Assembly (NCBI RefSeq): GCF_004784475.1
Contig: NZ_SRRT01000007.1
Location: 124,001-188,000 of the forward strand
Direction: 5' to 3'
Source: Streptomyces bauhiniae
GTDB taxonomy: Bacteria > Actinomycetota > Actinomycetes > Streptomycetales > Streptomycetaceae
DNA length: 64,000 nt
In this document: piece by piece, positions 1 to 64,000 of the stretch
Position numbering within the stretch: position 1 is the first letter of the stretch
Layout: each line of letters opens with the position of its first letter
Notes under the pieces: model-generated
Seen by the model: the letters and a program-made list of their open reading frames with translations, nothing else
Database searches by the model: none
Told to the model about the DNA's origin: nothing
Program-made: the position numbers and the translations under genes

Positions 1-997
1 GGACGGCGCGAGCGGCGCGGTGACCGCGATCGTGGAGCACAAGGACGCGACCGACGAGCAGCGGGCGATCGCCGAGATCAACAGCGGTGTCTTCGCGTTC
101 GACGGCCGGCTGCTGGCGGACGCGCTGAAGCAGGTGCGTACCGACAACAGCCAGGGCGAGGAGTACCTGACCGATGTGCTGGGCATCCTGCGGGCGGCCG
201 GGCACCGGGTGGGCGCGTCGGTGGCGGGTGACCACCGGGAGATCGCCGGGATCAACAACCGGGTGCAGCTCTCGGAGGCCCGCCGGACGCTGAACGACCG
301 TCTGCTGACGGCCGCGATGCTGGACGGCGTGACCGTGGTGGACCCGGCGACGACGTGGGTGGACGTGACGGTCGGCTTCGGCCGGGACGCGGTGGTGCAC
401 CCGGGTACGCAGCTCACCGGTGCGACGCGGATCGAGGAGGGCGCGGAGGTCGGCCCGAACAGCCGCCTGAACGACACGGTGGTGCACGCGGGCGCCCGTG
501 TGGACAACACGGTGGCGGACGGCGCGGTGGTCGGCGAGGGCGCGACGGTGGGCCCGTACGCGTATCTGCGGCCCGGTACCCGGCTGGGGGTGAAGTCGAA
601 GGTCGGTACGTACGTGGAGACGAAGAACGCGTCGATCGGTGAGGGGACGAAGGTTCCGCATCTGTCGTACGTGGGGGACGCGACGATCGGTGACTTCACG
701 AACATCGGCGCGGCGAGCGTGTTCGTGAACTACGACGGTGAGAGCAAGCACCACACGACGGTGGGGTCGCATTGCAAGACCGGTTCGGACAACATGTTTG
801 TGGCTCCTGTCACGGTCGGGGACGGCGCGTACACCGGCGCGGGGTCCGTGATCAACAAGGATGTGCCGCCCGGTGCGCTGGCCGTGGCCCGTGGTCAGCA
901 GCGGAATATCGAGGGCTGGGTGGCTCGTAAGCGTCCTGGGAGCGCGTCCGCGAAGGCGGCTCAGGCGGCGTCCCGGCCGGGCGTGGACGAGGGCTGA
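1..997 (+). CDS. glmU: GlmU, bifunctional UDP-GlcNAc pyrophosphorylase / GlcN-1-P acetyltransferase (5' end missing)
   Basis: The window opens inside this gene; the reading frame is already open at base 2, so the GTG at 20 is an internal valine and not a start. What remains is the end of the uridylyltransferase domain and the whole C-terminal acetyltransferase domain. The latter is a left-handed beta-helix with many hexapeptide repeats and conserved stretches such as [20 protein letters not shown] and [12 protein letters not shown]. GlmU makes UDP-N-acetylglucosamine in the cytoplasm for peptidoglycan and other wall polymers. It is followed by prs, as in other actinobacteria. The family assignment is secure; only the N-terminal part is unseen. 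Confidence 0.95.
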
Positions 998-1146
998 GGG
1001 AAGGCTCGCCGGAAACGGCTGCGTCAAACACGGCGTACCGTGATAAGTGCACAACCGCACCCCTACCAGCCGATTCGGCCCTCTCGTGCCCCGTCGAGAG
1101 GTCGCTTGGCCGGCGGCTGGCTGAGAACCTCTGAGGAGACAGTGCT

Positions 1147-2127
1147 GTGACCGGGATCAAGACGACCGGCGAGAAGAAGATGATGTTCTTCTCCGGCCGC
1201 GCCCACCCCGAACTTGCCGAGGAGGTCGCTCACAAGCTCGGTGTGGGGGTCGTCCCGACCAAGGCGTTCGACTTCGCCAACGGTGAGATCTATGTGCGTT
1301 ATCAGGAGTCGGCGCGTGGCGCGGACTGTTTCCTGATCCAGAGCCACACGGCGCCGATCAACAAGTGGATCATGGAGCAGTTGATCATGATCGACGCGCT
1401 GAAGCGGGCGTCGGCGCGCTCCATCACGGTGATCGTGCCGTTCTACGGGTACGCCCGGCAGGACAAGAAGCACCGTGGCCGTGAGCCGATCTCGGCGCGG
1501 CTGATCGCGGACCTGATGAAGACGGCGGGTGCGGACCGCATCCTGACCGTGGATCTGCACACCGACCAGATCCAGGGCTTCTTCGACGGTCCGGTGGACC
1601 ACCTGTTCGCGCTGCCGCTGCTGGCGGACTACGTGGGCGCGAAGGTGGACCGCTCCAAGCTGACCGTGGTCTCCCCGGACGCGGGCCGGGTGCGGGTCGC
1701 CGACCGCTGGTGCGACCGCCTGGGCGCGCCGCTGGCGATCGTGCACAAGCGCCGGGACAAGGACGTGGCGAACCAGGTCACGGTGCACGAGGTCGTGGGT
1801 GACGTCGAGGGCCGTATCTGTGTGCTGGTCGACGACATGATCGACACCGGTGGCACGATCTGCGCGGCCGCGGACGCGCTGTTCGCGCACGGGGCCGAGG
1901 ACGTCATCGTGACGGCGACGCACGGTGTGCTGTCGGGTCCGGCGGCGGACCGGCTGAAGAACTCGCGGGTGAGCGAGTTCGTGTTCACCGACACGCTGCC
2001 GACGCCGGGTGAGCTGGCGGCGGACCTGGACAAGATCACGGTGCTGTCGATCGCCGGGACGATCGCCAGCGCGGTGCGTGAGGTGTTCGAGGACGGCTCG
2101 GTGACGAGCCTCTTCGACGAGCAGTGA
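1147..2127 (+). CDS. prs: Ribose-phosphate pyrophosphokinase (PRPP synthase)
   Basis: This 326-residue protein makes phosphoribosyl pyrophosphate from ribose 5-phosphate and ATP, for nucleotide, histidine, tryptophan and NAD synthesis. The PRPP-binding motif is clear (VLVDDMIDTGGT), as are the flexible loop (DKKHRGREPISAR) and the paired ATP-binding segments near the N terminus (FANGEIYVR, FLIQSHTAPIN). The GTG start at 1147 is supported by GAGGAG at about 1133-1138. It lies 149 bp after glmU; this gap could hold its own promoter, but I see no clear one. Length and motifs are normal for a class I enzyme. Confidence 0.97.
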   Translation: MTGIKTTGEKKMMFFSGRAHPELAEEVAHKLGVGVVPTKAFDFANGEIYVRYQESARGADCFLIQSHTAPINKWIMEQLIMIDALKRASARSITVIVPFYGYARQDKKHRGREPISARLIADLMKTAGADRILTVDLHTDQIQGFFDGPVDHLFALPLLADYVGAKVDRSKLTVVSPDAGRVRVADRWCDRLGAPLAIVHKRRDKDVANQVTVHEVVGDVEGRICVLVDDMIDTGGTICAAADALFAHGAEDVIVTATHGVLSGPAADRLKNSRVSEFVFTDTLPTPGELAADLDKITVLSIAGTIASAVREVFEDGSVTSLFDEQ

Positions 2128-2167
2128 GGTTTCTGCGGGCCTGCTGAGGCGGTCCGGGAAGATCCTT

Positions 2168-2196
2168 TTGGGCGCGGCCCCCTTGCCGAGTAGACT
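2168..2196 (+). promoter_or_regulatory. Predicted sigma-HrdB-type promoter for rplY
   Basis: TTGGGC (2168-2173) and TAGACT (2191-2196) are separated by exactly 17 bp, in the 205-bp gap between prs and rplY. It would give a leader of about 130 nt before the ATG at 2333. This is a prediction from sequence alone. Confidence 0.5.
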
Positions 2197-2332
2197 GCGA
2201 CAGTTGCTCGGCGAGGGAGGCCGCGCTCGTGTTTCACGGGTGCCGGTTGTCCGTTATCGACGCGCTCTTCGTAGCAGGCCGTTCGTGGCCGGGTGACCAC
2301 GTCCGTCTCTACCTGTACGAGGAGTGATCCAC

Positions 2333-2932
2333 ATGTCCGAGGTCAAGCTCGCCGCCGAGTCCCGCACCGAGTTCGGCAAGGGTGCCGCCCGTCGCATCCG
2401 CCGTGACAACAAGGTCCCCGGTGTCCTTTACGGCCACGGTTCCGAGCCGCTGCACCTGACCCTGCCGGGCCACGAGCTGCTGCTGGCGCTGCGTACGCCG
2501 AACGTCCTGATCGCCCTGGACATCGACGGCAAGACCAACGAGCTGGCGATCCCGAAGTCCGTGCAGCGCGACCCGCTGAAGGGCTTCCTGGAGCACGTCG
2601 ACCTGCTGCTGGTCAAGCGTGGCGAGAAGGTCACCGTCGAGATCCCGGTCGTCGCCGAGGGCGAGCTGGCCCCGGGCGGCAACCTGCTCGAGCACGTGCT
2701 GAACGCGCTGCCGGTCGAGGCCGAGGCCACCCACATCCCCGAGTCCGTGACGGTCTCCGTCGAGGGCCTGGAGGCCGGTGCCTCCATCCACGCCAAGGAC
2801 ATCGAGCTCCCCAAGGGTGTCTCCCTGGCCGTCGAGGACGACGCCGTCGTCCTCCAGGTCCTGGCCGCCCAGGTCGAGGAGCCGGCCGAGGACGAGGCCG
2901 CCGCCGAGGACGAAGAGTCCGCCGAGGCCTGA
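2333..2932 (+). CDS. rplY: 50S ribosomal protein L25 (general stress protein Ctc)
   Basis: This is the long L25/TL5/CTC form, 199 residues. The N-terminal 5S rRNA-binding beta-barrel carries the typical GKGAARRIRR and KVPGVLYGHG segments. The C-terminal TL5-type domain ends in a very acidic tail rich in Glu, Asp and Ala. An in-frame GTG exists at 2324, but AGGAG at 2320-2324 is placed correctly (8 nt) for the ATG at 2333, so I use that. The neighbour pth is the usual partner, linking 5S rRNA/ribosome function with peptidyl-tRNA recycling. Confidence 0.95.
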   Translation: MSEVKLAAESRTEFGKGAARRIRRDNKVPGVLYGHGSEPLHLTLPGHELLLALRTPNVLIALDIDGKTNELAIPKSVQRDPLKGFLEHVDLLLVKRGEKVTVEIPVVAEGELAPGGNLLEHVLNALPVEAEATHIPESVTVSVEGLEAGASIHAKDIELPKGVSLAVEDDAVVLQVLAAQVEEPAEDEAAAEDEESAEA

Positions 2933-2957
2933 GCCGTACCGGCTTGAATCATCCGTC

Positions 2958-2990
2958 AGCCGTCGTCCCCGTTCTCCGGGGGCGGCGGCT
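2958..2990 (+). terminator. Hairpin between rplY and pth
   Basis: A 13-bp stem with two G-U pairs (2958-2970 with 2978-2990) and a 7-nt loop lies after rplY, only 10 nt before the pth ribosome binding site. It may be a partial terminator that lowers pth expression relative to rplY. No U-tract follows, which is normal for Streptomyces. Confidence 0.6.
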
Positions 2991-3016
2991 GGCGCATATC
3001 GAGGAGAGATGGGTCG

Positions 3017-3613
3017 TTGAGTACCCCCGCGAACGCCCCTTGGCTGGTGGTCGGGCTCGGTAATCCGGGGCCGGAGTACGCGATGAACCGGCACAACGTC
3101 GGTTTCATGGCGGTGGATCTGCTCGCGGAGCGGATCGGCGGGAAGTTCAAGCGTGCGGGCAAGGCGCAGGCGCAGGTGCTGGAGGGCCGGATCGGTCCGG
3201 TGGGCCCGGCCAACCGGCGGGTGATCCTGGCCAAGCCGATGTCGTACATGAACCTGTCGGGCGGTCCGGTGAACGCGCTGCGCGACTTCTACAAGGTGCC
3301 GCTCTCCCAGGTGGTGGCGGTCCACGACGAGCTGGACATCGACTACGGCGCGCTGCGGCTGAAGCTGGGCGGCGGCGACAACGGGCACAACGGCCTGAAG
3401 TCGATGACGAAGGCGATGGGCCCCGACTACCACCGCGTCCGCTTCGGCATCGGCCGTCCGCCGGGCCGGATGCAGGTCGCGGACTTCGTCCTGAAGGACT
3501 TCGCCTCCGCCGAACGCAAGGAACTGGCCTACTTCGTGGACCGCACCGCGGACGCGGTGGAGTGCCTGGTCACGGAGGGGCTGGAGCGGGCTCAGTCGGC
3601 GTACAACTCGTAG
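3017..3613 (+). CDS. pth: Peptidyl-tRNA hydrolase
   Basis: This enzyme cleaves peptidyl-tRNAs released by ribosome drop-off, freeing the tRNA. The 198-residue protein has the family signature: [11 protein letters not shown], the catalytic His in NRHNVGF, and the substrate-binding [14 protein letters not shown] start at the TTG at 3017, because the ATG at 3009 runs into a stop after three codons while GAGGAGAG (3001-3008) is correctly spaced for the TTG. TTG starts are rare in this window. It is downstream of rplY, separated by a hairpin. Confidence 0.95.
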
Positions 3614-3616
3614 CGC

Positions 3617-3639
3617 CCGGGGTGTTGGCGGCACCCCGG
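3617..3639 (+). terminator. Terminator after pth
   Basis: A perfect 8-bp GC stem (CCGGGGTG at 3617-3624 with CACCCCGG at 3632-3639) with a 7-nt loop begins 4 nt after the pth stop codon. Confidence 0.65.
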
Positions 3640-3666
3640 AGTTGACCCGCCGTAGGGGTATGGCCA

Positions 3667-4164
3667 ATGATCCCGGCCATGCCTGCCTCTGCCAGTTCCG
3701 CGCGTTCCGGGTCCGTCGTCCGGGTGGGGCGGGTCGTGGTCGCGGGGGTGTTCGCCGCGTTGATCGTGTTCGCCGGGGCGTGGGGGTCCTGGGGGACCGC
3801 GCAGCACGCGATGCTGCCCAAGGGGCGCGAGCGCGGCACCCTGACGGTGACGGACTGTCTGCCCCAGCGCTGCGAGGGCACGTTCAAGCCGCTGTCGCCG
3901 GGCGCCACCGCGCGGCCCTCCGTCCGCATCGAGCGGTCGGTGGTGGTGCGCGAGGGACACAGCTACGACGTCGTCCTCGAACCCGGTACGGACGTCGCCG
4001 TGCGCGCGGGCGTCTCCGGGGTCCTGCTGGCCTGGCTGCCGCTCGGGGGCGCGCTGCTGCTGGCCTCGGTGGTGGTCGCGGGCGGCATGCGGATGCCCCG
4101 GCTCGCCTGGGTGCTGGGCCTGGCAGGCGCGGGCCTGCTGACGGCCGCGTTCGTACTGTCCTGA
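3667..4164 (+). CDS. Small membrane protein of unknown function
   Basis: I do not recognise this 165-residue protein. It has one hydrophobic segment near residues 18-38 and two more near 115-165, so it is probably a membrane protein with an extracytoplasmic loop of about 75 residues. That loop contains a Cys pair (DCLPQRCEGTF). The layout resembles the many small Streptomyces integral membrane proteins without known function. The ATG at 3667 has an AGGGGT-like site about 9 nt upstream; a second in-frame ATG at 3679 is possible. Its last codons form the first unit of a 14-bp tandem repeat. Confidence 0.75.
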   Translation: MIPAMPASASSARSGSVVRVGRVVVAGVFAALIVFAGAWGSWGTAQHAMLPKGRERGTLTVTDCLPQRCEGTFKPLSPGATARPSVRIERSVVVREGHSYDVVLEPGTDVAVRAGVSGVLLAWLPLGGALLLASVVVAGGMRMPRLAWVLGLAGAGLLTAAFVLS

Positions 4165-4206
4165 GAAAGCTGTCCTGAGAAAGCTGTCCTGAGAAAGCTG
4201 TCCTGA
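4156..4206. repeat. 14-bp tandem repeat spanning a stop codon
   Basis: CTGTCCTGAGAAAG occurs three times without a break (4156-4169, 4170-4183, 4184-4197), followed by a partial fourth copy (4198-4206). The first unit encodes the last Leu-Ser and the TGA of the preceding gene, so the stop codon context is copied downstream. The units are identical, suggesting recent expansion or slippage. Confidence 0.95.
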
Positions 4207-4212
4207 TACGCC

Positions 4213-4246
4213 GGTGCCCCCGGAGCCGGCCTGCTCCGGGGGCACC
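4213..4246. terminator. Bidirectional terminator between the membrane protein gene and ppc
   Basis: A perfect 14-bp inverted repeat (4213-4226 with 4233-4246, loop of 6 nt) lies between two convergent genes, 17 bp from the ppc stop codon. It can work for both strands. Confidence 0.85.
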
Positions 4247-4263
4247 GCCGTACACGCGTCGGG

Positions 4264-6996
<2,733 letters not shown>

Positions 6997-7297
6997 AGGT
7001 GCGGCTCCTTGCGGTGTTGAAGCTCATCCGGCGGGAACCCGGACACCCATCCATCACACGGCAAAACGCCGCATACCGGCCGGAACGTCCGGGAAGTAAA
7101 CAGAGCGGACCGCGCTGTCCGACCGCCTCCAAGGATAGGTGTCCCGGTGGACGCGCAGGAGCTCGGGCTCTTGCCGCCGCCCTGACCGCTGACATACTTA
7201 CGACGCCGTAGGTTACGGAACCGTAGGGACGTACCGTCCGTTCCGTACCTGTCCGGTACCCCCTCGACCCCCGCCCTCGACCCCACAGGGGACGCGC
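6997..7297. promoter_or_regulatory. ppc/desaturase divergent control region with an inverted repeat
   Basis: This 301-bp gap has no gene. Toward the desaturase there is a possible promoter (TTGCCG at 7171-7176, then a TACTTA-like -10 ending at 7200). Just downstream is an inverted repeat, TACGGAAC (7213-7220) and GTTCCGTA (7239-7246), with more GTACC/CCGTA-type half sites between. An operator here would suit the TetR protein encoded in the same operon. I see no clear ppc promoter. Confidence 0.45.
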
Positions 7298-8296
7298 ATG
7301 ACCTCAAGTAGTTCCGATGTGATCGACGAAGCCCGCAGCGACGGCGCCACCGCCACGCTGGGCGGCGAACAGAAGCGCTCGATCGAACAGATCGCGCTCC
7401 TGGTGTTCATCGTCGTACCGTTCCTGGCCCTGCTGGCGGCCGTGCCGCTGGTGTGGGGCTGGGGGGTGAGCTGGCTCGACCTGGGCCTGCTGGTGTTCTT
7501 CTACTTCCTGGGATGCCACGGCATCACGATCGGCTTCCACCGGTACTTCACCCACGGCTCCTTCAAGGCGAAGCGGCCGCTCAGGATCGCGCTGGCGATC
7601 ATGGGGTCGATGGCGGTGGAGGGACCGCTGGTGCGCTGGGTGGCCGACCACCGCAGGCACCACAAGTTCTCCGACGCCGAGGGCGACCCCCACTCGCCGT
7701 GGCGGTTCGGGGAGACGCTCCCCGCGCTGCTGAAGGGCCTGTGGTGGGCCCACATCGCCTGGATGTTCGACGAGGAGCAGACCCCGCAGGAGAAGTACGC
7801 GCCGGACCTGGTCAAGGACCCGGCCATGCGGGCGATCTCCCGGCAGTTCGCGCTGTGGACGGCCGTCTCGCTGCTGCTGCCCCCGCTGATCGGCGGGCTG
7901 GCGACGATGTCCTGGTGGGGCGCCTTCACCGGGTTCTTCTGGGGTTCACTCGTCCGGGTGGCCCTGCTGCATCACGTGACGTGGTCGATCAACTCGATCT
8001 GTCACGCGGTGGGCAAGCGCCCGTTCAAGTCCCGCGACCGCTCGGGCAACGTGTGGTGGCTGGCCGTGCTGTCCTGTGGCGAGTCCTGGCACAACCTGCA
8101 CCACGCCGACCCGACCTCGGCGCGGCACGGGGTGGAGCGCGGGCAGATCGACTCCTCGGCCCGGTTCATCCGCTGGTTCGAGAAGCTCGGCTGGGCCTAT
8201 GACGTGCGCTGGCCGTCGCGCTCGCGCATCGACGCACGCCGTGCGGACGACGACGGTTCCTCCCGGCGCGGGAAGGCTGCCGCGAAGGCGGCATGA
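7298..8296 (+). CDS. Acyl-CoA / fatty acid delta-9-type desaturase
   Basis: This 332-residue integral membrane di-iron desaturase introduces a double bond into fatty acyl chains. All three histidine boxes are visible: HRYFTH (81-86), HRRHH (118-122) and HNLHH (265-269), with hydrophobic segments at about 33-55, 60-75 and 185-225. It belongs to the stearoyl-CoA desaturase/OLE1-like group. Its stop overlaps the ATG of the next gene (ATGA at 8293-8296), so it is translationally coupled to a TetR regulator. It probably adjusts membrane fluidity; the exact substrate is not visible. Confidence 0.9.
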   Translation: MTSSSSDVIDEARSDGATATLGGEQKRSIEQIALLVFIVVPFLALLAAVPLVWGWGVSWLDLGLLVFFYFLGCHGITIGFHRYFTHGSFKAKRPLRIALAIMGSMAVEGPLVRWVADHRRHHKFSDAEGDPHSPWRFGETLPALLKGLWWAHIAWMFDEEQTPQEKYAPDLVKDPAMRAISRQFALWTAVSLLLPPLIGGLATMSWWGAFTGFFWGSLVRVALLHHVTWSINSICHAVGKRPFKSRDRSGNVWWLAVLSCGESWHNLHHADPTSARHGVERGQIDSSARFIRWFEKLGWAYDVRWPSRSRIDARRADDDGSSRRGKAAAKAA

Positions 8297-8970
8297 TGGA
8301 CGGCGTGGCCACCGACTCCAGCAGCACCTCGAGCAACGACAAGACGCGGCGGACCCGCCGGACCCGGATGACCGGTGCGGAGCGCCGCCAGCAGTTGCTG
8401 GAGATCGGCCGGACCCTCTTCGCGGCGAAGGGCTTCGAGGGCACCTCGGTGGAGGAGATCGCGGCCAAGGCCGGGGTCTCCAAGCCGGTGGTGTACGAGC
8501 ACTTCGGCGGCAAGGAGGGGCTGTACGCGGTCGTGGTGGACCGGGAGATGCGGTGCCTGCTCGACATGGTCACCGGCTCGCTGACCGCCGGCCACCCCCG
8601 CGAGCTGTGCGAGCAGGCCGCGTTCGCGCTGCTGGACTACATCGAGGAGTACACGGACGGTTTCCGCATCCTCGTCCGCGACTCCCCCATCCCGCAGTCC
8701 ACGGGGTCTTTCGCCTCGCTGATCTCCGACATCGCCACCCAGGTGGAGGACATCCTGGGCCGCGAGTTCAAGAGCCGCGGCTTCGACTCCAAGCTCGCCC
8801 CGCTCTACGCCCAGGCCCTGGTCGGCATGGTCGCCCTCACCGGCCAGTGGTGGCTCGACGTCCGCCGCCCGAAAAAGGCCGAGGTAGCCGCCCACCTGGT
8901 CAACCTCGCCTGGCACGGCCTGGACGGCCTGGAACAGAAGCCCCGCCTGATAGGCCACCGCAAGAACTAG
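8293..8970 (+). CDS. TetR-family regulator, likely controls the desaturase
   Basis: This 225-residue protein has the classic TetR N-terminal helix-turn-helix (GFEGTSVEEIAAKAGVSKPV followed by YEHFGGKEGLY, about residues 51-77) and a helical ligand-binding domain. It overlaps the desaturase stop codon by 4 nt. TetR proteins paired with desaturases (DesT type) sense acyl-CoA saturation; I infer a similar role here, but the ligand pocket cannot be judged from sequence. Its stop overlaps the convergent tam gene by 4 nt. Confidence 0.85.
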   Translation: MMDGVATDSSSTSSNDKTRRTRRTRMTGAERRQQLLEIGRTLFAAKGFEGTSVEEIAAKAGVSKPVVYEHFGGKEGLYAVVVDREMRCLLDMVTGSLTAGHPRELCEQAAFALLDYIEEYTDGFRILVRDSPIPQSTGSFASLISDIATQVEDILGREFKSRGFDSKLAPLYAQALVGMVALTGQWWLDVRRPKKAEVAAHLVNLAWHGLDGLEQKPRLIGHRKN

Positions 8971-9758
8971 GCCCCCTTCACGGCCACCGCGAACAGGCGC
9001 CGGAAGGGCAGGACCGTGCCGTAGGGGGCGGTCGGGTACGCCTCGCGGAGGAGGTCGCGGTATTCGGTGACGAAGGCGTCCCGCGCCTCCGGGTCGTCGG
9101 CGAGTGCGGTCAGGGCGGGGCGGAGGCCGGTGCCCTTGACCCAGTCCAGGACCGGGTCGTCGCCGGAAAGGACGTGCTGGTACGTGGTCTGCCAGACGTC
9201 GGCGGCGCAGCCCAGGCGGGCCAGGCGGTCCAGATAGACGCCGGGGGCGTGGACGGAGTCGGGGGCGCGCAGGACGCCGGCCAGGCGGGGGGCCCAGCGG
9301 GGCGTGGCGGCGAGTTCGCGCATCAGGGTGTGCAGCGGGGCGTCGGTGTTGTCCGGCACCTGGAAGGCGAGGACCCCGCCCGGCTTCAGCGCGCCGGTCC
9401 AGTCCGCGAACCGGTCGAGGTGGCCCGGCACCCATTGGAGCGTGGCGTTGGAGAACAGCAGGTCGTGCGGGCCCTCGGGCGTCCAGGTGCGGGCGTCGGC
9501 GGGGGCGAAGTCGATGGCGGGCTGCTCGGTACGGGCGCGCTCCAGCATCTCGGGCGAGTTGTCGTAGCCGGTGACCCGGGCGCCGGGCCAGCGTTCCGCG
9601 AGCAGCGCGGTGGCGTTGCCGGGGCCGCAGCCGAGGTCGGCGATGCGGGGGCGCTCGGAGGGCAGGCCGGGGACGCGGGCGAGCAGGTCCGTGAACGGGC
9701 GCAGCCGATGGCCGGAGTGACGGAGGTACTGGGCGGGGTCCCAGGAGGGCGTCGTCAT
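8967..9758 (-). CDS. tam: Trans-aconitate 2-methyltransferase
   Basis: This SAM-dependent class I methyltransferase (263 residues) shows motif I DLGCGPGNATALL and the family-typical FSNATLQWVPGH and WVKGTGLRP segments. Tam methylates trans-aconitate, an inhibitory by-product of aconitase that builds up in oxidative stress. I use the ATG at 9758, where AAGGTGG sits 5 nt upstream; the GTG at 9767 has no room for a binding site. It is divergent from a MarR regulator across an 89-bp gap containing a perfect palindrome, the arrangement known for S. coelicolor tam/tamR. Confidence 0.92.
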   Translation of the reverse strand: MTTPSWDPAQYLRHSGHRLRPFTDLLARVPGLPSERPRIADLGCGPGNATALLAERWPGARVTGYDNSPEMLERARTEQPAIDFAPADARTWTPEGPHDLLFSNATLQWVPGHLDRFADWTGALKPGGVLAFQVPDNTDAPLHTLMRELAATPRWAPRLAGVLRAPDSVHAPGVYLDRLARLGCAADVWQTTYQHVLSGDDPVLDWVKGTGLRPALTALADDPEARDAFVTEYRDLLREAYPTAPYGTVLPFRRLFAVAVKGA

Positions 9759-9783
9759 GACAACCACCTTCCCGGAGAATTTC

Positions 9784-9813
9784 TCTTGATGTCAAGATAC
9801 TCAGCTTCAAGAG
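9784..9813. promoter_or_regulatory. TamR operator in the tam/tamR intergenic region
   Basis: A perfect palindrome, TCTTGA-TG-TCAAGA (9784-9797), lies midway between tam and tamR. A further TCAAGAG half-site (9807-9813) pairs with CTCTTGA at 9783-9789. This architecture fits a MarR-family dimer repressing both genes. A -10-like TACACT (9835-9840) lies 7 nt before the tamR ATG. Confidence 0.8.
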
Positions 9814-9847
9814 ACTTCACGTCGACACAACCACTACACTGATCTCC

Positions 9848-10345
9848 ATGGAGGACGAGGTCGATCGGCTGGTCGCAGCATGGCGCCGGGAGCGCCCTGA
9901 CCTCGACGTGGAACCACTGGAAGTGCTGAGCCGGGTGAGCAGGCTGGCCCGGCACCTGGACCGCGCCCGCAGGCTCGCCTTCTCCGAGCACCAGCTCGAG
10001 CCCTGGGAGTTCGACGTGCTGACCGCGCTGCGCCGCGCCGGCACCCCGTACCAGCTCTCCCCCGGCCAGTTGCTCACCCAGACGCTGGTCACCTCGGGCA
10101 CGATGACCAACCGCATCGACCGGCTGGCCAAGAAGGGCCTCGTGGAGCGGCTGCCCGACCCCAGCGACCGGCGCGGGGTACTGGTGCGGCTGACCGACAC
10201 CGGCCGGGACCGCGCCGACGAGGCACTGGCGGGCCTGCTGGCCCAGGAACGGGCCATCCTCGGCGAGCTGTCCCGCGCCCAGCGCGGCGAACTCGCCGGG
10301 CTGCTACGCCAGTTGACCGCCCCGTTCGACAACGTCCCCGGTTAG
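9848..10345 (+). CDS. tamR: MarR-family regulator TamR
   Basis: This 165-residue MarR protein has the winged helix near residues 55-115 (QLLTQTLVTSGTMTNRIDRLAKKGLV, then the wing with DPSDRRGVLVRLT). In S. coelicolor TamR derepresses tam and central-metabolism genes when aconitase-related metabolites (citrate, cis/trans-aconitate, isocitrate) accumulate; I assign the same role from synteny and the operator. There is no Shine-Dalgarno and the ATG is 7 nt from TACACT, so the mRNA is probably leaderless. Its 3' end overlaps the convergent LuxR gene by 42 bp. Confidence 0.9.
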   Translation: MEDEVDRLVAAWRRERPDLDVEPLEVLSRVSRLARHLDRARRLAFSEHQLEPWEFDVLTALRRAGTPYQLSPGQLLTQTLVTSGTMTNRIDRLAKKGLVERLPDPSDRRGVLVRLTDTGRDRADEALAGLLAQERAILGELSRAQRGELAGLLRQLTAPFDNVPG

Positions 10346-11071
10346 GTCGACCGGTCCCACCCCGGCCCGCCGGGCCAGCGCCACGGCGGCCAGCGTGGAG
10401 TGCACGCCCAGCTTGCCGAGCACGTTCTGCATATGGGTGCGGACGGTGTGCGGGGAGAGGAACAGCCGCTCCGCGACCGCCTTGCGGCCGAGCCCGGCGA
10501 CCATGCAACGCAGCACCTCCCGCTCGCGCGGGGTCAGCGACTGCACCAGCCGCTCGCTCTCGCTGCGGTGCTTGCGCGCCGCCGTCAGCTCCTTGAGCAC
10601 GCCGGTGAGCAGCGCGGCCGGCAGATGCGTCTCGTCCCGCAGCACGCCCCGGATCACGGTGAGCAGCCGGGACAGCGAGCAGTCCTTGGCGACCCAGCCG
10701 GAGGCGCCCGCCTGGAGCGCGAGCGCGGCCCGGTGCGGGTCGTCCTTCTCGGCGAGGACCACCGTGCGCACCCCGGCCTGCGCCGAGCGCACCCCGGCGA
10801 CCAGCGAGATCCCGTCGACCAGACCGTCCGCGTCGCCCGCCTGCACCGGTACGGCCGTGCGTCCGCCGGGCAGGGCCCGGCCGAGGTCGGCGTCGACCAG
10901 CAGCACGTCGTAGCGGCGGCCCTCGGTGGCGGCGCGCTCCAGGCAGCGCAGTGCGGCCGGGCCGCTGCCCGCTGCGGACACGTCCACGTCGGGCTCGGCG
11001 GCCAGCGCCGCCGCGAGGGACTCGGCGAAGATGCGATGGTCGTCGACGACCAGCACTCGGATGCGAACCAC
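10304..11071 (-). CDS. Orphan LuxR-type response regulator
   Basis: This 255-residue protein has an N-terminal receiver-like domain (VVDDHRIF acidic pair, phosphoacceptor Asp in LLVDADL, Lys in GWVAKD) and a C-terminal LuxR HTH (LTPREREVLRCM, VAERLFLSPHTVRTHMQNVL). The Thr/Ser switch residue appears replaced by Ala, and there is an extra loop of about 20 residues after the phosphoacceptor region. No histidine kinase is adjacent. I start at the GTG at 11071, because AAGGGGG lies just upstream; the ATG at 11095 is poorly placed. A similar, more degenerate regulator lies at 17275-17967. Confidence 0.85.
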   Translation of the reverse strand: MVRIRVLVVDDHRIFAESLAAALAAEPDVDVSAAGSGPAALRCLERAATEGRRYDVLLVDADLGRALPGGRTAVPVQAGDADGLVDGISLVAGVRSAQAGVRTVVLAEKDDPHRAALALQAGASGWVAKDCSLSRLLTVIRGVLRDETHLPAALLTGVLKELTAARKHRSESERLVQSLTPREREVLRCMVAGLGRKAVAERLFLSPHTVRTHMQNVLGKLGVHSTLAAVALARRAGVGPVDLTGDVVERGGQLA

Positions 11072-11313
11072 GAAACCCCCTTCCCCAGGCTCCACTTGGA
11101 GCAGGGGTCACCCACGGCCCGGCAACGGCGCGGCGGCCGCCGTCGCGGGAACAGCTACCCCCGGCGCGGTCGCCGTACCCGCCCGTCCCGCCCCCTGATC
11201 GGCCACCCGCCCCCACGGGGACCGCTCTTGAGGGCCCTCAGCGTACGGGCGGCCCCAGGCCGTGGGGAGCCGATTGACGGAACTGACCGGCCGTCGCGTT
11301 TATGGTGTGCCGC

Positions 11314-11757
11314 ATGTTTCGGATCGAGACGGAAGTGGACAAGGACCGACGGGATCTGCTGCGCGCGCGGCTGCGGGACACCAACACGGCGGCCTCCCCG
11401 GTACTGGCCGCGCTGCGCGGCTCACCGGGCGACCGGCACACCCCGCTGCACGTGTGGGTGCTGGACGAGGCGGGCGGTCTCGCCGGGGGGCTGGTCGGCC
11501 ATACCTGGGCGGGGTGGCTGCACGTCACGTACCTGTGGGTGGACGCCCGGTACCGGGGCGCGGGACTCGGCTCCCGGCTGCTGGAAGAAGCCGAGCGCGT
11601 CGCGCACACCGGCCGGGGCTGCACGCGCTCCCGCGTGGAGACCTGGGACTTCCAGGCACCGGCGTTCTACAAGGACCGCGGCTACGACGTGGTGTCCGTG
11701 ATCCCCGACTATCCGCCGGGGATCACGGAGTACACGCTGACCAAGCGGCTCGGCTGA
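11314..11757 (+). CDS. GNAT-family N-acetyltransferase
   Basis: This 147-residue single-domain acetyltransferase shows the acetyl-CoA-binding motif A (YLWVDARYRGAGLGSRLLEEAE) and the C-terminal AFYKDRGYDVV segment. The substrate is unknown. The start at 11314 is preferred over the in-frame ATG at 11302, because a TATGGT-like -10 box covers 11301-11306 and no Shine-Dalgarno exists for either, so a leaderless message beginning near 11314 fits. It converges on galK across a compact hairpin. Confidence 0.82.
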   Translation: MFRIETEVDKDRRDLLRARLRDTNTAASPVLAALRGSPGDRHTPLHVWVLDEAGGLAGGLVGHTWAGWLHVTYLWVDARYRGAGLGSRLLEEAERVAHTGRGCTRSRVETWDFQAPAFYKDRGYDVVSVIPDYPPGITEYTLTKRLG

Positions 11758-11775
11758 AGCCCCGGGGCTCAGCCC
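11752..11775. terminator. Hairpin shared by the acetyltransferase and galK 3' ends
   Basis: The two stop codons are only 11 bp apart and lie within a near-perfect dyad (GGCTG, bulged A, AGCCCC then GGGGCT, CAGCC). It may end transcription both ways; the lack of a loop makes this uncertain. Confidence 0.45.
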
Positions 11776-12944
11776 AGGCGGCGGGCGCCCGGCGAGGGCA
11801 CCGCCTCGAAGACGCGCGGGGCGGTGTACCCGGCCGCCGCGAACGCCTCCTCGACCGCCTTGGTGAGGGTGTCCACCGCGGACGCCTCGGCCAGCGCGAT
11901 CGCGGAGCCGCCGAAGCCGCCGCCGGTCATCCGGGCGCCGAGCGCGCCGGCGGCCAGCGCGGTGTCGACCGCGAGGTCCAGCTCCGGGCAGGAGATGCGG
12001 AAGTCGTCGCGCAGCGAGGCGTGGCCCTCGGTGAGGACCGGCCCGATGGCCCGGACGTCGCCCGAGGTCAGCAGCTCCACCACCCGCTCCACGCGCCGGT
12101 TCTCGGTCACGATGTGCCGCACCAGCCGACGCACCTCATCCGCGTCCTCGTCGGAGCCGAGTTCCTCCAGCGCCGCGTCCAGCCCGTCGTACGCCACGTC
12201 GCGCAGCGCGTCCACGCCGAGCAGCGCGGCGCCCTTCTCGCAGCCGGCCCGGCGCTTGCCGTACTCGCCGCCGCTGTGGGCGTGCTTGACCCGGGTGTCG
12301 ACCACCAGCAGGCGCAGGCCCTCGGCGGCCAGGTCGAACGGGATCTGCCGCTGGGACAGGTCGCGGGTGTCCAGGAAGAGCGCGTGGCCCTCCTCGCAGC
12401 AGGCCGACGCGGTCTGGTCCATGATGCCGGTGGGCGCGCCGACGTAGACGTTCTCCGCGCGCTGGCACAGCCGGGCCAGCTTCCAGCGCGGCAGCTCCAG
12501 GCCGAACAGGTCGTCCAGCGCGAGCGCGACGACGACCTCCAGCGCGGCCGAGGACGACAGCCCGGCGCCGGTCGGCACGGTGGAGGCGAGGTGGACGTCG
12601 GCGCCGGTGACCGGGTGCCCGGCCTCGCGCAGCGCCCACACCACGCCCGCCGGGTACGCCGTCCAGTCGTCGTCGGTGCCCGGCGCGAGGCCGTCCAGGG
12701 CGAGTTCGACGACCTCGCCCTCGACCTCGCCCTCGATGTCGGCCGAGTGCAGCCGCAGGACGCCGTCGGTGCGGCGGGAGACGGCCGCGGTGACCTGGTG
12801 CGGCAGGGCGAACGGCATGACGAAGCCGTCGTTGTAGTCGGTGTGTTCGCCGATCAGGTTGACCCGGCCGGGCGCCGCCCACACCCCTTCCGGTGCCGCC
12901 CCGTACAGCTCGGCGAAGCGTTCCCGGACCTGCTGTGCCCCCAC
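11769..12944 (-). CDS. galK: Galactokinase
   Basis: This 391-residue GHMP kinase phosphorylates galactose at C1 in the Leloir pathway. It has the galactokinase signature GRVNLIGEHTDYNDGFVMP near the N terminus, the GHMP ATP motif PTGAGLSSSAALE, and a C-terminal GGGFGGSAIAL motif. The GTG start at 12944 overlaps the galE stop by one base and has GGGAG upstream; longer forms would run into galE. It is the last gene of galT-galE-galK. Confidence 0.96.
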   Translation of the reverse strand: MGAQQVRERFAELYGAAPEGVWAAPGRVNLIGEHTDYNDGFVMPFALPHQVTAAVSRRTDGVLRLHSADIEGEVEGEVVELALDGLAPGTDDDWTAYPAGVVWALREAGHPVTGADVHLASTVPTGAGLSSSAALEVVVALALDDLFGLELPRWKLARLCQRAENVYVGAPTGIMDQTASACCEEGHALFLDTRDLSQRQIPFDLAAEGLRLLVVDTRVKHAHSGGEYGKRRAGCEKGAALLGVDALRDVAYDGLDAALEELGSDEDADEVRRLVRHIVTENRRVERVVELLTSGDVRAIGPVLTEGHASLRDDFRISCPELDLAVDTALAAGALGARMTGGGFGGSAIALAEASAVDTLTKAVEEAFAAAGYTAPRVFEAVPSPGARRLG

Positions 12945-13906
12945 TAGTGCTCCCTCTGCGTGTCGCGCGCGAACTCCCAGGCGTCCGCGATGATCCCGGC
13001 GAGGTCCGCGCGGGACGGGTTCCACCCCAGTGTGGCGCGTGCGGTCTCCGCCGACGCCACCAGGACCGCCGGGTCGCCGGCCCGGCGCGGGGCGGTGACC
13101 TCGGGGATGGGGTGGCCGGTGACCTCGCGGGCGGTCTCGACGACCTCGCGGACGGAGAAGCCGTTGCCGTTGCCGAGGTTGCAGATCAGGTGCTCGCCGG
13201 AGCGCGCGGCGCCGAGGGCGAGCAGGTGGGCGTCGGCGAGGTCGGCGACGTGGATGTAGTCGCGGACACAGGTGCCGTCGGGGGTCGGGTAGTCGTCGCC
13301 GTAGACGGAGATGGCCTCGCGGCGGCCCTGGGCGACCTGGAGGACGAGCGGGATGAGGTGCGACTCGGGGTCGTGGCGCTCGCCGTACGGGCCGTAGGCG
13401 CCGGCCACGTTGAAGTAGCGCAGGGAGACGGCGGCCAGGCCGTGGGCGTGCGCCTCGCTGGTGATCATGTGGTCGACGGCCAGCTTGGAGGCGCCGTAGG
13501 GGTTGGTCGGCCGGGTCGGGGCGGACTCCGGGATCGGTACTTCCTCGGGCTCACCGTAGGTGGCGGCGGTGGAGGAGAAGACCAGCCGGCTCACGCCCGC
13601 CTCGCGCATGGCGGCGAGCAGGGCCATGGTGCCGCCGACGTTGTTCTCCCAGTACTTCTCCGGCTTCACCACCGACTCGCCGACCTGGGAGAAGGCGGCG
13701 AAGTGCAGCACCGCGTCGTAGGAGGGGTCGAGCCACTTGGCCGCGTCGCGGATGTCGCCCTCGACGAAGGCGGCACCGGCGGGCACGCCCGCGCGGAAGC
13801 CGGTGGAGAGATTGTCGAGGACGGTGACCTCGTGCCCCGCCTCCAGCAGATGCTGGGCGACGACGCTGCCCACATAGCCCGCGCCACCCGTCACCAGGTA
13901 CTTCAT
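12944..13906 (-). CDS. galE: UDP-glucose 4-epimerase
   Basis: This 320-residue extended short-chain dehydrogenase interconverts UDP-galactose and UDP-glucose. The NAD motif GGAGYVGS (7-14), the catalytic SSTAATYG serine region and YxxxK (YGASKLAVD) are present. It overlaps galT by 4 nt (ATGA) and galK by 1 nt, so the three genes are translationally coupled. Besides galactose catabolism it can supply UDP-galactose for polymers. Confidence 0.96.
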
Positions 13907-14988
13907 GAACTCGCTACCTCTCGCAGTCGCTCGGCCGCGCGCTCCGGCGGCACGTCGTTGATGAAGACGTTCATGCCGGACTCGGAACCCGCGAGGAACT
14001 TCAGCTTGCCGGAAGTGCGGCGGATGGTGAAAAGCTCCAGGTGGAGCGCGAAGTCGTCCCGCGTCACCCCGTCGTAGCCGGGGAGGTCGCCGAACGGGGC
14101 CTGGTGCCAGGCCGCGATGTACGGCGTCGGCGCCTCGGCCTCCGGATTCTTCTCACCCTCCGGCCGCCCGAAGATCCGGTCGAAGCGCCTCAAGAGTTCC
14201 AGATAGACCTGGGGAAACTCTGTGCGCGCGGCCTCGTCCAGGGCGAGCAGGTCGGGCACCCGACGCTTGGGGTAGAGGTGGACCTCGTAGGGCCAGTGCG
14301 CGGCGAACGGCACGAAGGCCGCCCAGTGTTCACTCTCCAGGACGACCCGGTCCCCGGCGAGTTCGCGTGCCAGGACGGCGTCGAAGAGGTTCTCCCCGCC
14401 GGTGGCGGCCTTGTGGCCGGCGAGCGAGCGGAGCATCAGTGCGGTGCGGGGGGTGATGAAGGGGTAGGCGTAGATCTGGCCGTGGGGGTGACCCAGCGTC
14501 ACCCCGATCTCGGCGCCCCGGTTCTCGAAACAGAAGACCTGCTTCACGGAGGGCAGATGCGACAGCTCGGCGGTGCGGTCGGTCCACGCCTCCAGCACCA
14601 GCCGCGCCTGCTCGTCGGTGAGGGAGGCGAAGGACGCGTCATGGTCGGAGGTGAAGCAGACGACCTCGCAGCGGCCGGAGTCGCCGGCGAGGGAGGGGAA
14701 GCGGTTCTCGAACACGACCACGTCGTAGGTGGAGTCCGGGATCTCGCTGAGCCGCCCGTCCCGGCTGGGGCAGAGCGGGCACTCGTCGGCCGGGGGGTGG
14801 TAGGTGCGGCCCTGGCGGTGGGAGGCGACGGCGACCGAGTCGCCGAGCAGCGGGTCCCGGCGGATCTCGGAGGCGGTGACCGTGGGCTCCAGCGGCCGCC
14901 GGTCCACCGCGTCGCGCACGGTGTCGTCCCGCAGGTCGTAGTAGACCAGCTCACGCCCGTCGGCCAGCCGGGTCGAGGTCTTCTTCAC
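13903..14988 (-). CDS. galT: Galactose-1-phosphate uridylyltransferase
   Basis: This 361-residue HIT-superfamily enzyme exchanges UMP between UDP-glucose and galactose 1-phosphate. Zinc-ligand CPLCPS and the active-site [12 protein letters not shown] (HxH of the HPH motif) are visible. The GTG at 14988 is the best start: GCGAGGAG is about 6-13 nt upstream, whereas upstream in-frame codons lie in the AT-rich promoter. First gene of the gal operon, as in other Streptomyces. Confidence 0.95.
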
Positions 14989-15155
14989 GCCGGACTCCTC
15001 GCTCTCACTCAACACAATCAAACATAACAAACCACAACCCGACAACGGGTCGCACGATCACAATCGAACAAAGAACACCAACAGAACTGTTCAAATAATG
15101 AACGCCGCGGCGTAGGTTCCGCTCTGGATCAGTTCGCGCAACGAAGCGAGTTCTC
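14989..15155. promoter_or_regulatory. Divergent gal operon / symporter control region
   Basis: This 167-bp region is far more AT-rich than its surroundings. It holds three dyads: ACCCG-ACAA-CGGGT (15037-15050), AACAG-AA-CTGTT (15080-15091) and GTTCA-AATAA-TGAAC (15089-15103). On the minus strand GATTGTG is repeated and a TATGTT-like -10 box faces galT. In S. lividans/coelicolor the galP1 promoter is galactose-inducible and glucose-repressed; these dyads are candidate repressor sites. Confidence 0.6.
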
Positions 15156-16868
15156 ATGCAGACCCCCCCGACCGGACCCGCGCCCCTGGCGGCGGGCCCC
15201 AGCTATCTGGCGGCGGAGCTACGGCTCCCCACCAACTGGCTCGACTACACGATCCTGGCCATCTACTTCGTCGTGGTTCTCGGCATCGGCTTCGCGGCCC
15301 GCCGCTCGGTGAAGACCAGCCTGGACTTCTTCCTCTCCGGACGCTCGCTGCCCGCCTGGATCACCGGCCTCGCCTTCATCTCGGCGAACCTGGCGGCCAC
15401 CGAGATCCTGGGCATGGCGGCCAACAGCGCCCAGTACGGCGCGTACACCGTGCACTGGTACTGGATCGGCGCCATCCCGGCCATGGTCTTCCTCGGCCTG
15501 GTGATGATGCCCTTCTACTACGGCAGCAAGGTCCGCTCGGTCCCCGAGTTCCTGCTGCTGCGCTTCGACAAGGCAGCCCACCTGCTCAGTTCGATCCTGT
15601 TCGCCTTCGCCGCCATCCTGATCGCGGGCGTGAACCTGTACGCGCTGGCGATCGTGGTGGAGGCCCTGCTCGGCTGGCCGCAGTGGGTGGCCATCGTGGT
15701 GGCGGGCGCCTTCGTGCTCGGCTACATCACGCTGGGCGGCCTGTCCTCGGCGATCTACAACGAGGTGCTCCAGTTCTTCGTGATCCTGGCCGCCCTCATC
15801 CCGATCACCATCCTCGGCCTGAAGAAGGCCGGCGGCTGGGACGGCCTGACCCACAAGCTGGACGCGGCCCACGGCGCCAACTTCACCACTGCCTGGGGCG
15901 GCACCGGCATCGGCAGCGCCAACCCGCTGGGCGCCAACTGGCTGACCATCGTGCTCGGTCTCGGCTTCGTGCTGTCCTTCGGCTACTGGACGACCAACTT
16001 CGCCGAGGTGCAGCGCGCGCTGTCCGCGAAGAACCTCTCCGCCTCCAAGCGCACCCCGCTGATCGCGGCCTACCCGAAGATCTTCATCGTCTTCCTGGTG
16101 ATGATCCCCGGCCTGGTCGCCGCCGCCCTGGTCCCGAAGATCGGCCAGCCCGGCTCCGGGCTCCAGTACAACGACGCGATTCCCTACCTGATGCAGGAGC
16201 TGCTGCCCAACGGTGTGCTCGGCATCGCGGTCACCGGTCTGCTCGCCGCCTTCATGGCGGGCATGGCGGCCAACGTGTCGTCCTTCAACACGGTGTTCAC
16301 CACCGACATCTGGGCCCGCTACGTCAAGCCCGGCCAGGAGGATGCCTACTACGTCCGCTTCGGCCGCTGGATCACCGTGATCGGTGTCGCCGCGTCGGTC
16401 GGTACGGCCTTCCTGGCGTCGTCGTTCTCGAACATCATGAGCTACCTCCAGACGCTGTTCTCCTTCTTCAACGTCCCGATGTTCGTGGTCTTCATCGTCG
16501 GCATGTTCTGGAAGCGCGCCTCGGCCAAGTCCGGCTTCTGGGGCCTGCTCGCCGGTACCGCCACCGCGATGGTCAACTACTTCGTGTTCTACAAGGAGGG
16601 CATCATCTCGATCCCCTCCGACCAGGGCGCCAACTTCGTCTCCGCCATCGCGGGCTTCGTCGCGGGCGCGGTCGTGATGGTCGCGGTGTCGCTGTTCACC
16701 AAGCCCAAGCCGGCCGAGGAACTCCAGGGCCTGGTCTACGGCACCACGTCGCCGGGCATGTCCGAGGCACCCGCCGAGGGCGACGACGCCTGGTACCGCA
16801 AGCCCGCCCTGCTCGGCTGGGGCGCGGTCGTCCTGGCCGCCGCCTGCTACATCCCGTTCTCGTTCTGA
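15156..16868 (+). CDS. Sodium:solute symporter (SSS family), probable galactose/sugar uptake
   Basis: This 570-residue polytopic membrane protein has about 14 hydrophobic segments. It has SSS-family features: an RSVKTSLDFFLSGRSLPAW segment after TM1, ANLAATEILGMAAN in TM2, and GLLAAFMAGMAANVSSFNTV later. Divergence from galTEK points to import of galactose or a related sugar with sodium; this is inferred from context. The start has only a weak binding site (GAAGCGAG). Confidence 0.88.
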   Translation: MQTPPTGPAPLAAGPSYLAAELRLPTNWLDYTILAIYFVVVLGIGFAARRSVKTSLDFFLSGRSLPAWITGLAFISANLAATEILGMAANSAQYGAYTVHWYWIGAIPAMVFLGLVMMPFYYGSKVRSVPEFLLLRFDKAAHLLSSILFAFAAILIAGVNLYALAIVVEALLGWPQWVAIVVAGAFVLGYITLGGLSSAIYNEVLQFFVILAALIPITILGLKKAGGWDGLTHKLDAAHGANFTTAWGGTGIGSANPLGANWLTIVLGLGFVLSFGYWTTNFAEVQRALSAKNLSASKRTPLIAAYPKIFIVFLVMIPGLVAAALVPKIGQPGSGLQYNDAIPYLMQELLPNGVLGIAVTGLLAAFMAGMAANVSSFNTVFTTDIWARYVKPGQEDAYYVRFGRWITVIGVAASVGTAFLASSFSNIMSYLQTLFSFFNVPMFVVFIVGMFWKRASAKSGFWGLLAGTATAMVNYFVFYKEGIISIPSDQGANFVSAIAGFVAGAVVMVAVSLFTKPKPAEELQGLVYGTTSPGMSEAPAEGDDAWYRKPALLGWGAVVLAAACYIPFSF

Positions 16869-16889
16869 TCGCGGGAGGATGAGGAAACC

Positions 16890-17243
16890 ATGACCGACGA
16901 ATCCCCCCGCCCCGAGCACACCGGGTCCGCGCACGGCGCCACCGAGCACGACGTCCAGCGCGAGGTCACCGAGCTGGAGGGCAAGTCCGCCACCGCGGCC
17001 CGCATCTTCGACCTGCGGCGCATCATCGGCGGCCTGTTCGTGCTGTACGGCATCATCGTCACGATCACCGGCATCACCGACTCCCAGGCCGCGATCGACA
17101 AGGCCGAGGGCGTCAACATCAACCTGTGGACCGGCATCGGCATGCTGATCCTCGGGGTGTTCTTCCTGGCGTGGCTGAAGCTGCGGCCGACCCCGCCCCC
17201 GCTGCCCGCCGAGGACGCGGGCGACGAGGAGCCCGTGCACTGA
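16890..17243 (+). CDS. Small two-TM membrane protein paired with the symporter
   Basis: This 117-residue protein starts 21 bp after the symporter, with GGGAGGATGAGG as its binding site, so the two are co-transcribed. Two hydrophobic segments (about 44-64 and 78-100) are flanked by a charged N terminus and an acidic, proline-rich tail. I do not recognise a named family; similar short proteins often follow SSS symporters in actinobacteria. An accessory role in stability or assembly is a guess. Confidence 0.75.
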   Translation: MTDESPRPEHTGSAHGATEHDVQREVTELEGKSATAARIFDLRRIIGGLFVLYGIIVTITGITDSQAAIDKAEGVNINLWTGIGMLILGVFFLAWLKLRPTPPPLPAEDAGDEEPVH

Positions 17244-17257
17244 CCGCGCGCGGGACC

Positions 17258-17290
17258 GGAGCCGGAGCTGTGGACTACAGCTCCGGCTCC
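17258..17290. terminator. Strong bidirectional terminator overlapping a coding end
   Basis: A perfect 14-bp stem (17258-17271 with 17277-17290) with a 5-nt loop ends the symporter operon. The right arm encodes the last residues of the convergent LuxR-type regulator, whose stop codon lies in the loop/stem boundary. Confidence 0.85.
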
Positions 17291-17967
17291 GTCGTGTGCG
17301 GGGTGGCACCGGCGCGGTCCAGCAGGCCGGTACGGGCCGCGAGGGCGGCCGCCTCCAGCCGGGAGCCCACGCCCAGCTTCATCAGCACCCGCTGCACATG
17401 GGTGCGGGCGGTGCTGGGCGCTATCCCCATGCCGGCCGCGATCAGCCGGGTGTCCTCGCCGTCGGCGACCCTGACCAGCACCTCGACCTCGCGCGGGGTG
17501 AGCAGCCTCAGCAGCCGCTGACCCTCGTCGTCGGGCTGCACGGCCGGGTTCAGCAGCTCGGCGAAGGCACCCTGGAGCAGTTGGGGCGCGACGGCCGCCT
17601 CACCGGCGCGGGCCTTCAGGATGGCCCGCTCGACGCCCTCGATGCGCTCGTCATGCCGTACGTACCCGGCGGCGCCCGCCGCGAAGGCGGCCGCGATGCC
17701 GCGCGGGGACGGGACCGGGCCGAGCACCAGAACCGCCACCTGCGGGCGCTCCCGCTTGATGCGGGCCACCGGGTCGAACGCGCCCGGCTCGGCGGGTGCC
17801 GCGGTGCCCAGCAGGCACACCTCGGGGGCGCGCGATATCACCAGCTCGGCCGCGCCCGCGGCCGGCGCCGCCGCCGCGAGCACCCGGTGCCCGCGCAGCT
17901 TCAGCGCCGACGCCAACGCCTCCGCCAGCAGGCGGTGGTCGTCGACGACCATGAGCCGCACTCCCAT
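17275..17967 (-). CDS. LuxR-type regulator with a degenerate (phosphorylation-dead) receiver
   Basis: This 230-residue protein has receiver plus LuxR HTH architecture (LTPREVEVLVRVA, GMGIAPSTARTHVQRVLMKLG). The N-terminal DDH is kept (9-11), but the phosphoacceptor position is Gly54 (PEVCLLG, where the family has LLD), the switch Thr/Ser position is Gly83, and the conserved Lys is replaced around 104-105 (GYVRHDE for GYLLKDx). It probably acts without phosphorylation, through a ligand or dimer state. ATG 17967 has a G-rich site upstream. No kinase is adjacent; the PQQ-propeller genes downstream of its own promoter region are a possible target. Confidence 0.85.
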   Translation of the reverse strand: MGVRLMVVDDHRLLAEALASALKLRGHRVLAAAAPAAGAAELVISRAPEVCLLGTAAPAEPGAFDPVARIKRERPQVAVLVLGPVPSPRGIAAAFAAGAAGYVRHDERIEGVERAILKARAGEAAVAPQLLQGAFAELLNPAVQPDDEGQRLLRLLTPREVEVLVRVADGEDTRLIAAGMGIAPSTARTHVQRVLMKLGVGSRLEAAALAARTGLLDRAGATPHTTEPEL

Positions 17968-18037
17968 AGAGCAACCCCCCAGTCCCTCCGATGTCCCGGA
18001 AGTTACACGCTCGGGGCGCCTGCCGTGCGGGCTTCGC

Positions 18038-19681
18038 TCAGTCGCGGGTGCCGAAGGCCACCACGCAGTTCTTGTCCTTGTCGAAGCTCCCGATCGGCTT
18101 GGCCGCGTTCGGCGCCGCCATGAACAGCCTGCCCTGGCTGTACCGGTACTCCGAGTAGGCGGGCAGGAGCCCGCTCGTCAGGGACCGGTCGCCCTGCTCG
18201 GGGGGCAGGTCCATCAGCGTCGTGGACTTGAAGCTCGTTCCGTCGATGGTGACGACCTGGGCACCCTTGTCGTACGGCGGGTCCTTGTACGCGATCAGGT
18301 TGCCGCCGTCCATGCGCAGCGGGAACAGCGTGGAGCCCTCGCCGGCCTCAGCCCGCTGGCCGGTCTGCTTGCCGGTGGCGAGGTCGAAGGCGACGACCTC
18401 GTTGGTCTGGACGAGCTTGCTCTTGCCGCTGCCGCTGTGCTCCTTGGTCGCCAGGTACAGCTTGCCCTGGCCCGCGACGACGCCCTTGCACTCCTCGACG
18501 AGGGTGATGGTCTCGCACTCGCCGTCGTAGGTGTCGCCGGAGACCGGGATACGGGCCAGCAGCCTGCCGGTGCGGTTGTCGATGGAGAAGTAGTCCGAGA
18601 CCCCGCTGCCGCCGCTCGCGCTGTGCCCGGCGTCCGCGCCGACCACCAGCGGGTCGGTGGAGACGATGCCCGCGTACTCGATGCCGGCGCCCATCTTGTA
18701 CTCGGCGATCACCTTGCCCGAGGCGGGGTCGATGTTCTGGATGTTGAGGGTGCGGTTGTCGAACGCACCGCACTTGCGGACCGCGACCAGCTTGGTGCCG
18801 CCGCCGTAGCCGACGTCGTTGCACTCGTCGCCGGGCTTGGGCTGCCAGAGCACCTTGCCGGTGCCGATGTCGTAGGCCGCGCCGCCGCCGAGGCCGCCGA
18901 CCGCGACGGTCTTCCCGGCGACGGTGACGTTGTGGAACTGGGTGGCGAACTCACCCGTGCCGACCGACTTGGTCCACAGCTTGGTGCCGGCCCGCACGTC
19001 GATGCCCGCGACCTGGGTGCAGCCGGGGCGGCTGTCCTTGGTCGGCATGGAGGGCTGGTAGACGATGCCGGTGCGGCCGTCGGCGGTGACGTGCTCGGTG
19101 GCCGCGCAGACCGGGCCGGGGAACTTGAGCGTCCACTTCTTGTGGCCGTCGGCCGGGTCGTAGCCGGTGATCTCGGCGATGCCGCTCTTGGCGTAGACGC
19201 CGGCGCTGAGCCAGGAGCCCGGCGTGCTGACGACGTTCTCCTCGGTCTTGGGCTGCGGGACCTTGAACAGGACGTCGGCGGCCGGGTTGTCCGGCACCTT
19301 CTCCTTGCCGCCGGTCGCGGTGCCGGTGCCGTTCCTGTCGCCCCCGGCGCGCGTGCTGCCGCCTGTGTCGGAGGAACGGGAGTACCAGACGCCGGAGCCG
19401 ATGATCAGGCCGATGGCGACGACGGCCGCGAGGATGATCACGGCGATGGTGCGGTTCTCCTTGGCACGGACGTCACCGCCCGCCACGACCGTGGGCGGCT
19501 GGGCGGGGTATCCGTAGCCCGGCTGCTGCGGCTGGGCCGGGTAGCCGTAGCCGGGCTGCGGCTGCGGCGGGGGTGCCTGCGGGTAGCCGTACGTCGGCTG
19601 CGGATTGGCCGGCGGGACGGGCGGGGTCGGCGGGGTGGGCGGCTGGTCCTGGGGCGGACCGGAGGGCGGCTGGTCGCTCAT
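18038..19681 (-). CDS. Membrane-anchored PQQ-type beta-propeller protein (first of two)
   Basis: This 547-residue protein has a cytoplasmic N-terminal tail of Pro, Gln and Tyr with repeated GYGYPAQP-type motifs (about 1-65), one transmembrane helix (about 78-100), and a large extracytoplasmic domain of PQQ-like beta-propeller blades (TGKVLWQPKP, DGHKKWTLKF, DLATGKQTG). There is no quinoprotein active-site motif, so it is more likely a binding or scaffold protein than a dehydrogenase. Its architecture matches the gene immediately upstream at 19742-21451, indicating an old tandem duplication. Confidence 0.8.
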   Translation of the reverse strand: MSDQPPSGPPQDQPPTPPTPPVPPANPQPTYGYPQAPPPQPQPGYGYPAQPQQPGYGYPAQPPTVVAGGDVRAKENRTIAVIILAAVVAIGLIIGSGVWYSRSSDTGGSTRAGGDRNGTGTATGGKEKVPDNPAADVLFKVPQPKTEENVVSTPGSWLSAGVYAKSGIAEITGYDPADGHKKWTLKFPGPVCAATEHVTADGRTGIVYQPSMPTKDSRPGCTQVAGIDVRAGTKLWTKSVGTGEFATQFHNVTVAGKTVAVGGLGGGAAYDIGTGKVLWQPKPGDECNDVGYGGGTKLVAVRKCGAFDNRTLNIQNIDPASGKVIAEYKMGAGIEYAGIVSTDPLVVGADAGHSASGGSGVSDYFSIDNRTGRLLARIPVSGDTYDGECETITLVEECKGVVAGQGKLYLATKEHSGSGKSKLVQTNEVVAFDLATGKQTGQRAEAGEGSTLFPLRMDGGNLIAYKDPPYDKGAQVVTIDGTSFKSTTLMDLPPEQGDRSLTSGLLPAYSEYRYSQGRLFMAAPNAAKPIGSFDKDKNCVVAFGTRD

Positions 19682-19741
19682 CGTGAGGTACCTCGAAGCG
19701 GCTGGTGGGGACGGCGGGCGCGGCGGGGAGGAGGGGGTGGG

Positions 19742-21451
19742 CTACTTGCCGTAGGCCATCATCAGCTTCTCCTCGGAGTCGTCCTGGCCGCTCAGCCGGT
19801 CGGTGGCGATGAAGAAGCGGCCGCCGGACCAGACCGTGGTGGCGTCGAAGAAGCCGTTCTCGATCTTCGCCGCGCCGCCCGGGTTCTGGAGCAGCGTGGC
19901 CGGCCGGTGCGCGCCGGAGCCGGTCGGGATGGACAGCACCCGGCCGCCCTCGTTGTAGGAAGCGTCGGCGTAGGCGATGAGGTTGCCGCCCTGGAGTCCG
20001 ACGGGGGCCATCGGGCGGGCCAGCGGGGACTTCACCCGCCACTTCTCCTTGCCGTCGGCCAGGCCGATGGCGATGATCTCGTTCGCGCCGGTGGTGGACT
20101 CGGTCGGCAGATACAGGGTCTTGGCGTCCACCGCGACCGCCTTGCAGTTCTGCAGGGCGCGGTCCAGGGAGAGGAAGCCGCAGCCGAGGGCGAACTTCTT
20201 GTCGACCTTGACCTCGGAGGTGAAGCGGCCGCGGCTGTCCAGAGTGGAGATGTTCCACGCCTTCTTGTCGCGGTTGGTCAGGTAGACCACCAGCGGGTTC
20301 AGGGAGAAGACGCGCTCGGCCCGCCAGCCCTTGGTGACGGTCCGGGTCCACTTCGCCTTGCCGGTGGCCGGGTCGAGTTCGCGGATCTCGTCGCGCTCCT
20401 TGGCACCGCCCGCCCCGCAGGAGGCCACCTGGACCAGGCGGCCGCTGTCACCGGCGTACCCGGCCGGGTAGCAGTCCGTGCCGTACTTCTTGAGGTCGTA
20501 CAGCTTCTTGCCGGTCGACGCGTCGTACGCGGTGCCCGACATGTCGCGGCCGACCACCAGGGTCCTGCCCGCGAGGGTCAGCTCGATGCTGCGGGTGCTG
20601 TCGAACAACTGGCTGCCGTCGGCGACTTGGGCGTGCCAGCCCTTCTTGCCGGTGTCCAGGTCGATCTGCTGGAGCTGGTTGCACTTGGCGCGGTCGGTGG
20701 TGCCGCTCATGTACGCGACGACGATCCTGCCGTCCGCGTCGGGGCGCTTGGTGACCGCGCACACCTCGTACGGCAGGGCGATCGGGGCCCAGGCGGCCGT
20801 GCCGTCCGCGACGCGGAAGCCGACGACCTCCTTGTACGCGGCCTTCACCGCGGTCTTCTCCGTGACCCAGAGGCCGGGCGCGTCCGCGCCGTTGCCGGGG
20901 GCGTCGGGGGCGGACTTGTACCAGAGGACCTTCGCCTCGCCGGGCTTGCGGCCCGCGTTGAGATCCTCGGCGTCCGTAGGGCCGTCGCCCTTGCCGTCGC
21001 CGGTGTCGGCGGAGGGGGAGGCGGTGGCGGACTGCTTGGTGTCGCCGCTCGGGTGGGCGACGGGCTTGTCGTCGTCCCCGCCGCCGCTGGTGACCGCGTA
21101 CACGGTGCCGCCGACGAGCAGCAGCGCGACGGCCACGGCCCCGGCTATCAGCGCGGTGCGCTTCTTGTTCCCGGGCGGCTTGCCGGGGCCACCGGGCTGC
21201 GGGTACGCCCCGTAGGGGGCCTGCCCGTAGGGGCCGGGGGCCTGCCCGTAGGGGCCGGGCTGGGCGTATGGGCCGGGGGGCTGCTGGGGATAGCCGTAAC
21301 CGGGCTGCGGCTGCTGAGGTGCGCCGAACCCGCCCTGCGGCGGCGGCTGTTGAGGAGCACCGAAGCCCCCCTGCGGCTGGCCCTGCGGTGGCTGATTCTG
21401 CGGCGGGCCGAAGCCGCCGTGCGGCGGCTGACCGGGCGGCGGCTGGCTCAT
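19742..21451 (-). CDS. Membrane-anchored PQQ-type beta-propeller protein (second of two)
   Basis: This 569-residue protein has an N-terminal Gly/Pro/Gln-rich tail with GGFGAPQQP and YGQAPGPYG repeats (1-85), one membrane helix near 95-115, then a propeller domain with blade motifs such as TGKKLYDLKKYG and DGKEKWRVKSPL. ATG 21451 is chosen because GGGGGAGC lies upstream; longer versions run into the terminator of the ABC-F gene. It lies 60 bp upstream of its paralogue in the same direction. Function is unknown; the propeller faces outside if the tail is cytoplasmic. Confidence 0.8.
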   Translation of the reverse strand: MSQPPPGQPPHGGFGPPQNQPPQGQPQGGFGAPQQPPPQGGFGAPQQPQPGYGYPQQPPGPYAQPGPYGQAPGPYGQAPYGAYPQPGGPGKPPGNKKRTALIAGAVAVALLLVGGTVYAVTSGGGDDDKPVAHPSGDTKQSATASPSADTGDGKGDGPTDAEDLNAGRKPGEAKVLWYKSAPDAPGNGADAPGLWVTEKTAVKAAYKEVVGFRVADGTAAWAPIALPYEVCAVTKRPDADGRIVVAYMSGTTDRAKCNQLQQIDLDTGKKGWHAQVADGSQLFDSTRSIELTLAGRTLVVGRDMSGTAYDASTGKKLYDLKKYGTDCYPAGYAGDSGRLVQVASCGAGGAKERDEIRELDPATGKAKWTRTVTKGWRAERVFSLNPLVVYLTNRDKKAWNISTLDSRGRFTSEVKVDKKFALGCGFLSLDRALQNCKAVAVDAKTLYLPTESTTGANEIIAIGLADGKEKWRVKSPLARPMAPVGLQGGNLIAYADASYNEGGRVLSIPTGSGAHRPATLLQNPGGAAKIENGFFDATTVWSGGRFFIATDRLSGQDDSEEKLMMAYGK

Positions 21452-21518
21452 CAGCGCTGCTCCCCCTCGTTCACTGATTTTTAGCCTACGAAGGGTCTTT
21501 CTATCACCGACCAACGAC

Positions 21519-21548
21519 GGCACAGGGGCCCGCGAAGGCCCCTGTGCC
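21519..21548 (-). terminator. Terminator downstream of the ABC-F gene
   Basis: A perfect 12-bp stem (21519-21530 with 21537-21548) with a 6-nt loop lies 68 bp after the ABC-F stop codon and upstream of the beta-propeller genes. Confidence 0.8.
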
Positions 21549-21616
21549 CAAGGTCGAACCACCCCGTGATGCGGCCGTTACGGACCCGCCGGTATGGCCG
21601 GATTGCGTCGTCCGGG

Positions 21617-23425
21617 CTACGCGTCCTCCGCCAGCTCCAGCCAGCGCAGCTCCAGTTCCTCGCGCTCGCCGACGAGTTCGCGCAGTTCGGCGTCGAGTTC
21701 GGCGACCTTGGCGAAGTCGGTGGCGTGGTCCGCGATCCGGGTGTGCAGCTTGGACTCCTTGTCGGAGAGCTTGTCCAACTGCCGCTCGATCTTCTGGAGT
21801 TCCTTCTTCGCGGCCCGCTGGTCGGCGGCGCTCTTCTCCGTGGCGGCCGGGGTGGGCGCGGCGGCGGCCGAGCGCTGGGCGACGGCCTCCTCCATGCGCA
21901 GCCGGCGCTCCAGGTACTCGTCGATGCCGCGCGGCAGCATGCGCAGGGCACCGTCGCCGAGGAGGGCGTAGACCTTGTCGGTGGTGCGCTCGACGAAGAA
22001 CCGGTCGTGGGAGATGACGACCATCGAGCCGGGCCAGCCGTCGAGGACGTCCTCCAGTTGGGTCAGGGTCTCGATGTCGAGGTCGTTGGTGGGCTCGTCG
22101 AGGAAGAGGACGTTGGGCTCGTCCATGAGCAGACGCAGCAACTGGAGCCTGCGACGCTCACCGCCGGAGAGGTCGCCGACCGGCGTCCACTGCTTCTCCT
22201 TGGTGAAGCCGAAGGTCTCGCAGAGCTGGCCCGCCGTCATCTCGCGGCCCTTGCCGAGGTCGACGCGCTCACGCACGCGCTGCACGGCCTCCAGCACCCG
22301 CCAGTTGGGGTCGAGTTCGGCGACCTCCTGGGAGAGGTAGGCGAGCTTGACCGTCTTGCCGACGCTGACCTTGCCGCCCGCGGGCTGCTCCTCGCCGCCG
22401 GAGCGGGCGGCCTCGGCCATGGCCCGCAGCAGGGAGGTCTTGCCGGCGCCGTTGACGCCGACCAGGCCGATGCGGTCACCGGGGCCGAGCTGCCAGGTGA
22501 CGTGCTTCAGCAGTTCCTTGGGGCCTGCGGTGACGCTGACGTCCTCCAGGTCGAAGACCGTCCTGCCGAGCCGGGAGGAGGCGAACTTCATCAGCTCGCT
22601 GCTGTCGCGGGGCGGGGGCACGTCCTTGATCAGCTCGTTGGCCGCCTCGACGCGGAAGCGGGGCTTGGAGGTGCGGGCGGGGGCGCCCCGGCGCAGCCAG
22701 GCCAGCTCCTTGCGGACGAGGTTCTGCCGCTTGGTCTCCTCGGTGGCGGCGATGCGCTCGCGCTCGGCACGGGCGAAGACGTAGTCGGAGTAGCCGCCCT
22801 CGTACTCGTAGACCGTGCCGCGCTGGACGTCCCACATGCGGGTGCAGACCTGGTCCAGGAACCAGCGGTCGTGGGTGACGCAGACGAGTGCCGAGCGGCG
22901 CTCGCGCAGGTGCCGGGCGAGCCAGGCGATGCCCTCGACGTCGAGGTGGTTGGTGGGCTCGTCCAGGACGAGGAGGTCCTGCTCCTCGATCAGCAGCTTG
23001 GCCAGCGCGATCCGGCGCCGCTCACCGCCGGACAGCGGGCCGATGACGGTGTCGAGACCCTTGGGGAAGCCCGGCAGGTCGAGCCCGCCGAACAGGCCGG
23101 TCAGTACGTCCCTGACCTTGGCGTTGCCCGCCCACTCGTGGTCGGCCAGGTCGCCGATGACCTCGTGCCGGACGGTGGCCTCGGGGTCGAGCGAGTCGTG
23201 CTGCGTCAGCACCCCGCTCCGCAGTCCCCCGGAGTGCGTGACCCGCCCGCTGTCGGCCTCCTCGACCTTGGCGAGCATCCGGATCAGCGTGGTCTTTCCG
23301 TCGCCGTTGCGCCCGACGACCCCGATCCGGTCCCCTTCCGACACACCGAGCGAGACGCCGTCCAGCAGGGCCCGCGTGCCGTAGACCTTGCTGACGTTCT
23401 CGACATTGACCAGATTGACGGCCAT
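21617..23425 (-). CDS. ABC-F family ATPase (ribosome-associated, Uup-like C terminus)
   Basis: This 602-residue protein has two ABC domains and no membrane segments. Walker A motifs are GRNGDGKTT and GVNGAGKTS, and both domains carry LSGGERRR signatures and LDEPTNxLD Walker B motifs. The C-terminal approximately 80 residues form a charged coiled coil (AAKKELQKIERQLDKLSDKE region) as in Uup-type ABC-F proteins. Such proteins act on the ribosome in translation or antibiotic protection. Being in a core region it is more likely housekeeping than a dedicated resistance factor; that is inference. Confidence 0.9.
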   Translation of the reverse strand: MAVNLVNVENVSKVYGTRALLDGVSLGVSEGDRIGVVGRNGDGKTTLIRMLAKVEEADSGRVTHSGGLRSGVLTQHDSLDPEATVRHEVIGDLADHEWAGNAKVRDVLTGLFGGLDLPGFPKGLDTVIGPLSGGERRRIALAKLLIEEQDLLVLDEPTNHLDVEGIAWLARHLRERRSALVCVTHDRWFLDQVCTRMWDVQRGTVYEYEGGYSDYVFARAERERIAATEETKRQNLVRKELAWLRRGAPARTSKPRFRVEAANELIKDVPPPRDSSELMKFASSRLGRTVFDLEDVSVTAGPKELLKHVTWQLGPGDRIGLVGVNGAGKTSLLRAMAEAARSGGEEQPAGGKVSVGKTVKLAYLSQEVAELDPNWRVLEAVQRVRERVDLGKGREMTAGQLCETFGFTKEKQWTPVGDLSGGERRRLQLLRLLMDEPNVLFLDEPTNDLDIETLTQLEDVLDGWPGSMVVISHDRFFVERTTDKVYALLGDGALRMLPRGIDEYLERRLRMEEAVAQRSAAAAPTPAATEKSAADQRAAKKELQKIERQLDKLSDKESKLHTRIADHATDFAKVAELDAELRELVGEREELELRWLELAEDA

Positions 23426-23583
23426 TTCACTCCTGTGCAGGGGGATCGATCAGCCTTCAAGCGTAGGCCCTGCCGGGCGGGGGGCGGGGCGCGCGGGTGC
23501 GGTCACTCTTTGTGATGACGTGATCGACGTTCGGCCGCTACCGTGGAGGCTCAGGCAGCAGGATCCCGTTCATGGGAGGAACC

Positions 23584-24177
23584 ATGACCGCCGAGTCCAT
23601 CGAGCACCGTCCGCACTGGCCGGTGCCACCCAAGGACGGCTACACCGTGGACGACCTGTTCACACTGCCGGATCTCCCGCCGCACACAGAGCTGATCGAC
23701 GGGAGCCTGGTTTTCGTGACCCCTCAACGGATCTTTCACTCCGACACGATCGACATGCTGATCCACGGCTTGCGCCGAACCGTGCCATCGGAGCTGAAGG
23801 TCAAACGAGAGATCACGGTTGTCCTCGACCGCCGGAACGTCCCCGAGCCCGACCTCTGCGTCGTACGCGCCGAGTCCGTCATCGACCGCCGCCAGACACG
23901 GTTCGAGGCGGCCGACGTCCTGCTCGCCGTGGAGGTGGTCTCCCCGGACTCCGAGGCCCGGGACCGCGACACCAAGCCGCACAAGTACGCCGCGGCCGGC
24001 ATCCCCCACTTCTGGCTGGTGGAAATGGCCGGCGAGGACGACCACCCCGTGGTGCAGGTGTACGAGCGCGGCGAGGCCACCGGAACCTACGCCCTGACCG
24101 GCATCCACCACGCACAGGTCAAGCTGACCGCGCCCTACGGGATCGACATCGACCTGACGGAGATCGACCGCCTCTGA
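23584..24177 (+). CDS. Uma2-family (DUF820) restriction-endonuclease-fold protein
   Basis: This protein of 197 residues has the PD-(D/E)xK pattern of the Uma2 family: PEPDLCVV, LLAVEVVSPDS, and a Lys in DTKPHKYAAAGIPHFWLVE. Uma2 proteins are abundant in Streptomyces and cyanobacteria, often in many paralogues, and their role is largely unknown. I start at ATG 23584, which has GGAGGA just before it; ATG 23572 (AGGA 8 nt upstream) is almost as good and would add four residues. It stands alone and converges on ispE. Confidence 0.85.
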   Translation: MTAESIEHRPHWPVPPKDGYTVDDLFTLPDLPPHTELIDGSLVFVTPQRIFHSDTIDMLIHGLRRTVPSELKVKREITVVLDRRNVPEPDLCVVRAESVIDRRQTRFEAADVLLAVEVVSPDSEARDRDTKPHKYAAAGIPHFWLVEMAGEDDHPVVQVYERGEATGTYALTGIHHAQVKLTAPYGIDIDLTEIDRL

Positions 24178-24187
24178 GGCTCAGAGG
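24171..24187. terminator. Compact hairpin across two convergent stop codons
   Basis: CCTCTGAG (24171-24178) and CTCAGAGG (24180-24187) form a dyad that contains the TGA of the Uma2 gene and the stop of ispE. It may act as a minimal bidirectional terminator. Confidence 0.45.
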
Positions 24188-25074
24188 ATCGTCGCCCCCG
24201 GCACCGGCCCCGCAGCCGTGCGCGTCGTGCGGCAGGTGCCGGAGTCTTCGAGGGCCTGGGCGACCCGGGTCGCCGTGGTCGCGTCCGGGACCAGGAAGGC
24301 GGTCGTCGGGCCCGAGCCGGAGACCAGGGTGGCGAGGGCGCCTGCCTGGCGGCCGGTGGCGAGGGTGGCTGCCAGCTCCGGGTAGAGGGAGAGGGCGGCG
24401 GGCTGGAGGTCGTTGGTGAGGGCGGCGGCCAGGGCTTCCGGGTCGCCCTTCGAGAGGGCCGTCAGGAGGGTCGGGTCGGCCTCCGGGGCCGGAATCTCCC
24501 GGCCCTCCGTCAGGCGGTCGAACTCGCGGAAGACCGCCGGGGTCGACAGGCCCCGCTCCGCCATCGCGAACACCCAGTGGAAGGTGCCCCCGACCTCCAG
24601 CGGAGCCAGCTTCTCGCCGCGTCCGGTGCCGAGTGCCGCGCCGCCGACCAGGCTGAAGGGGACGTCGCTGCCCAGCTCGGCGCAGATGTCGAGCAGCTCG
24701 GCCCGCGTGGCGCCCGTACCCCACAGCGCGTCGCAGGCGACCAGCGCGCCCGCGCCGTCCGCGCTGCCGCCGGCCATGCCGCCCGCGACCGGGATGTCCT
24801 TGGCGATGTGGAGGTGGACGGCGGGCTCGATGCCCCGGCGTCCGGCGAGCGCGAGCGCGGCGCGGGCGGCCAGGTTGGTGCGGTCCAGCGGGACCGACGC
24901 GGCGTCCGGCCCGGCGCAGGTGACCCGGAGTTCCTCGGCCGGGGTCACGGTGACCTCGTCGTACAGCCCGACCGCGAGGAAGACGTTGGCCAGGTCGTGG
25001 AAGCCGTCGGGGCGGGCCGCGCCCACGCCGAGCTGGACGTTGACCTTGGCGGGGACCCGTACCGTGACGCTCAC
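24181..25074 (-). CDS. ispE: 4-diphosphocytidyl-2-C-methyl-D-erythritol kinase
   Basis: This 297-residue GHMP kinase catalyses the ATP-dependent fourth step of the MEP isoprenoid pathway. It has an N-terminal [22 protein letters not shown] segment, the ATP loop [17 protein letters not shown] and the C-terminal [11 protein letters not shown] motif. GTG 25074 overlaps the rsmA stop by 4 nt (GTGA), so it is translationally coupled to rsmA, as is usual in this conserved block. Confidence 0.95.
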
Positions 25075-25949
25075 GCGGCTGCTCCCCCATGGCCCTTGTG
25101 CTCGGCGATCGCCGCGAACTCCTCGACCGTGAGCGCCTCGCCGCGCGCCTGCGGGGAGACCCCGGCGGCGACCAGCGCGGCCTCGGCGGCGGCGGCCGAC
25201 CCGGCCCAGCCGGCCAGCGCGGCGCGCAGGGTCTTGCGGCGCTGGGCGAAGGCGGCGTCGACCACGGCGAAGACCTCCGCGCGGGTGGCCGACGTCTTGA
25301 CCGGCTCGGTGCGCCGGACCAGCGAGACCAGGCCGCTGTCCACGTTCGGCGCGGGCCAGAACACGTTCCGCCCGATCGCCCCGGCCCTCTTGACCTCGGC
25401 GTACCAGTTGGCCTTGACCGAGGGCACGCCGTACACCTTGGAGCCGGGCGCGGCGGCGAGCCGGTCGGCGACCTCGGACTGGACCATCACCAGGGTGCGC
25501 TCGATGCTCGGGAAGGTCGCGAGCATGTGCAGCAGCACGGGGACGGCGACGTTGTAGGGCAGGTTGGCGACGAGCGCGGTCGGCGGCGGGCCGGGCAGTT
25601 CCCCGACGAGCATCGCGTCGGAGTGCACCAGCGCGAACCGGTCGGCGCGGTCGGGCATCCGGGCGGCGACGGTCGCGGGCAGCGCGGCGGCCAGTACGTC
25701 GTCGATCTCGACGGCGGTGACCCGGTCGGCCGCCTCCAGCAGGGCCAGGGTGAGGGAGCCGAGTCCCGGCCCGACCTCCACCACCACGTCGTCGGGGCGC
25801 ACCCCGGCGGTGCGCACGATACGGCGGACCGTGTTGGCGTCGATCACGAAGTTCTGGCCGCGCTGCTTGGTCGGCCGTACGCCGAGCACGGCCGCCAGTT
25901 CGCGGATGTCGGCGGGACCGAGGAGGGCGTCGGGGGTGGGGCTGCTCAC
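25071..25949 (-). CDS. rsmA: 16S rRNA (A1518/A1519-N6) dimethyltransferase
   Basis: This 292-residue SAM-dependent rRNA dimethylase (KsgA) modifies two adenines near the 3' end of 16S rRNA. Visible motifs are [23 protein letters not shown] (SAM motif I) and the catalytic [12 protein letters not shown] 25949 begins VSSPTPD and has no clear ribosome-binding site. It lies 41 bp after the Rpf gene and overlaps ispE. Confidence 0.95.
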
Positions 25950-25990
25950 GGGACAAGGGTACGGGGCGGCACGGGCGCCGCCGCCCCGCC

Positions 25991-27286
25991 TCAGCCGCGC
26001 AGGCGTGCCCCGCAGTGCGGCCAGGGCGAGGTGCCGTGCCGCAGGTACAGGGTCTTGGCGCGCCGGGTCTGCTCCTCGGGCGACGCGTCCTGCGGGCGTC
26101 CGCTGCCGCCGAGGCCGTGCCAGGTGGCGGTGTCGAACTGGTAGAGCCCGCCGTAGGTGCCGGAAGGGTCGACGGCGTCGGCCCGGCCGCCGGACTCGCA
26201 GACGGCGAGCGCGTGCCAGTTCAGGCCGTCCGCGCCGGAGGCGGTGGCGGGGCGCGCCTTGGTGCCGACCCGGACGAGCTGCCGGCGCGGCTCGCGGACC
26301 ACCTCGGAGTGCTCGCGGCGGGGGCGCTGCCGGACGCCGTTGACGGTGCGCAGCAGGTAGGTGGTACGCCGCAGCCCCGGCCGCCCGGCCTGGTCGACCA
26401 CCTCCGTGCCCTTCGGCAGCGTGGGGTCCTCGGTGCGGCGCACGGCGTACGGGATCTCCTCGTCGCGCCTCTCGTGGGTGCCGGTGATCCGCAGCACGGT
26501 GACAGTCTGCCCGTCGCGCGGGAAGGAGGTGCCGGGCACGGAGGTGGTGTCCTCGCCGTGCAGGGTGATCCCGGCCTCGCGCAGCGCCTCGGTGACGGTG
26601 GCCGCGTTGGTGCGCAGGGTGCGGGTGCGGCCGTCGGCCATGATCGTGACGCTGCGCTCGGTACGGACGTCCAGGGCGAGCCCGGCCCGCCCGATGGGCA
26701 GCGAGCGGGACGCGGAGAGGTAGGCGCCCTCCGCCCGTACGCCGAGCTGCCTGAGCGCGCCGTCGACCGTGTCGGCGGTGGTCCACACCACGCGGCGCTC
26801 GCCGTCGATGGTGAGCCGGACCGGGCGGCCGTGGCGTACGGCGATCTCGTCGCCGTCGGTGAGGGGGGTGCCGGGGGCGGGGGCGACCACGTCGTGCGGG
26901 CCGACCCGGACGCCCTCGTCGGCGAGGAGGCCGGTGACGTCGTCGGCGAAGGTGTGCAGGGTGCGGGGGTGGCCGTCGACGGTCAGCTCGACCGCCTTGT
27001 CCTCGGCGACGAAGGCGGCGGTGCCGCCGGCGAGGAACGCGACGACCAGCGCCTGGGGCAGCAGCCGGCGCACCGGTGACTCGGGCCGTTCGGCGGCCCG
27101 CCGTCTGCGCCCCGCCGGTCTCGCGCCCTGCGGCGCCTGGCGGGGCGGGGGTACGGCCTCGTAGGCGGGCCGGTAGGTGTCGGGAGGCACGCCGTACGGC
27201 AGGGTCAGCGCGCTGTGCACCGACGGCACCGCCGGTTCGTCGCCGAGGGTGCCGTGGGGGCCGTACCGCTCGTACTGCTGGGTCAC
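25991..27286 (-). CDS. Resuscitation-promoting factor (RpfB-type, DUF348-G5-transglycosylase)
   Basis: This 431-residue protein has a charged cytoplasmic N terminus, one membrane anchor or signal helix (about 75-95, [19 protein letters not shown]), three DUF348 repeats (each with a TxADDV/TV..L...GV pattern), a G5 domain, and a C-terminal Rpf lysozyme-like domain with the catalytic Glu in LAVCESGGR and [12 protein letters not shown]. Rpf proteins cleave peptidoglycan and promote germination or regrowth. GTG 27286 has GGAGC about 9 nt upstream. It lies in the conserved tatD-rpf-rsmA-ispE order. Confidence 0.92.
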
Positions 27287-27397
27287 GCCGACACGCTCCA
27301 GGGGGCGTTGGCCGATCGGGCCCCCAGAACCTAGCGGAGCGGGCGTCACTCTCCAAAGCGGCACGGCCACACAGGGTCACGGCTCGAACTGGCGCTC

Positions 27398-28279
27398 TCA
27401 GTATCCGAAAGCGCGCGCCGTGTTGGCGCCGAGGGCCCCGGCCAGAGTGTCCTCGTCGGTCCCGCGTACGGCGGCCATGGCGCGCACGGTGACCGGGATC
27501 AGATACGGCGCGTTGGGGCGGCCCCGGTAGGGCGCCGGGGTGAGGAAGGGGGCGTCGGTCTCGACCAGGACCAGTTCCAGCGGGGCCACGGCCAGGGCGT
27601 CCCGGAGGTTCTGGGCGTTCTTGAAGGTGACGTTGCCGGCGAAGGACATGTAGTAGCCCTCGCGGGCGCAGATCTCCGCCATGTCGGCGTCGCCGGAGTA
27701 GCAGTGGAAGACGGTGCGCTCGGGGGCGCCCTCCTCCTTCAGCACGCGCAGCACGTCGGCGTGGGCGTCGCGGTCGTGGATGGCCAGGGTCTTGCCGTGC
27801 CGCTTGGCGATCTCGATGTGGGCGCGGAAGGACCGCTCCTGCGCCTCCTTGCCCTCGGGGCCGGTGCGGAAGAAGTCGAGGCCGGTCTCGCCGACGCCCT
27901 TGACCTGCGGGAGCGCGGCGAGCCGGTCGATCTCGGCGAGCGCCTCGTCCAGCGCGGCGTCCCCGCCCGGCACGCGGGCCCCCTGCCGGGACCACCCGTC
28001 GGGGTCGCCGTGCACGATGCGCGGTGCCTCGTTCGGGTGCAGGGCGACCGTCGCGTGGACCCGGTCGTGCGCGGCGGCCGTCTCGGCGGCCCAGCGGGAG
28101 CCCGCCAGGTCGCAGCCGACCTGCACGACCGTGGTCACGCCGACCGACGCGGCCTTCGCCAGCCCCTCCTCGACGGTGCCGGACTGCATGTCGAGGTGGG
28201 TGTGGGAGTCGGCCACCTCGACGCCGAGGGGTGCGGGGAGCGGGGGCGGCGCGTTCTTGTCACCGGCGTTCGAAGGCAT
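27398..28279 (-). CDS. TatD-family metal-dependent hydrolase/DNase
   Basis: This 293-residue TIM-barrel hydrolase shows metal ligands [16 protein letters not shown], a His in [14 protein letters not shown] and the terminal Asp in VETDAPFL. TatD enzymes have 3'-5' exonuclease activity on DNA and possible roles in quality control. It is the first gene of the tatD-rpf-rsmA-ispE block, 111 bp upstream of the Rpf gene. Confidence 0.92.
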
Positions 28280-28304
28280 GCCCCGATCCTACGGAAGGGG
28301 CGCG

Positions 28305-28643
28305 CTAGCTCGCCCGGCGCTGGAAGGGATGCAGCAGGTCGGAGAGGTGCCAGTGGTGGGTCTCCGGGGCGGGCGCCTCCGGCACCGGCACCGGGCGGCG
28401 CACGGAGGACACCTGTCCGGCACGCATGATCCGTACGACGTGCCCATCGCAGTTCTCGCACACCGGCCGGCTCAGCGGGGACGGCACGACGGTGCCCTCC
28501 ACGACGTACCGGACGCACTCATGGCCCCCGGTGTCGGTGTGGTGCTCTATCGCGTACGACTGCTCCCAGCCGTGCCCGCACCTCATGCAGGCGAACGCGT
28601 ACGACTCGTGAACGGCGGCGATCTGCCCGGCGACCTCACTCAT
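28305..28643 (-). CDS. Small zinc-ribbon protein of unknown function
   Basis: This 112-residue protein has two CxxC pairs (CMRCGHGW near 19-22 and CENCDG near 63-66), which together form a plausible four-cysteine zinc ribbon. The C-terminal third is proline-rich and ends in a basic tail. ATG 28643 has AGGAG 6 nt upstream. It lies 25 bp upstream of tatD and likely heads that operon. I do not know its function; nucleic-acid binding is a guess. Confidence 0.78.
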   Translation of the reverse strand: MSEVAGQIAAVHESYAFACMRCGHGWEQSYAIEHHTDTGGHECVRYVVEGTVVPSPLSRPVCENCDGHVVRIMRAGQVSSVRRPVPVPEAPAPETHHWHLSDLLHPFQRRAS

Positions 28644-28995
28644 GCCCAGCTCCTGCGGTCCACTGGCGCCCCCGGTCAGGGAGGCGGGGGACGGCTTTCC
28701 GCCCCTTCGCCCAGTGGACGCCCGCTCCGCCCCGAAAGCACGCGACCTGTCGACTGTTGGACCCGCCTTGGCCGACCCTTGCCGAACCGCTCCGCTGAGG
28801 CCCCCGATCCCTTTGCCCACCCAACCCCCCGTTTGCCCACCCATGGGGCGCACCCCGGCCCACGCGCCGCCCAAGGGGCGCCAGGGCCCCGCCCCCAGGG
28901 GGCCCGCCTCGCGCGGGGCGAAGCCCGCGTCGGCGCCTGGCTGCGGGGCGAACGTCGGGGGCGCCGCAAAGACTCACCCCGCGGCCAACCCCCGC
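28644..28995. other. Gene-free GC-rich gap with strong secondary structure
   Basis: I see no gene in this 352-bp stretch: frames here have no family similarity and no ribosome-binding site. Next to the zinc-ribbon gene is a nested dyad, GTCCACTGG (28658-28666) with CCAGTGGAC (28711-28719), enclosing CCCCCG/CGGGGG (28669-28674, 28685-28690). Further on TTTGCCCACCCA is repeated directly. It probably holds the promoter and structured leader of the zinc-ribbon/tatD operon. Confidence 0.5.
28884..28905 (-). terminator. Possible rsmI terminator
   Basis: GGGCCCC (28884-28890) and GGGGCCC (28899-28905) form a 7-bp stem with an 8-nt loop, about 90 bp beyond the rsmI stop codon. Confidence 0.45.
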
Positions 28996-29844
28996 TCAGC
29001 CCGCGGAGCGCTTCGCCGCCACCACCGCGTCGAAGACGACCCGCTTGGGGAGGCCCGCCTCGGCCGCGACCGCCGCGATGGCCTCCTTGCGGCGTTCGCC
29101 GGCGTCCTCGCGGATGCGGACGCGGCGGACCAGTTCCCCGGCGTCGAGTTCCTCGGGGCCGGACTCGGGGGCGCCCTCCACGACGACGGTGATCTCGCCG
29201 CGTACGCCCTCGGCGGCCCAGGCGGCCAGGTCGGCGAGGGGGCCGCGCTTGACCTCCTCGTACGTCTTGGTCAGCTCGCGGCAGACGGCGGCCCGGCGGT
29301 CGGCGCCGAAGACCTCGGCCATCGCGGCGAGGGTGTCGTCCAGGCGGTGCGGGGCCTCGAAGTAGACGAGGGTGCGCCGTTCGTCGGCGTTCTCGCGCAG
29401 CCGGGACAGCCGTTCACCGGCCTTGCGGGGCAGGAAGCCCTCGAAGCAGAACCGGTCCACCGGCAGCCCGGACAGCGCGAGCGCGGTGAGCACGGCGGAC
29501 GGGCCCGGCACGGCGGTGACCAAGACGTCGTGCTCGACGGCGGCCGCGACCAGCCGGTAGCCGGGGTCGGAGACCGACGGCATCCCGGCGTCCGTGACGA
29601 GGAGCACACGGGCCCCGCCGCGCAGCTCCTCCACCAGCTCGGGGGTGCGCGCGGACTCGTTGCCCTCGAAGTACGAGACCACCCGGCCGCCCGGCGTCAC
29701 ACCGAGGGCCTGGGTGAGGCGGCGCAGCCGCCGGGTGTCCTCGGCGGCGATGACGTCGGCCTCCGCCAGCTCCTTGGACAGCCGGGGCGGGGCGTCCGCG
29801 ACGTCGCCGATGGGGGTACCTGCGAGGACAAGGGTTCCAGTCAC
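28996..29844 (-). CDS. rsmI: 16S rRNA (cytidine1402-2'-O)-methyltransferase
   Basis: This 282-residue tetrapyrrole-methylase-fold enzyme 2'-O-methylates C1402 in the decoding centre. N-terminal VLAGTPIGDVADAPPR, VIAAEDTRRLRRL and the VTDAGMPSVSDPGYRLV glycine-rich region are diagnostic. The start is a GTG at 29844. It is divergent from pmt across 105 bp. Confidence 0.94.
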   Translation of the reverse strand: MTGTLVLAGTPIGDVADAPPRLSKELAEADVIAAEDTRRLRRLTQALGVTPGGRVVSYFEGNESARTPELVEELRGGARVLLVTDAGMPSVSDPGYRLVAAAVEHDVLVTAVPGPSAVLTALALSGLPVDRFCFEGFLPRKAGERLSRLRENADERRTLVYFEAPHRLDDTLAAMAEVFGADRRAAVCRELTKTYEEVKRGPLADLAAWAAEGVRGEITVVVEGAPESGPEELDAGELVRRVRIREDAGERRKEAIAAVAAEAGLPKRVVFDAVVAAKRSAG

Positions 29845-29949
29845 GGGACCATCCTCCCAGGGGCGCCGACCGGCACGGAAAACGATCGCGTCCCAATCGG
29901 TACCGCGCTTGCACGGGACTCACACGGCACGTTTCCCTACCATGGCGCG

Positions 29950-31701
29950 GTGACCAGTACCGCGTCCTCCACGGACCTCCGGCAGGGCCAGGCGCCGCCC
30001 GACGACGAGCGGCCCTCCTGGCAGCGGCGGCTGCGCCGATTCGGCTACGTACCTCCCGCGGGCGCCCCCGCGGCCGATGTACGGGACCGGCTCGTGCCGC
30101 CCTACGCGCAGCCCTCGCCGAGGGTGTGGCAGGTGCTGGGCTGCCCGCCGCACCTGGCGGACCGGATCACCCGCTGGTCGGGCTGGGGCGGGCCGCTGCT
30201 GGTGACGCTGCTCGCGGGCCTGCTGCGGTTCTGGAACCTGGGCAGCCCGCGCGCGGTGATATTCGACGAGACGTACTACGCCAAGGACGCCTGGGCGCTC
30301 GTCCACCGGGGCTTCGAGGTCAACTGGGACAAGAACGCCAACGACGCGGTCCTCGCCACCCACGGCCACCTCGCGATCCCGTCGGACGCGGCGTACGTGG
30401 TGCATCCGCCGGTCGGCAAGTACGTGATCGGGCTGGGCGAGCTGATCTTCGGCTTCGACCCGTTCGGCTGGCGGTTCATGACCGCGCTGCTCGGCACGCT
30501 GAGCGTGCTGCTGCTGTGCCGGATCGGGCGCCGGATGTTCCGCTCGACGTTCCTCGGCTGCCTGGCGGGCGGGCTGATGGCGGTGGACGGCCTGCACTTC
30601 GTGATGAGCCGGACCGCGCTGCTGGACGGCGTGCTGATGTTCTTCGTCGTCGCCGCCTTCGGCTGCCTGGTGGTGGACCGGGACCGGGCGCGGGAGAAAC
30701 TCGCCGCCGCGCTCCCGGTCGGCCCGGACGGCGTCGCCCGCCCGGACGCCCGCCTCGCCGACACCTTCCGCTTCGGCTGGCGCCCCTGGCGCTGGGGCGC
30801 GGGCGTGATGCTGGGCCTGGCCTTCGGCACCAAGTGGAACGGCCTGTACATCCTGGCCGCGTTCTGCCTGATGGCGGTGTTGTGGGACGTGGGCGCCCGC
30901 AAGGTGGCCGGCGCCCGGCACCCGTACGAGGCGGTACTGAAGTACGACACCGGGTTCGCGTTCCTGGCGACGGTGCCGGTGGCGATCGCGGTGTACGTCG
31001 CCTCCTGGACCGGCTGGATTCTCTCCCCCACCGACGGCACCGGCGGCTACTTCCGCAACTGGGCCGCGACCGACGGCCGGGGCGGCTCCTGGACCTTCCT
31101 GCCGGACTGGCTGCGCAGCCTGTGGCACTACGAGCACGAGGTCTACAACTTCCACGTCCACCTGTCGTCCCCGCACACCTACCAGTCCAACCCGTGGAGC
31201 TGGATCGTGCTGGGCCGCCCGGTCTCGTTCTTCTACGAGTCTCCCGGCCCCGGCTCGGCCGGCTGCCCGATCGGCACCACCGACAAGTGCGCCCGCGAGG
31301 TCCTCGCCCTCGGCACCCCCATGCTCTGGTGGGCCGGCTGCGCTGCGATCCTCTACGTCCTGTGGCGCTGGGCCTTCCGCCGCGACTGGCGCGCCGGCGC
31401 CATCGCCTGCGGCGTCGTGGCCGGCTACCTCCCCTGGTTCATGTACCAGGAACGCACGATCTTCCTCTTCTACGCGGTCGTCTTCGTCCCCTTCCTCTGC
31501 CTCGCGGTCGCCATGCTCGCCGGCGCGATCATCGGCCCCCCTCATTCCACCGACACCCGCCGAGTAATCGGCGCCACCGCCGCCGGCGTCCTGATCCTCC
31601 TGATCACCTGGAACTTCATCTACTTCTGGCCCCTCTACACGGGCGAGGCGATCCCGATCGACTCGTGGCGGGGGCGGATGTGGCTGGATACGTGGGTGTA
31701 G
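29950..31701 (+). CDS. pmt: Protein O-mannosyltransferase
   Basis: This 583-residue GT39-family membrane enzyme transfers mannose from polyprenyl-phosphate mannose to secreted proteins. It has about ten hydrophobic segments, and the catalytic Asp-Glu in the first extracytoplasmic loop is visible (FDETYYAKDAW). In S. coelicolor Pmt is needed for phage phiC31 infection and affects antibiotic sensitivity. The GTG at 29950 is chosen because the nearby ATG at 29942 meets a stop after three codons; TACCAT (29938-29943) lies 6 nt upstream, so a leaderless mRNA is likely. Confidence 0.94.
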   Translation: MTSTASSTDLRQGQAPPDDERPSWQRRLRRFGYVPPAGAPAADVRDRLVPPYAQPSPRVWQVLGCPPHLADRITRWSGWGGPLLVTLLAGLLRFWNLGSPRAVIFDETYYAKDAWALVHRGFEVNWDKNANDAVLATHGHLAIPSDAAYVVHPPVGKYVIGLGELIFGFDPFGWRFMTALLGTLSVLLLCRIGRRMFRSTFLGCLAGGLMAVDGLHFVMSRTALLDGVLMFFVVAAFGCLVVDRDRAREKLAAALPVGPDGVARPDARLADTFRFGWRPWRWGAGVMLGLAFGTKWNGLYILAAFCLMAVLWDVGARKVAGARHPYEAVLKYDTGFAFLATVPVAIAVYVASWTGWILSPTDGTGGYFRNWAATDGRGGSWTFLPDWLRSLWHYEHEVYNFHVHLSSPHTYQSNPWSWIVLGRPVSFFYESPGPGSAGCPIGTTDKCAREVLALGTPMLWWAGCAAILYVLWRWAFRRDWRAGAIACGVVAGYLPWFMYQERTIFLFYAVVFVPFLCLAVAMLAGAIIGPPHSTDTRRVIGATAAGVLILLITWNFIYFWPLYTGEAIPIDSWRGRMWLDTWV

Positions 31702-31724
31702 CGGCAGACACGCCAGGTTTCGCC

Positions 31725-31751
31725 ACCCCCGTAGGCGTCCTGCCTGGGGGT
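31725..31751 (+). terminator. Terminator after pmt
   Basis: ACCCCC (31725-31730) pairs with GGGGGT (31746-31751), with an inner AGGC/GCCT stem and a short bulge. It begins 24 bp after the pmt stop codon. Confidence 0.6.
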
Positions 31752-32173
31752 TAGGAATGCGCCACGGGAACGCGCCAGTCGAACGCCACCGGGACCGCCA
31801 CCGGCAAAACGGGGCGAATCACCATCCGGGGTGGGGCGCGGGGCGGTTGAGTGGGTGGGGGGCGGTGGGGTTGGCTCTCTTGTGGAGGCCCCGGGGGGAG
31901 AGCCTTCGGCACGGTCCCCGTAGACGTGGGGTCCGGGTTCGGCCACGCACGCCGGAGCCGGGCGGACGGGCGGGGACGGGGCGGGTCCGGGCGTACGCAC
32001 GTCGTCCGGGCCCGCCCCTCGTGCGTGGGCCGTTCAACGTCTCCGTTCGGACAAGTATCGGAAACGGCCGCCCCAACTGCCTGTGGAGCACATACAGTTC
32101 CGTCCGCACCAGCTTTTGAACACGTTCAGGAAGTCGGTGCGGCAACGGGGACTTCACGGGGAGGAATCGCTTC
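31752..32173. promoter_or_regulatory. Gene-free region upstream of the PBP genes
   Basis: I see no convincing gene in these 422 bp. There is a large hairpin of 13 bp with one G-U pair (31978-31990 with 32006-32018, 15-nt loop) that may be a second terminator or a leader structure. Nearer the PBP gene the sequence becomes more AT-rich and contains a dyad TGAAC-AC-GTTCA (32117-32128) about 45 bp before the ATG, a candidate operator. GGGGAGGA precedes the ATG at 32174. Confidence 0.5.
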
Positions 32174-33793
32174 ATGGGCAAGGGAGTCAGAGTCGCGGTC
32201 GTCAGCGGCGTGTGCGCCGCGATGCTGGGCGGGGCGGGGTACGGCATGTACAACATCGCCTCCGCGCTGAACGGCACCGCGACCGGCGGCGTCAAGGCCG
32301 TACCGACCGGGCCGCCCAGCCGCGAGGAGGTCGAGCAGACCACCGCGAAGTTCTTCGCCGCCTGGGAGAAGGGCCGGCCGGAGCAGGCGGCGAGTCTCAC
32401 CAACTTCCCCGAGGACGCCGAGTCGCTGCTGACGGCGTACGGCACGGACGCGCACATCACCGGCGTACACATCACCCCCGGCAGGGCGAAGGGCGACACG
32501 GTCCCCTTCCAGGTCCGGGCGACGGTGTCGTACGGGGAGGAGTCCCGGCCGCTGGCGTACGCGAGCCGGCTGACCGTGGTGCGCGGGGTCAACTCGCACC
32601 GCCCGCTGGTCGACTGGGACCCCGCGCTGGTGCACCCGAAGCTGGCGAAGGGCGACTCGCTGACCGTCGAGGAGTCCGCCACCCCGCAGATCGACGCCGT
32701 GGACCGGAACGGCCAGGTGCTGACCAAGGAGAAGTACCCCTCCCTCGGCCCGGTCCTGGACGAGCTGCGCAAGCGGTACGGGGACAAGACCGGCGGCCGG
32801 GCCGGCGTCGAACTGGTGGTCCGGCACGAGGGCAGCGGCGCCGCCGACACCACGCTGATGACCCTGGTCAAGGGCAAGCCGGGCAAGCTGCGCACCACCC
32901 TCAGCGCGAGCGCCCAGGCGGCCGCCGAAGCGGCGGTCACCGACTACACCAACTCCTCGGTCGCGGCCGTACAGCCCAGCACCGGCGAGATCCTGGCCTT
33001 CGCCAACCACCGCGACGACGGCTTCAACGCGGCCTTCCTCGGCGAGCTGGCCCCCGGCTCCACCATGAAGATCGTCAGCGCCGCCACCCTCATCGACTCC
33101 GGCATCACCTCGGCCAACGGCCCGGCGCCCTGCCCGCCGTCGGCGGTGTGGCAGAGCCAGACCTTCACCAACCTCACCGGCCTGACGCCGAACGAGAACG
33201 CCACCCTCTCCGAGAGCTTCGCCCGCTCCTGCAACACCGCGTTCGTGAAGTTCGCGGACGAGGTGAAGGCGGACTCGCTGGCCATGGAGGCCGCGCAGCG
33301 CTTCGGCATCGGGCGGAACGACTGGAAGGTGGGCGTGCCCTCCTTCGACGGCCGGGTCCCCTCACCGGACGGCCCCGACCGCGCGGCCGGCCTGATCGGC
33401 CAGGGCCAGGTCCAGATGAGCCCGCTGAACATGGCATCGGTGACGGCGACCGCGAAGACCGGAACGTTCCGCCAGCCGGTGATCGTCCCGCTGAGCCTGG
33501 ACGGCCGCCGGGCCGCCACCGCGCGCGGGCTGGCGCCGGGTACGTCCCAGCAGTTGCGGGAGATGATGAACCGCACCGCGCGCAGTGGCACCGCGGCAGG
33601 CGTGATGGCCGGGCTCAGCGGGAACGTGGGCGCGAAGACCGGTTCGGCGGAAGTCGACGGGCAGTCACGGTCCAACAGTTGGTTCACCGGATACCGGGAC
33701 GACATCGCGGCGGCCGCGATGACGGAGGACGGCGGGCATGGCATCGACGCCGCCGGTCCGATTGTCGCAAGAGTGCTACGGAGTGCGGGCTGA
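32174..33793 (+). CDS. Class B penicillin-binding protein (PBP2-like transpeptidase), first of a pair
   Basis: This 539-residue protein is anchored by one N-terminal helix (about 5-30). An NTF2-like MecA_N domain (about 45-155) precedes a transpeptidase domain with Ser296-x-x-Lys299 (PGSTMK), Ser352-Cys-Asn and Lys488-Thr-Gly. All catalytic motifs are intact. Such enzymes cross-link peptidoglycan. It and the next gene are tandem paralogues. In S. coelicolor the equivalent pair (SCO3156/SCO3157, from memory) lies beside ssgE, suggesting a role in sporulation-linked wall synthesis. Confidence 0.92.
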   Translation: MGKGVRVAVVSGVCAAMLGGAGYGMYNIASALNGTATGGVKAVPTGPPSREEVEQTTAKFFAAWEKGRPEQAASLTNFPEDAESLLTAYGTDAHITGVHITPGRAKGDTVPFQVRATVSYGEESRPLAYASRLTVVRGVNSHRPLVDWDPALVHPKLAKGDSLTVEESATPQIDAVDRNGQVLTKEKYPSLGPVLDELRKRYGDKTGGRAGVELVVRHEGSGAADTTLMTLVKGKPGKLRTTLSASAQAAAEAAVTDYTNSSVAAVQPSTGEILAFANHRDDGFNAAFLGELAPGSTMKIVSAATLIDSGITSANGPAPCPPSAVWQSQTFTNLTGLTPNENATLSESFARSCNTAFVKFADEVKADSLAMEAAQRFGIGRNDWKVGVPSFDGRVPSPDGPDRAAGLIGQGQVQMSPLNMASVTATAKTGTFRQPVIVPLSLDGRRAATARGLAPGTSQQLREMMNRTARSGTAAGVMAGLSGNVGAKTGSAEVDGQSRSNSWFTGYRDDIAAAAMTEDGGHGIDAAGPIVARVLRSAG

Positions 33794-33889
33794 GATCGGC
33801 CGAGTCCGCGCAGACTCTAGGCTGTTGAGGTCGTTGGGGACGTGTGAGGGCTGCGGGGACCCTGGGGAGAGCGCGGAGGACTTGGGACT

Positions 33890-35554
33890 GTGGGCAAGAG
33901 AAGGCGTGCCGCCGAACGGCCGAAGCGGAAACCCGCCGTACTGGGCGGCATGATCGCCCTCGTCGTCGGCGGCGCCGGGTTCGGCCTCTACGCGCTCTAC
34001 GGCGGCGGGGCGTCCGCCGACGAGGCGTCCACGTTGTCCGACCACAAGAGCGTGAAGACCGGGCCCCCCAGCGCGCTGGAGATCAAGACGGCCACCTCCC
34101 GCTTCCTCACCGCCTGGCAGCAGGGCCGTGTCACCGAGGCGGCCGCCGCCACCGACGACGCCAAGGCCGCGACCGCCCTGCTCACCGGCTACACCAAGGA
34201 CGCCCGCCTGAAGGACGTCACCCTCACCGCGGGCCGGGCGACCGGCGCGAAGGTGCCGTTCGACGTCAAGGCGACCGTCTCCTACCAGGGCGTCAGCAAG
34301 CCGCTCGCGTACACGAGTTCGCTGACCGTGGTGCGGCGGGCGAGCGACGGCGCGGCCCTGGTCGGCTGGCAGCCGGCCGTGGTGCACCCGGAGCTGAAGG
34401 ACGGCGACACCCTGGTCACCGGCGCGTCCGGCACCCCGCCGGTCAAGGCGCTGGACCGCGCCGGCGGCGAGCTGACCGTGACCGCGTACCCCTCGCTGGG
34501 CTCGGTGCTGGACGGGCTGCGGGAGAAGTACGGCAAGACGGCCGGCGGCAAGGCGGGCGTGGAGCTGCGCGTGGTGCGCGGCAAGGCGTCCAAGAAGGCC
34601 GGGCTGTCGGACAAGACGCTGGTGGAGCTGAGCGAGGGCACACCGGGCACGGTGAAGACCACGCTGGACCCGAAGTTCCAGGCGGCGGCCGAGCAGCAGG
34701 TGGCCAAGCGGGAGCAGGCGTCGGTGGTGGCGCTGCGCGCCTCGACCGGTGAGATCCTCGCGGTCGCCAACAGCGGCCACGGCTTCAACATCGGCTTCCA
34801 GGGCTCGCTGGCCCCCGGCTCCACCATGAAGGTGATCACCTCCTCGCTGCTGATCGAGAAGGGCCTGGCGGAGGCGGACAAGAAGCACCCCTGCCCGAAG
34901 ACCTTCACCTTCGGCGGCTGGAAGTTCCACAACGACGACGACTTCGAGATCAAGAACGGCACCTTCAAGGCGAGCTTCGCCCGCTCCTGCAACACCGCCT
35001 TCATCAGCCAGGCGAAGAAGCTGAAGAACGACGACCTGACCAAGCAGGCCCAGCAGGTCTTCGGCCTCTCCATGAACAACTGGTCGGTCGGCGTGCCCAC
35101 GCTGGACGGCTCGGTGCCGGTGCAGTCGGCGGCCCAGATGGCGGCCTCGCTGATCGGGCAGGGCGGGGTGCGGATGAACCCGCTGAACATGGCCTCGGTG
35201 GCGGCGACGGTGAAGACCGGCACCTTCCACCAGCCGTACCTGGTCGCCCCGTCCGTCGACCACCGCACGCTGGCGACGGCGTCCCGCACGATGTCCCCCA
35301 AGACGCTGGGCCAGCTCCGCGAGCTGATGAACTTCACCGCCGCGTACGGCACGGCGGCCGAGGCGATGTCCGGGCTGGGTCCGGACTACGGCGCCAAGAC
35401 CGGCTCGGCCGAGGTCGACAACCAGAAGAAGCCCAACGGCTGGTTCACCGCCTACCGGGGCGACCTCGCCTCGGCCGGTGTGGTGCAGGCGGGCGGCCAC
35501 GGCGGCGACACGGCCGGGCCGATCGTCGCCACCCTGCTCAAGCTCGGGAGCTGA
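33890..35554 (+). CDS. Class B penicillin-binding protein (PBP2-like transpeptidase), second of a pair
   Basis: This 554-residue paralogue of the previous gene lies 96 bp downstream. It has a basic N terminus ([13 protein letters not shown]), a membrane anchor (about 16-38), a MecA_N-type domain, and a transpeptidase domain with Ser311-x-x-Lys314, Ser366-Cys-Asn and Lys503-Thr-Gly. The GTG at 33890 follows GGAGGA by 10 nt. Its TGA directly abuts the ssgE stop on the other strand (TGATCA), leaving no space between the genes. Confidence 0.92.
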   Translation: MGKRRRAAERPKRKPAVLGGMIALVVGGAGFGLYALYGGGASADEASTLSDHKSVKTGPPSALEIKTATSRFLTAWQQGRVTEAAAATDDAKAATALLTGYTKDARLKDVTLTAGRATGAKVPFDVKATVSYQGVSKPLAYTSSLTVVRRASDGAALVGWQPAVVHPELKDGDTLVTGASGTPPVKALDRAGGELTVTAYPSLGSVLDGLREKYGKTAGGKAGVELRVVRGKASKKAGLSDKTLVELSEGTPGTVKTTLDPKFQAAAEQQVAKREQASVVALRASTGEILAVANSGHGFNIGFQGSLAPGSTMKVITSSLLIEKGLAEADKKHPCPKTFTFGGWKFHNDDDFEIKNGTFKASFARSCNTAFISQAKKLKNDDLTKQAQQVFGLSMNNWSVGVPTLDGSVPVQSAAQMAASLIGQGGVRMNPLNMASVAATVKTGTFHQPYLVAPSVDHRTLATASRTMSPKTLGQLRELMNFTAAYGTAAEAMSGLGPDYGAKTGSAEVDNQKKPNGWFTAYRGDLASAGVVQAGGHGGDTAGPIVATLLKLGS

Positions 35555-35896
35555 TCAGTTCCGTACGGGCTCGGCCGTGTAGGTGCGCAGCAGGAACCGG
35601 GTCAGCGACTTCACGTCGAACTGGACCACGTCCACCCCTTCCGGGGAGTGGAACTCCAGGACCGCCTGCACGCGCCCGCACGGCCAGACCCGTACGTCCC
35701 CGCTCTCGGCGGGGGCGCGCAGGCCGTCCTCCAGCAGGGAGCGGGAGAAGGTCCATTCGGCGGGGCCGGGCAGTCCGACCTGTACGGCGAGGGGGTCGGC
35801 GTCGGGGTCGTAGCGGAGCACCACGCGTACGGCGTCGGGGTCGTCCTCCGCGTCGGTGACGATGTGGGCGCGTGTGTACTGCTCGACTACGGACAT
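35555..35896 (-). CDS. ssgE: SsgA-like sporulation protein (SALP), probable SsgE
   Basis: This 113-residue protein has the SALP family pattern: VVLRYDPDADPLAVQV, EWTFSRSLLEDGL, and GDVRVWPCG. SALPs are found only in morphologically complex actinomycetes and steer septum placement and spore-wall events; SsgE (SCO3158 in S. coelicolor) affects the timing of spore release. The neighbouring PBPs match that locus. It is on the short side for the family. The 169-bp upstream gap has a short AT-rich stretch (about 35945-35975) that may hold its promoter. Confidence 0.85.
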   Translation of the reverse strand: MSVVEQYTRAHIVTDAEDDPDAVRVVLRYDPDADPLAVQVGLPGPAEWTFSRSLLEDGLRAPAESGDVRVWPCGRVQAVLEFHSPEGVDVVQFDVKSLTRFLLRTYTAEPVRN

Positions 35897-36028
35897 CGGA
35901 TCGCCCTCTCACGTTCAGTGACCGCCACGAAGGCCGCACAGCCGTTTCGTCTCTAATGTCGCATATTTTCTGATTTGCGCCCTCGGGAGCCGACTGGGAG
36001 TCCGCTGGGAAGCGAGACCGCCTCGCTC

Positions 36029-36059
36029 TTGCAAGGCATTCGCAACAAGCGCTTAAAAT
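36029..36059 (+). promoter_or_regulatory. Nur-like box and leaderless promoter of the nickel transporter
   Basis: TTGCAA-GGCAT-TCGCAA (36029-36045) matches the nickel-responsive Nur box of Streptomyces as I recall it (tTGCaa-N5-ttGCAA), with one mismatch. It overlaps the probable -35 region of a promoter whose -10 is TAAAAT (36054-36059). Transcription would begin near the GTG at 36066. Confidence 0.7.
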
Positions 36060-36065
36060 TGAACG

Positions 36066-37112
36066 GTGCATGTACCTGACGGATTCATCGACGCCCCCAC
36101 CTCCGCTGTCACCGGGGTGGTCGCCGCGGGCGCCCTCGCGGTGAGCCTCCGCGGCGCCCGCCGCGAACTGGACGAGCGCACCGCGCCGCTGGCCGGCCTG
36201 GTCGCCGCGTTCATCTTCGCCGTACAGATGCTCAACTTCCCCGTGGCGGCCGGAACAAGCGGCCACCTGCTGGGCGGAGCGCTGGCGGCGATACTCGTCG
36301 GGCCCTATACGGCCGTGCTGTGCGTGTCGGTCGTGCTGCTCATGCAGGGCGTGCTGTTCGCGGACGGCGGGCTGACCGCGCTCGGCGTGAACATCACGGA
36401 CATGGCGATCGTCACGACCGTGGTCGCGTACGCCGTCTTCAAGGGGCTGCTCGCGGTGCTGCCCCGCTCCCGGCGCTCGATCACCGCCGCCTCCTTCGTC
36501 GCCGCCCTGCTCTCCGTCCCGGCCGCGGCCGTCGTCTTCACGCTGATCTACGCGATCGGCGGCACCACGGACGTGTCCATCGCCAAGGTGGCCACCGCGA
36601 TGATCGGTGTCCATGTGCTGATCGGCATCGGCGAGGCCGTGATCACCGCGCTCACCGTCGCCGCCGTCGTCGCGGTCCGCCCCGACCTGGTCTACGGCGC
36701 GCGCGGACTGCGGCAGAAGCTCCGGCTCCGGGTCAACGGCGAGCTGGTCGACGCCCCCGACGCCGCCCCGGCCCCGGCCGCCGCGCGCACCTCCCGGCGC
36801 ACCCTGTGGATCACCGGCCTGGTGACCTCCCTCGTCCTCGCCGGGTTCGTCAGCTTCTACGCCTCCGCAAACCCGGACGGCCTGGAGAAGGTCGCCCACG
36901 ACAAGGGCATCGACAAGAAGACCGAGCCGCACCACTCCTCCGACTCCCCGCTGGCCGACTACGGCGTCAAGGACGTGGCCAACGCCCGGCTCTCCGGCGG
37001 TCTCGCGGGCGTGATCGGCGTCGGCGTCACCGTCGTCGCGGGCAGCGCGGTCTTCTGGGCGGTGCGCAGGCGCCGTGACCACGACGCCTCTCCCGCGAAC
37101 ACGAGCGTCTGA
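36066..37112 (+). CDS. nikM: ECF-type nickel/cobalt transporter substrate component, NikM fused to a PDGLE (NikN-like) domain
   Basis: This 348-residue membrane protein starts Met-His-Val-Pro-Asp-Gly; the N-terminal Met1-His2 motif is the metal ligand of NikM/CbiM, with His67 (SGHLLGG) also conserved. The core NikM domain spans about 1-225. A C-terminal extension with two more helices holds the PDGLE motif (270-274), so it is a natural NikM-N fusion. The GTG at 36066 has no Shine-Dalgarno and lies 6 nt after TAAAAT, so a leaderless mRNA is likely. The Nur-like box suggests nickel rather than cobalt. Confidence 0.88.
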   Translation: MHVPDGFIDAPTSAVTGVVAAGALAVSLRGARRELDERTAPLAGLVAAFIFAVQMLNFPVAAGTSGHLLGGALAAILVGPYTAVLCVSVVLLMQGVLFADGGLTALGVNITDMAIVTTVVAYAVFKGLLAVLPRSRRSITAASFVAALLSVPAAAVVFTLIYAIGGTTDVSIAKVATAMIGVHVLIGIGEAVITALTVAAVVAVRPDLVYGARGLRQKLRLRVNGELVDAPDAAPAPAAARTSRRTLWITGLVTSLVLAGFVSFYASANPDGLEKVAHDKGIDKKTEPHHSSDSPLADYGVKDVANARLSGGLAGVIGVGVTVVAGSAVFWAVRRRRDHDASPANTSV

Positions 37113-37113
37113 C

Positions 37114-37875
37114 ATGGGAGCGGGCCACGCCCACAAGCTCTACCGGCACGGGCACTCCGCCGTGCACCGGCTGCCCCCGCACACCAAGCTGGCGGCCGTC
37201 TTCGCCTTCGTCGTGGTGGTGGTCTCCACCCCGCGCGAGGCGATGTGGGCGTTCGGGGTGTACGCGGTGCTGCTGGCCTGTGTCGCGTACCGGGCGCGGG
37301 TGCCCGCCGGGTTCCTGCTGAAGCGGCTGCTGATCGAGGTGCCGTTCGTCGCGTTCGCGGTGCTCATGCCGTTCGTCGCGGAGGGCGAGCGGGTGCACGT
37401 CCTCGGGCTCTCGCTGAGCGTCAACGGGCTGTGGGGCGCGTGGAACGTGCTGGCCAAGGGCACGCTGGGCGTCGCCGCCTCGGTGCTGCTCGCCGCCACC
37501 ACCGACCTGCGCGAACTGCTGCTCGGGCTCCAGCGGCTCAAGCTGCCGCCCCTGCTGGTGCAGATCGCCTCCTTCATGATCCGCTACGGCGACGTCATCA
37601 CCGACGAGATGCGCCGGATGCGGATCGCCCGCGAGTCGCGCGGCTTCGAGGCGCGGGGGGTACGGCAGTGGGGGGTGCTCGCCAAGTCGGCGGGCGCGCT
37701 GTTCATCCGCTCCTACGAGCGTGGCGAGCGGGTCCATCTGGCCATGGTGAGCCGGGGGTACGCCGGGTCGATGCCGGTCATCGACGAGGTCACCGCCACC
37801 CGTGACCAGTGGCTGCGCGCGCTGGCCCTGCCCTGCTCCGCCCTCGTCGTCTGTCTGCTGGGATGGTTCCTGTGA
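37114..37875 (+). CDS. nikQ: ECF transporter transmembrane (T) component NikQ/CbiQ
   Basis: This 253-residue membrane protein begins one base after nikM ends (ATG 37114; a GTG at 37075 would overlap nikM). It has about five hydrophobic segments and the two short Ala-Arg-Gly type coupling motifs of T components (RMRIARESRGF and AMVSRGYAGS), which contact the ATPase. It energises metal uptake together with NikM and NikO. An N-terminal His-rich stretch (GHAHKLYRHGHSAVH) could hold metal. Confidence 0.88.
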   Translation: MGAGHAHKLYRHGHSAVHRLPPHTKLAAVFAFVVVVVSTPREAMWAFGVYAVLLACVAYRARVPAGFLLKRLLIEVPFVAFAVLMPFVAEGERVHVLGLSLSVNGLWGAWNVLAKGTLGVAASVLLAATTDLRELLLGLQRLKLPPLLVQIASFMIRYGDVITDEMRRMRIARESRGFEARGVRQWGVLAKSAGALFIRSYERGERVHLAMVSRGYAGSMPVIDEVTATRDQWLRALALPCSALVVCLLGWFL

Positions 37876-38630
37876 GTACCGCACCGCTGTCGCTGGAAGT
37901 CTCCGGCCTCGCCTTCGCCTACCCCGACGGCCATCAGGCCCTGTTCGGCGTCGACTTCACCGTCCCGCGCGGTGAACGGGTCGCGCTGCTCGGGCCGAAC
38001 GGCGCGGGCAAGACCACGCTCGTGCTGCATCTCAACGGCATCCTGTCCGGCGGTACCGGCACGGTCACCGTGGCCGGACTCCCGGTCGGCAAGCGGCACA
38101 TGGCTGAGATCCGGCAGAAGGTCGGCATCGTCTTCCAGGACCCCGACGACCAGCTCTTCATGCCGACCGTGCGCGAGGACGTGGCGTTCGGACCGGCGGC
38201 GGCCGGGCTGAAGGGGGCCGAGCTGGAGGAGCGGGTGCGGACCGCGCTGGAGCAGGTCGGCATGGCGGAGTTCGCCGACCGGCCTCCGCACCATCTGTCC
38301 TTCGGGCAGCGGCGCCGGGTCGCGGTGGCGACGGTACTGGCGATGCGGCCGGAGATCCTCGTGCTCGACGAGCCGTCATCCAACCTCGACCCCGCCTCGC
38401 GGCGCGAACTGGCCGACATCCTGCGGTCGTTGGACGTCACGGTGCTGATGGTCACGCACGATCTTCCCTACGCCCTCGAACTGTGCCCGCGTGCGCTGAT
38501 CCTCAGTGACGGGGTGATCGCGGCCGACGGTCCCACCGGCAAGCTGCTCTCCGACGACGCGCTGATGCGGGCGCACCGGCTGGAGCTGCCGTTCGGGTTC
38601 GATCCGCGCACGGTGGCGTTGGACGCGTAG
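37872..38630 (+). CDS. nikO: ECF transporter ATPase NikO/CbiO
   Basis: This 252-residue ABC ATPase has Walker A GPNGAGKTT, the Q-loop FQDPDDQLF (typical of ECF ATPases), signature LSFGQRRRVAVA (Gly-variant of LSGGQ) and Walker B EILVLDEPSSNLD. GTG 37872 overlaps the nikQ stop by 4 nt, so expression is coupled. It completes a single-operon nikMQO transporter. Confidence 0.92.
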   Translation: MSTAPLSLEVSGLAFAYPDGHQALFGVDFTVPRGERVALLGPNGAGKTTLVLHLNGILSGGTGTVTVAGLPVGKRHMAEIRQKVGIVFQDPDDQLFMPTVREDVAFGPAAAGLKGAELEERVRTALEQVGMAEFADRPPHHLSFGQRRRVAVATVLAMRPEILVLDEPSSNLDPASRRELADILRSLDVTVLMVTHDLPYALELCPRALILSDGVIAADGPTGKLLSDDALMRAHRLELPFGFDPRTVALDA

Positions 38631-38705
38631 GAGTTGTGGGGCGCGGAATCCAAGGCCGTACGGCCGTGTTTCACTCGTGAGTGCGGGCGAGGAAAGGGAT
38701 ACGGC

Positions 38706-39872
38706 GTGGATGTGCGGGTGAACGGCACGGTGGCCGAGGGCTTCGAGCCGGTGGCGGAGGCGTTCGCGGCGAACTTCGCCCGGCTCGGGGAGCGGGGCGC
38801 GGCCGTGGCCGTGTACCGGGACGGGCACCGGGTCGTCGACCTGTGGGCGGGCACCCGTGACGTCGACGGCTCCGCCCCCTGGGAGCGCGGTACCGCGCAG
38901 ATCGTGCGGTCCGCGACCAAGGGGGTCGCCGCCGCCGCGCTCCTGCTGCTGCACCAGCGGGGTCTGCTGGACCTGGACGCCCCGGTGGGCGCGTACTGGC
39001 CCGAGTTCAAGGCGGCGGGCAAGGAGCGCACCCTCGTCCGCGATCTGCTCGCCCACCGGGCGGGCGTGCCGGTGCTGGACCGGCCGCTGACCCCCGCCGA
39101 GGCCGCCGACCCCGACCTCGGCGCCGCCGCCGTCGCCGCGCAGGCGCCGGTGTGGGAGCCGGGCACGGACCACGGGTACCACGCGCAGACGTATAGCTGG
39201 CTCACGGGTGAGCTGGTCCGCCGGGTCACCGGGCGCCCCATCGGGGAGTTCATCGCGTCCGAGGTCGCGGCGCCGGCCGGGGCGGACGTGTGGCTGGGGC
39301 TGCCCGCCTCGGAGCAGGCGCGGGTGGGCCGGGTGGGGCCGGTCTCGGCGCCCGAGACGCCGGGTGCGCTGAAGGTACGCCCCAAGCGGGCCGTCGCGGA
39401 CGCCTACACCGACCCCGCCTCCCTGACCCGCCGCGCCTTCGCCGCGATCACCCCGCTGCCGGACGAGAACGATCCCGCCTACCGTGCGGCCGCCCTCCCC
39501 GCCTCCAACGGCATCGCCACGGCGGACGGACTGGCCCGCGTGTACGCGTCCCTCATCGGCGAACTGGACGGCGGTACAAGGCTGTTCACCCCGGAAACGA
39601 TGGAGCTGGCCCGCACCGAGACGTCGGCGGGCCCGGACCGGGTCCTCGTGGTCGGTACCCGCTTCGGCCTCGGCTTCATGCTCCACGGCCCCGCGTCCCC
39701 CCTCCTCTCCCCCACCGCCTTCGGCCACCCCGGCCGAGGCGGCGCCCTCGCCTTCGCCGACCCCGCCTCCGGCATCGCCTTCGGCTACGTCACCAACGGC
39801 TTCCAGGGCGGAGTGACAGCAGACCCGAGGGCCCAGGCGCTGGTGCGGGCGGTACGCGGTTCGCTGGGCTGA
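38706..39872 (+). CDS. Serine hydrolase of the beta-lactamase/EstB family
   Basis: This 388-residue protein belongs to the class C beta-lactamase-related esterases: Ser69-Ala-Thr-Lys72 supplies nucleophile and base, a Tyr lies in DHGYHAQTYSW, and GHPGRGGALAF is the family's C-terminal motif. It has no signal peptide, so it is more likely a cytoplasmic esterase or amidase than a resistance enzyme. The GTG at 38706 follows AAAGGGAT. The 75-bp gap after nikO contains GGCCGTACGGCC (38654-38665). Confidence 0.85.
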   Translation: MDVRVNGTVAEGFEPVAEAFAANFARLGERGAAVAVYRDGHRVVDLWAGTRDVDGSAPWERGTAQIVRSATKGVAAAALLLLHQRGLLDLDAPVGAYWPEFKAAGKERTLVRDLLAHRAGVPVLDRPLTPAEAADPDLGAAAVAAQAPVWEPGTDHGYHAQTYSWLTGELVRRVTGRPIGEFIASEVAAPAGADVWLGLPASEQARVGRVGPVSAPETPGALKVRPKRAVADAYTDPASLTRRAFAAITPLPDENDPAYRAAALPASNGIATADGLARVYASLIGELDGGTRLFTPETMELARTETSAGPDRVLVVGTRFGLGFMLHGPASPLLSPTAFGHPGRGGALAFADPASGIAFGYVTNGFQGGVTADPRAQALVRAVRGSLG

Positions 39873-39878
39873 CCTCGC

Positions 39879-40154
39879 CTACACGTGGATGGGGTGCGAG
39901 ATGCGCCCCGAGTCCGCGTCGATCTCCTCGTGGGCCTTGGTCAGCAGGCGCATGGCGAGTTCGTTCAGGGCGCGGGCGCCGGCGATCTCCTCGCCGACCC
40001 TGGGCTGGTTGGAGTCGACCTGGTGCCGGGTGGCGTGGCCGTGCGCCCGTACCTCACTGCCGTCCGCCAGCCGTACGAGCGCCACCGCGCGCGTGTGCTG
40101 GTCGTCCTCCTCGAACTCCAGCTCGATGTGCCAACCCACGGTGTTGTGCATCAT
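39879..40154 (-). CDS. DUF1876 (dsRBD-like fold) protein
   Basis: This 91-residue protein has the DUF1876 pattern (WHIELEFEEDDQHTRAVA, HGHATRHQVDSNQPRVGEEIAGARAL). It is common in Streptomyces; the function is unknown. The fold resembles double-stranded RNA-binding domains, but no basic surface is evident. ATG 40154 has GGAGG about 9 nt upstream. It ends 6 bp from the convergent serine hydrolase gene. Confidence 0.82.
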   Translation of the reverse strand: MMHNTVGWHIELEFEEDDQHTRAVALVRLADGSEVRAHGHATRHQVDSNQPRVGEEIAGARALNELAMRLLTKAHEEIDADSGRISHPIHV

Positions 40155-40237
40155 CCCGACCACCTCCGAAAGCCACCGTGTCCCCTGTTTCCAGGGTGCG
40201 CCCGCCTCCGGCGAAGTTCACGTCGGGCCGGTACCGG

Positions 40238-41134
40238 TCAGCCGGCCGTGTTCTCCTCGAAGCTCGCGAAGTACGCCGCCGCCATGTCCTCGTCCCCGTG
40301 GCCCTGGGCGGCGGCTCGGGCGAAGCGGTCGGCGGTGGCTTCGGCGAGGTCGAGGCGGACGCCGCCCCGGTCGGCGGCGGCGGTGATGAGGCGGGCGTCC
40401 TTCTCGGCGGTGGCGACGGCGAAGGAGGCCGGAGTGAGCTTGCCGTCCAGGACCAGGGCGGACTTGGTGCGGAGGTAGCCCATGTCCAGCGGGCCGCCCT
40501 CGATGAGGTCGAAGAACGAGCGCGGGTCGACGCCGAGCGCCTGCGCGAGCGCCAGCACCTCACCCGTGGCCGCGGTGACCGCGAGCACCCAGTTGTTGGC
40601 GACCAGCTTGAGCCGGCTCGCGCTGCCCTCCGCCCCGTCCTCGCCGGTCCACACCGTACGGGAGCCGACCGCGTCGAAGACCGGCGCGAGGGCGGCCCGC
40701 CCCGGCTCGGGCCCGGCGGCCAGCACGGTGAGCTGACCGTCCTCGGCGGGCTTACGGGTGCCGAGCACGGGCGCGTCGTAGAACTCCAGCCCGTGCTCGC
40801 GGGCGAACGCGGCGAGGCGGCCGGTCAGTTCCGTACCGGCGGTGGTGCTCTGCACCCACAGCGTGCCGGACCGCAGGGCGGGCGCCGCCTCGCGCATCAC
40901 GTCCAGCACGGTGTCCCCGTCGTACAGCATGGTCAGCACCACGTCCGCGCCCTCGACCGCCTCGGCGGCCGTGCCGGTGACGCGGACGCCGTCCTCCGCG
41001 AGCGGCTCCGCCTTGGCGCGGGTGCGGTTCCAGGCGCGTACGGGGAGCCCGGCGGCGGCGAGGTTGCGGGCCATGGCGGCGCCCATGATGCCGGTGCCCA
41101 GCACGGCGACGGTCGGCCGGTCGGTGGCGGTCAT
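40238..41134 (-). CDS. NAD(P)-dependent beta-hydroxyacid dehydrogenase family oxidoreductase
   Basis: This 298-residue protein resembles 3-hydroxyisobutyrate dehydrogenase and 6-phosphogluconate-like reductases. It has the Rossmann motif VLGTGIMGAAMARNL, the substrate-binding segment region DAPVLGTRKPAEDG, and the catalytic Lys in LKLVANNWVL. The DAPVLGT variant of DAPVSGG is typical of imine-reductase-like or uncharacterised branches, so the substrate is open. AAGGAG precedes ATG 41134. Confidence 0.82.
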   Translation of the reverse strand: MTATDRPTVAVLGTGIMGAAMARNLAAAGLPVRAWNRTRAKAEPLAEDGVRVTGTAAEAVEGADVVLTMLYDGDTVLDVMREAAPALRSGTLWVQSTTAGTELTGRLAAFAREHGLEFYDAPVLGTRKPAEDGQLTVLAAGPEPGRAALAPVFDAVGSRTVWTGEDGAEGSASRLKLVANNWVLAVTAATGEVLALAQALGVDPRSFFDLIEGGPLDMGYLRTKSALVLDGKLTPASFAVATAEKDARLITAAADRGGVRLDLAEATADRFARAAAQGHGDEDMAAAYFASFEENTAG

Positions 41135-41234
41135 ACGGTGGCTCTCCTTCTCACGGGGTGCGGTCCCAGGAGGGGCTGTCGATCATGCCCCTCGCCCCCA
41201 TCCTGCCCGCAGACCCGGCCCACCCCGCCGTGAC

Positions 41235-42356
41235 TCAGCGGGCCTGTTCGTCCCGGGTGAAGAATTCGATCAGTTCCGCCGACGTGGGCTTGTGGTGCGC
41301 CTCGGCGGCGGCGTCGGCGCTGCGGGGGAACAGCGCCCGCTCGTACGCGGCCAGCGCGGCCTCCGTGTCGGCGGGGTACGCGGCGAGGGCCTCGCCGAGT
41401 TCGGCGGCGTCCAGCATGGCGAGGTTGGCGCCCTCGCCGTTGGGGACGGAGATGTGGGCGGCGTCGCCGAGGAGGGTCACACCGGGTACCCGGTCCCAGC
41501 GGTGGCCGATGGGCAGCGTGTAATGGGGGCGCAGCAGCGGTGCGGTGTCGGAGCCGGTGATGAGGGTGCTGAACTCCGGTGCCCAGTCCGCGAACTCGGC
41601 CGCGATCCGGGTGGTCGACGCGGCGAGGTCGGTGAAGTCGATGCCGGCGAACCAGTCCAGGGGCCGCGCGAGCGTGACGTAGGCGTGGACGGTCTCGCCC
41701 TTCTCCCGGTGCGCCCCGATCCAGCGCCCGTCCCCGTCCGGGTCGACCGCGCCGAACATCCCGCCGCCGACCATCTTGGCGACGGCGGGGTGCCGGGTCT
41801 CCACGTCGAAGAGGTAGGTCTCGACGAACGCCTCCCCCGCGTACTCCGGCACCGCGTCGGAGAGCAGCGGCCGCACCCGCGACCAGGCGCCGTCCGCGCC
41901 GACGAGGAGGTCGGCCGTGACGGAGGTGCCGTCGGCGAAGGTCACCTCGTGGCGCCCGTCGGCCAGCGTCCGGGCGCCGCTGACCTTGTGCCCCCAGCGG
42001 ACGGTGCCCTCGGGCAGCGAGTCCAGCAGAATCTGCCGCAGCTCACCCCGCTGCACCTCGGGGCGGCCGCCCGTACCGTCGTCGCCCTTGTCGAACAGCA
42101 GCGAGCCGTCCCGGTGGAAGAACCGCATCGCCTGCCGGCCCTCCAGCACGATCCCCCGGAACTCGTCCATCAAGTCGGCTGCCTTGACGGCCAGTTGCCC
42201 GTTGTAGTCGTGAATGTCGAGCATCCCGCCCTGCGTACGCGCCCCCGCCGACGCCTCCGCCTCGTACACGGTCGCCCCTATCCCGCGCACCTGCAACACC
42301 CGAGCCAGCGTCAGCCCCCCGAGCCCCGCACCGATGATCGTGACGTGAGTGGACAT
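41235..42356 (-). CDS. FAD-dependent aromatic-type monooxygenase (TetX-like)
   Basis: This 373-residue class A flavin monooxygenase has the N-terminal GAGLGGLTLARVL FAD motif, the DG motif LLVGADGAWSRVRPLL and the GDAAHISVPNGEGANLAMLDAAEL motif. The GEGANLAMLDA form and GMLDIHDYNGQLAV segment resemble the TetX/tetracycline-modifying branch, but substrates cannot be predicted. ATG 42356 has GAGGAGAG upstream. It stands alone, without a nearby natural-product cluster. Confidence 0.85.
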   Translation of the reverse strand: MSTHVTIIGAGLGGLTLARVLQVRGIGATVYEAEASAGARTQGGMLDIHDYNGQLAVKAADLMDEFRGIVLEGRQAMRFFHRDGSLLFDKGDDGTGGRPEVQRGELRQILLDSLPEGTVRWGHKVSGARTLADGRHEVTFADGTSVTADLLVGADGAWSRVRPLLSDAVPEYAGEAFVETYLFDVETRHPAVAKMVGGGMFGAVDPDGDGRWIGAHREKGETVHAYVTLARPLDWFAGIDFTDLAASTTRIAAEFADWAPEFSTLITGSDTAPLLRPHYTLPIGHRWDRVPGVTLLGDAAHISVPNGEGANLAMLDAAELGEALAAYPADTEAALAAYERALFPRSADAAAEAHHKPTSAELIEFFTRDEQAR

Positions 42357-42492
42357 GCTCTCTCCTCGCTGTAGGGAACCAGCCGGGCGATCCCTGACTG
42401 GCACCCCCAACGTCCCAACCCACCCCGACACCCCACCGACACCGCTCCGACAGCCCCGACAGCGGGCCGACAAGGGTGCGCGTGAGGAGCTT

Positions 42493-42804
42493 TTACTCGG
42501 GCCGCTCCTCGTCCCACGTATGCCGCCCGCCGTGCTCCTCGAAGAGACAGCAGCTCTCCCCCGGCGCGCCGGCGCTCGCCACCGGACAGTCGGCGAGGAC
42601 GACCAACGCGGCCTCGCTGTCGGACCAGCGCAGCCACGACGCGGTGGCGTACTCGGCATCATCCAGGAAGCCGTAGTGATCACCGGTCCGGTGCTCGGAG
42701 AGCTGGCACTGCACGGCACGGTCGACGTGGCCCGAAGATGACCGCTGCTGCGCCTCTCGCAGAATGTCCAGCGGCACCCGCCGCCAATGCGCGCACCTCG
42801 TCAT
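42493..42804 (-). CDS. Small protein of unknown function, coupled to the preceding gene
   Basis: I do not recognise this 103-residue protein. It has several Cys and His residues, including a C-terminal GESCCLFEEHGGRHTW segment that could bind metal. Its ATG (42804) overlaps the TGA of the upstream small gene by 4 nt, strong evidence that both are real and co-translated. The pair is divergent from the HTH/TPR regulator at 43187, which may control it. Confidence 0.65.
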   Translation of the reverse strand: MTRCAHWRRVPLDILREAQQRSSSGHVDRAVQCQLSEHRTGDHYGFLDDAEYATASWLRWSDSEAALVVLADCPVASAGAPGESCCLFEEHGGRHTWDEERPE

Positions 42805-43037
42805 CGCGCCGTCCTGACACCGGCTCCGCAGCGCGGACACGAACAGGGCGGAAAGCCGACGGGGTTCTCCGAGAGCCTCCGCCCCTTCTGCTCCAGCACT
42901 TCCACGACCCGGCCCCAGGTCCGTCCGGAATCGTGAGAGACCCGGCGCGTCATGCGAACCCGCGGCCGAGAACCGGAGTCCTCCGTGGGTGGCCCGCTGT
43001 CACTGGAGTACCCCTGCCCGTCACCTCTGGCAGCCAT
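42801..43037 (-). CDS. Small basic CxxC protein of unknown function
   Basis: This 78-residue protein has a Ser/Gly/Arg-rich N-terminal half and a C-terminal CSCPRCG motif. ATG 43037 is preceded by GGAGAGGTGAGG, a good binding site. It is the first gene of a two-gene unit facing away from the HTH/TPR regulator across 149 bp. Function unknown. Confidence 0.65.
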   Translation of the reverse strand: MAARGDGQGYSSDSGPPTEDSGSRPRVRMTRRVSHDSGRTWGRVVEVLEQKGRRLSENPVGFPPCSCPRCGAGVRTAR

Positions 43038-43186
43038 GGCCTCACCTCTCCGTCGTACAACCCCGATCCGGGACGACACCCAGGAAATCGCCCGAAGCCG
43101 GAGATGACCACGGCATCCATGCGGCACTCTGGTCGCATATCCGCGCACGCACCGTAGCCAAGGGCCGGGGTGGGAAGGGAGCGGCC

Positions 43187-44452
43187 ATGGGACTGGCACG
43201 ACGGCGGAAGGCCCTGGGCTACAGTCAGGAAAAACTGGCCCAGTTGCTCGGCGTGGACCGCACCACGGTCGGGCGGTGGGAAAGCGGCAGGATCGCTCCC
43301 CAGCCGGCTCAGCGGCGAGCGTTGGCAGCCGTGCTCGAGATCAGCCTGCACGAGTTGGACGCCCTTCTGGCGCCGCCGCGACCCAGCGGCGGAGCGGACC
43401 AGGGACGGCTGTCCGGCGGCCCTCTGGACGCGGGAGACTCCGACGAGATGATCCGCCGCGAATTCCTTCGCCTGCTCACCGTCAGCGGGGCCCTTGCCGT
43501 GCTCCCCGCTGAAGAGGCCGAGGCACTGGCCGACGGGGTGCGCAGGGGCGCTCCCGCCGACTTCGCCCGCATGAACGGCCACCTGTGGCAGGTCTACCAA
43601 CTGGCCCGCTCCAAACGGTCCGTCCATCCTGTCGTGCGCGACCAACTGACCAGACTCACCGAGGCGCTGGCGCAGAACCGGAGCGGGACGCGTCCCATGC
43701 TGACCGCAGCGGCGGACCTCTTCCAGTTGGCCGGTGAGGTGGCCTTCGACGCCGACCGGCATTCCGACGCAGTCTCCTCCTACGCACTCGCCGCCTCCCT
43801 CAGCAAGGACGCGGGCGCGTACGACCTGTGGGCCTGCGCCCTCGTCCGGCACGCGTACGTCGAGATGGCGGAGCACCGCTACACCCAGGCCGCCGAGATG
43901 CTCGGCGCCGCCGAAGCCCTGGCCGCCCAGGGCGACAGTGCCCTGTCGACCCGCTACTGGGTGGCTTCCGTACGGGCGGAGGCCCACGCCGGGCTCGGGG
44001 ATCTGGACGCGTGCGAGCGAGCGCTGGACCGGGCGGAGGAGGTGCGGGGCCTGAACGGGGACGGCGGCAACGGCGGCTGGCTCAGGTTCGACGGCTCACG
44101 CCTGGCCGAGGAGCGCGGGGCACGGTATGTGCGGCTGGGGCGCCTGGACTTGGCGGACAGCACGCTGAAGAAGGCGCTTGACCAGGGGCCCTTGGCCTCC
44201 GGTCAGTCGTTCCGGCGGCGGGGCACCGTACTGGTCGGCCTGGCGGCCGTCGGGGCGAAGCGGGGAGACCCCGAGCAGGTGGTCGCGTACGGCAGTCAGG
44301 CCGTCGAGCTGGCTCGCACCTCCGCCTCGGGATATGTCGCCCGTAGACTCCGTGATCTGTACGACGAGTTCGGCACCCTGCGCCGTGATCGACGCGTGGC
44401 GGAACTGGGGGCGGAGATCGTCGCGCTGAGCACACCGTCACGAGAGGGGTAA
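43187..44452 (+). CDS. HTH-XRE regulator with a TPR-like C-terminal domain
   Basis: This 421-residue protein has an N-terminal XRE helix-turn-helix (LGYSQEKLAQLLGVDRTTV then GRWESG, about residues 10-35). A hydrophobic/alanine stretch near 90-110 follows, then helical repeats of TPR type from about 150 to 410 (AVSSYALAASLSKDAGAYDLW, AAEMLGAAEALAAQG, and so on). It resembles the large Streptomyces group of HTH-TPR regulators such as NsdA relatives. ATG 43187 follows GAAGGGAG. It is followed after 2 nt by a small gene, so the two form an operon; it may act with that protein and on the divergent small genes. Confidence 0.82.
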   Translation: MGLARRRKALGYSQEKLAQLLGVDRTTVGRWESGRIAPQPAQRRALAAVLEISLHELDALLAPPRPSGGADQGRLSGGPLDAGDSDEMIRREFLRLLTVSGALAVLPAEEAEALADGVRRGAPADFARMNGHLWQVYQLARSKRSVHPVVRDQLTRLTEALAQNRSGTRPMLTAAADLFQLAGEVAFDADRHSDAVSSYALAASLSKDAGAYDLWACALVRHAYVEMAEHRYTQAAEMLGAAEALAAQGDSALSTRYWVASVRAEAHAGLGDLDACERALDRAEEVRGLNGDGGNGGWLRFDGSRLAEERGARYVRLGRLDLADSTLKKALDQGPLASGQSFRRRGTVLVGLAAVGAKRGDPEQVVAYGSQAVELARTSASGYVARRLRDLYDEFGTLRRDRRVAELGAEIVALSTPSREG

Positions 44453-44454
44453 CC

Positions 44455-44820
44455 ATGTCGGAGACCGAGGGCGCACGACTCTTCCGGGAAGCCTGGATCG
44501 CCGGTGTGCATCGCCATTTCCCCGGTGAGCCCAAGCCCGGTTACGTGGCCCCGTGGGACGAGACCCCGCAGTGGGAGCGGGAGGCGGCGGGGGCGGTGGC
44601 CGCGCAGGTGCGTCAGTTCGTGAGCCTCAGTGACGGTGCCGCCGCGCGGCTGACCCGCGAGCAGAAGGGCCGGTTCGTCGCCATCTGCTGGACCGCCCAG
44701 ATGTACCGGCACTTCACCGACCCCAAGCCGGCCTACGTGGCCGACTGGTCCGAACTCCCGGCCTGGCAACAGGAGACCGACGCGGACATCTTCGAGACGA
44801 TCGAGAAGTCGGTGGACTGA
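44455..44820 (+). CDS. Internally duplicated small protein, copy A
   Basis: I know no name for this 121-residue protein. It consists of two related units: residues about 16-52 (VHRHFPGEPKPGYVAPW, then ETPQWERE) and about 82-117 (MYRHFTDPKPAYVADW, then ELPAWQQE), joined by a LTREQKGRFVAICW linker. The shared pattern is RHF..PKPxYVAxWxExPxWxxE. It is cotranscribed with the HTH/TPR regulator (2-nt gap, binding site overlapping the stop). A close paralogue lies at 45840. Confidence 0.8.
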   Translation: MSETEGARLFREAWIAGVHRHFPGEPKPGYVAPWDETPQWEREAAGAVAAQVRQFVSLSDGAAARLTREQKGRFVAICWTAQMYRHFTDPKPAYVADWSELPAWQQETDADIFETIEKSVD

Positions 44821-44833
44821 CCACCCCCTCGCC

Positions 44834-45677
44834 TCACCCCGCGTGCAACATCAACCCGATCCCCACCACCAGCAACCCCGCCGCCGCGACGCGCGGAGCG
44901 CCGAAGCGTTCCTTGAAGAAGAGGGCGCCGATGGCCGCGCCGACGATGATGGAGGACTCGCGGAGGGCGGCGACGGGGGCGAGGGGGGCGCGGGTCTGGG
45001 CCCAGAGGACGAGGGCGTAGGCGGCGACGGAGAGGACCGCGCCGAGGAGACCGAGTTTGGCGTACGGCTTGAGCTGGCGGACCATGTCGCCGCGGACCCG
45101 GTAGTACATGTACGCGGGGATGAAGATGCCCTGGGCGGCCATCAGCCAGGCGATGTAGCCGAGCGGGGTCTGCGCGTGCCGGACGCCGATGCCGTCGAGG
45201 ACGGTGTACACGGCGATGGTGAGCCCGGTGGCGACGGCGGCGCCGATGGCCTTCCAGTCCGGGCGCCGCCCGCGCAGCCCCCACAGACTCACCCCGGTCA
45301 GCCCGACGCAGGACACGGCGCCCGGCCGCCGCCCACCCGCCGGGCACCTCGTGCGCGAACAGGGCGGCCAGCACGGTCACCACCAGCGGAGCGGTACCGC
45401 GGGCGATCGGGTACGCCTGCCCGAAGTCCCCGAGCCGGAAGGAGGTCATGAGCAGCGCGTAGTACGCGACATGCACCCCGGCGGAGGTGAGCAGATACGG
45501 CCACGCGGGCCCGGCCGGCCAGGGTGCGAACAGCGCCATCACCAGCCCGACGACCAGGCCGCCCCCGGCGATCAGTGTGAAGCCGGTCAGCTTGTCGCTG
45601 ATCCGGTGGGCGATGGCGTTCCACCCGGCGTGGGTGAAGGCGGCCAAGAGGACAGCGGCGGTGACGAGCGGCGTCAC
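44834..45677 (-). pseudogene. EamA/DMT-family transporter interrupted by a frameshift
   Basis: The 5' part (45677 to about 45320) encodes helices of an EamA permease (HAGWNAIAHRISDKLTGF, GQAYPIARGTAPLVVTVLAALF). The rest of the family continues in another frame from about 45319 to 44834 (SLWGLRGRRPDWKAIGAA, ALRESSIIVGAAIGALFFKERF). Removing one C from the minus-strand run GGGCGCC at about 45317-45323 restores an intact protein of about 280 residues. Either the gene is broken or there is a sequencing error in this GC-rich run. Confidence 0.8.
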
Positions 45678-45802
45678 CGGTCAGGACCAGTCGTCGTCAT
45701 GTCCGGCACGCTAACCGATCACTGTGTGGCCTGTACACGGAATTTGACCGGGGTCACCCGGCACTCATCACCCGAACAAACCCGGCCAGTTGCACGGAGT
45801 CA

Positions 45803-45832
45803 CTGACTCGGGGCCCGGAACACCCTTAGGCT
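45803..45832 (+). promoter_or_regulatory. Promoter of repeat-protein copy B
   Basis: CTGACT (45803-45808) and TAGGCT (45827-45832) have an 18-bp spacer. The -10 box ends 7 nt before the ATG at 45840 and there is no Shine-Dalgarno, so a leaderless mRNA is predicted. Confidence 0.6.
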
Positions 45833-45839
45833 GCGGAGC

Positions 45840-46202
45840 ATGAATGGGACCGAGGGCGCTCGACTGTTCCGGGAAGCCTGGATCGCGGGGGTCCGCCGCC
45901 ACTTCCCCGGTGAGCCCGAACCCGGATTCGTCACCCCGTGGGAGGACGTACCGGAGTGGCAGCGGGAGGTCTCGGGGATCGTCGCGGAGCGCATCCAGGG
46001 CCTGATGAAACTCAGCGAGGGCAACGCCGCCCGGCTCTCCCGCGAGCAGAAGGGCCGCTTCGTCGCCATCTGCTGGGCCACCGAGGTCAGCGACCAGCTC
46101 GACGAACCCGACCCCGCCGAGCTGGCCGAATGGCCCGACCTCCCCGTCTGGCACCGGGAGACGGTGGCGGACGTGTTCGAGGCGCTGGAGAAGACGGCGT
46201 GA
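45840..46202 (+). CDS. Internally duplicated small protein, copy B
   Basis: This 120-residue protein is a paralogue of the gene at 44455; the first 35 residues are nearly identical (TEGARLFREAWIAGV, HFPGEPxPG), and the LSREQKGRFVAICW linker is shared. The first unit is conserved but the second (DEPDPAELAEWPDLPVWHRE) has diverged. It lies 1 kb from copy A with the broken EamA gene between, and has its own leaderless promoter. Function unknown. Confidence 0.8.
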   Translation: MNGTEGARLFREAWIAGVRRHFPGEPEPGFVTPWEDVPEWQREVSGIVAERIQGLMKLSEGNAARLSREQKGRFVAICWATEVSDQLDEPDPAELAEWPDLPVWHRETVADVFEALEKTA

Positions 46203-46208
46203 CGACGA

Positions 46209-46240
46209 ACGGCCGGTGAGGCATCCGCCCCACCGGCCGT
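46209..46240. terminator. Bidirectional terminator between copy B and the MMPL gene
   Basis: A perfect 10-bp stem (ACGGCCGGTG at 46209-46218 with CACCGGCCGT at 46231-46240) and a 12-nt loop lie between convergent genes. Confidence 0.75.
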
Positions 46241-46255
46241 CCCCCTACAGCACCG

Positions 46256-48460
46256 TCAGGCGCGGACCAGTTCCCGGTCCCCGTCCGGGTCGGAGTCCGT
46301 CTTCAGGCCCTCGCCCTCGACGTCCACGTTGGGCAGGGCGCGGTCCAGCCAGACCGGGAGCCACCAGGCGCGGCGGCCGAGCAGGGCCAGGACGGCCGGG
46401 ACGATCGCCATGCGGACGATGAAGGCGTCGAAGAAGACGGCGATGGCCAGGCCGAAGCCGATCATCTTGATCATCGACTCGCTGGAGCCGATGAAGCCGG
46501 AGAAGACGGCGATCATGATGACGGCGGCGGCGGTGACGACGCGGGCGCTGTAGCGGAAGCCGGTGACGACCGCCTGGCCGGGGTTCTCCCCGTGGACGTA
46601 CGCCTCACGCATCCGGGTCACGAGGAACACCTCGTAGTCCATGGCGAGTCCGAAGACCACACCGACCATGAAGATCGGCATCATCGACATGACAGGACCG
46701 GTCTGCTCGACGTTCATCAGGCCGGACAGCCAGCCCCACTGGAAGACCGCGACGACCGCGCCGAGGGCGGCCAGCACGCTGAGCAGGAAGCCGAGGGCCG
46801 CCTTCAGCGGGACCAGGATCGAGCGGAACACCACGATCAGCAGCAGGAAGGCGAGGCCGACGACCAGCGCGAGGTAGGGCAGCAGCGCGTCGTTCAGCTT
46901 CTGCGAGACGTCGATGTTCATCGCCGTAGCGCCGGTGACCAGCAGCTTCGCGTCCGTCGCGGAGGCGATCGACGCGCTCTTGCCCCGGATCGCGTGCACC
47001 AGGTCCTCGGTGGTGGCCGAGGACGGCTGGGACTTCGGTACGACGGTGATGATCGCGGTGTCGCCCGCCTTGTTGGGTGCCGGCGGGGTGACCGTGACGA
47101 CGTCCTTCAGACCCTTGATCTCGTCGCCGACCTTGGCGAACGCGGCCTTCTTGTCGGCGCTGCCCTTGGCGTCGACGACGACCATCAGCGGGCCGTTGAA
47201 GCCGGGGCCGAAGCCGTCGGAGAGCAGGTCGTAGGCGCGGCGCTGGGTGGTGGAGACGGGCTGGGAGCCGTCGTCCGGGAGGCCCAGCTCGAGTGAGGCG
47301 GCCGGGACGGCGGCGGCACCGAGGCCGACCACACCGAGCAGCAGCACGGTGACCGGGCGCCGGACCACGAAGCTGGCCCACCGGGTGCCCATGTTGGGAC
47401 GGCCGGCCTTCTTCGCCGCGCGCCCCCCGCCGAGCAGCTTGCTCTTCTCGCCGGCCGGCTTGACCGTACGGCCCGCGTACCCGAGCAGCGCCGGGATCAT
47501 GGTGAGTGCGATCAGCACCGCGATGGCGACCGTGCCCGCGGCGGCCACGCCCATCTTGGTCAGCATCGGGATGTTGACCACGGAGAGCCCGACCAGCGCG
47601 ATGACGACGGTGAGGCCCGCGAAGACCACCGCCGAGCCCGCCGTACCCACGGCGCGGCCCGCCGCCTCCTCGGGGTCGCGGCCCTCGGCCAGTTCGGCGC
47701 GGTAGCGGGAGACGATGAAGAGGGCGTAGTCGATGCCGACCGCGAGGCCGATCATCGTGGCCAGGGTGGAGGTGGTGGAGCCGAGGTCGAGCGGGGTGGC
47801 CAGCGCGGTGATCGTGGAGACGCCGATGCCGACGCCGATGATCGCGGTGAGCAGCGGCAGCCCGGCCGCGATGAGCGAGCCGAAGGTGATGACGAGGACG
47901 ACAGCCGCGATGGCGATGCCGATGATCTCGCTGGAGCCGGTCTCGGGTGCGGTGGTGAGCGCGTCGCCGCCGATCTCGACCCTCAGCCCGGCGTCCCGCG
48001 CGTGCCCGGCGCTCTCCTTGAGGGCGTCACGGGAGGAGTCCTCCAGCTCCATCCCGGAGACCTTGTACTTCACCGAGGCGTAGGCGATCGTGCCGTCCCG
48101 GCTGACCGCCTTGCCGGTGTACGGGTCGGTGACGGAGGCGACCTCGGAGCCGGAACCCAGCTCCTTGACCGTCTTCTGCACGGCCGCCTTGTTGCCGGCG
48201 TCGGTCATCTTCTGGCCCTCGGGCGCCTTGAAGACGACGCGGGCGGTGGCGCCGTCGGCGCTCATGCCGGGGAAGCGCTGCTCCAGCAGGTCGAAGGCGC
48301 GCTGCGCCTCGGTGCCCGGGATGGAGAAGGACGAGTTCCCGGCGGGCGGCGCGGAGGCGGCGCCCACCCCGGCGAGGGTGAGCAGCGCCACCCACAGCAG
48401 GGCGACGAAGTGCCGTCGCCGGAAGGCGAATCGGCCGAGTTTGTACAGGTACGTGGCCAC
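46256..48460 (-). CDS. MMPL-family membrane transporter
   Basis: This 734-residue RND/MMPL exporter has about 12 hydrophobic segments and two large extracytoplasmic domains after TM1 and TM7. Typical motifs include LALDLGxT-like GLAVGIDYALFIVSRYRAEL and, in the second half, FGLAMDYEVFLVTRMREAY. MMPL proteins move lipids or lipophilic compounds. GTG 48460 is the start. A TetR gene lies upstream in the same direction and is the likely repressor. Confidence 0.92.
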   Translation of the reverse strand: MATYLYKLGRFAFRRRHFVALLWVALLTLAGVGAASAPPAGNSSFSIPGTEAQRAFDLLEQRFPGMSADGATARVVFKAPEGQKMTDAGNKAAVQKTVKELGSGSEVASVTDPYTGKAVSRDGTIAYASVKYKVSGMELEDSSRDALKESAGHARDAGLRVEIGGDALTTAPETGSSEIIGIAIAAVVLVITFGSLIAAGLPLLTAIIGVGIGVSTITALATPLDLGSTTSTLATMIGLAVGIDYALFIVSRYRAELAEGRDPEEAAGRAVGTAGSAVVFAGLTVVIALVGLSVVNIPMLTKMGVAAAGTVAIAVLIALTMIPALLGYAGRTVKPAGEKSKLLGGGRAAKKAGRPNMGTRWASFVVRRPVTVLLLGVVGLGAAAVPAASLELGLPDDGSQPVSTTQRRAYDLLSDGFGPGFNGPLMVVVDAKGSADKKAAFAKVGDEIKGLKDVVTVTPPAPNKAGDTAIITVVPKSQPSSATTEDLVHAIRGKSASIASATDAKLLVTGATAMNIDVSQKLNDALLPYLALVVGLAFLLLIVVFRSILVPLKAALGFLLSVLAALGAVVAVFQWGWLSGLMNVEQTGPVMSMMPIFMVGVVFGLAMDYEVFLVTRMREAYVHGENPGQAVVTGFRYSARVVTAAAVIMIAVFSGFIGSSESMIKMIGFGLAIAVFFDAFIVRMAIVPAVLALLGRRAWWLPVWLDRALPNVDVEGEGLKTDSDPDGDRELVRA

Positions 48461-48565
48461 GAGGGCGTACTCCCGGTCAGGTCGTGGAGAGCATCTGGGC
48501 AGGAAAGGTCAGCCCGGCGACGTGAGCGGAGACGTCAGGAGGTGGGCTTGCTGGGGAGGGGTCGG

Positions 48566-49165
48566 TCAGGTGGTGGGGACGCCGAGAGCGGGGAGGATCA
48601 CGGCGTCGATGTAGGAGCTGATGAAGTCCTGGGTGGGAGGCTGCTCGTCGATGAGCGCCCGGGTGGCGAACGCGCCGATCATCATGTGCACCACGAAGGG
48701 CAGCGCCGGGTTGTCCGGGGCCACTTCGCCCCGGTCCACGGCACGCGAGAGCATCCGGCGAAGCTCGGTGATCTCGGGCTCGATGATCTGCTCCCGGAAC
48801 GCCTGCAGCAGGTCCGGGTTGGTGTGGGTGGCCATGGCCAGGCCCCGCATGAGGGCGCTGTTCTGCTCCATGGCGCAGTCGTCCTCGCGGTGCACGGCCG
48901 CCAGGAAGTCCCCGCGCAGCGAGCCGGTGTCCACGTCGGAGATCCGGCCGGGTTTGGTGTGCCGGATCGCGCGGGCGACCAGTTCGGCCTTGCCGCCCCA
49001 CTGGCGGTAGAGCGTGGCCTTGCTGGAGCGGGTGCGGGCGGCGACGGCGTCCATGGTGAGGGCGTCGTAGCCGACCTCGCGGAGCAGGTCGAGGACCGCC
49101 TCGTACAGCTCGGCCGCGCGCTCGGGCGTGAGCCTGCTGCGGCGCACGGTGGCGGCGTCGGTCAT
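48566..49165 (-). CDS. TetR-family regulator of the MMPL transporter
   Basis: This 199-residue protein has the TetR HTH (ALTMDAVAARTRSSKATLYRQW, about residues 34-55, then GGKAELV) and a C-terminal TetR_C domain. It lies directly upstream of the MMPL gene and downstream of two perfect palindromes, which suggests autoregulation of a tetR-mmpL operon. ATG 49165 has GAGAGGGTGAGG upstream. Confidence 0.87.
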   Translation of the reverse strand: MTDAATVRRSRLTPERAAELYEAVLDLLREVGYDALTMDAVAARTRSSKATLYRQWGGKAELVARAIRHTKPGRISDVDTGSLRGDFLAAVHREDDCAMEQNSALMRGLAMATHTNPDLLQAFREQIIEPEITELRRMLSRAVDRGEVAPDNPALPFVVHMMIGAFATRALIDEQPPTQDFISSYIDAVILPALGVPTT

Positions 49166-49198
49166 CCGCCTCACCCTCTCCCGCTGATCAAGACGACG

Positions 49199-49261
49199 CT
49201 GTACGGGACTCCGTACAGGATGACGGTACCCCGGCCTTCTACGAAACGAAACCGTTTCGTA
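49199..49261. promoter_or_regulatory. Two palindromic operators between tetR-mmpL and the tricorn gene
   Basis: CTGTACGG-GACT-CCGTACAG (49199-49218) and TACGAAACG-AAAC-CGTTTCGTA (49240-49261) are both perfect dyads. The first is close to the tetR start and looks like a TetR operator. The second has a different half-site, so it may bind another regulator, or be shared with the divergent protease gene. Confidence 0.7.
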
Positions 49262-49342
49262 CGGCCCTGGGGCGTGTCCTGCGTCACGGGGCGCGGGGCC
49301 GCACGAGTTGCTGTGCCTCTCGTGCCGGAAAAGCATGGATGG

Positions 49343-52300
49343 GTGAGCTATCTGCGGCTTCCCCACATCAGTGACGATCTGCTGTGCTTCGTGGCCGAGG
49401 ACGACCTCTGGCTGGCGCCGCTGGACGAACCGGGCCGCCCCTGGCGGCTCACCGCGGACCGCACCAAGGCCGGACACCCCCGTTTCTCGCCCGACGGCAA
49501 GCAGATCGCCTTCACGAGCTGGCGCAGCCTGGTGCCGGAGATCCACCTGGTGGACGTGGCCGGCGGCCCGGCGCGGCAGCTCACGTACTGGGGCAGCGCC
49601 GACACCCAGGTGTGCGGCTGGACGCCCCCCGACCAGCACGGAAAGAGCGACATCCTGGCCGTCGCCTCGCACGGCCAGCCCTTCTCCTACTTCACCTGGG
49701 CCCACAAGGTCGGCACCGACGGCAGCCCCGGCGGACGGCTGCCCTGGGGCCCGGTCGGTGACATCCAGGTCGCGGACACGGCCGGCGAGCACCAGACCCT
49801 TCTCCTCACCGGCACGCCCCCGCACGAACCGGCGTCCTGGAAGCGGTACCGGGGCGGTGCGACGGGACGGCTGTGGCTCCAGGGGCAACGGCTGCTGGAG
49901 GACATCGACGGCCAGCTCTCCTCCCCGATGTTCGTCGCGGGCCGCATCGCCTTCCTCTCCGACCACGAGGGCATCGGCAACCTGTACTCCGTCGCCCCCG
50001 ACGGCACCGACCTGCGCCGCCACACCGACCACGACGCCTTCTACGCCCGGCACGCCGCGACCGACGGCGAGCGGGTGGTCTACCAGTGCGCCGGTGACAT
50101 CTGGATCGTGGACGACCTCTCCCCCACCGGCACCCCGCGCAAGCTCGACATCGACCTGGGCGGCGCCGCCCCCGGCCGCCGTCCCTACCAGGTGCCCGCC
50201 GCGCACAACGTGGACGGCCTCTCCGTGGACGAGACCGGCCGGGCCAGCGCGGTCACCGTCCGGGGCAGCCTGTACTGGCTCACCCACCGCGACGGCCCGT
50301 CCCGCACCATCGCCGACACCCCCGGCGTCCGGGTCCGGCTGCCGGAGATGCTGGGCTCGACCGGCCAGCTCGCCTACGTCACCGACGCCGAGGGCGACGA
50401 CGCGATCGCCATCGCCCAGCTCCCCCGCGCCTCCGGCGGCCGCGAGCCCCGGCTGCTCGGCGAGGGGAGGCTCGGCCGGGTGCTGGAGCTGGTCTCCGAC
50501 CCGGAGGGCGAACGGCTGGCGGTCGCCTCGCACGACGGCAGGCTGCTGCTGATCGACGTAGCCGAGGACGAGGAGGGGAGGCAGCCCGGCACCGTCACCG
50601 AGCTGATCCGCTCCGACAACGGCCCCGTCCGCGACCTCGCCTTCTCCCCCGACGGCGCCTGGCTCACCTGGTCCCACCCCGGCATCGGCCGCTCCCTGCG
50701 CAAGATCAAGCTGGCCCGGATCAAGGACCGCCTGATCGTGGACGTCACCAACGGCCGCTTCGAGGACGAGAACCCGGTCTTCACCAGCGACGGCCGCTAC
50801 CTCGCCTTCCTCTCCTGGCGCGGCTTCGACCCGGTCTACGACGTGCACACCGGCGACCTGTCCTTCCCGCTCGGCTGCCGTCCCTACCTGGTCCCGCTGA
50901 ACTCGGCCACGCCCTCCCCGTTCGCGCTCAATCCCGAGGGGCGTCCGGCGGCGGGCGGGCTCGATCCGCTGGAGGCAGGGTCCGGCGAGGGCGGCACGGT
51001 GACGGTGGAGGTGGAGGGGCTGGAGAACCGGGTGACGCCGTTCCCGGTGATGTCCTCCAAGTACTCGGCGCTGCGCCCGGTCGCGGGCGGCGGGCTGGTC
51101 TGGCTGCGCTGGCCGATCTCCGGCGCGCTGGGCGAGACCTTCGTCAACCCGGCCGACATCAGCGGCCGTCCCACGCTGGAGCACTTCAACCTCAGCAAGG
51201 CGAAGAAGACCGAACTGGTCGGCCACCTCGACTGGTTCGAGGTGAGCGGCGACGGCACCCGGCTGGTCGTGGTGGACGAGGGCGACCTGCGTGCGGTGCC
51301 CGCCACCGAGCCCGGCGACAGCGACAGCACGGTCTGGATCGACCTGCGGCGCATCCTGCACGAGGTGGACCCGGCCGCCGAGTGGCGCGGTGCCTACGCC
51401 GAGGGCGGCCGGCTCATCCGGGACTACTTCTGGGACCCCGGCATGTGCGGGATCGACTGGCCGGCGATCCTGGAGCAGTACCGCCCGCTGGTCGAACGGG
51501 TCACCTCCCCCGACGAGTTCGCCGACCTGATGCGCGAAGTCCTCGGCGAACTGGGCACCTCGCACGCCTATGTCACCCCGGCCCGGCGCAACGAGGGCCC
51601 GCCGCACTACCAGCGCCGGCAGGGCCTCCTCGGCGCCAACTTCGTCTGCCGGGACGGCGCCTGGATGGTCGCCCGCATCCTCGACGGTGACTCCTCCGAC
51701 TCCCGCGCCCGCTCCCCGCTGGCCGGCACCGGCATCCGTGAGGGCTCCGTGCTGACCCATGTCAACGGGCGCCCGGTGGACCCGGTGACCGGGCCCTACC
51801 CGCTGCTCGCGGGGTCCGGCGGCACCACCGTCGACCTCACCTTCACCCCGCCGCCGGGCGAGCCGGGCCCCGCCCGCCGGGTGGCCGTGGTCCCGCTGCT
51901 CGACGACCGCTCACTGCGCTACCAGGACTGGGTGGCCAAACGCCGCGAGGTGGTACGGGAGTTGAGCGGCGGCAAGTGCGGCTATCTGCACATCCCCGAC
52001 CTGGGCGGCTCCGGCTGGGCGCAGTTCAACCGCGATCTGCGCCTGGAGGTGTCCCGGCCCGCGCTGATCGTGGACGTACGCGGCAACGCGGGCGGGCACA
52101 TCAGCGAGCTGGTCATAGAGAAGCTGACCCGGACCATCCTCGGCTGGGACCTGACCCGCGACGCGGAGGCGGTGTCGTACGCCTCCAACGCGCCGCGCGG
52201 GCCGGTCGTGGCGCTCGCGGACGAGGCGACCTCCTCCGACGGCGACATGATCACCGCCGCCTTCAAGCTGCTCGACCTCGGCCCGGTCGTCGGGCAGCGC

Positions 52301-52609
52301 ACCTGGGGCGGGGTCGTCGGCATCACCGGCCGGCACCGGCTCGGGGACGGCACGGTGATCACGGTGCCGATGAACGCGGCCTGGTTCGACGAGTACGGCT
52401 GGTCCGTGGAGAACCGGGGCGTCACGCCGGACCTGGAGGCGCTGCGCACCCCGCTGGACTGGGCCGAGGGCCGCTACGCCCAGCTCGACGACGCGGTGGA
52501 GCTGGCGCTCGACATGCTGGAGACGACCCCGGCCGCGGTGCCGCCCGACTACAGCGACGTACCGGACCGCTCGCGGCCGAAGCTGCCGCCGCGCGAGGAG
52601 GGGGCATAG
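49343..52609 (+). CDS. Tricorn-protease homologue (S41 family)
   Basis: This cytoplasmic protein of 1088 residues follows the tricorn layout: N-terminal six- and seven-bladed beta-propellers (HPRFSPDGKQIAF, AFSPDGAWLTW, VFTSDGRYLAFLSW), then a PDZ domain (about 770-850) and a C-terminal S41 peptidase domain. Catalytic candidates are the His of GTSHAYV and the Ser of EATSSDGDM. Tricorn degrades oligopeptides downstream of the proteasome. GTG 49343 is used because the nearby ATG is closed by a stop. Length fits the family. Confidence 0.9.
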   Translation: MSYLRLPHISDDLLCFVAEDDLWLAPLDEPGRPWRLTADRTKAGHPRFSPDGKQIAFTSWRSLVPEIHLVDVAGGPARQLTYWGSADTQVCGWTPPDQHGKSDILAVASHGQPFSYFTWAHKVGTDGSPGGRLPWGPVGDIQVADTAGEHQTLLLTGTPPHEPASWKRYRGGATGRLWLQGQRLLEDIDGQLSSPMFVAGRIAFLSDHEGIGNLYSVAPDGTDLRRHTDHDAFYARHAATDGERVVYQCAGDIWIVDDLSPTGTPRKLDIDLGGAAPGRRPYQVPAAHNVDGLSVDETGRASAVTVRGSLYWLTHRDGPSRTIADTPGVRVRLPEMLGSTGQLAYVTDAEGDDAIAIAQLPRASGGREPRLLGEGRLGRVLELVSDPEGERLAVASHDGRLLLIDVAEDEEGRQPGTVTELIRSDNGPVRDLAFSPDGAWLTWSHPGIGRSLRKIKLARIKDRLIVDVTNGRFEDENPVFTSDGRYLAFLSWRGFDPVYDVHTGDLSFPLGCRPYLVPLNSATPSPFALNPEGRPAAGGLDPLEAGSGEGGTVTVEVEGLENRVTPFPVMSSKYSALRPVAGGGLVWLRWPISGALGETFVNPADISGRPTLEHFNLSKAKKTELVGHLDWFEVSGDGTRLVVVDEGDLRAVPATEPGDSDSTVWIDLRRILHEVDPAAEWRGAYAEGGRLIRDYFWDPGMCGIDWPAILEQYRPLVERVTSPDEFADLMREVLGELGTSHAYVTPARRNEGPPHYQRRQGLLGANFVCRDGAWMVARILDGDSSDSRARSPLAGTGIREGSVLTHVNGRPVDPVTGPYPLLAGSGGTTVDLTFTPPPGEPGPARRVAVVPLLDDRSLRYQDWVAKRREVVRELSGGKCGYLHIPDLGGSGWAQFNRDLRLEVSRPALIVDVRGNAGGHISELVIEKLTRTILGWDLTRDAEAVSYASNAPRGPVVALADEATSSDGDMITAAFKLLDLGPVVGQRTWGGVVGITGRHRLGDGTVITVPMNAAWFDEYGWSVENRGVTPDLEALRTPLDWAEGRYAQLDDAVELALDMLETTPAAVPPDYSDVPDRSRPKLPPREEGA

Positions 52610-52650
52610 AAAAGGGCGGGACTTCCCGCCACTTACAACGTATAGCGCAA

Positions 52651-52675
52651 GGGGGGCCTTGCGGCAAGGCCCCCC
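52651..52675 (+). promoter_or_regulatory. Inverted repeat matching the rifamycin-associated element (RAE)
   Basis: An 11-bp perfect stem (52651-52661 with 52665-52675, CGG loop) contains the core CTTGCGGCAAGGCCCC, which matches the RAE described upstream of rifamycin-inducible genes, as I recall it. It lies just downstream of a TATAGC-like -10 (52641-52646) and 46 bp before helR. It could also serve as the terminator of the tricorn gene. Confidence 0.75.
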
Positions 52676-52720
52676 TCATGCCGCAGAATCGCTCGCCGAG
52701 CCCAGAACCTGCGGAAATGA

Positions 52721-54904
52721 GTGATCCACTACATGTGTGCGCTGCTGTCCGAGCGTGAGCCCGCGCCGGAGTCCCGCGCGTTCGACCTTCCCGACCGGCT
52801 CGCCGCCAAGGCCGACCCGGTACTGATCGCCGCCGACGAGCGGCACTTCGCGGAGATCTCCGCGAGCCTGGAGCAGACCGTCGCCGAGCTGTCCGACACC
52901 CTGGACGCCCTGCGCCGGGCACCCGGCGGGGCCGGCCGGGAGGCGCTGGAACGGGACCTGGAGATCCACCGGCTGACCGCCCGGCTGCGCGCCCTGCGCC
53001 GCTTCGGCCTCGACCTGTGCCTCGGCCACATCGTGCACGACGGTGATCCCGAGCCGGTCTACATCGGCCGCCTGGGCCTCACCGACCCCACCGGCCGCCG
53101 GCTGCTGATCGACTGGCGCTCCCCCGCCGCCGAGCCGTTCTTCGCCGCGACCCACGCCCACCCGATGGGCCTGGCCAGCCGCCGCCGCTACCGCTGGACG
53201 CGCGGCCGGATCACCGACTATTGGGACGAGGTGTTCACCGCCGACGGCCTGGAGCACCACGCGGCGCTGGACGACCAGTCGGCCTTCATCGCCACCCTCG
53301 GCACCAACCGCTCGGAGCGGATGCGGGACGTGCTGGCCACCATCCAGGCCGACCAGGACGCGATCATCCGGGCCTCCTCGCGCGGCGCCCTCGTGGTGGA
53401 CGGCGGCCCCGGCACCGGCAAGACCGTCGTCGCCCTGCACCGCTCCGCCTACCTCCTCCACTCCGACCCGCGCCTCGGACACCGCCGGGGCGGCGTCCTG
53501 TTCGTCGGCCCGCACCAGCCCTACCTCAACTACGTCGCCGACGTGCTGCCGAGCCTCGGCGAGGAGGGGGTCCAGACCTGCACCGTGCGGGACCTGGTGG
53601 CCGAGGGCGCCACGGCGGGCGTCGAGACCGACCCCGAGGTAGCCCGGCTGAAGTCCTCGGCGGACCTGGTGAAGGGCATCGAGAAGGCGGTGCGCTTCTA
53701 CGAGACCCCGCCCACCGACCCCCTGACCGTCAGCACCCCGTGGGGCGAGCTGCACCTGACCGCCGCCGACTGGGCCGAGGCGTTCGAGGCGGCGGAGGCG
53801 GGCGTCCCGCACAACGAGGCCCGCGACCTGATCTGGGAGGCGCTCGTCACGATCCTCCGCGACCAGTTCGACAAGGAGGTCCCGCCCACGCTCTTCCGCC
53901 GGGCCCTGGCCTCCGACGGCGAGCTGACCGGCACCCTCCGCCGCGCCTGGCCCCTGCTGGAGGCGGCCGACCTGGTCGGTGACCTGTGGACCGTCCCGGC
54001 GTACCTGCGGATGTGCGCCCCCTGGCTCTCCCCCGACGAGGTACGCCTGCTGCGCCGTACCGACCCGCAGGCGTGGACGGTGTCCGACCTGCCCCTGCTG
54101 GACGCGGCCCGGCAGCGGCTCGGGGACCCGGAGACCTCGCGGAAGAAGCGCCGCCAGGCCGCCACGGTCGCCGTCGAGCGGGAGCGGATGTCCGCCGTCA
54201 TCGACAGCGTGATCGCGGCCGACCCGGACGGCGAGGGCGCGGTGACCATGCTGCACGGGCAGGACCTCAAGGACAGCCTGGTCGACGAGGGCGCGCTGCC
54301 CGCCATCGAGGCGGACGCGCTGGCCGGTCCGTTCGCGCACATCGTGGTGGACGAGGCCCAGGAGCTGACCGACGCCGAGTGGCAGATGCTGCTCCTGCGC
54401 TGCCCCTCGCGCAGCTTCACCATCGTGGGCGACCGCGCCCAGGCCCGGCACGGCTTCACCGAGTCCTGGCGGGAACGGCTCACGCGGGCCGGTCTCGGCC
54501 GGGTGGAGGTGGCCTCGCTGAGCATCAACTACCGCACCCCCGAAGAGGTGATGGCCGAGGCGGAGCCGGTGATCCGCGCCGCCCTCCCGGACGCCAACGT
54601 GCCCACCTCGGTACGCGCGAACGGCATCCCGGTCACCTACGGTCCGGTCTCCGACCTGGACGCCGTACTGCACGACTGGCTGGCCGAGCACGCCGAGGGG
54701 ACCGCCTGTGTCATCGGCGATCCCGCGTTCAAGGAGCGGCCCCGCGTCCGCTCGCTCACCCCGGAGCTGGCGAAGGGGCTGGAGTTCGACCTGGTCGTGC
54801 TGGTGGACCCGGCCGCCTTCGGCGAGGGCATCGAGGGCGCGGTGGACCGGTACGTGGCGATGACCCGCGCGACCCAGCGGTTGGTCGTACTGGGCGCCCG
54901 ATAG
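52721..54904 (+). CDS. helR: HelR/HelD-type RNA polymerase helicase-like ATPase, rifamycin tolerance
   Basis: This 727-residue superfamily 1 protein has Walker A GGPGTGKT (228-235), an N-terminal coiled coil (about 35-95), the HelD-type LLIDWRSPAAEPF segment, Walker B VVDEAQEL, QARHG and SINYRTPEEV helicase motifs and a C-terminal YVAMTRATQRLVVL. HelR removes rifamycin-stalled RNA polymerase from DNA and displaces the drug in S. venezuelae and M. abscessus. The RAE-like repeat upstream supports HelR rather than a general UvrD helicase. GTG 52721 is used; an in-frame ATG at 52733 is possible. Confidence 0.88.
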   Translation: MIHYMCALLSEREPAPESRAFDLPDRLAAKADPVLIAADERHFAEISASLEQTVAELSDTLDALRRAPGGAGREALERDLEIHRLTARLRALRRFGLDLCLGHIVHDGDPEPVYIGRLGLTDPTGRRLLIDWRSPAAEPFFAATHAHPMGLASRRRYRWTRGRITDYWDEVFTADGLEHHAALDDQSAFIATLGTNRSERMRDVLATIQADQDAIIRASSRGALVVDGGPGTGKTVVALHRSAYLLHSDPRLGHRRGGVLFVGPHQPYLNYVADVLPSLGEEGVQTCTVRDLVAEGATAGVETDPEVARLKSSADLVKGIEKAVRFYETPPTDPLTVSTPWGELHLTAADWAEAFEAAEAGVPHNEARDLIWEALVTILRDQFDKEVPPTLFRRALASDGELTGTLRRAWPLLEAADLVGDLWTVPAYLRMCAPWLSPDEVRLLRRTDPQAWTVSDLPLLDAARQRLGDPETSRKKRRQAATVAVERERMSAVIDSVIAADPDGEGAVTMLHGQDLKDSLVDEGALPAIEADALAGPFAHIVVDEAQELTDAEWQMLLLRCPSRSFTIVGDRAQARHGFTESWRERLTRAGLGRVEVASLSINYRTPEEVMAEAEPVIRAALPDANVPTSVRANGIPVTYGPVSDLDAVLHDWLAEHAEGTACVIGDPAFKERPRVRSLTPELAKGLEFDLVVLVDPAAFGEGIEGAVDRYVAMTRATQRLVVLGAR

Positions 54905-54910
54905 CGCCGG

Positions 54911-54943
54911 GGCGGGGCACCCGGACGTGCCGGGTGCCCCGCC
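54911..54943. terminator. Strong terminator after helR
   Basis: A perfect 14-bp GC stem (54911-54924 with 54930-54943) and a 5-nt loop lie 7 bp after the helR stop codon, between convergent genes. Confidence 0.88.
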
Positions 54944-54969
54944 GCGTGGCTTTCGCCGGAGCTGCCGCG

Positions 54970-55176
54970 TCAGGCGGTGTGGTCCGGGTCGAAGCGGTCC
55001 TCGACGTCCCGCATGCCGCTCTCGGCGCGGTCACGCTGGGGCTGGCCGGCGCGCTCCTGGTGGTCGCGCCCCTGCGGGCCGCGCTGACCGGCCTTCTCGC
55101 GGGCCTGGCCGGCCTTCTCCTTGGCCTGGTCCTGCATCTTGCGGGACTTCTCCTGGAACTGGTCCTTCATACCCAT
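54970..55176 (-). CDS. Small CsbD-like hydrophilic protein
   Basis: This 68-residue protein is almost entirely charged and polar, rich in Lys, Gln, Glu and Arg with KxKxGQAREKAGQ-type repeats, and has no hydrophobic core. It resembles CsbD and LEA-like stress proteins. It is probably disordered or helical under stress. ATG 55176 is used; ATG 55170 is also possible. Function is inferred from composition only. Confidence 0.7.
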   Translation of the reverse strand: MGMKDQFQEKSRKMQDQAKEKAGQAREKAGQRGPQGRDHQERAGQPQRDRAESGMRDVEDRFDPDHTA

Positions 55177-55262
55177 GTGGGTTCACATCCCTGGTGAGAA
55201 CGGTTGCGGCCCCGGTGGGGCCTCGACCAGATTCACACGGGCGAACACCCTGCGCATGTCGA

Positions 55263-56147
55263 TCAGTTACGCTGCGTAGCGCGAGCCGCCTCGTCGGCCG
55301 CGCCGCCCGCCCCGACCAGCCCCGACCGCATCCCGGTCAGCCGGTCCGCGTACCTGCGCATCTCGCGCTGGCCGACGGTGCCGATGAGCGCCGGGAGGTA
55401 ACCGCGCATGCCCTGCATCCCGCGCAGCCACCACTGTCCGTACACGTGGGGCGACCGGCGCTCGATACCGTCCACCAGCCGGTCGACGGCCGGGCCGAGC
55501 GGATAGGTCTTGTTGGACGGCCAGGGCAGCCGCTGCCTCAACTCCCGCATCACGTCGTCCTGGTCGGCGCCGCGCACCATGTCGGTGTCGGTCCAGGACA
55601 GGTAGGCGACGCCCACCCGCACGCCCAGGTAGCCGACTTCGCCGCGCAGGCTGTGCGCGTACGCCTCCACGCCGGACTTGGAGGCGCAGTACGCGGTCAT
55701 CATCGGCGCCGGGGTCATCGCGGCGAGGGAGGCGATCTGGAGCAGGTAGCCGCGGCTCTCGGTGAGCACCGGCAGGAAGGCGCGGGCGGTGACGGCCGAG
55801 CCGATGAGGTTGACCTCGATCACCCGCCGCCAGGCCACCGGGTCGGAGTCGGCGAACGGACCGCCGGTCGCCACACCGGCGTTGGCCACCACGATGTCGA
55901 CCTTGCCGAACCGCTCCTTCACCTCGGCGGCGACCCGGCCCATCGCCTCGTGGTCGGTGACATCGGCGTACCAGTACGCGCTCTCGCCGTACAGCCGCTC
56001 GGAGACGGCCTTCAGCTCGTCCTCCTCCAGGCCGACCAGGGCCACCTTGGCGCCACGCGCGGAGAGTTTGCGGGCCAGCAGCTCGCCGACGCCGCGTGCC
56101 GCACCGGTGACGACGGCCACCTGTCCTTCGAGACCGACCTTGCTCAT
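55263..56147 (-). CDS. Short-chain dehydrogenase/reductase
   Basis: This 294-residue classical SDR has TGAARGVG (14-21), NAG (89-91) and the catalytic Ser140, Tyr153 and Lys157 (YCASK). An extended C terminus (about 220-294) is typical of SDRs next to monooxygenases. ATG 56147 overlaps the hydrolase stop by 4 nt. It is the last gene of a three-gene operon with a Baeyer-Villiger monooxygenase and a hydrolase, so it may oxidise the alcohol that feeds or leaves that pathway. Confidence 0.88.
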   Translation of the reverse strand: MSKVGLEGQVAVVTGAARGVGELLARKLSARGAKVALVGLEEDELKAVSERLYGESAYWYADVTDHEAMGRVAAEVKERFGKVDIVVANAGVATGGPFADSDPVAWRRVIEVNLIGSAVTARAFLPVLTESRGYLLQIASLAAMTPAPMMTAYCASKSGVEAYAHSLRGEVGYLGVRVGVAYLSWTDTDMVRGADQDDVMRELRQRLPWPSNKTYPLGPAVDRLVDGIERRSPHVYGQWWLRGMQGMRGYLPALIGTVGQREMRRYADRLTGMRSGLVGAGGAADEAARATQRN

Positions 56148-57031
56148 GCGCCCTCCTCCAGGCGGACGGGGATGCTCCCCGTGACGTACAGGGTGACGAG
56201 TTCCCGTATCCGGCCGTTCACCGCTTCCGGCGCCTCCACCGGGGACATGTGCCCGACGCCGAACAGCTCGGTGAAACCGGCGCAGTTGGGCAGCTCGGCC
56301 ACGAGCATGCGGGCGTGCGACGAGGGGGTGAGCCGGTCGGCGGTGCCGTGCAGCACGGCGGTGGGCACGGTCAACTGCCGTACGCCGTGGTCGAGATCGA
56401 GCCGGTCCAGCACCCCGCCCCAGGCGTGCCGGGCGGCGCGCGGGCAGGCGTGCACGATCCGGGCGCAGGCGTCGACCAAGTCGGGGGCCGAACCGGGGCC
56501 CATGGTCGCGTACTTGAGGATCTTCTTGGCCAGGGGTGTGACCGGGCCGAGCGGCAGGGACGAGCCGAGGATGCGCCCGGTGAGCCAGGTGCGGACGCGT
56601 CCGGCGCGCAGCGGCACCACGCGTGCCTCGGCGGTGAGCCGTCCGCTTCCCGTACTGCACAGCAGGGCTGCGGCCGCGTGCTCCCGGAAGCGGGGGCGGC
56701 CCGAGGCGGACATGATCGTCATGCCGCCCATGGAGTGGCCGACGATCAGCGCGCGTTCGCCGGGCGCCAGGGTCGCCGCGAGCACCGCTTCGAGGTCGTC
56801 CGCGAGCGCGTCGGTGGAGCACACCGGGCTGTACGGGCTCAGGCCGTGGCCGCGCTGGTCGTAGGCGATGACCCGGTGGTCGCGGGCGAGTTCCTCGATC
56901 TGCGCGGCCCAGAAGGCGGTGGAGCAGGTCCAGCCGTGGGAGAGGACGACCGGGGGCGCGTCCTCGGGGCCGTGCACCTCGACGTGCAGGCGGGCGCCGT
57001 TGGTGGAGGTGACCTCCAGGGTGCGGCTCAT
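56144..57031 (-). CDS. Alpha/beta hydrolase (probable esterase)
   Basis: This 295-residue protein has the oxyanion segment LSHGWTCS (31-37), nucleophile Ser100 in GHSMGG, an acidic residue in HGTADRLTP and the catalytic His in GVGHMSPVEAP. It overlaps both neighbours by 4 nt, so the operon is tightly coupled. Next to a Baeyer-Villiger monooxygenase it most likely hydrolyses the ester or lactone product. Confidence 0.88.
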   Translation of the reverse strand: MSRTLEVTSTNGARLHVEVHGPEDAPPVVLSHGWTCSTAFWAAQIEELARDHRVIAYDQRGHGLSPYSPVCSTDALADDLEAVLAATLAPGERALIVGHSMGGMTIMSASGRPRFREHAAAALLCSTGSGRLTAEARVVPLRAGRVRTWLTGRILGSSLPLGPVTPLAKKILKYATMGPGSAPDLVDACARIVHACPRAARHAWGGVLDRLDLDHGVRQLTVPTAVLHGTADRLTPSSHARMLVAELPNCAGFTELFGVGHMSPVEAPEAVNGRIRELVTLYVTGSIPVRLEEGA

Positions 57032-58542
57032 GCGGTGGCCTCGCTCGGGACGGCGGCCGGCTTCGTGACCGCGGGCTTGCGCAGCACCTCGTACTCGGTG
57101 AGGTCCACGCGGCGGGTGGCCTGGCGGAACTCGCTGGTGGTGCCGGGCCAGACGGTGGTGTTGCGGCCGCTGGCGTCCAGGTACCAGCTCGTGCAGCCGC
57201 CGGTGTTCCAGACGGTGCGCTTCATCCGCTCCTGCACCCGGCGGTTCCAGCGGTCGACGGCGGCGGGGCGGGCGTCCAGCGCGGTGCGGCCGCCCAGGGT
57301 GTCGAGCTGGCGCAGGTAGTCGGCCAGGTAGTTGAGCTGGGACTCGATCATCAGGATCATCGAGGAGTTGCCCAGGCCGGTGTTGGGCCCGATCACGCTC
57401 AGCCAGTTCGGGAACCCGGCCGCCGAACCGCCGCGCAGCGCCTCCATCCCGCCCTTCCACGCCTCGGCCAGCGTGACGCCCCCGACGCCGACCACGCGCT
57501 CGGCGATGGGCATGTCGGTGACGTGGAAGCCGGTGCCGAAGACGATCGCGTCGACCTCGGTCTCGGTGCCGTCGGCGGCGACCACGGTGGAGCCCCGGAT
57601 CTCGGTGACCCCGCTGGCCACCACGTCCACGTTGGGCTGGGCGAGCGCCGGGTAGTACGCGCTGGACAGCAGGATGCGCTTGCAGCCGATGCGGTAGTCC
57701 GGGGTGAGCTTGGCGCGCAGGGCCGGGTCCTTGATGGCGCGGGCCATGTTGCGCTTGGCGAGCTGCTCCACCAGGCCGAGTTCGTCGGGGTGCTTGGTGA
57801 ACGCCTGCACCTGGAGTTCCCGGATGCCCCAGAGCAGCCCGCGCCGCAGCCGGGCGGTGAAGGGCAGCGCCTGGTGCAGCCTGCGCTCGGCGGTGCCGAT
57901 CGCCCGGTCCATGCGGGGCATCACCCAGGGCGGGGTGCGCTGGAAGACGGTGAGCTTCGCGACCTCCGGCTGGATCGAGGGGACGATCTGGATCGCGGAG
58001 GCACCGGTGCCGACCATGGCGACGCGCTTGCCGCGCAGGTCGAAGTCGTGATCCCAGCGGGCGGAGTGGAACACCCGGCCGGGGAAGGAGTCCAGCCCCG
58101 GGATCTCGGGGATCTTCGGGTCGGACAGCGGGCCGGTGGCGGAGACCACCATGTCGGCGGTGAGCGAGCCGCTCGCGGTCTCGATGTGCCAGCGCAGCTC
58201 GTCCTCGTCCCAGGTCATCAGCTTGACCTCGGAGTCGAAGCGCAGATGCGGGCGCAGCCCGAAGTCGTCGGCGACGCGCTCCAGGTAGGCCCGGATGTGC
58301 TCCTGCCCGGAGAAGGTGCGCGGCCAGTCGGGGTTGGGGGCGAAGGAGAAGGAGTACAGGTGCGACGGGACATCGCAGGCACAGCCCGGATAGCTGTTGT
58401 CCCGCCAGGTCCCGCCGACGCTGCCGGCCCGCTCCAGGACGACGAAGTCGGTGATCCCCTCCCGGCGCAGCCGCACGGCGGCCCCCAGCCCGCCGAACCC
58501 GGACCCGATCACCGCCACCCGTACATGCTCGTGCTCGGCCAT
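57028..58542 (-). CDS. Flavin-containing Baeyer-Villiger monooxygenase
   Basis: This 504-residue protein has two Rossmann motifs (GSGFGG at 13-18 for FAD, GTGASA near 178-183 for NADPH) and the Baeyer-Villiger fingerprint FPGRVFHSARW (153-163; F-x-G-x3-H-x3-W). It should insert oxygen next to a carbonyl, making esters or lactones. The substrate is unknown. ATG 58542 follows GGAGGCG. It is divergent from a MerR gene across 130 bp holding a perfect palindrome. Confidence 0.9.
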   Translation of the reverse strand: MAEHEHVRVAVIGSGFGGLGAAVRLRREGITDFVVLERAGSVGGTWRDNSYPGCACDVPSHLYSFSFAPNPDWPRTFSGQEHIRAYLERVADDFGLRPHLRFDSEVKLMTWDEDELRWHIETASGSLTADMVVSATGPLSDPKIPEIPGLDSFPGRVFHSARWDHDFDLRGKRVAMVGTGASAIQIVPSIQPEVAKLTVFQRTPPWVMPRMDRAIGTAERRLHQALPFTARLRRGLLWGIRELQVQAFTKHPDELGLVEQLAKRNMARAIKDPALRAKLTPDYRIGCKRILLSSAYYPALAQPNVDVVASGVTEIRGSTVVAADGTETEVDAIVFGTGFHVTDMPIAERVVGVGGVTLAEAWKGGMEALRGGSAAGFPNWLSVIGPNTGLGNSSMILMIESQLNYLADYLRQLDTLGGRTALDARPAAVDRWNRRVQERMKRTVWNTGGCTSWYLDASGRNTTVWPGTTSEFRQATRRVDLTEYEVLRKPAVTKPAAVPSEATA

Positions 58543-58572
58543 CCCGACGCCTCCACGCATCCTCGGACTCTG

Positions 58573-58588
58573 CCAGTGAACACTGGCG
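58573..58588. promoter_or_regulatory. Palindrome between the BVMO operon and merR
   Basis: GCCAGTG-AA-CACTGGC is a perfect 16-bp dyad 31 bp upstream of the monooxygenase start codon. It is a candidate site for the MerR-family protein or another repressor. Confidence 0.65.
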
Positions 58589-58672
58589 CAATGGGACTGT
58601 AGAGCAGCTCCGTACTGAGCGGTAGGGGGCGCGGAAAGGAAAGTTACCGGCGGTACGCCATAGGCTGCGGAC

Positions 58673-59344
58673 GTGGCAGAAGACGGCGGACACAGCGGCG
58701 GGCAGGCCGGCGGGCGCGAGTACCGCATGGAGGAGCTGGCGCGCATCGCCGGGATCACCGTGCGCACCCTGCGGTTCTACCGCGAGCGCAGACTGATCCC
58801 GCCGCCCCGCCGCGAGGGCCGTATCGCCTGGTACGACGACCATCATCTGGCCCGGCTGCGCACCATCGCGGCGCTGCTGGAGCGCGGGCACACCCTGAAC
58901 GGCATAGCCGAGCTGGCCGAGGCGCTGGACAACGGCCGGGACGTGGCCGACCTGCTGGGCGTCGCGCCCACCGAGGAGGAGCCGGTCCGGCTGACCCCGG
59001 AGGAGCTGGCGGCCCGCTTCGAGGGCGAGGTGACCCCGGAGAACCTGGCGGCCGCGATGACCCTCGGCTACGTCGGCACCGACGGCGACGAGATCGTGCA
59101 CATCAGCCGCCGCCTGCTGGACGTCTCCTCGGCGCTGGTCCGCGAGGGCATCCCGCTGGCCGAGGTCCTGACGGCCGCGGCCCGGGTCCGCGAGCACGCG
59201 GACGCCCTCGCGGCCCTCTTCACCGACGTGATCCGCCGCCACGCCCCCGAGGACTCCCTGCACCGCCTGCGCCCGCTGGCCCGCAGCGTGGTGGAGGCGG
59301 AGCTGTCACTGGCGATGGACCGGCGGCTGAGCAAGCTCGACTAG
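58673..59344 (+). CDS. MerR-family regulator
   Basis: This 223-residue protein has a MerR winged helix (YRMEELARIAGITVRTLRFY, about residues 17-36, then RRLIPPPRREGR). The C-terminal domain is helical without Cys clusters, so it probably senses an organic ligand, not a metal. The GTG at 58673 lies 6 nt after TAGGCT (58661-58666), suggesting a leaderless message. Divergence from the BVMO operon makes it the likely regulator. Its TAG overlaps the stop of xth (CTAG). Confidence 0.86.
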   Translation: MAEDGGHSGGQAGGREYRMEELARIAGITVRTLRFYRERRLIPPPRREGRIAWYDDHHLARLRTIAALLERGHTLNGIAELAEALDNGRDVADLLGVAPTEEEPVRLTPEELAARFEGEVTPENLAAAMTLGYVGTDGDEIVHISRRLLDVSSALVREGIPLAEVLTAAARVREHADALAALFTDVIRRHAPEDSLHRLRPLARSVVEAELSLAMDRRLSKLD

Positions 59345-60144
59345 CGCTCGTACACCACGGTGACCGGCGCGTGGTCGGACCAGCGCTCGGCGTGGGTGGC
59401 GGCGCGCTCTACCCAGCCCTTGACCGCCTTCGCGGCGAGGCCGGGGGTGGCCATGTGGTAGTCGATGCGCCAGCCGGAGTCGTTGTCGAAGGCGCGGCCC
59501 CGATAGGACCACCAGCTATACGGGCCCTCGGTGTCGGGGTGCAGGGCGCGGACGACGTCCACGTAACCCCCGTCCTCGGCGGTGAGCACCCGGCTCAGCC
59601 ACTCCCGCTCCTCGGGCAGGAAGCCGGAGTTCTTGAGGTTGCCGCGCCAGTTCTTGAGGTCGGCCTGCTGGTGGGCGATGTTCCAGTCGCCGCAGACCAG
59701 CACCTCGCGGCCGTCGGCGGCGGCCCGCTCGCGCAGTTCCTTGAGGTGGGCGGAGAACTCGCCCATGAAGCGGACCTTCTCGTCCTGCCGCCCGGTGCCG
59801 ACCTCGCCCGAGGGCAGGTACAGCGAGGCGACGGTCACACCGGGGAGGTCGGCCTCGGCATAGCGGCCCGAGCCGTCGAACTCCGCCGAGCCGAAGCCGA
59901 CGCGGACGCGGTCGGGCTCACGGCGCGTGTAGAGGGAGACGCCCGCGCGGCCCTTGGCGGCGGCGGGCGCGTGCACGACATGCCAGCCGTCGGGCTGCCG
60001 TACGTGCTCCGGGAGCTGCTGCGGCTCGGCACGCACCTCCTGCAGGCAGACCACGTCCGCAGACGTCTGGTCCAGCCACTCCACGAAGCCCTTCTTGGCG
60101 GCGGCCCGCAGTCCGTTCACATTCACCGAGGTCACAGTCAGCAC
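59341..60144 (-). CDS. xth: Exodeoxyribonuclease III
   Basis: This 267-residue EEP-family nuclease cleaves at abasic sites and degrades DNA 3'-5'. It has the N-terminal SVNVNGLRAA, metal-binding Glu in CLQEVRAE, GDWNIAHQQADLKNW, SGWRIDYHMATP and SDHAPVTV motifs. I use GTG 60144: a TATCGT -10 box ends 6 nt upstream on this strand and there is no Shine-Dalgarno, so it may be leaderless. GTG 60135 is an alternative. Confidence 0.92.
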   Translation of the reverse strand: MLTVTSVNVNGLRAAAKKGFVEWLDQTSADVVCLQEVRAEPQQLPEHVRQPDGWHVVHAPAAAKGRAGVSLYTRREPDRVRVGFGSAEFDGSGRYAEADLPGVTVASLYLPSGEVGTGRQDEKVRFMGEFSAHLKELRERAAADGREVLVCGDWNIAHQQADLKNWRGNLKNSGFLPEEREWLSRVLTAEDGGYVDVVRALHPDTEGPYSWWSYRGRAFDNDSGWRIDYHMATPGLAAKAVKGWVERAATHAERWSDHAPVTVVYER

Positions 60145-60169
60145 CAGGGCACGATACCGGCACACTGGT

Positions 60170-60198
60170 TTGTGACCGACGCCCCTTCACCGCATAGA
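60170..60198 (+). promoter_or_regulatory. Leaderless promoter of the acetyltransferase gene
   Basis: TTGTGA (60170-60175) and CATAGA (60193-60198) have a 17-bp spacer. The -10 box ends 6 nt before the ATG at 60205, with no Shine-Dalgarno. Confidence 0.6.
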
Positions 60199-60204
60199 AG
60201 TACG

Positions 60205-60711
60205 ATGCCCAGCATGAATATACGCCGCGTTCGCTTCGACCACCCCGACGCCGTGAAGCTCAACGACGAGGTCCAGGCCGAGTACCACGTGCGCTACGGC
60301 GACGGCGGCGACGCCACCTCGCTCGACCCCGCCGACTTCGACCCGCCCAGAGGCGCGTACCTGATCGCGTACGACGCACACGACCGCCCGGTGGCCACCG
60401 GCGGCTGGCGCAGCCAGGACCTGAACGCGGAGGGCAACCAGGACGGCGACGCGGAACTCAAGCGCATGTTCGTCATCGCGCAGATGCGCGGCCATGGCCT
60501 GGCCCGCCGCATCCTCGCCGAACTGGAGGCCGACGCCCGCGCGGCCGGCCGCACCCGCATGGTCCTGGAAACCGGCACCGAACAGCCCGAGGCCATCGCC
60601 CTCTACACCTCCAGCGGCTACACCCCGTGCACCAAGTTCGGCTACTACCGCCACCACGAGAACAGCCTCTGCTACGCGAAGCCGCTCGGGACGCCGGACG
60701 GCGCCAAGTAA
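60205..60711 (+). CDS. GNAT-family N-acetyltransferase
   Basis: This 168-residue protein has the acetyl-CoA motif MFVIAQMRGHGLARRILAEL and the C-terminal EAIALYTSSGYTPCTKFGYY. The N terminus (MPSMNIRRVRFDHPDAVKLNDEV) is typical of small-molecule GNATs; the substrate is unknown. The ATG at 60205 fits a leaderless start; ATG 60214 is in frame. It is divergent from xth across about 60 bp. Confidence 0.86.
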   Translation: MPSMNIRRVRFDHPDAVKLNDEVQAEYHVRYGDGGDATSLDPADFDPPRGAYLIAYDAHDRPVATGGWRSQDLNAEGNQDGDAELKRMFVIAQMRGHGLARRILAELEADARAAGRTRMVLETGTEQPEAIALYTSSGYTPCTKFGYYRHHENSLCYAKPLGTPDGAK

Positions 60712-60718
60712 CCCGGCC

Positions 60719-60749
60719 CAGTGGCCTGTTGCCGCAGCACAGGCCACTG
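60719..60749 (+). terminator. Terminator after the acetyltransferase gene
   Basis: A perfect 11-bp stem (60719-60729 with 60739-60749) with a 9-nt loop lies 7 bp after the stop codon. Confidence 0.85.
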
Positions 60750-60773
60750 CCGCCCCTGTGACGCGCCTGTGAC

Positions 60774-60787
60774 GTGATGGCGATCAC
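60774..60787. promoter_or_regulatory. Possible Crp-type site upstream of the secreted protein gene
   Basis: GTGA-TGGCGA-TCAC fits the GTGA-N6-TCAC pattern of actinobacterial Crp sites. It lies 128 bp upstream of the ATG at 60915. The motif is short and could be chance. Confidence 0.3.
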
Positions 60788-60914
60788 TCCGCCGAAAGTC
60801 GGAACATACGATCAGCTCAGTAGCTGCCGCGCCTTTCGGCCCCACCTGACAGTGCGAGCGGATGCGACTCCCCCTCCTCATCATCGGGTTCTTTCACACC
60901 TTCTGGAGTCCTTC

Positions 60915-61925
60915 ATGTCTTCGCTCGGTTTCCGACGCAACTCCGCCGTCCGCGCCGCTTTCGTCGCCGCCTCCCTCACCGCCACCGTCCTGCTGCCGGC
61001 CGGTGCCGCGTTCGCCGCGGACGGCGGGACGGCGAGCCCGCAGGCCGCCACCACGGCCCCGAGCGGCACGCCGGGCACCGAGGTCGGCACGCCGACCTCG
61101 ACCACCAAGCCCAGCACGCCCGCCACCCCCACCGCGTCCGAGGAGCCCGAGGGGCAGCAGGGCCCGGTCCTGACGAAGACCGTCGCGCTGAAGGGCGATC
61201 TGACGGCCAAGGTCTACAAGCACACCGACCAGGGCGGCTACTACTCGGCCACCGTCATATTCAAGGGCAAGACCCTCGGCGAGCTGCGCGCCGGCGGCAG
61301 CTTCGGCGCCCAGCAGATGAAGGTCTTCAACGGCATCAAGGTGACCCTGCGCGCGGACGGCAGCATGACCTCCGCCGACGAGTACATCGGCAACGGCGGC
61401 CAGGGTCCCGTCACCCCGGTCCGCTGCGTCGTCACCGTGACCCGGAACATCGGCGCCGGCACGGAGGCGCTGGTGACCATCAGCCCGTCGGGTCCCTCGG
61501 TGCAGTTCCGGGGCGCCGGCGAGACCAAGCTGCTGCCGTACACCCTGAACCGTCTGCACCCGAAGCTGCCGGCGAGCGCGGGCTTCCTGGCCGAGATCCT
61601 CGGCCCGAACAGCACCCACCCGCGTCTGCGCACCAACATGGAGGGCGGCGGCCACCCGGCGTCCGTCCAGGACTTCCCGCAGCTCCCCAAGGGCTGCAGC
61701 TTCGTCTACCCGACCACCTCCACGGGTTCGGCGGGCTCCACCGGCACCACCTCGACCAGCCAGACGACCGTCGTACCCAAGGGCAGCGTCGCGGCCGGTT
61801 ACGAAAGCACGCAGGACAGCGACGCCCCCGTGCTGATGGCGGTCGGCGGGGCCGCCGCAGCCGGGGCCGCGGGCATCGGCTTCGTCGTCCTGCGCCGTCG
61901 CGGCACCTCGGTCGCCGGCCGCTGA
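60915..61925 (+). CDS. Secreted protein with a C-terminal membrane anchor, possible sortase F substrate
   Basis: This 336-residue protein has a signal peptide (1 to about 34, ending AAFA), a Thr/Pro/Ser-rich linker (about 37-85), a globular domain (about 90-275) with two Cys residues (RCVVTV and KGCSFVY), and a C-terminal segment with a Ser/Thr stretch, VPKGSVAAGYE, a hydrophobic helix and an RRR tail. That tail has the layout of a sorting signal but no LPxTG or LAxTG. The next gene encodes a class F sortase. GGAG lies 7 nt before ATG 60915. Confidence 0.82.
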   Translation: MSSLGFRRNSAVRAAFVAASLTATVLLPAGAAFAADGGTASPQAATTAPSGTPGTEVGTPTSTTKPSTPATPTASEEPEGQQGPVLTKTVALKGDLTAKVYKHTDQGGYYSATVIFKGKTLGELRAGGSFGAQQMKVFNGIKVTLRADGSMTSADEYIGNGGQGPVTPVRCVVTVTRNIGAGTEALVTISPSGPSVQFRGAGETKLLPYTLNRLHPKLPASAGFLAEILGPNSTHPRLRTNMEGGGHPASVQDFPQLPKGCSFVYPTTSTGSAGSTGTTSTSQTTVVPKGSVAAGYESTQDSDAPVLMAVGGAAAAGAAGIGFVVLRRRGTSVAGR

Positions 61926-61937
61926 AACGTCGTCCCC

Positions 61938-61979
61938 ACGGGTGCGGGCCCGCCGCCTCAAGCGGTGGCCCGCACCCGT
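61938..61979 (+). terminator. Large hairpin between the secreted protein and sortase genes
   Basis: A 13-bp perfect outer stem (61938-61950 with 61967-61979) encloses a further 6-bp stem and a 5-nt loop. It ends 22 bp before the sortase ATG, so it may lower but not abolish read-through. Confidence 0.75.
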
Positions 61980-62001
61980 CGTTCCGTCTGGAGTCAGCCT
62001 G

Positions 62002-62616
62002 ATGCAGCGCCGTGTCACGACCGCCACGCTCACCCTCGCGCTCGGCCTCGCCCTGGCCGCCTGCGGCACGCAGGACAGCACCGGGCACGCCGCCCCGCCT
62101 CCACCTCGCCCCGTCTCCACCCCAGCCGCCGCACCCGCCAAGTCGGCGGCACCCATGGGCCGTTCGCTCCCGGTCCGGGTCACAATCCCCTCGGCGGGCG
62201 TCGACACCGGCCCCATCCTGAAGCTGGGCCTGGCCGCCGACGGCACGGTGGAGGTTCCCTCCGTCGCGCAGGCCGACCGGATCGGCTGGTACTCCAAGGG
62301 CGTCACCCCCGGCGAGACCGGCCCCGCCGTCCTGATCGGCCACTACGACACCGTGAAGGGCCCGGCCGTGCTGCGGAACGTGGGGAGGATCAAGCAGGGC
62401 GCCCGGATCACCGTCGCCCGCGCCGACGGCTCCTCCGCCGTCTTCTCCGTCCGCACGGTCGAGCAGGTCGACAAGGACGCCTTCCCCACCGACAAGGTCT
62501 ACGGCGACACGACCCGCCCCGAACTCCGCCTGATCACCTGCGGCGGAGCCATCGAGAACGGCCACCGCCCGGACAACATCATCGTCTACGCCGACCTGGT
62601 CCCCGCCAAGGGCTGA
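62002..62616 (+). CDS. Class F sortase, predicted lipoprotein
   Basis: This 204-residue protein has a signal peptide with a lipobox (ALAAC, Cys21), a Pro/Ala linker and a sortase domain with catalytic His114 (GHYDT), Cys180 (LITCGG) and Arg189 (GHRPDN). Class F is the actinobacterial group with little-known substrates. A lipoprotein anchor instead of a transmembrane helix is notable. It is probably a partner of the preceding secreted protein. ATG 62002 has GGAG 9 nt upstream. Confidence 0.88.
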   Translation: MQRRVTTATLTLALGLALAACGTQDSTGHAAPPPPRPVSTPAAAPAKSAAPMGRSLPVRVTIPSAGVDTGPILKLGLAADGTVEVPSVAQADRIGWYSKGVTPGETGPAVLIGHYDTVKGPAVLRNVGRIKQGARITVARADGSSAVFSVRTVEQVDKDAFPTDKVYGDTTRPELRLITCGGAIENGHRPDNIIVYADLVPAKG

Positions 62617-62635
62617 CCGGTGCGAGGCTGACCCG

Positions 62636-63136
62636 ATGACCCCGAACACCACACCGGAGTGGGAACAGCGGTGCACGGCCCTGTGGGACGCCTTCGAGGA
62701 GGTGGACGCGGCCCAATTCCGTTCCCGGATGGCCGCGTTGGCCGCCGAACTGCCCCCGGACCACCCTGTGGCCGCCTACGAACTCGCCTCCGCCCACGAC
62801 GCCACCGACCTCGGCGAGGACGCCGTTCCCCTCTACCGCCGGGCTCTGGACCCCGGCCTGCCCGACGACCGCCGACGCCAGGCCGTCATCCAGTTGGCCA
62901 GCACCCTGCGCACGCTCGGCCAACCGGAGGCGGCGGCCGACCTGTTGCTCGCGGAGCGCGACCGCACCTCGGACCACCTGGACGACGCGCTCACCGCGTT
63001 CCTCGCCCTGGCCCTCATCGACCTCGGCCGCGAACGCGAGGCAGCCGCCCTCGCCCTGGGCGCCCTGGCACCCCACCTCCCGGCCTACCGGATCTCCGTC
63101 GCGCGATACGCGGACGCCGTGATCGAACCGGCCTAA
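62636..63136 (+). CDS. TPR-type protein of unknown role
   Basis: This 166-residue all-helical protein has tetratricopeptide-like repeats (AAYELASAHDATDLGEDAVPLY, AVIQLASTLRTLGQPEAAADLL, AFLALALIDLGREREAAALAL). It is of the tetratrico-peptide repeat-5 type found in many bacteria. It starts 20 bp after the sortase gene and may share its transcript. No enzymatic motif is present. Confidence 0.83.
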   Translation: MTPNTTPEWEQRCTALWDAFEEVDAAQFRSRMAALAAELPPDHPVAAYELASAHDATDLGEDAVPLYRRALDPGLPDDRRRQAVIQLASTLRTLGQPEAAADLLLAERDRTSDHLDDALTAFLALALIDLGREREAAALALGALAPHLPAYRISVARYADAVIEPA

Positions 63137-63140
63137 ACGA

Positions 63141-63178
63141 CGAGACCCCGTCCGATCAGAAGATCGGACGGGGTCTCG
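63141..63178. terminator. Very strong terminator after the TPR gene
   Basis: A perfect 17-bp stem (63141-63157 with 63162-63178) with an AGAA loop starts 5 bp after the stop codon. Confidence 0.93.
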
Positions 63179-63186
63179 TGAACCCT

Positions 63187-63204
63187 TCCCGAGCTAACTC
63201 GGGA
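63187..63204 (-). terminator. Terminator of the tRNA gene
   Basis: TCCCGAG-CTAA-CTCGGGA lies 12 bp beyond the 3' end of the tRNA, in its direction of transcription. Confidence 0.75.
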
Positions 63205-63215
63205 GGAGCGTTACG

Positions 63216-63289
63216 TGGACCTGAGGGGATTTGAACCCCTGGCCCCCTCGATGCGAACGAGGTGCGCTACCGGACTGCGCCACAGGCCC
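63216..63289 (-). tRNA. tRNA-Ala (anticodon CGC)
   Basis: On the minus strand these 74 nt fold as a tRNA: a 7-bp acceptor stem with one G-U pair, a D arm with GGTAGCGC, a 5-bp anticodon stem with loop TTCGCAT (anticodon CGC at 63253-63255), and a T arm with GGTTCAAATCC. The discriminator base is A and CCA is not encoded, as usual in Streptomyces. It reads GCG alanine codons, common in this genome. Confidence 0.96.
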
Positions 63290-63358
63290 TTGCAACGAGT
63301 GAAACTCTAGCATCCCGATCGGCGTGCTCGGAAATCCGCTCCGGGACTGGTCAGAGGC

Positions 63359-64000
63359 TCACTCGTTGGCGGCGCGCGGCCGGTCGCCGTCCTCGTACTG
63401 GTCGAACAGCGGGGTGCGGCCGCGCTCGCGGGAGCGGCGGGCGGAGGCGCTGCGCCGGGCGTCGCCCCGCGCGTCCTCCGGGCGCTCCCCGTCCGGTGCC
63501 GGTTCGGCCGCCGGGACCTCGGGACGCTGCTCCGGGGTGACGGCGCTGGAGCGGGCCGAGCTCCAGGTGCCGGGGGCGCCCAGGTCCACGTCGGCGGTGG
63601 CGCGCGGGGCGACCGGCGCGGTCACGTACGTGGGCAGCGGCACCGGCACCGGGTCCCAGCTCTCGCCGTGGCCGGGGCGGCGCTGCCGTTCGCGCTGCTG
63701 GTCGACCCACTCGGCGTGGTCGGTCTGCTCGACCAGGGCGCGCCGGTCGGCGGCGAGGGCGGCGGACAGAGCGGGGTCGGTGTGCGGCCCCGTTCCCTCC
63801 TCCGGCTCGTCGGCGACGACGGCCGCCTCGGCGGCCGCGCGGCGGCGCGGCTGGCGGGCCCGCTCCCGCAGCCGGGCGGCCGCGTCCTCGGCGCTCCTGC
63901 GGTCCATCTGGAAGGCGAACCGGCGCCGTTCCTGCCGGCGCAGATAGCCGATGTACGCGCTGAGCAGCACGGCCGGCACGGCGGGCACCCAGAGGAGGGC
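63359..64000 (-). CDS. Probable SepX/GlpR divisome membrane protein (5' part beyond the window)
   Basis: Only the last approximately 210 residues are in the window; the frame is open to base 64000. The visible part begins in a hydrophobic segment (AVPAVLLSAYIGYL), followed by RRQERRRFAFQMDRR, a charged helical region, and a long Pro/Ala/Arg-rich disordered tail. The RRQERRRFAF pattern and position next to a tRNA-Ala fit SepX (GlpR), a cell-division membrane protein of Streptomyces. The N-terminal anchor is not visible, so this is tentative. Confidence 0.55.
   Translation of the reverse strand, partial: ALLWVPAVPAVLLSAYIGYLRRQERRRFAFQMDRRSAEDAAARLRERARQPRRRAAAEAAVVADEPEEGTGPHTDPALSAALAADRRALVEQTDHAEWVDQQRERQRRPGHGESWDPVPVPLPTYVTAPVAPRATADVDLGAPGTWSSARSSAVTPEQRPEVPAAEPAPDGERPEDARGDARRSASARRSRERGRTPLFDQYEDGDRPRAANE

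Follow-up and report, generated by a model that had tools for sequence, protein, structure and literature searches.

The helR gene and the palindrome in its leader

The window examined here, a stretch of 64,000 nucleotides of Streptomyces bauhiniae DNA taken as a whole, carries a forward-strand helR gene preceded by a tricorn gene (Table 1). The frame was recognized as HelR by its match to NF041254 (1270 bits against a cut-off of 750), which bears out the identity that the initial annotation had proposed from the layout of the gene. The ATG at 52733 is the likely start, the frame being open already from an in-frame GTG at 52721; if this ATG starts the gene, its leader comprises 52610-52732. 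Residues 56-720 of the protein align over nearly the whole length to M. smegmatis HelD (6yxu, 343 bits), and the region of the primary-channel loop is present in the alignment. At the acidic tip of this loop, formed in M. smegmatis HelD by Glu484 and Asp485 (PMC10719064), Asp485 stands opposite Asp and Glu484 opposite Pro, at a point where the local alignment is uncertain. HelR is predicted to confer rifamycin resistance by freeing RNA polymerase, the function of its class. That the gene forms part of a rifamycin-inducible rescue system, as the initial annotation expected, may fairly be inferred from published relatives (PMC10719064, PMC8655204).

Forty bases separate the tricorn stop codon (52607-52609) from a perfect inverted repeat, in agreement with the distance of about 40 bp noted at the outset. 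The repeat has 13-bp arms, 100% complementary around a 1-nt centre, and spans 52650-52676; the initial annotation had placed it at 52651-52675 and taken it for a rifamycin-associated element (RAE), an assignment that holds. Like other RAEs, it contains a 19-bp palindrome upstream of a rifamycin-resistance gene, and its core matches exactly the repeat that the published M. smegmatis arr oligo contains (PMC7882622). Mismatch-free copies of GGGNCTTGCGGCAAGNCCC occur at only two places in the 6.75-Mb genome, the leader of helR and that of a rifampin monooxygenase gene, rox (NF033145, 815.7 bits, cut-off 800). When up to three mismatches were allowed, the two strands together gave 31 matches and the reversed control pattern 108, which is no more than chance. 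A profile of the whole module gave its top scores of 74.6 and 73.0 bits at the helR and rox sites only, followed by the same two sites read backwards (22.7 and 21.3 bits) and then by scores of 14.9 and 14.2 bits. Since only these two sites in the genome carry the full module, the RAE is not a chance occurrence. In S. venezuelae, too, the two genes reported to follow an RAE are helR and rox, and in M. abscessus the deletion of half an RAE abolishes rifamycin induction (PMC10719064). Placed side by side, the helR and rox leaders share a conserved block to the left of the repeat (CCACTTnCAAnnTATAGCGCA) and GCAGAAT to its right. We read the core of the RAE, TTGC-N-GCAA, as two putative -35 boxes lying back to back and overlapping by 3 bases.

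Table 1 Features of the helR leader and gene, in coordinates of the window.
Feature	Position	Strand	Basis
T-run that would turn the hairpin into a leftward intrinsic terminator	52610..52613	-	sequence; terminator scan; T-rich tract in relatives
Hairpin GGCGGG-AAGT-CCCGCC at the 5' end of the putative leftward RNA	52615..52630	-	terminator scan; -12.4 kcal/mol, z -3.5
Predicted leftward RNA start, GG	52629..52630	-	GG conserved, about 1.6 bits each; stems begin there modally
Putative leftward -10, TACGTT, 19-bp spacer	52637..52642	-	TANNNT in 115/118 listed RAEs
RAE, AGGGGGGCCTTGC-G-GCAAGGCCCCCCT, centre 52663	52650..52676	.	inverted-repeat detection; two exact 19-mers in own genome
Putative rightward -35, TTGCGG, inside the RAE	52659..52664	+	conserved layout; position fits published M. 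smegmatis arr start (PMC7882622)
Putative leftward -35, TTGCCG, 3-bp overlap with rightward -35	52662..52667	-	sequence; conservation
Putative rightward -10, CAGAAT, 19-bp spacer	52684..52689	+	conservation in helR/helD leaders
Predicted helR transcription start, about 52696, 33 bp right of RAE centre	52695..52699	+	homology to M. smegmatis arr
helR, RNA polymerase rescue ATPase (class II HelD)	52733..54904	+	NF041254; 6yxu alignment

Samples of related sites

Four samples were compared with the window. For the first, 396 genomes of the phylum were searched for the exact palindrome, which occurs at 49 places in 34 of them (8 for the reversed pattern); each was oriented by whichever reading matched the two boxes better, and counts from this sample therefore lean towards the model. 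The second consists of helR leaders of the genus, HelR being found above the cut-off in 69 of 101 genomes; 68 leaders were used, the one left out being cut at a contig end. For the third, HelD was searched in 60 genomes of a mycobacterial genus, with 35 above the cut-off and 30 loci used; upstream sequence was covered up to 1.5 kb, or 152 nt only at locus L266. The fourth derives from a scan of 84,980 genomes by a pattern made of the RAE and the right-hand -10 only. Among the matches listed, 118 of 121 have enough left flank for analysis, and all of these 118 sites lie in Actinomycetota, in some 40 genera. Since the right-hand -10 (CANAAT) belonged to the scan pattern, its conservation in the 118 listed sites proves nothing. 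For the left box, the scan sites, the genus helR leaders, the upstream RAEs behind rgt or rox and the mycobacterial RAEs are all free of the orientation bias. Sites in every sample share descent, so that the counts below are not independent events.

The predicted rightward promoter

The block to the right of the repeat is consistent with a promoter reading into helR, composed of TTGCNG, a 19-bp spacer and CANAAT, and represented in the window by TTGCGG-N19-CAGAAT. At the place of its -10, [CT]ANNNT is found in 40 of the 41 helR leaders of the genus that have the RAE directly upstream and in 18 of 19 mycobacterial helD RAEs. That the RAE overlaps the -35 box of a sense promoter lying downstream has already been published (PMC10719064). 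The start of M. smegmatis arr, mapped 31 bp before the GTG, allows the layout to be anchored: by the positions in the printed oligo, the RAE centre lies at -64 and CACAAT at -43 to -38 (PMC7882622), so that arr starts 33 bp to the right of the RAE centre and seven bases past the -10, within a base. By the same spacing, helR would start near 52696. The initial annotation had counted a helR transcript that begins downstream of the repeat against RAE control, paired with a failure to respond to rifamycins; the predicted downstream start alone does not refute such control. An additional sense promoter published for M. smegmatis helD initiates about 20 bp upstream of the RAE (PMC10719064) and is left unexplained by the two-promoter layout.

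A conserved putative promoter pointing away from helR

The block to the left of the repeat has the makings of a minus-strand promoter directed away from helR, with TTGCNG, 19 bp and TANNNT; its form in the window is TTGCCG-N19-TACGTT. Although the left side had no part in the scan pattern, a minus-strand TANNNT stands at exactly 19 bp in 115 of the 118 listed sites, compared with 0-2 sites at each of 24 other offsets, and in the remaining 3 the spacer is 18 or 20 bp, a shift of one base. The nearly invariant bases of the box are T at -12, A at -11 and T at -7, as expected of a -10 element. Reading the same box as part of a rightward promoter had to be given up, with a rightward TANNNT there in 0 of the 118 listed sites (10 if shifted by one base) as against 115 for the leftward one. 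Another candidate, a leftward -10 of TATAAG with a 17-bp spacer, was dropped when wider sampling showed the invariant bases to fit TANNNT at 19 bp.

The samples selected by gene gave the same layout. An RAE lies within 700 nt of 41 of the 68 genus helR genes, with the leftward -10 present in 40 and the rightward -10 in 40. The other 27 seemed to have none; they follow rgt (26) or rox (1) sequence, and an RAE stands upstream of that sequence. Both boxes are found in 27 of 27 of these more distant RAEs, examined in two sets of 12 and 15. A search of up to 1.5 kb upstream found an RAE at 19 of the 30 mycobacterial helD loci, 18 of these RAEs carrying both boxes, and none at the other 11. The exact palindromes of the phylum show the leftward -10 in 47 of 49 and the rightward -10 in 45 of 49. 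Two of them lack both boxes and have no known resistance class within the 1 kb examined; these look like chance palindromes.

The initial annotation had described an overlap of the RAE with a -10 box at 52641-52646. No such overlap is found, and the conserved box is TACGTT on the minus strand (52642-52637), which points away from helR. The sequence formerly marked as a -10 box shares two bases with the leftward -10. As for the accompanying idea that induction works through transcription initiation or early elongation, its initiation half fits well with an RAE in which two divergent promoters would have their -35 boxes in common. Judged from sequence, we hold this anatomy of a rightward and a leftward promoter on one RAE to be highly probable.

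A hairpin at the start of the predicted leftward RNA

The terminator scan of 52500-52800 returned a single terminator-like site, GGCGGG-AAGT-CCCGCC-CTTTTC on the minus strand, which begins at the predicted first base of the leftward RNA, 52630. It has the form of an intrinsic terminator, a GC-rich stem followed by a T-run, in the leftward direction. In the same scan no T-run, and so no terminator, was found after the RAE. The proposal that one element both terminates tricorn and induces helR therefore falls, the terminator being the separate leftward hairpin at 52615-52630.

The hairpin recurs in relatives on the same side. Strict terminators to the left of the RAE run leftward at 41 and rightward at 3 of the 118 listed sites, compared with 4.7 on average in shuffles and 1 of 108 in a control region; in the 41 genus helR leaders the numbers are 16 and 0. 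With a looser hairpin score, 90 of the 118 listed sites have a hairpin on the left and 12 on the mirrored right side, against 17.5% in shuffles. Strong 5' hairpins number 59 on the left and 3 on the mirrored side of the listed sites. Those on the left are followed by a T-rich tract of 9 nt, and in 47 of the 59 the ten bases that come next include four or more T. Where perfect stems occur in the listed sites, they most often begin at the predicted +1 (30 of 74). A wider fold window retained the difference in folding (z below -2 at 43 sites on the left and 4 on the right of 118) and gave little asymmetry of T-runs (23 leftward against 19 rightward of 118 listed sites); this result, like the share of 41 in 118 for strict terminators, counts against the mechanism proposed below. 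The 59 strong hairpins have 48 different stem sequences, which suggests that the letters of the leftward RNA do not matter and that only its shape is kept. Such an RNA would be about 20-35 nt long and self-terminated. Comparison with known RNA families gave no match for it apart from one below the threshold, taken as chance.

Genes on either side of the module

Classification of the first gene to the right of 168 sites, which include the window twice, gave 68 HelR/HelD, 54 rox, 15 rph, 15 rgt and 11 arr, together with one efflux-type transporter, one PPOX-class protein and one gene of decayed appearance; two of the 168 matched no query family. Families were checked on one representative each, that of rgt reaching 525 bits, below the cut-off of 800. 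The near-invariant module precedes genes assigned to five known classes of rifamycin resistance, helR, rox, rph, rgt and arr, and at the 165 of 168 sites matching a query family none of these first right-hand genes is a regulator. The left-hand genes are a mix: among 44 ORF candidates from a crude ORF caller, sorted by eye, no family appears more than twice, and the 2 TetR-like and 2 AraC-like candidates do not recur.

A possible sensor built from two promoters

In the mechanism that we propose, helR would be driven from the rightward promoter, with its -35 in the RAE, its -10 CAGAAT and its start at about 52696, and the opposite promoter on the same RAE would make a throw-away RNA that its own hairpin ends at once. 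Since the promoters share part of their -35 sequence and would initiate about 66 bp apart, a polymerase fully occupying one should shut out a second at the other. With T and not C at -12, the -10 of the backward promoter is the better of the two, and this promoter would hence be expected to dominate. Polymerase idling there may hold the helR promoter down; rifampicin halts polymerase after 2-3 nt (PMC12802891), and a rifamycin may thereby end the idling and let the helR promoter fire. A drug-stalled polymerase must in that case spare the helR promoter, which may require another factor sitting on the palindrome, or else the local capture and release of the idling polymerase. We assign a probability of about 0.5 to the overall reading, in which the backward self-terminating unit is part of a rifamycin sensor and a divergent cousin of the dual-promoter alarm of Bacillus; that this unit is a working part of the sensor stands, likewise, at roughly even odds.

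A kinetic sketch of the two promoters, run with invented rates, bears on the versions of this scheme. No induction (fold 1 or less) is ever obtained when the promoters strictly exclude each other and draw on a single polymerase pool; a trap by which the sense promoter stays free yields about 7- to 130-fold, and captive idling polymerase yields up to about 13-fold at a stay of 3000 s and less than 1 at 60 s. The failure of pure exclusion in the sketch implies either that stalled polymerase does not fully block the helR promoter or that a palindrome-bound factor is involved. The palindrome itself speaks for such a factor, since GG/CC flanks are kept beyond what the -35 boxes need: they are retained at ±7 and ±8 also at sites picked without exact flanks, and six of six flank bases are present in 18 of 19 mycobacterial RAEs. 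Complementarity in the 118 listed sites also exceeds expectation at ±11 (53 against 39) and ±12 (66 against 52). Flanks and excess pairing suit a bound dimer and count against a version with polymerase alone, in which the RAE would consist of two fused -35 boxes, no drug-binding regulator would use it as an operator, and RNA polymerase idling on the outward promoter would be the sensor. We consider that version rather unlikely.

The same features lend some weight to another explanation, by which a dimeric regulator responsive to rifamycin, or to blocked transcription, would sit on the 19-bp palindrome and control both promoters, the backward one being a decoy or a relic. Such a regulator would account for the strong dyad with GG/CC past the -35 boxes and for the pairing at ±11 and ±12; it would gain from the verdict of the sketch on plain exclusion, from the TetR-type and AraC-type candidates on the left, and from the core TTGC-N-GCAA, which we take to be reminiscent of MarR-type operators. 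It leaves unexplained, however, both the terminator and the backward -10, whose invariance equals that of the palindrome. Some 40 genera would all have to possess the same regulator, and no recurring candidate for it was seen among the 165 matched first genes to the right or the 44 ORF candidates to the left. The field itself has suggested a regulator (PMC10719064, PMC12802891). We regard this explanation as possible, and as somewhat less probable than a sensor that includes the backward unit.

Much less probable is that the left element is no promoter at all, being instead a site for protein binding or of structural kind, with the hairpin serving as terminator for its left-hand neighbour. Conservation of the hairpin is not strict and the leftward transcript is only predicted, as this explanation would allow; yet the conserved bases are precisely the -12, -11 and -7 of a -10 at fixed spacing, followed by a GG start, the T-run lies on the leftward side, and no common gene is seen on the left. 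A role of the RAE as an RNA hairpin, whether attenuator or terminator of an upstream transcript, which the initial annotation had partly implied, is disfavoured and highly improbable: the repeat of the window folds strongly as RNA (-24.5 kcal/mol), one M. smegmatis helD sense start lies upstream of the RAE (PMC10719064) and G-T pairs outnumber A-C pairs at ±11 to ±13 in the listed sites, for which the conserved bases at these positions could account, but arr starts downstream of its repeat, no T-run follows that of the window, pairing at ±6 is near chance (25 of 118 listed sites against 22.3 expected) and the centre of the loop is occupied by G at 101 and by C at 17 of the 118.

Relation to known systems

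HelR, the RAE and the position of helR behind its RAE are already known. The RAE-helR pairs of Streptomyces venezuelae and Mycobacterium abscessus were reportedly the subject of Surette 2022 and Hurst-Hess 2022. Our locus shares with them a HelR-class protein, an upstream 19-bp palindrome and rox as the other RAE gene of the genome; it differs in the predicted backward promoter and terminator, the available text on these systems describing sense promoters only (PMC10719064, PMC8655204). Two papers of 2026 state that the mechanism of the RAE is still to be elucidated (PMC12802891) and that the mechanism of induction is yet to be known (PMC13001253). Among the publications listed by the searches, as far as their text was available, none was found to describe a backward promoter or a terminator conserved at the RAE, and papers in PNAS (2014) and Mol Cell (2022) could describe one. 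The anatomy of two back-to-back promoters with a leftward terminator looks new.

Rifamycins are first-line drugs, and inducible RAE genes limit them in Mycobacterium abscessus and protect many soil actinobacteria. The layout pinpoints bases to mutate and an RNA to seek, and its two boxes supply a simple rule for telling real RAEs from chance palindromes. It also raises the possibility that the polymerase, and not a dedicated regulator, is the sensor.

Divergent transcription is familiar from symmetric bacterial promoters, at which initiation is bidirectional from one element. Unlike these, the RAE has a putative backward unit that is conserved across a phylum and often has its own terminator. 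In the tandem promoters of M. smegmatis rpoBC, rifampicin likewise shifts the balance of two promoters; there, however, they are the first and second promoters of one operon, and the account available makes no mention of an RAE (PMC10719064 on Zhu 2018).

The closest parallel is the alarm at B. subtilis helD and pps, in which an antisense promoter dominates without drug and is silenced by drug-arrested polymerase, leading to induction, and in which the helD antisense transcript ends at a proximal terminator (PMC12802891). Both systems would place a sense and an antisense promoter near a rifamycin-resistance gene, with the antisense RNA (that of helD in Bacillus) self-terminated, although at the RAE this is read from sequence alone. 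The Bacillus promoters are convergent and 39 bp apart, and cutting this distance by 17 bp abolished induction (PMC12802891), whereas those of the RAE are divergent and share their -35 region. Not being convergent, the RAE pair is not filed as a dual-promoter alarm of the Bacillus type, and since a shortened distance kills induction in Bacillus, the overlapping pair cannot use an identical route. If the version with polymerase alone is true, the RAE would be a regulator-free drug sensor found across a phylum, in which the logic of the Bacillus alarm was invented again with the opposite geometry.

RAE-headed helR loci in Streptomyces

At 27 Streptomyces helR loci among L041-L105, helR lies behind an rgt sequence (26 loci) or a rox sequence (one locus), with the RAE at the head; at L048 and L054 the rgt match ahead of helR is only a fragment. 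This gene order suggests that rgt-helR and rox-helR form apparent operons, and such RAE-headed units would switch on drug inactivation and target rescue jointly. In the HelR search listing, the helR match at L098 (genome G433) carries one internal TAG.

RAEs ahead of other genes

RAE-associated features at loci of other genera
Feature	Locus	Strand	Organism
EmrB/OtrB-like efflux transporter behind RAE module	L141:229-1794	+	Actinoplanes aureus
PPOX-class F420-dependent oxidoreductase-like protein behind RAE module	L235	- (RAE)	Micromonospora sicca
Two RAEs, ~1.56 kb between them	L240		Nocardia ninae

The RAE-linked gene at L141 falls outside the five usual rifamycin classes (helR, rox, rph, rgt and arr). 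Its top matches to curated models all score under their respective cut-offs, and the protein is possibly a new RAE-linked rifamycin efflux pump. The PPOX-class gene behind an RAE module was found in a single instance, with a match of 78 bits over a 70-residue piece against a cut-off of 85.6.

At L240, an apparent decayed gene start lies behind one of the two RAEs. The leftward -10 of that RAE is shifted by one in its spacing, which makes it one of only three exceptions among the 118 sites listed.

Upstream of mycobacterial helD at both L269 and L270, GAACATACGTTCGA occurs to the left of the RAE, ~55-72 bp from its centre. DNA damage may be an additional signal for mycobacterial helD, given this sequence, which resembles a LexA (SOS) box.
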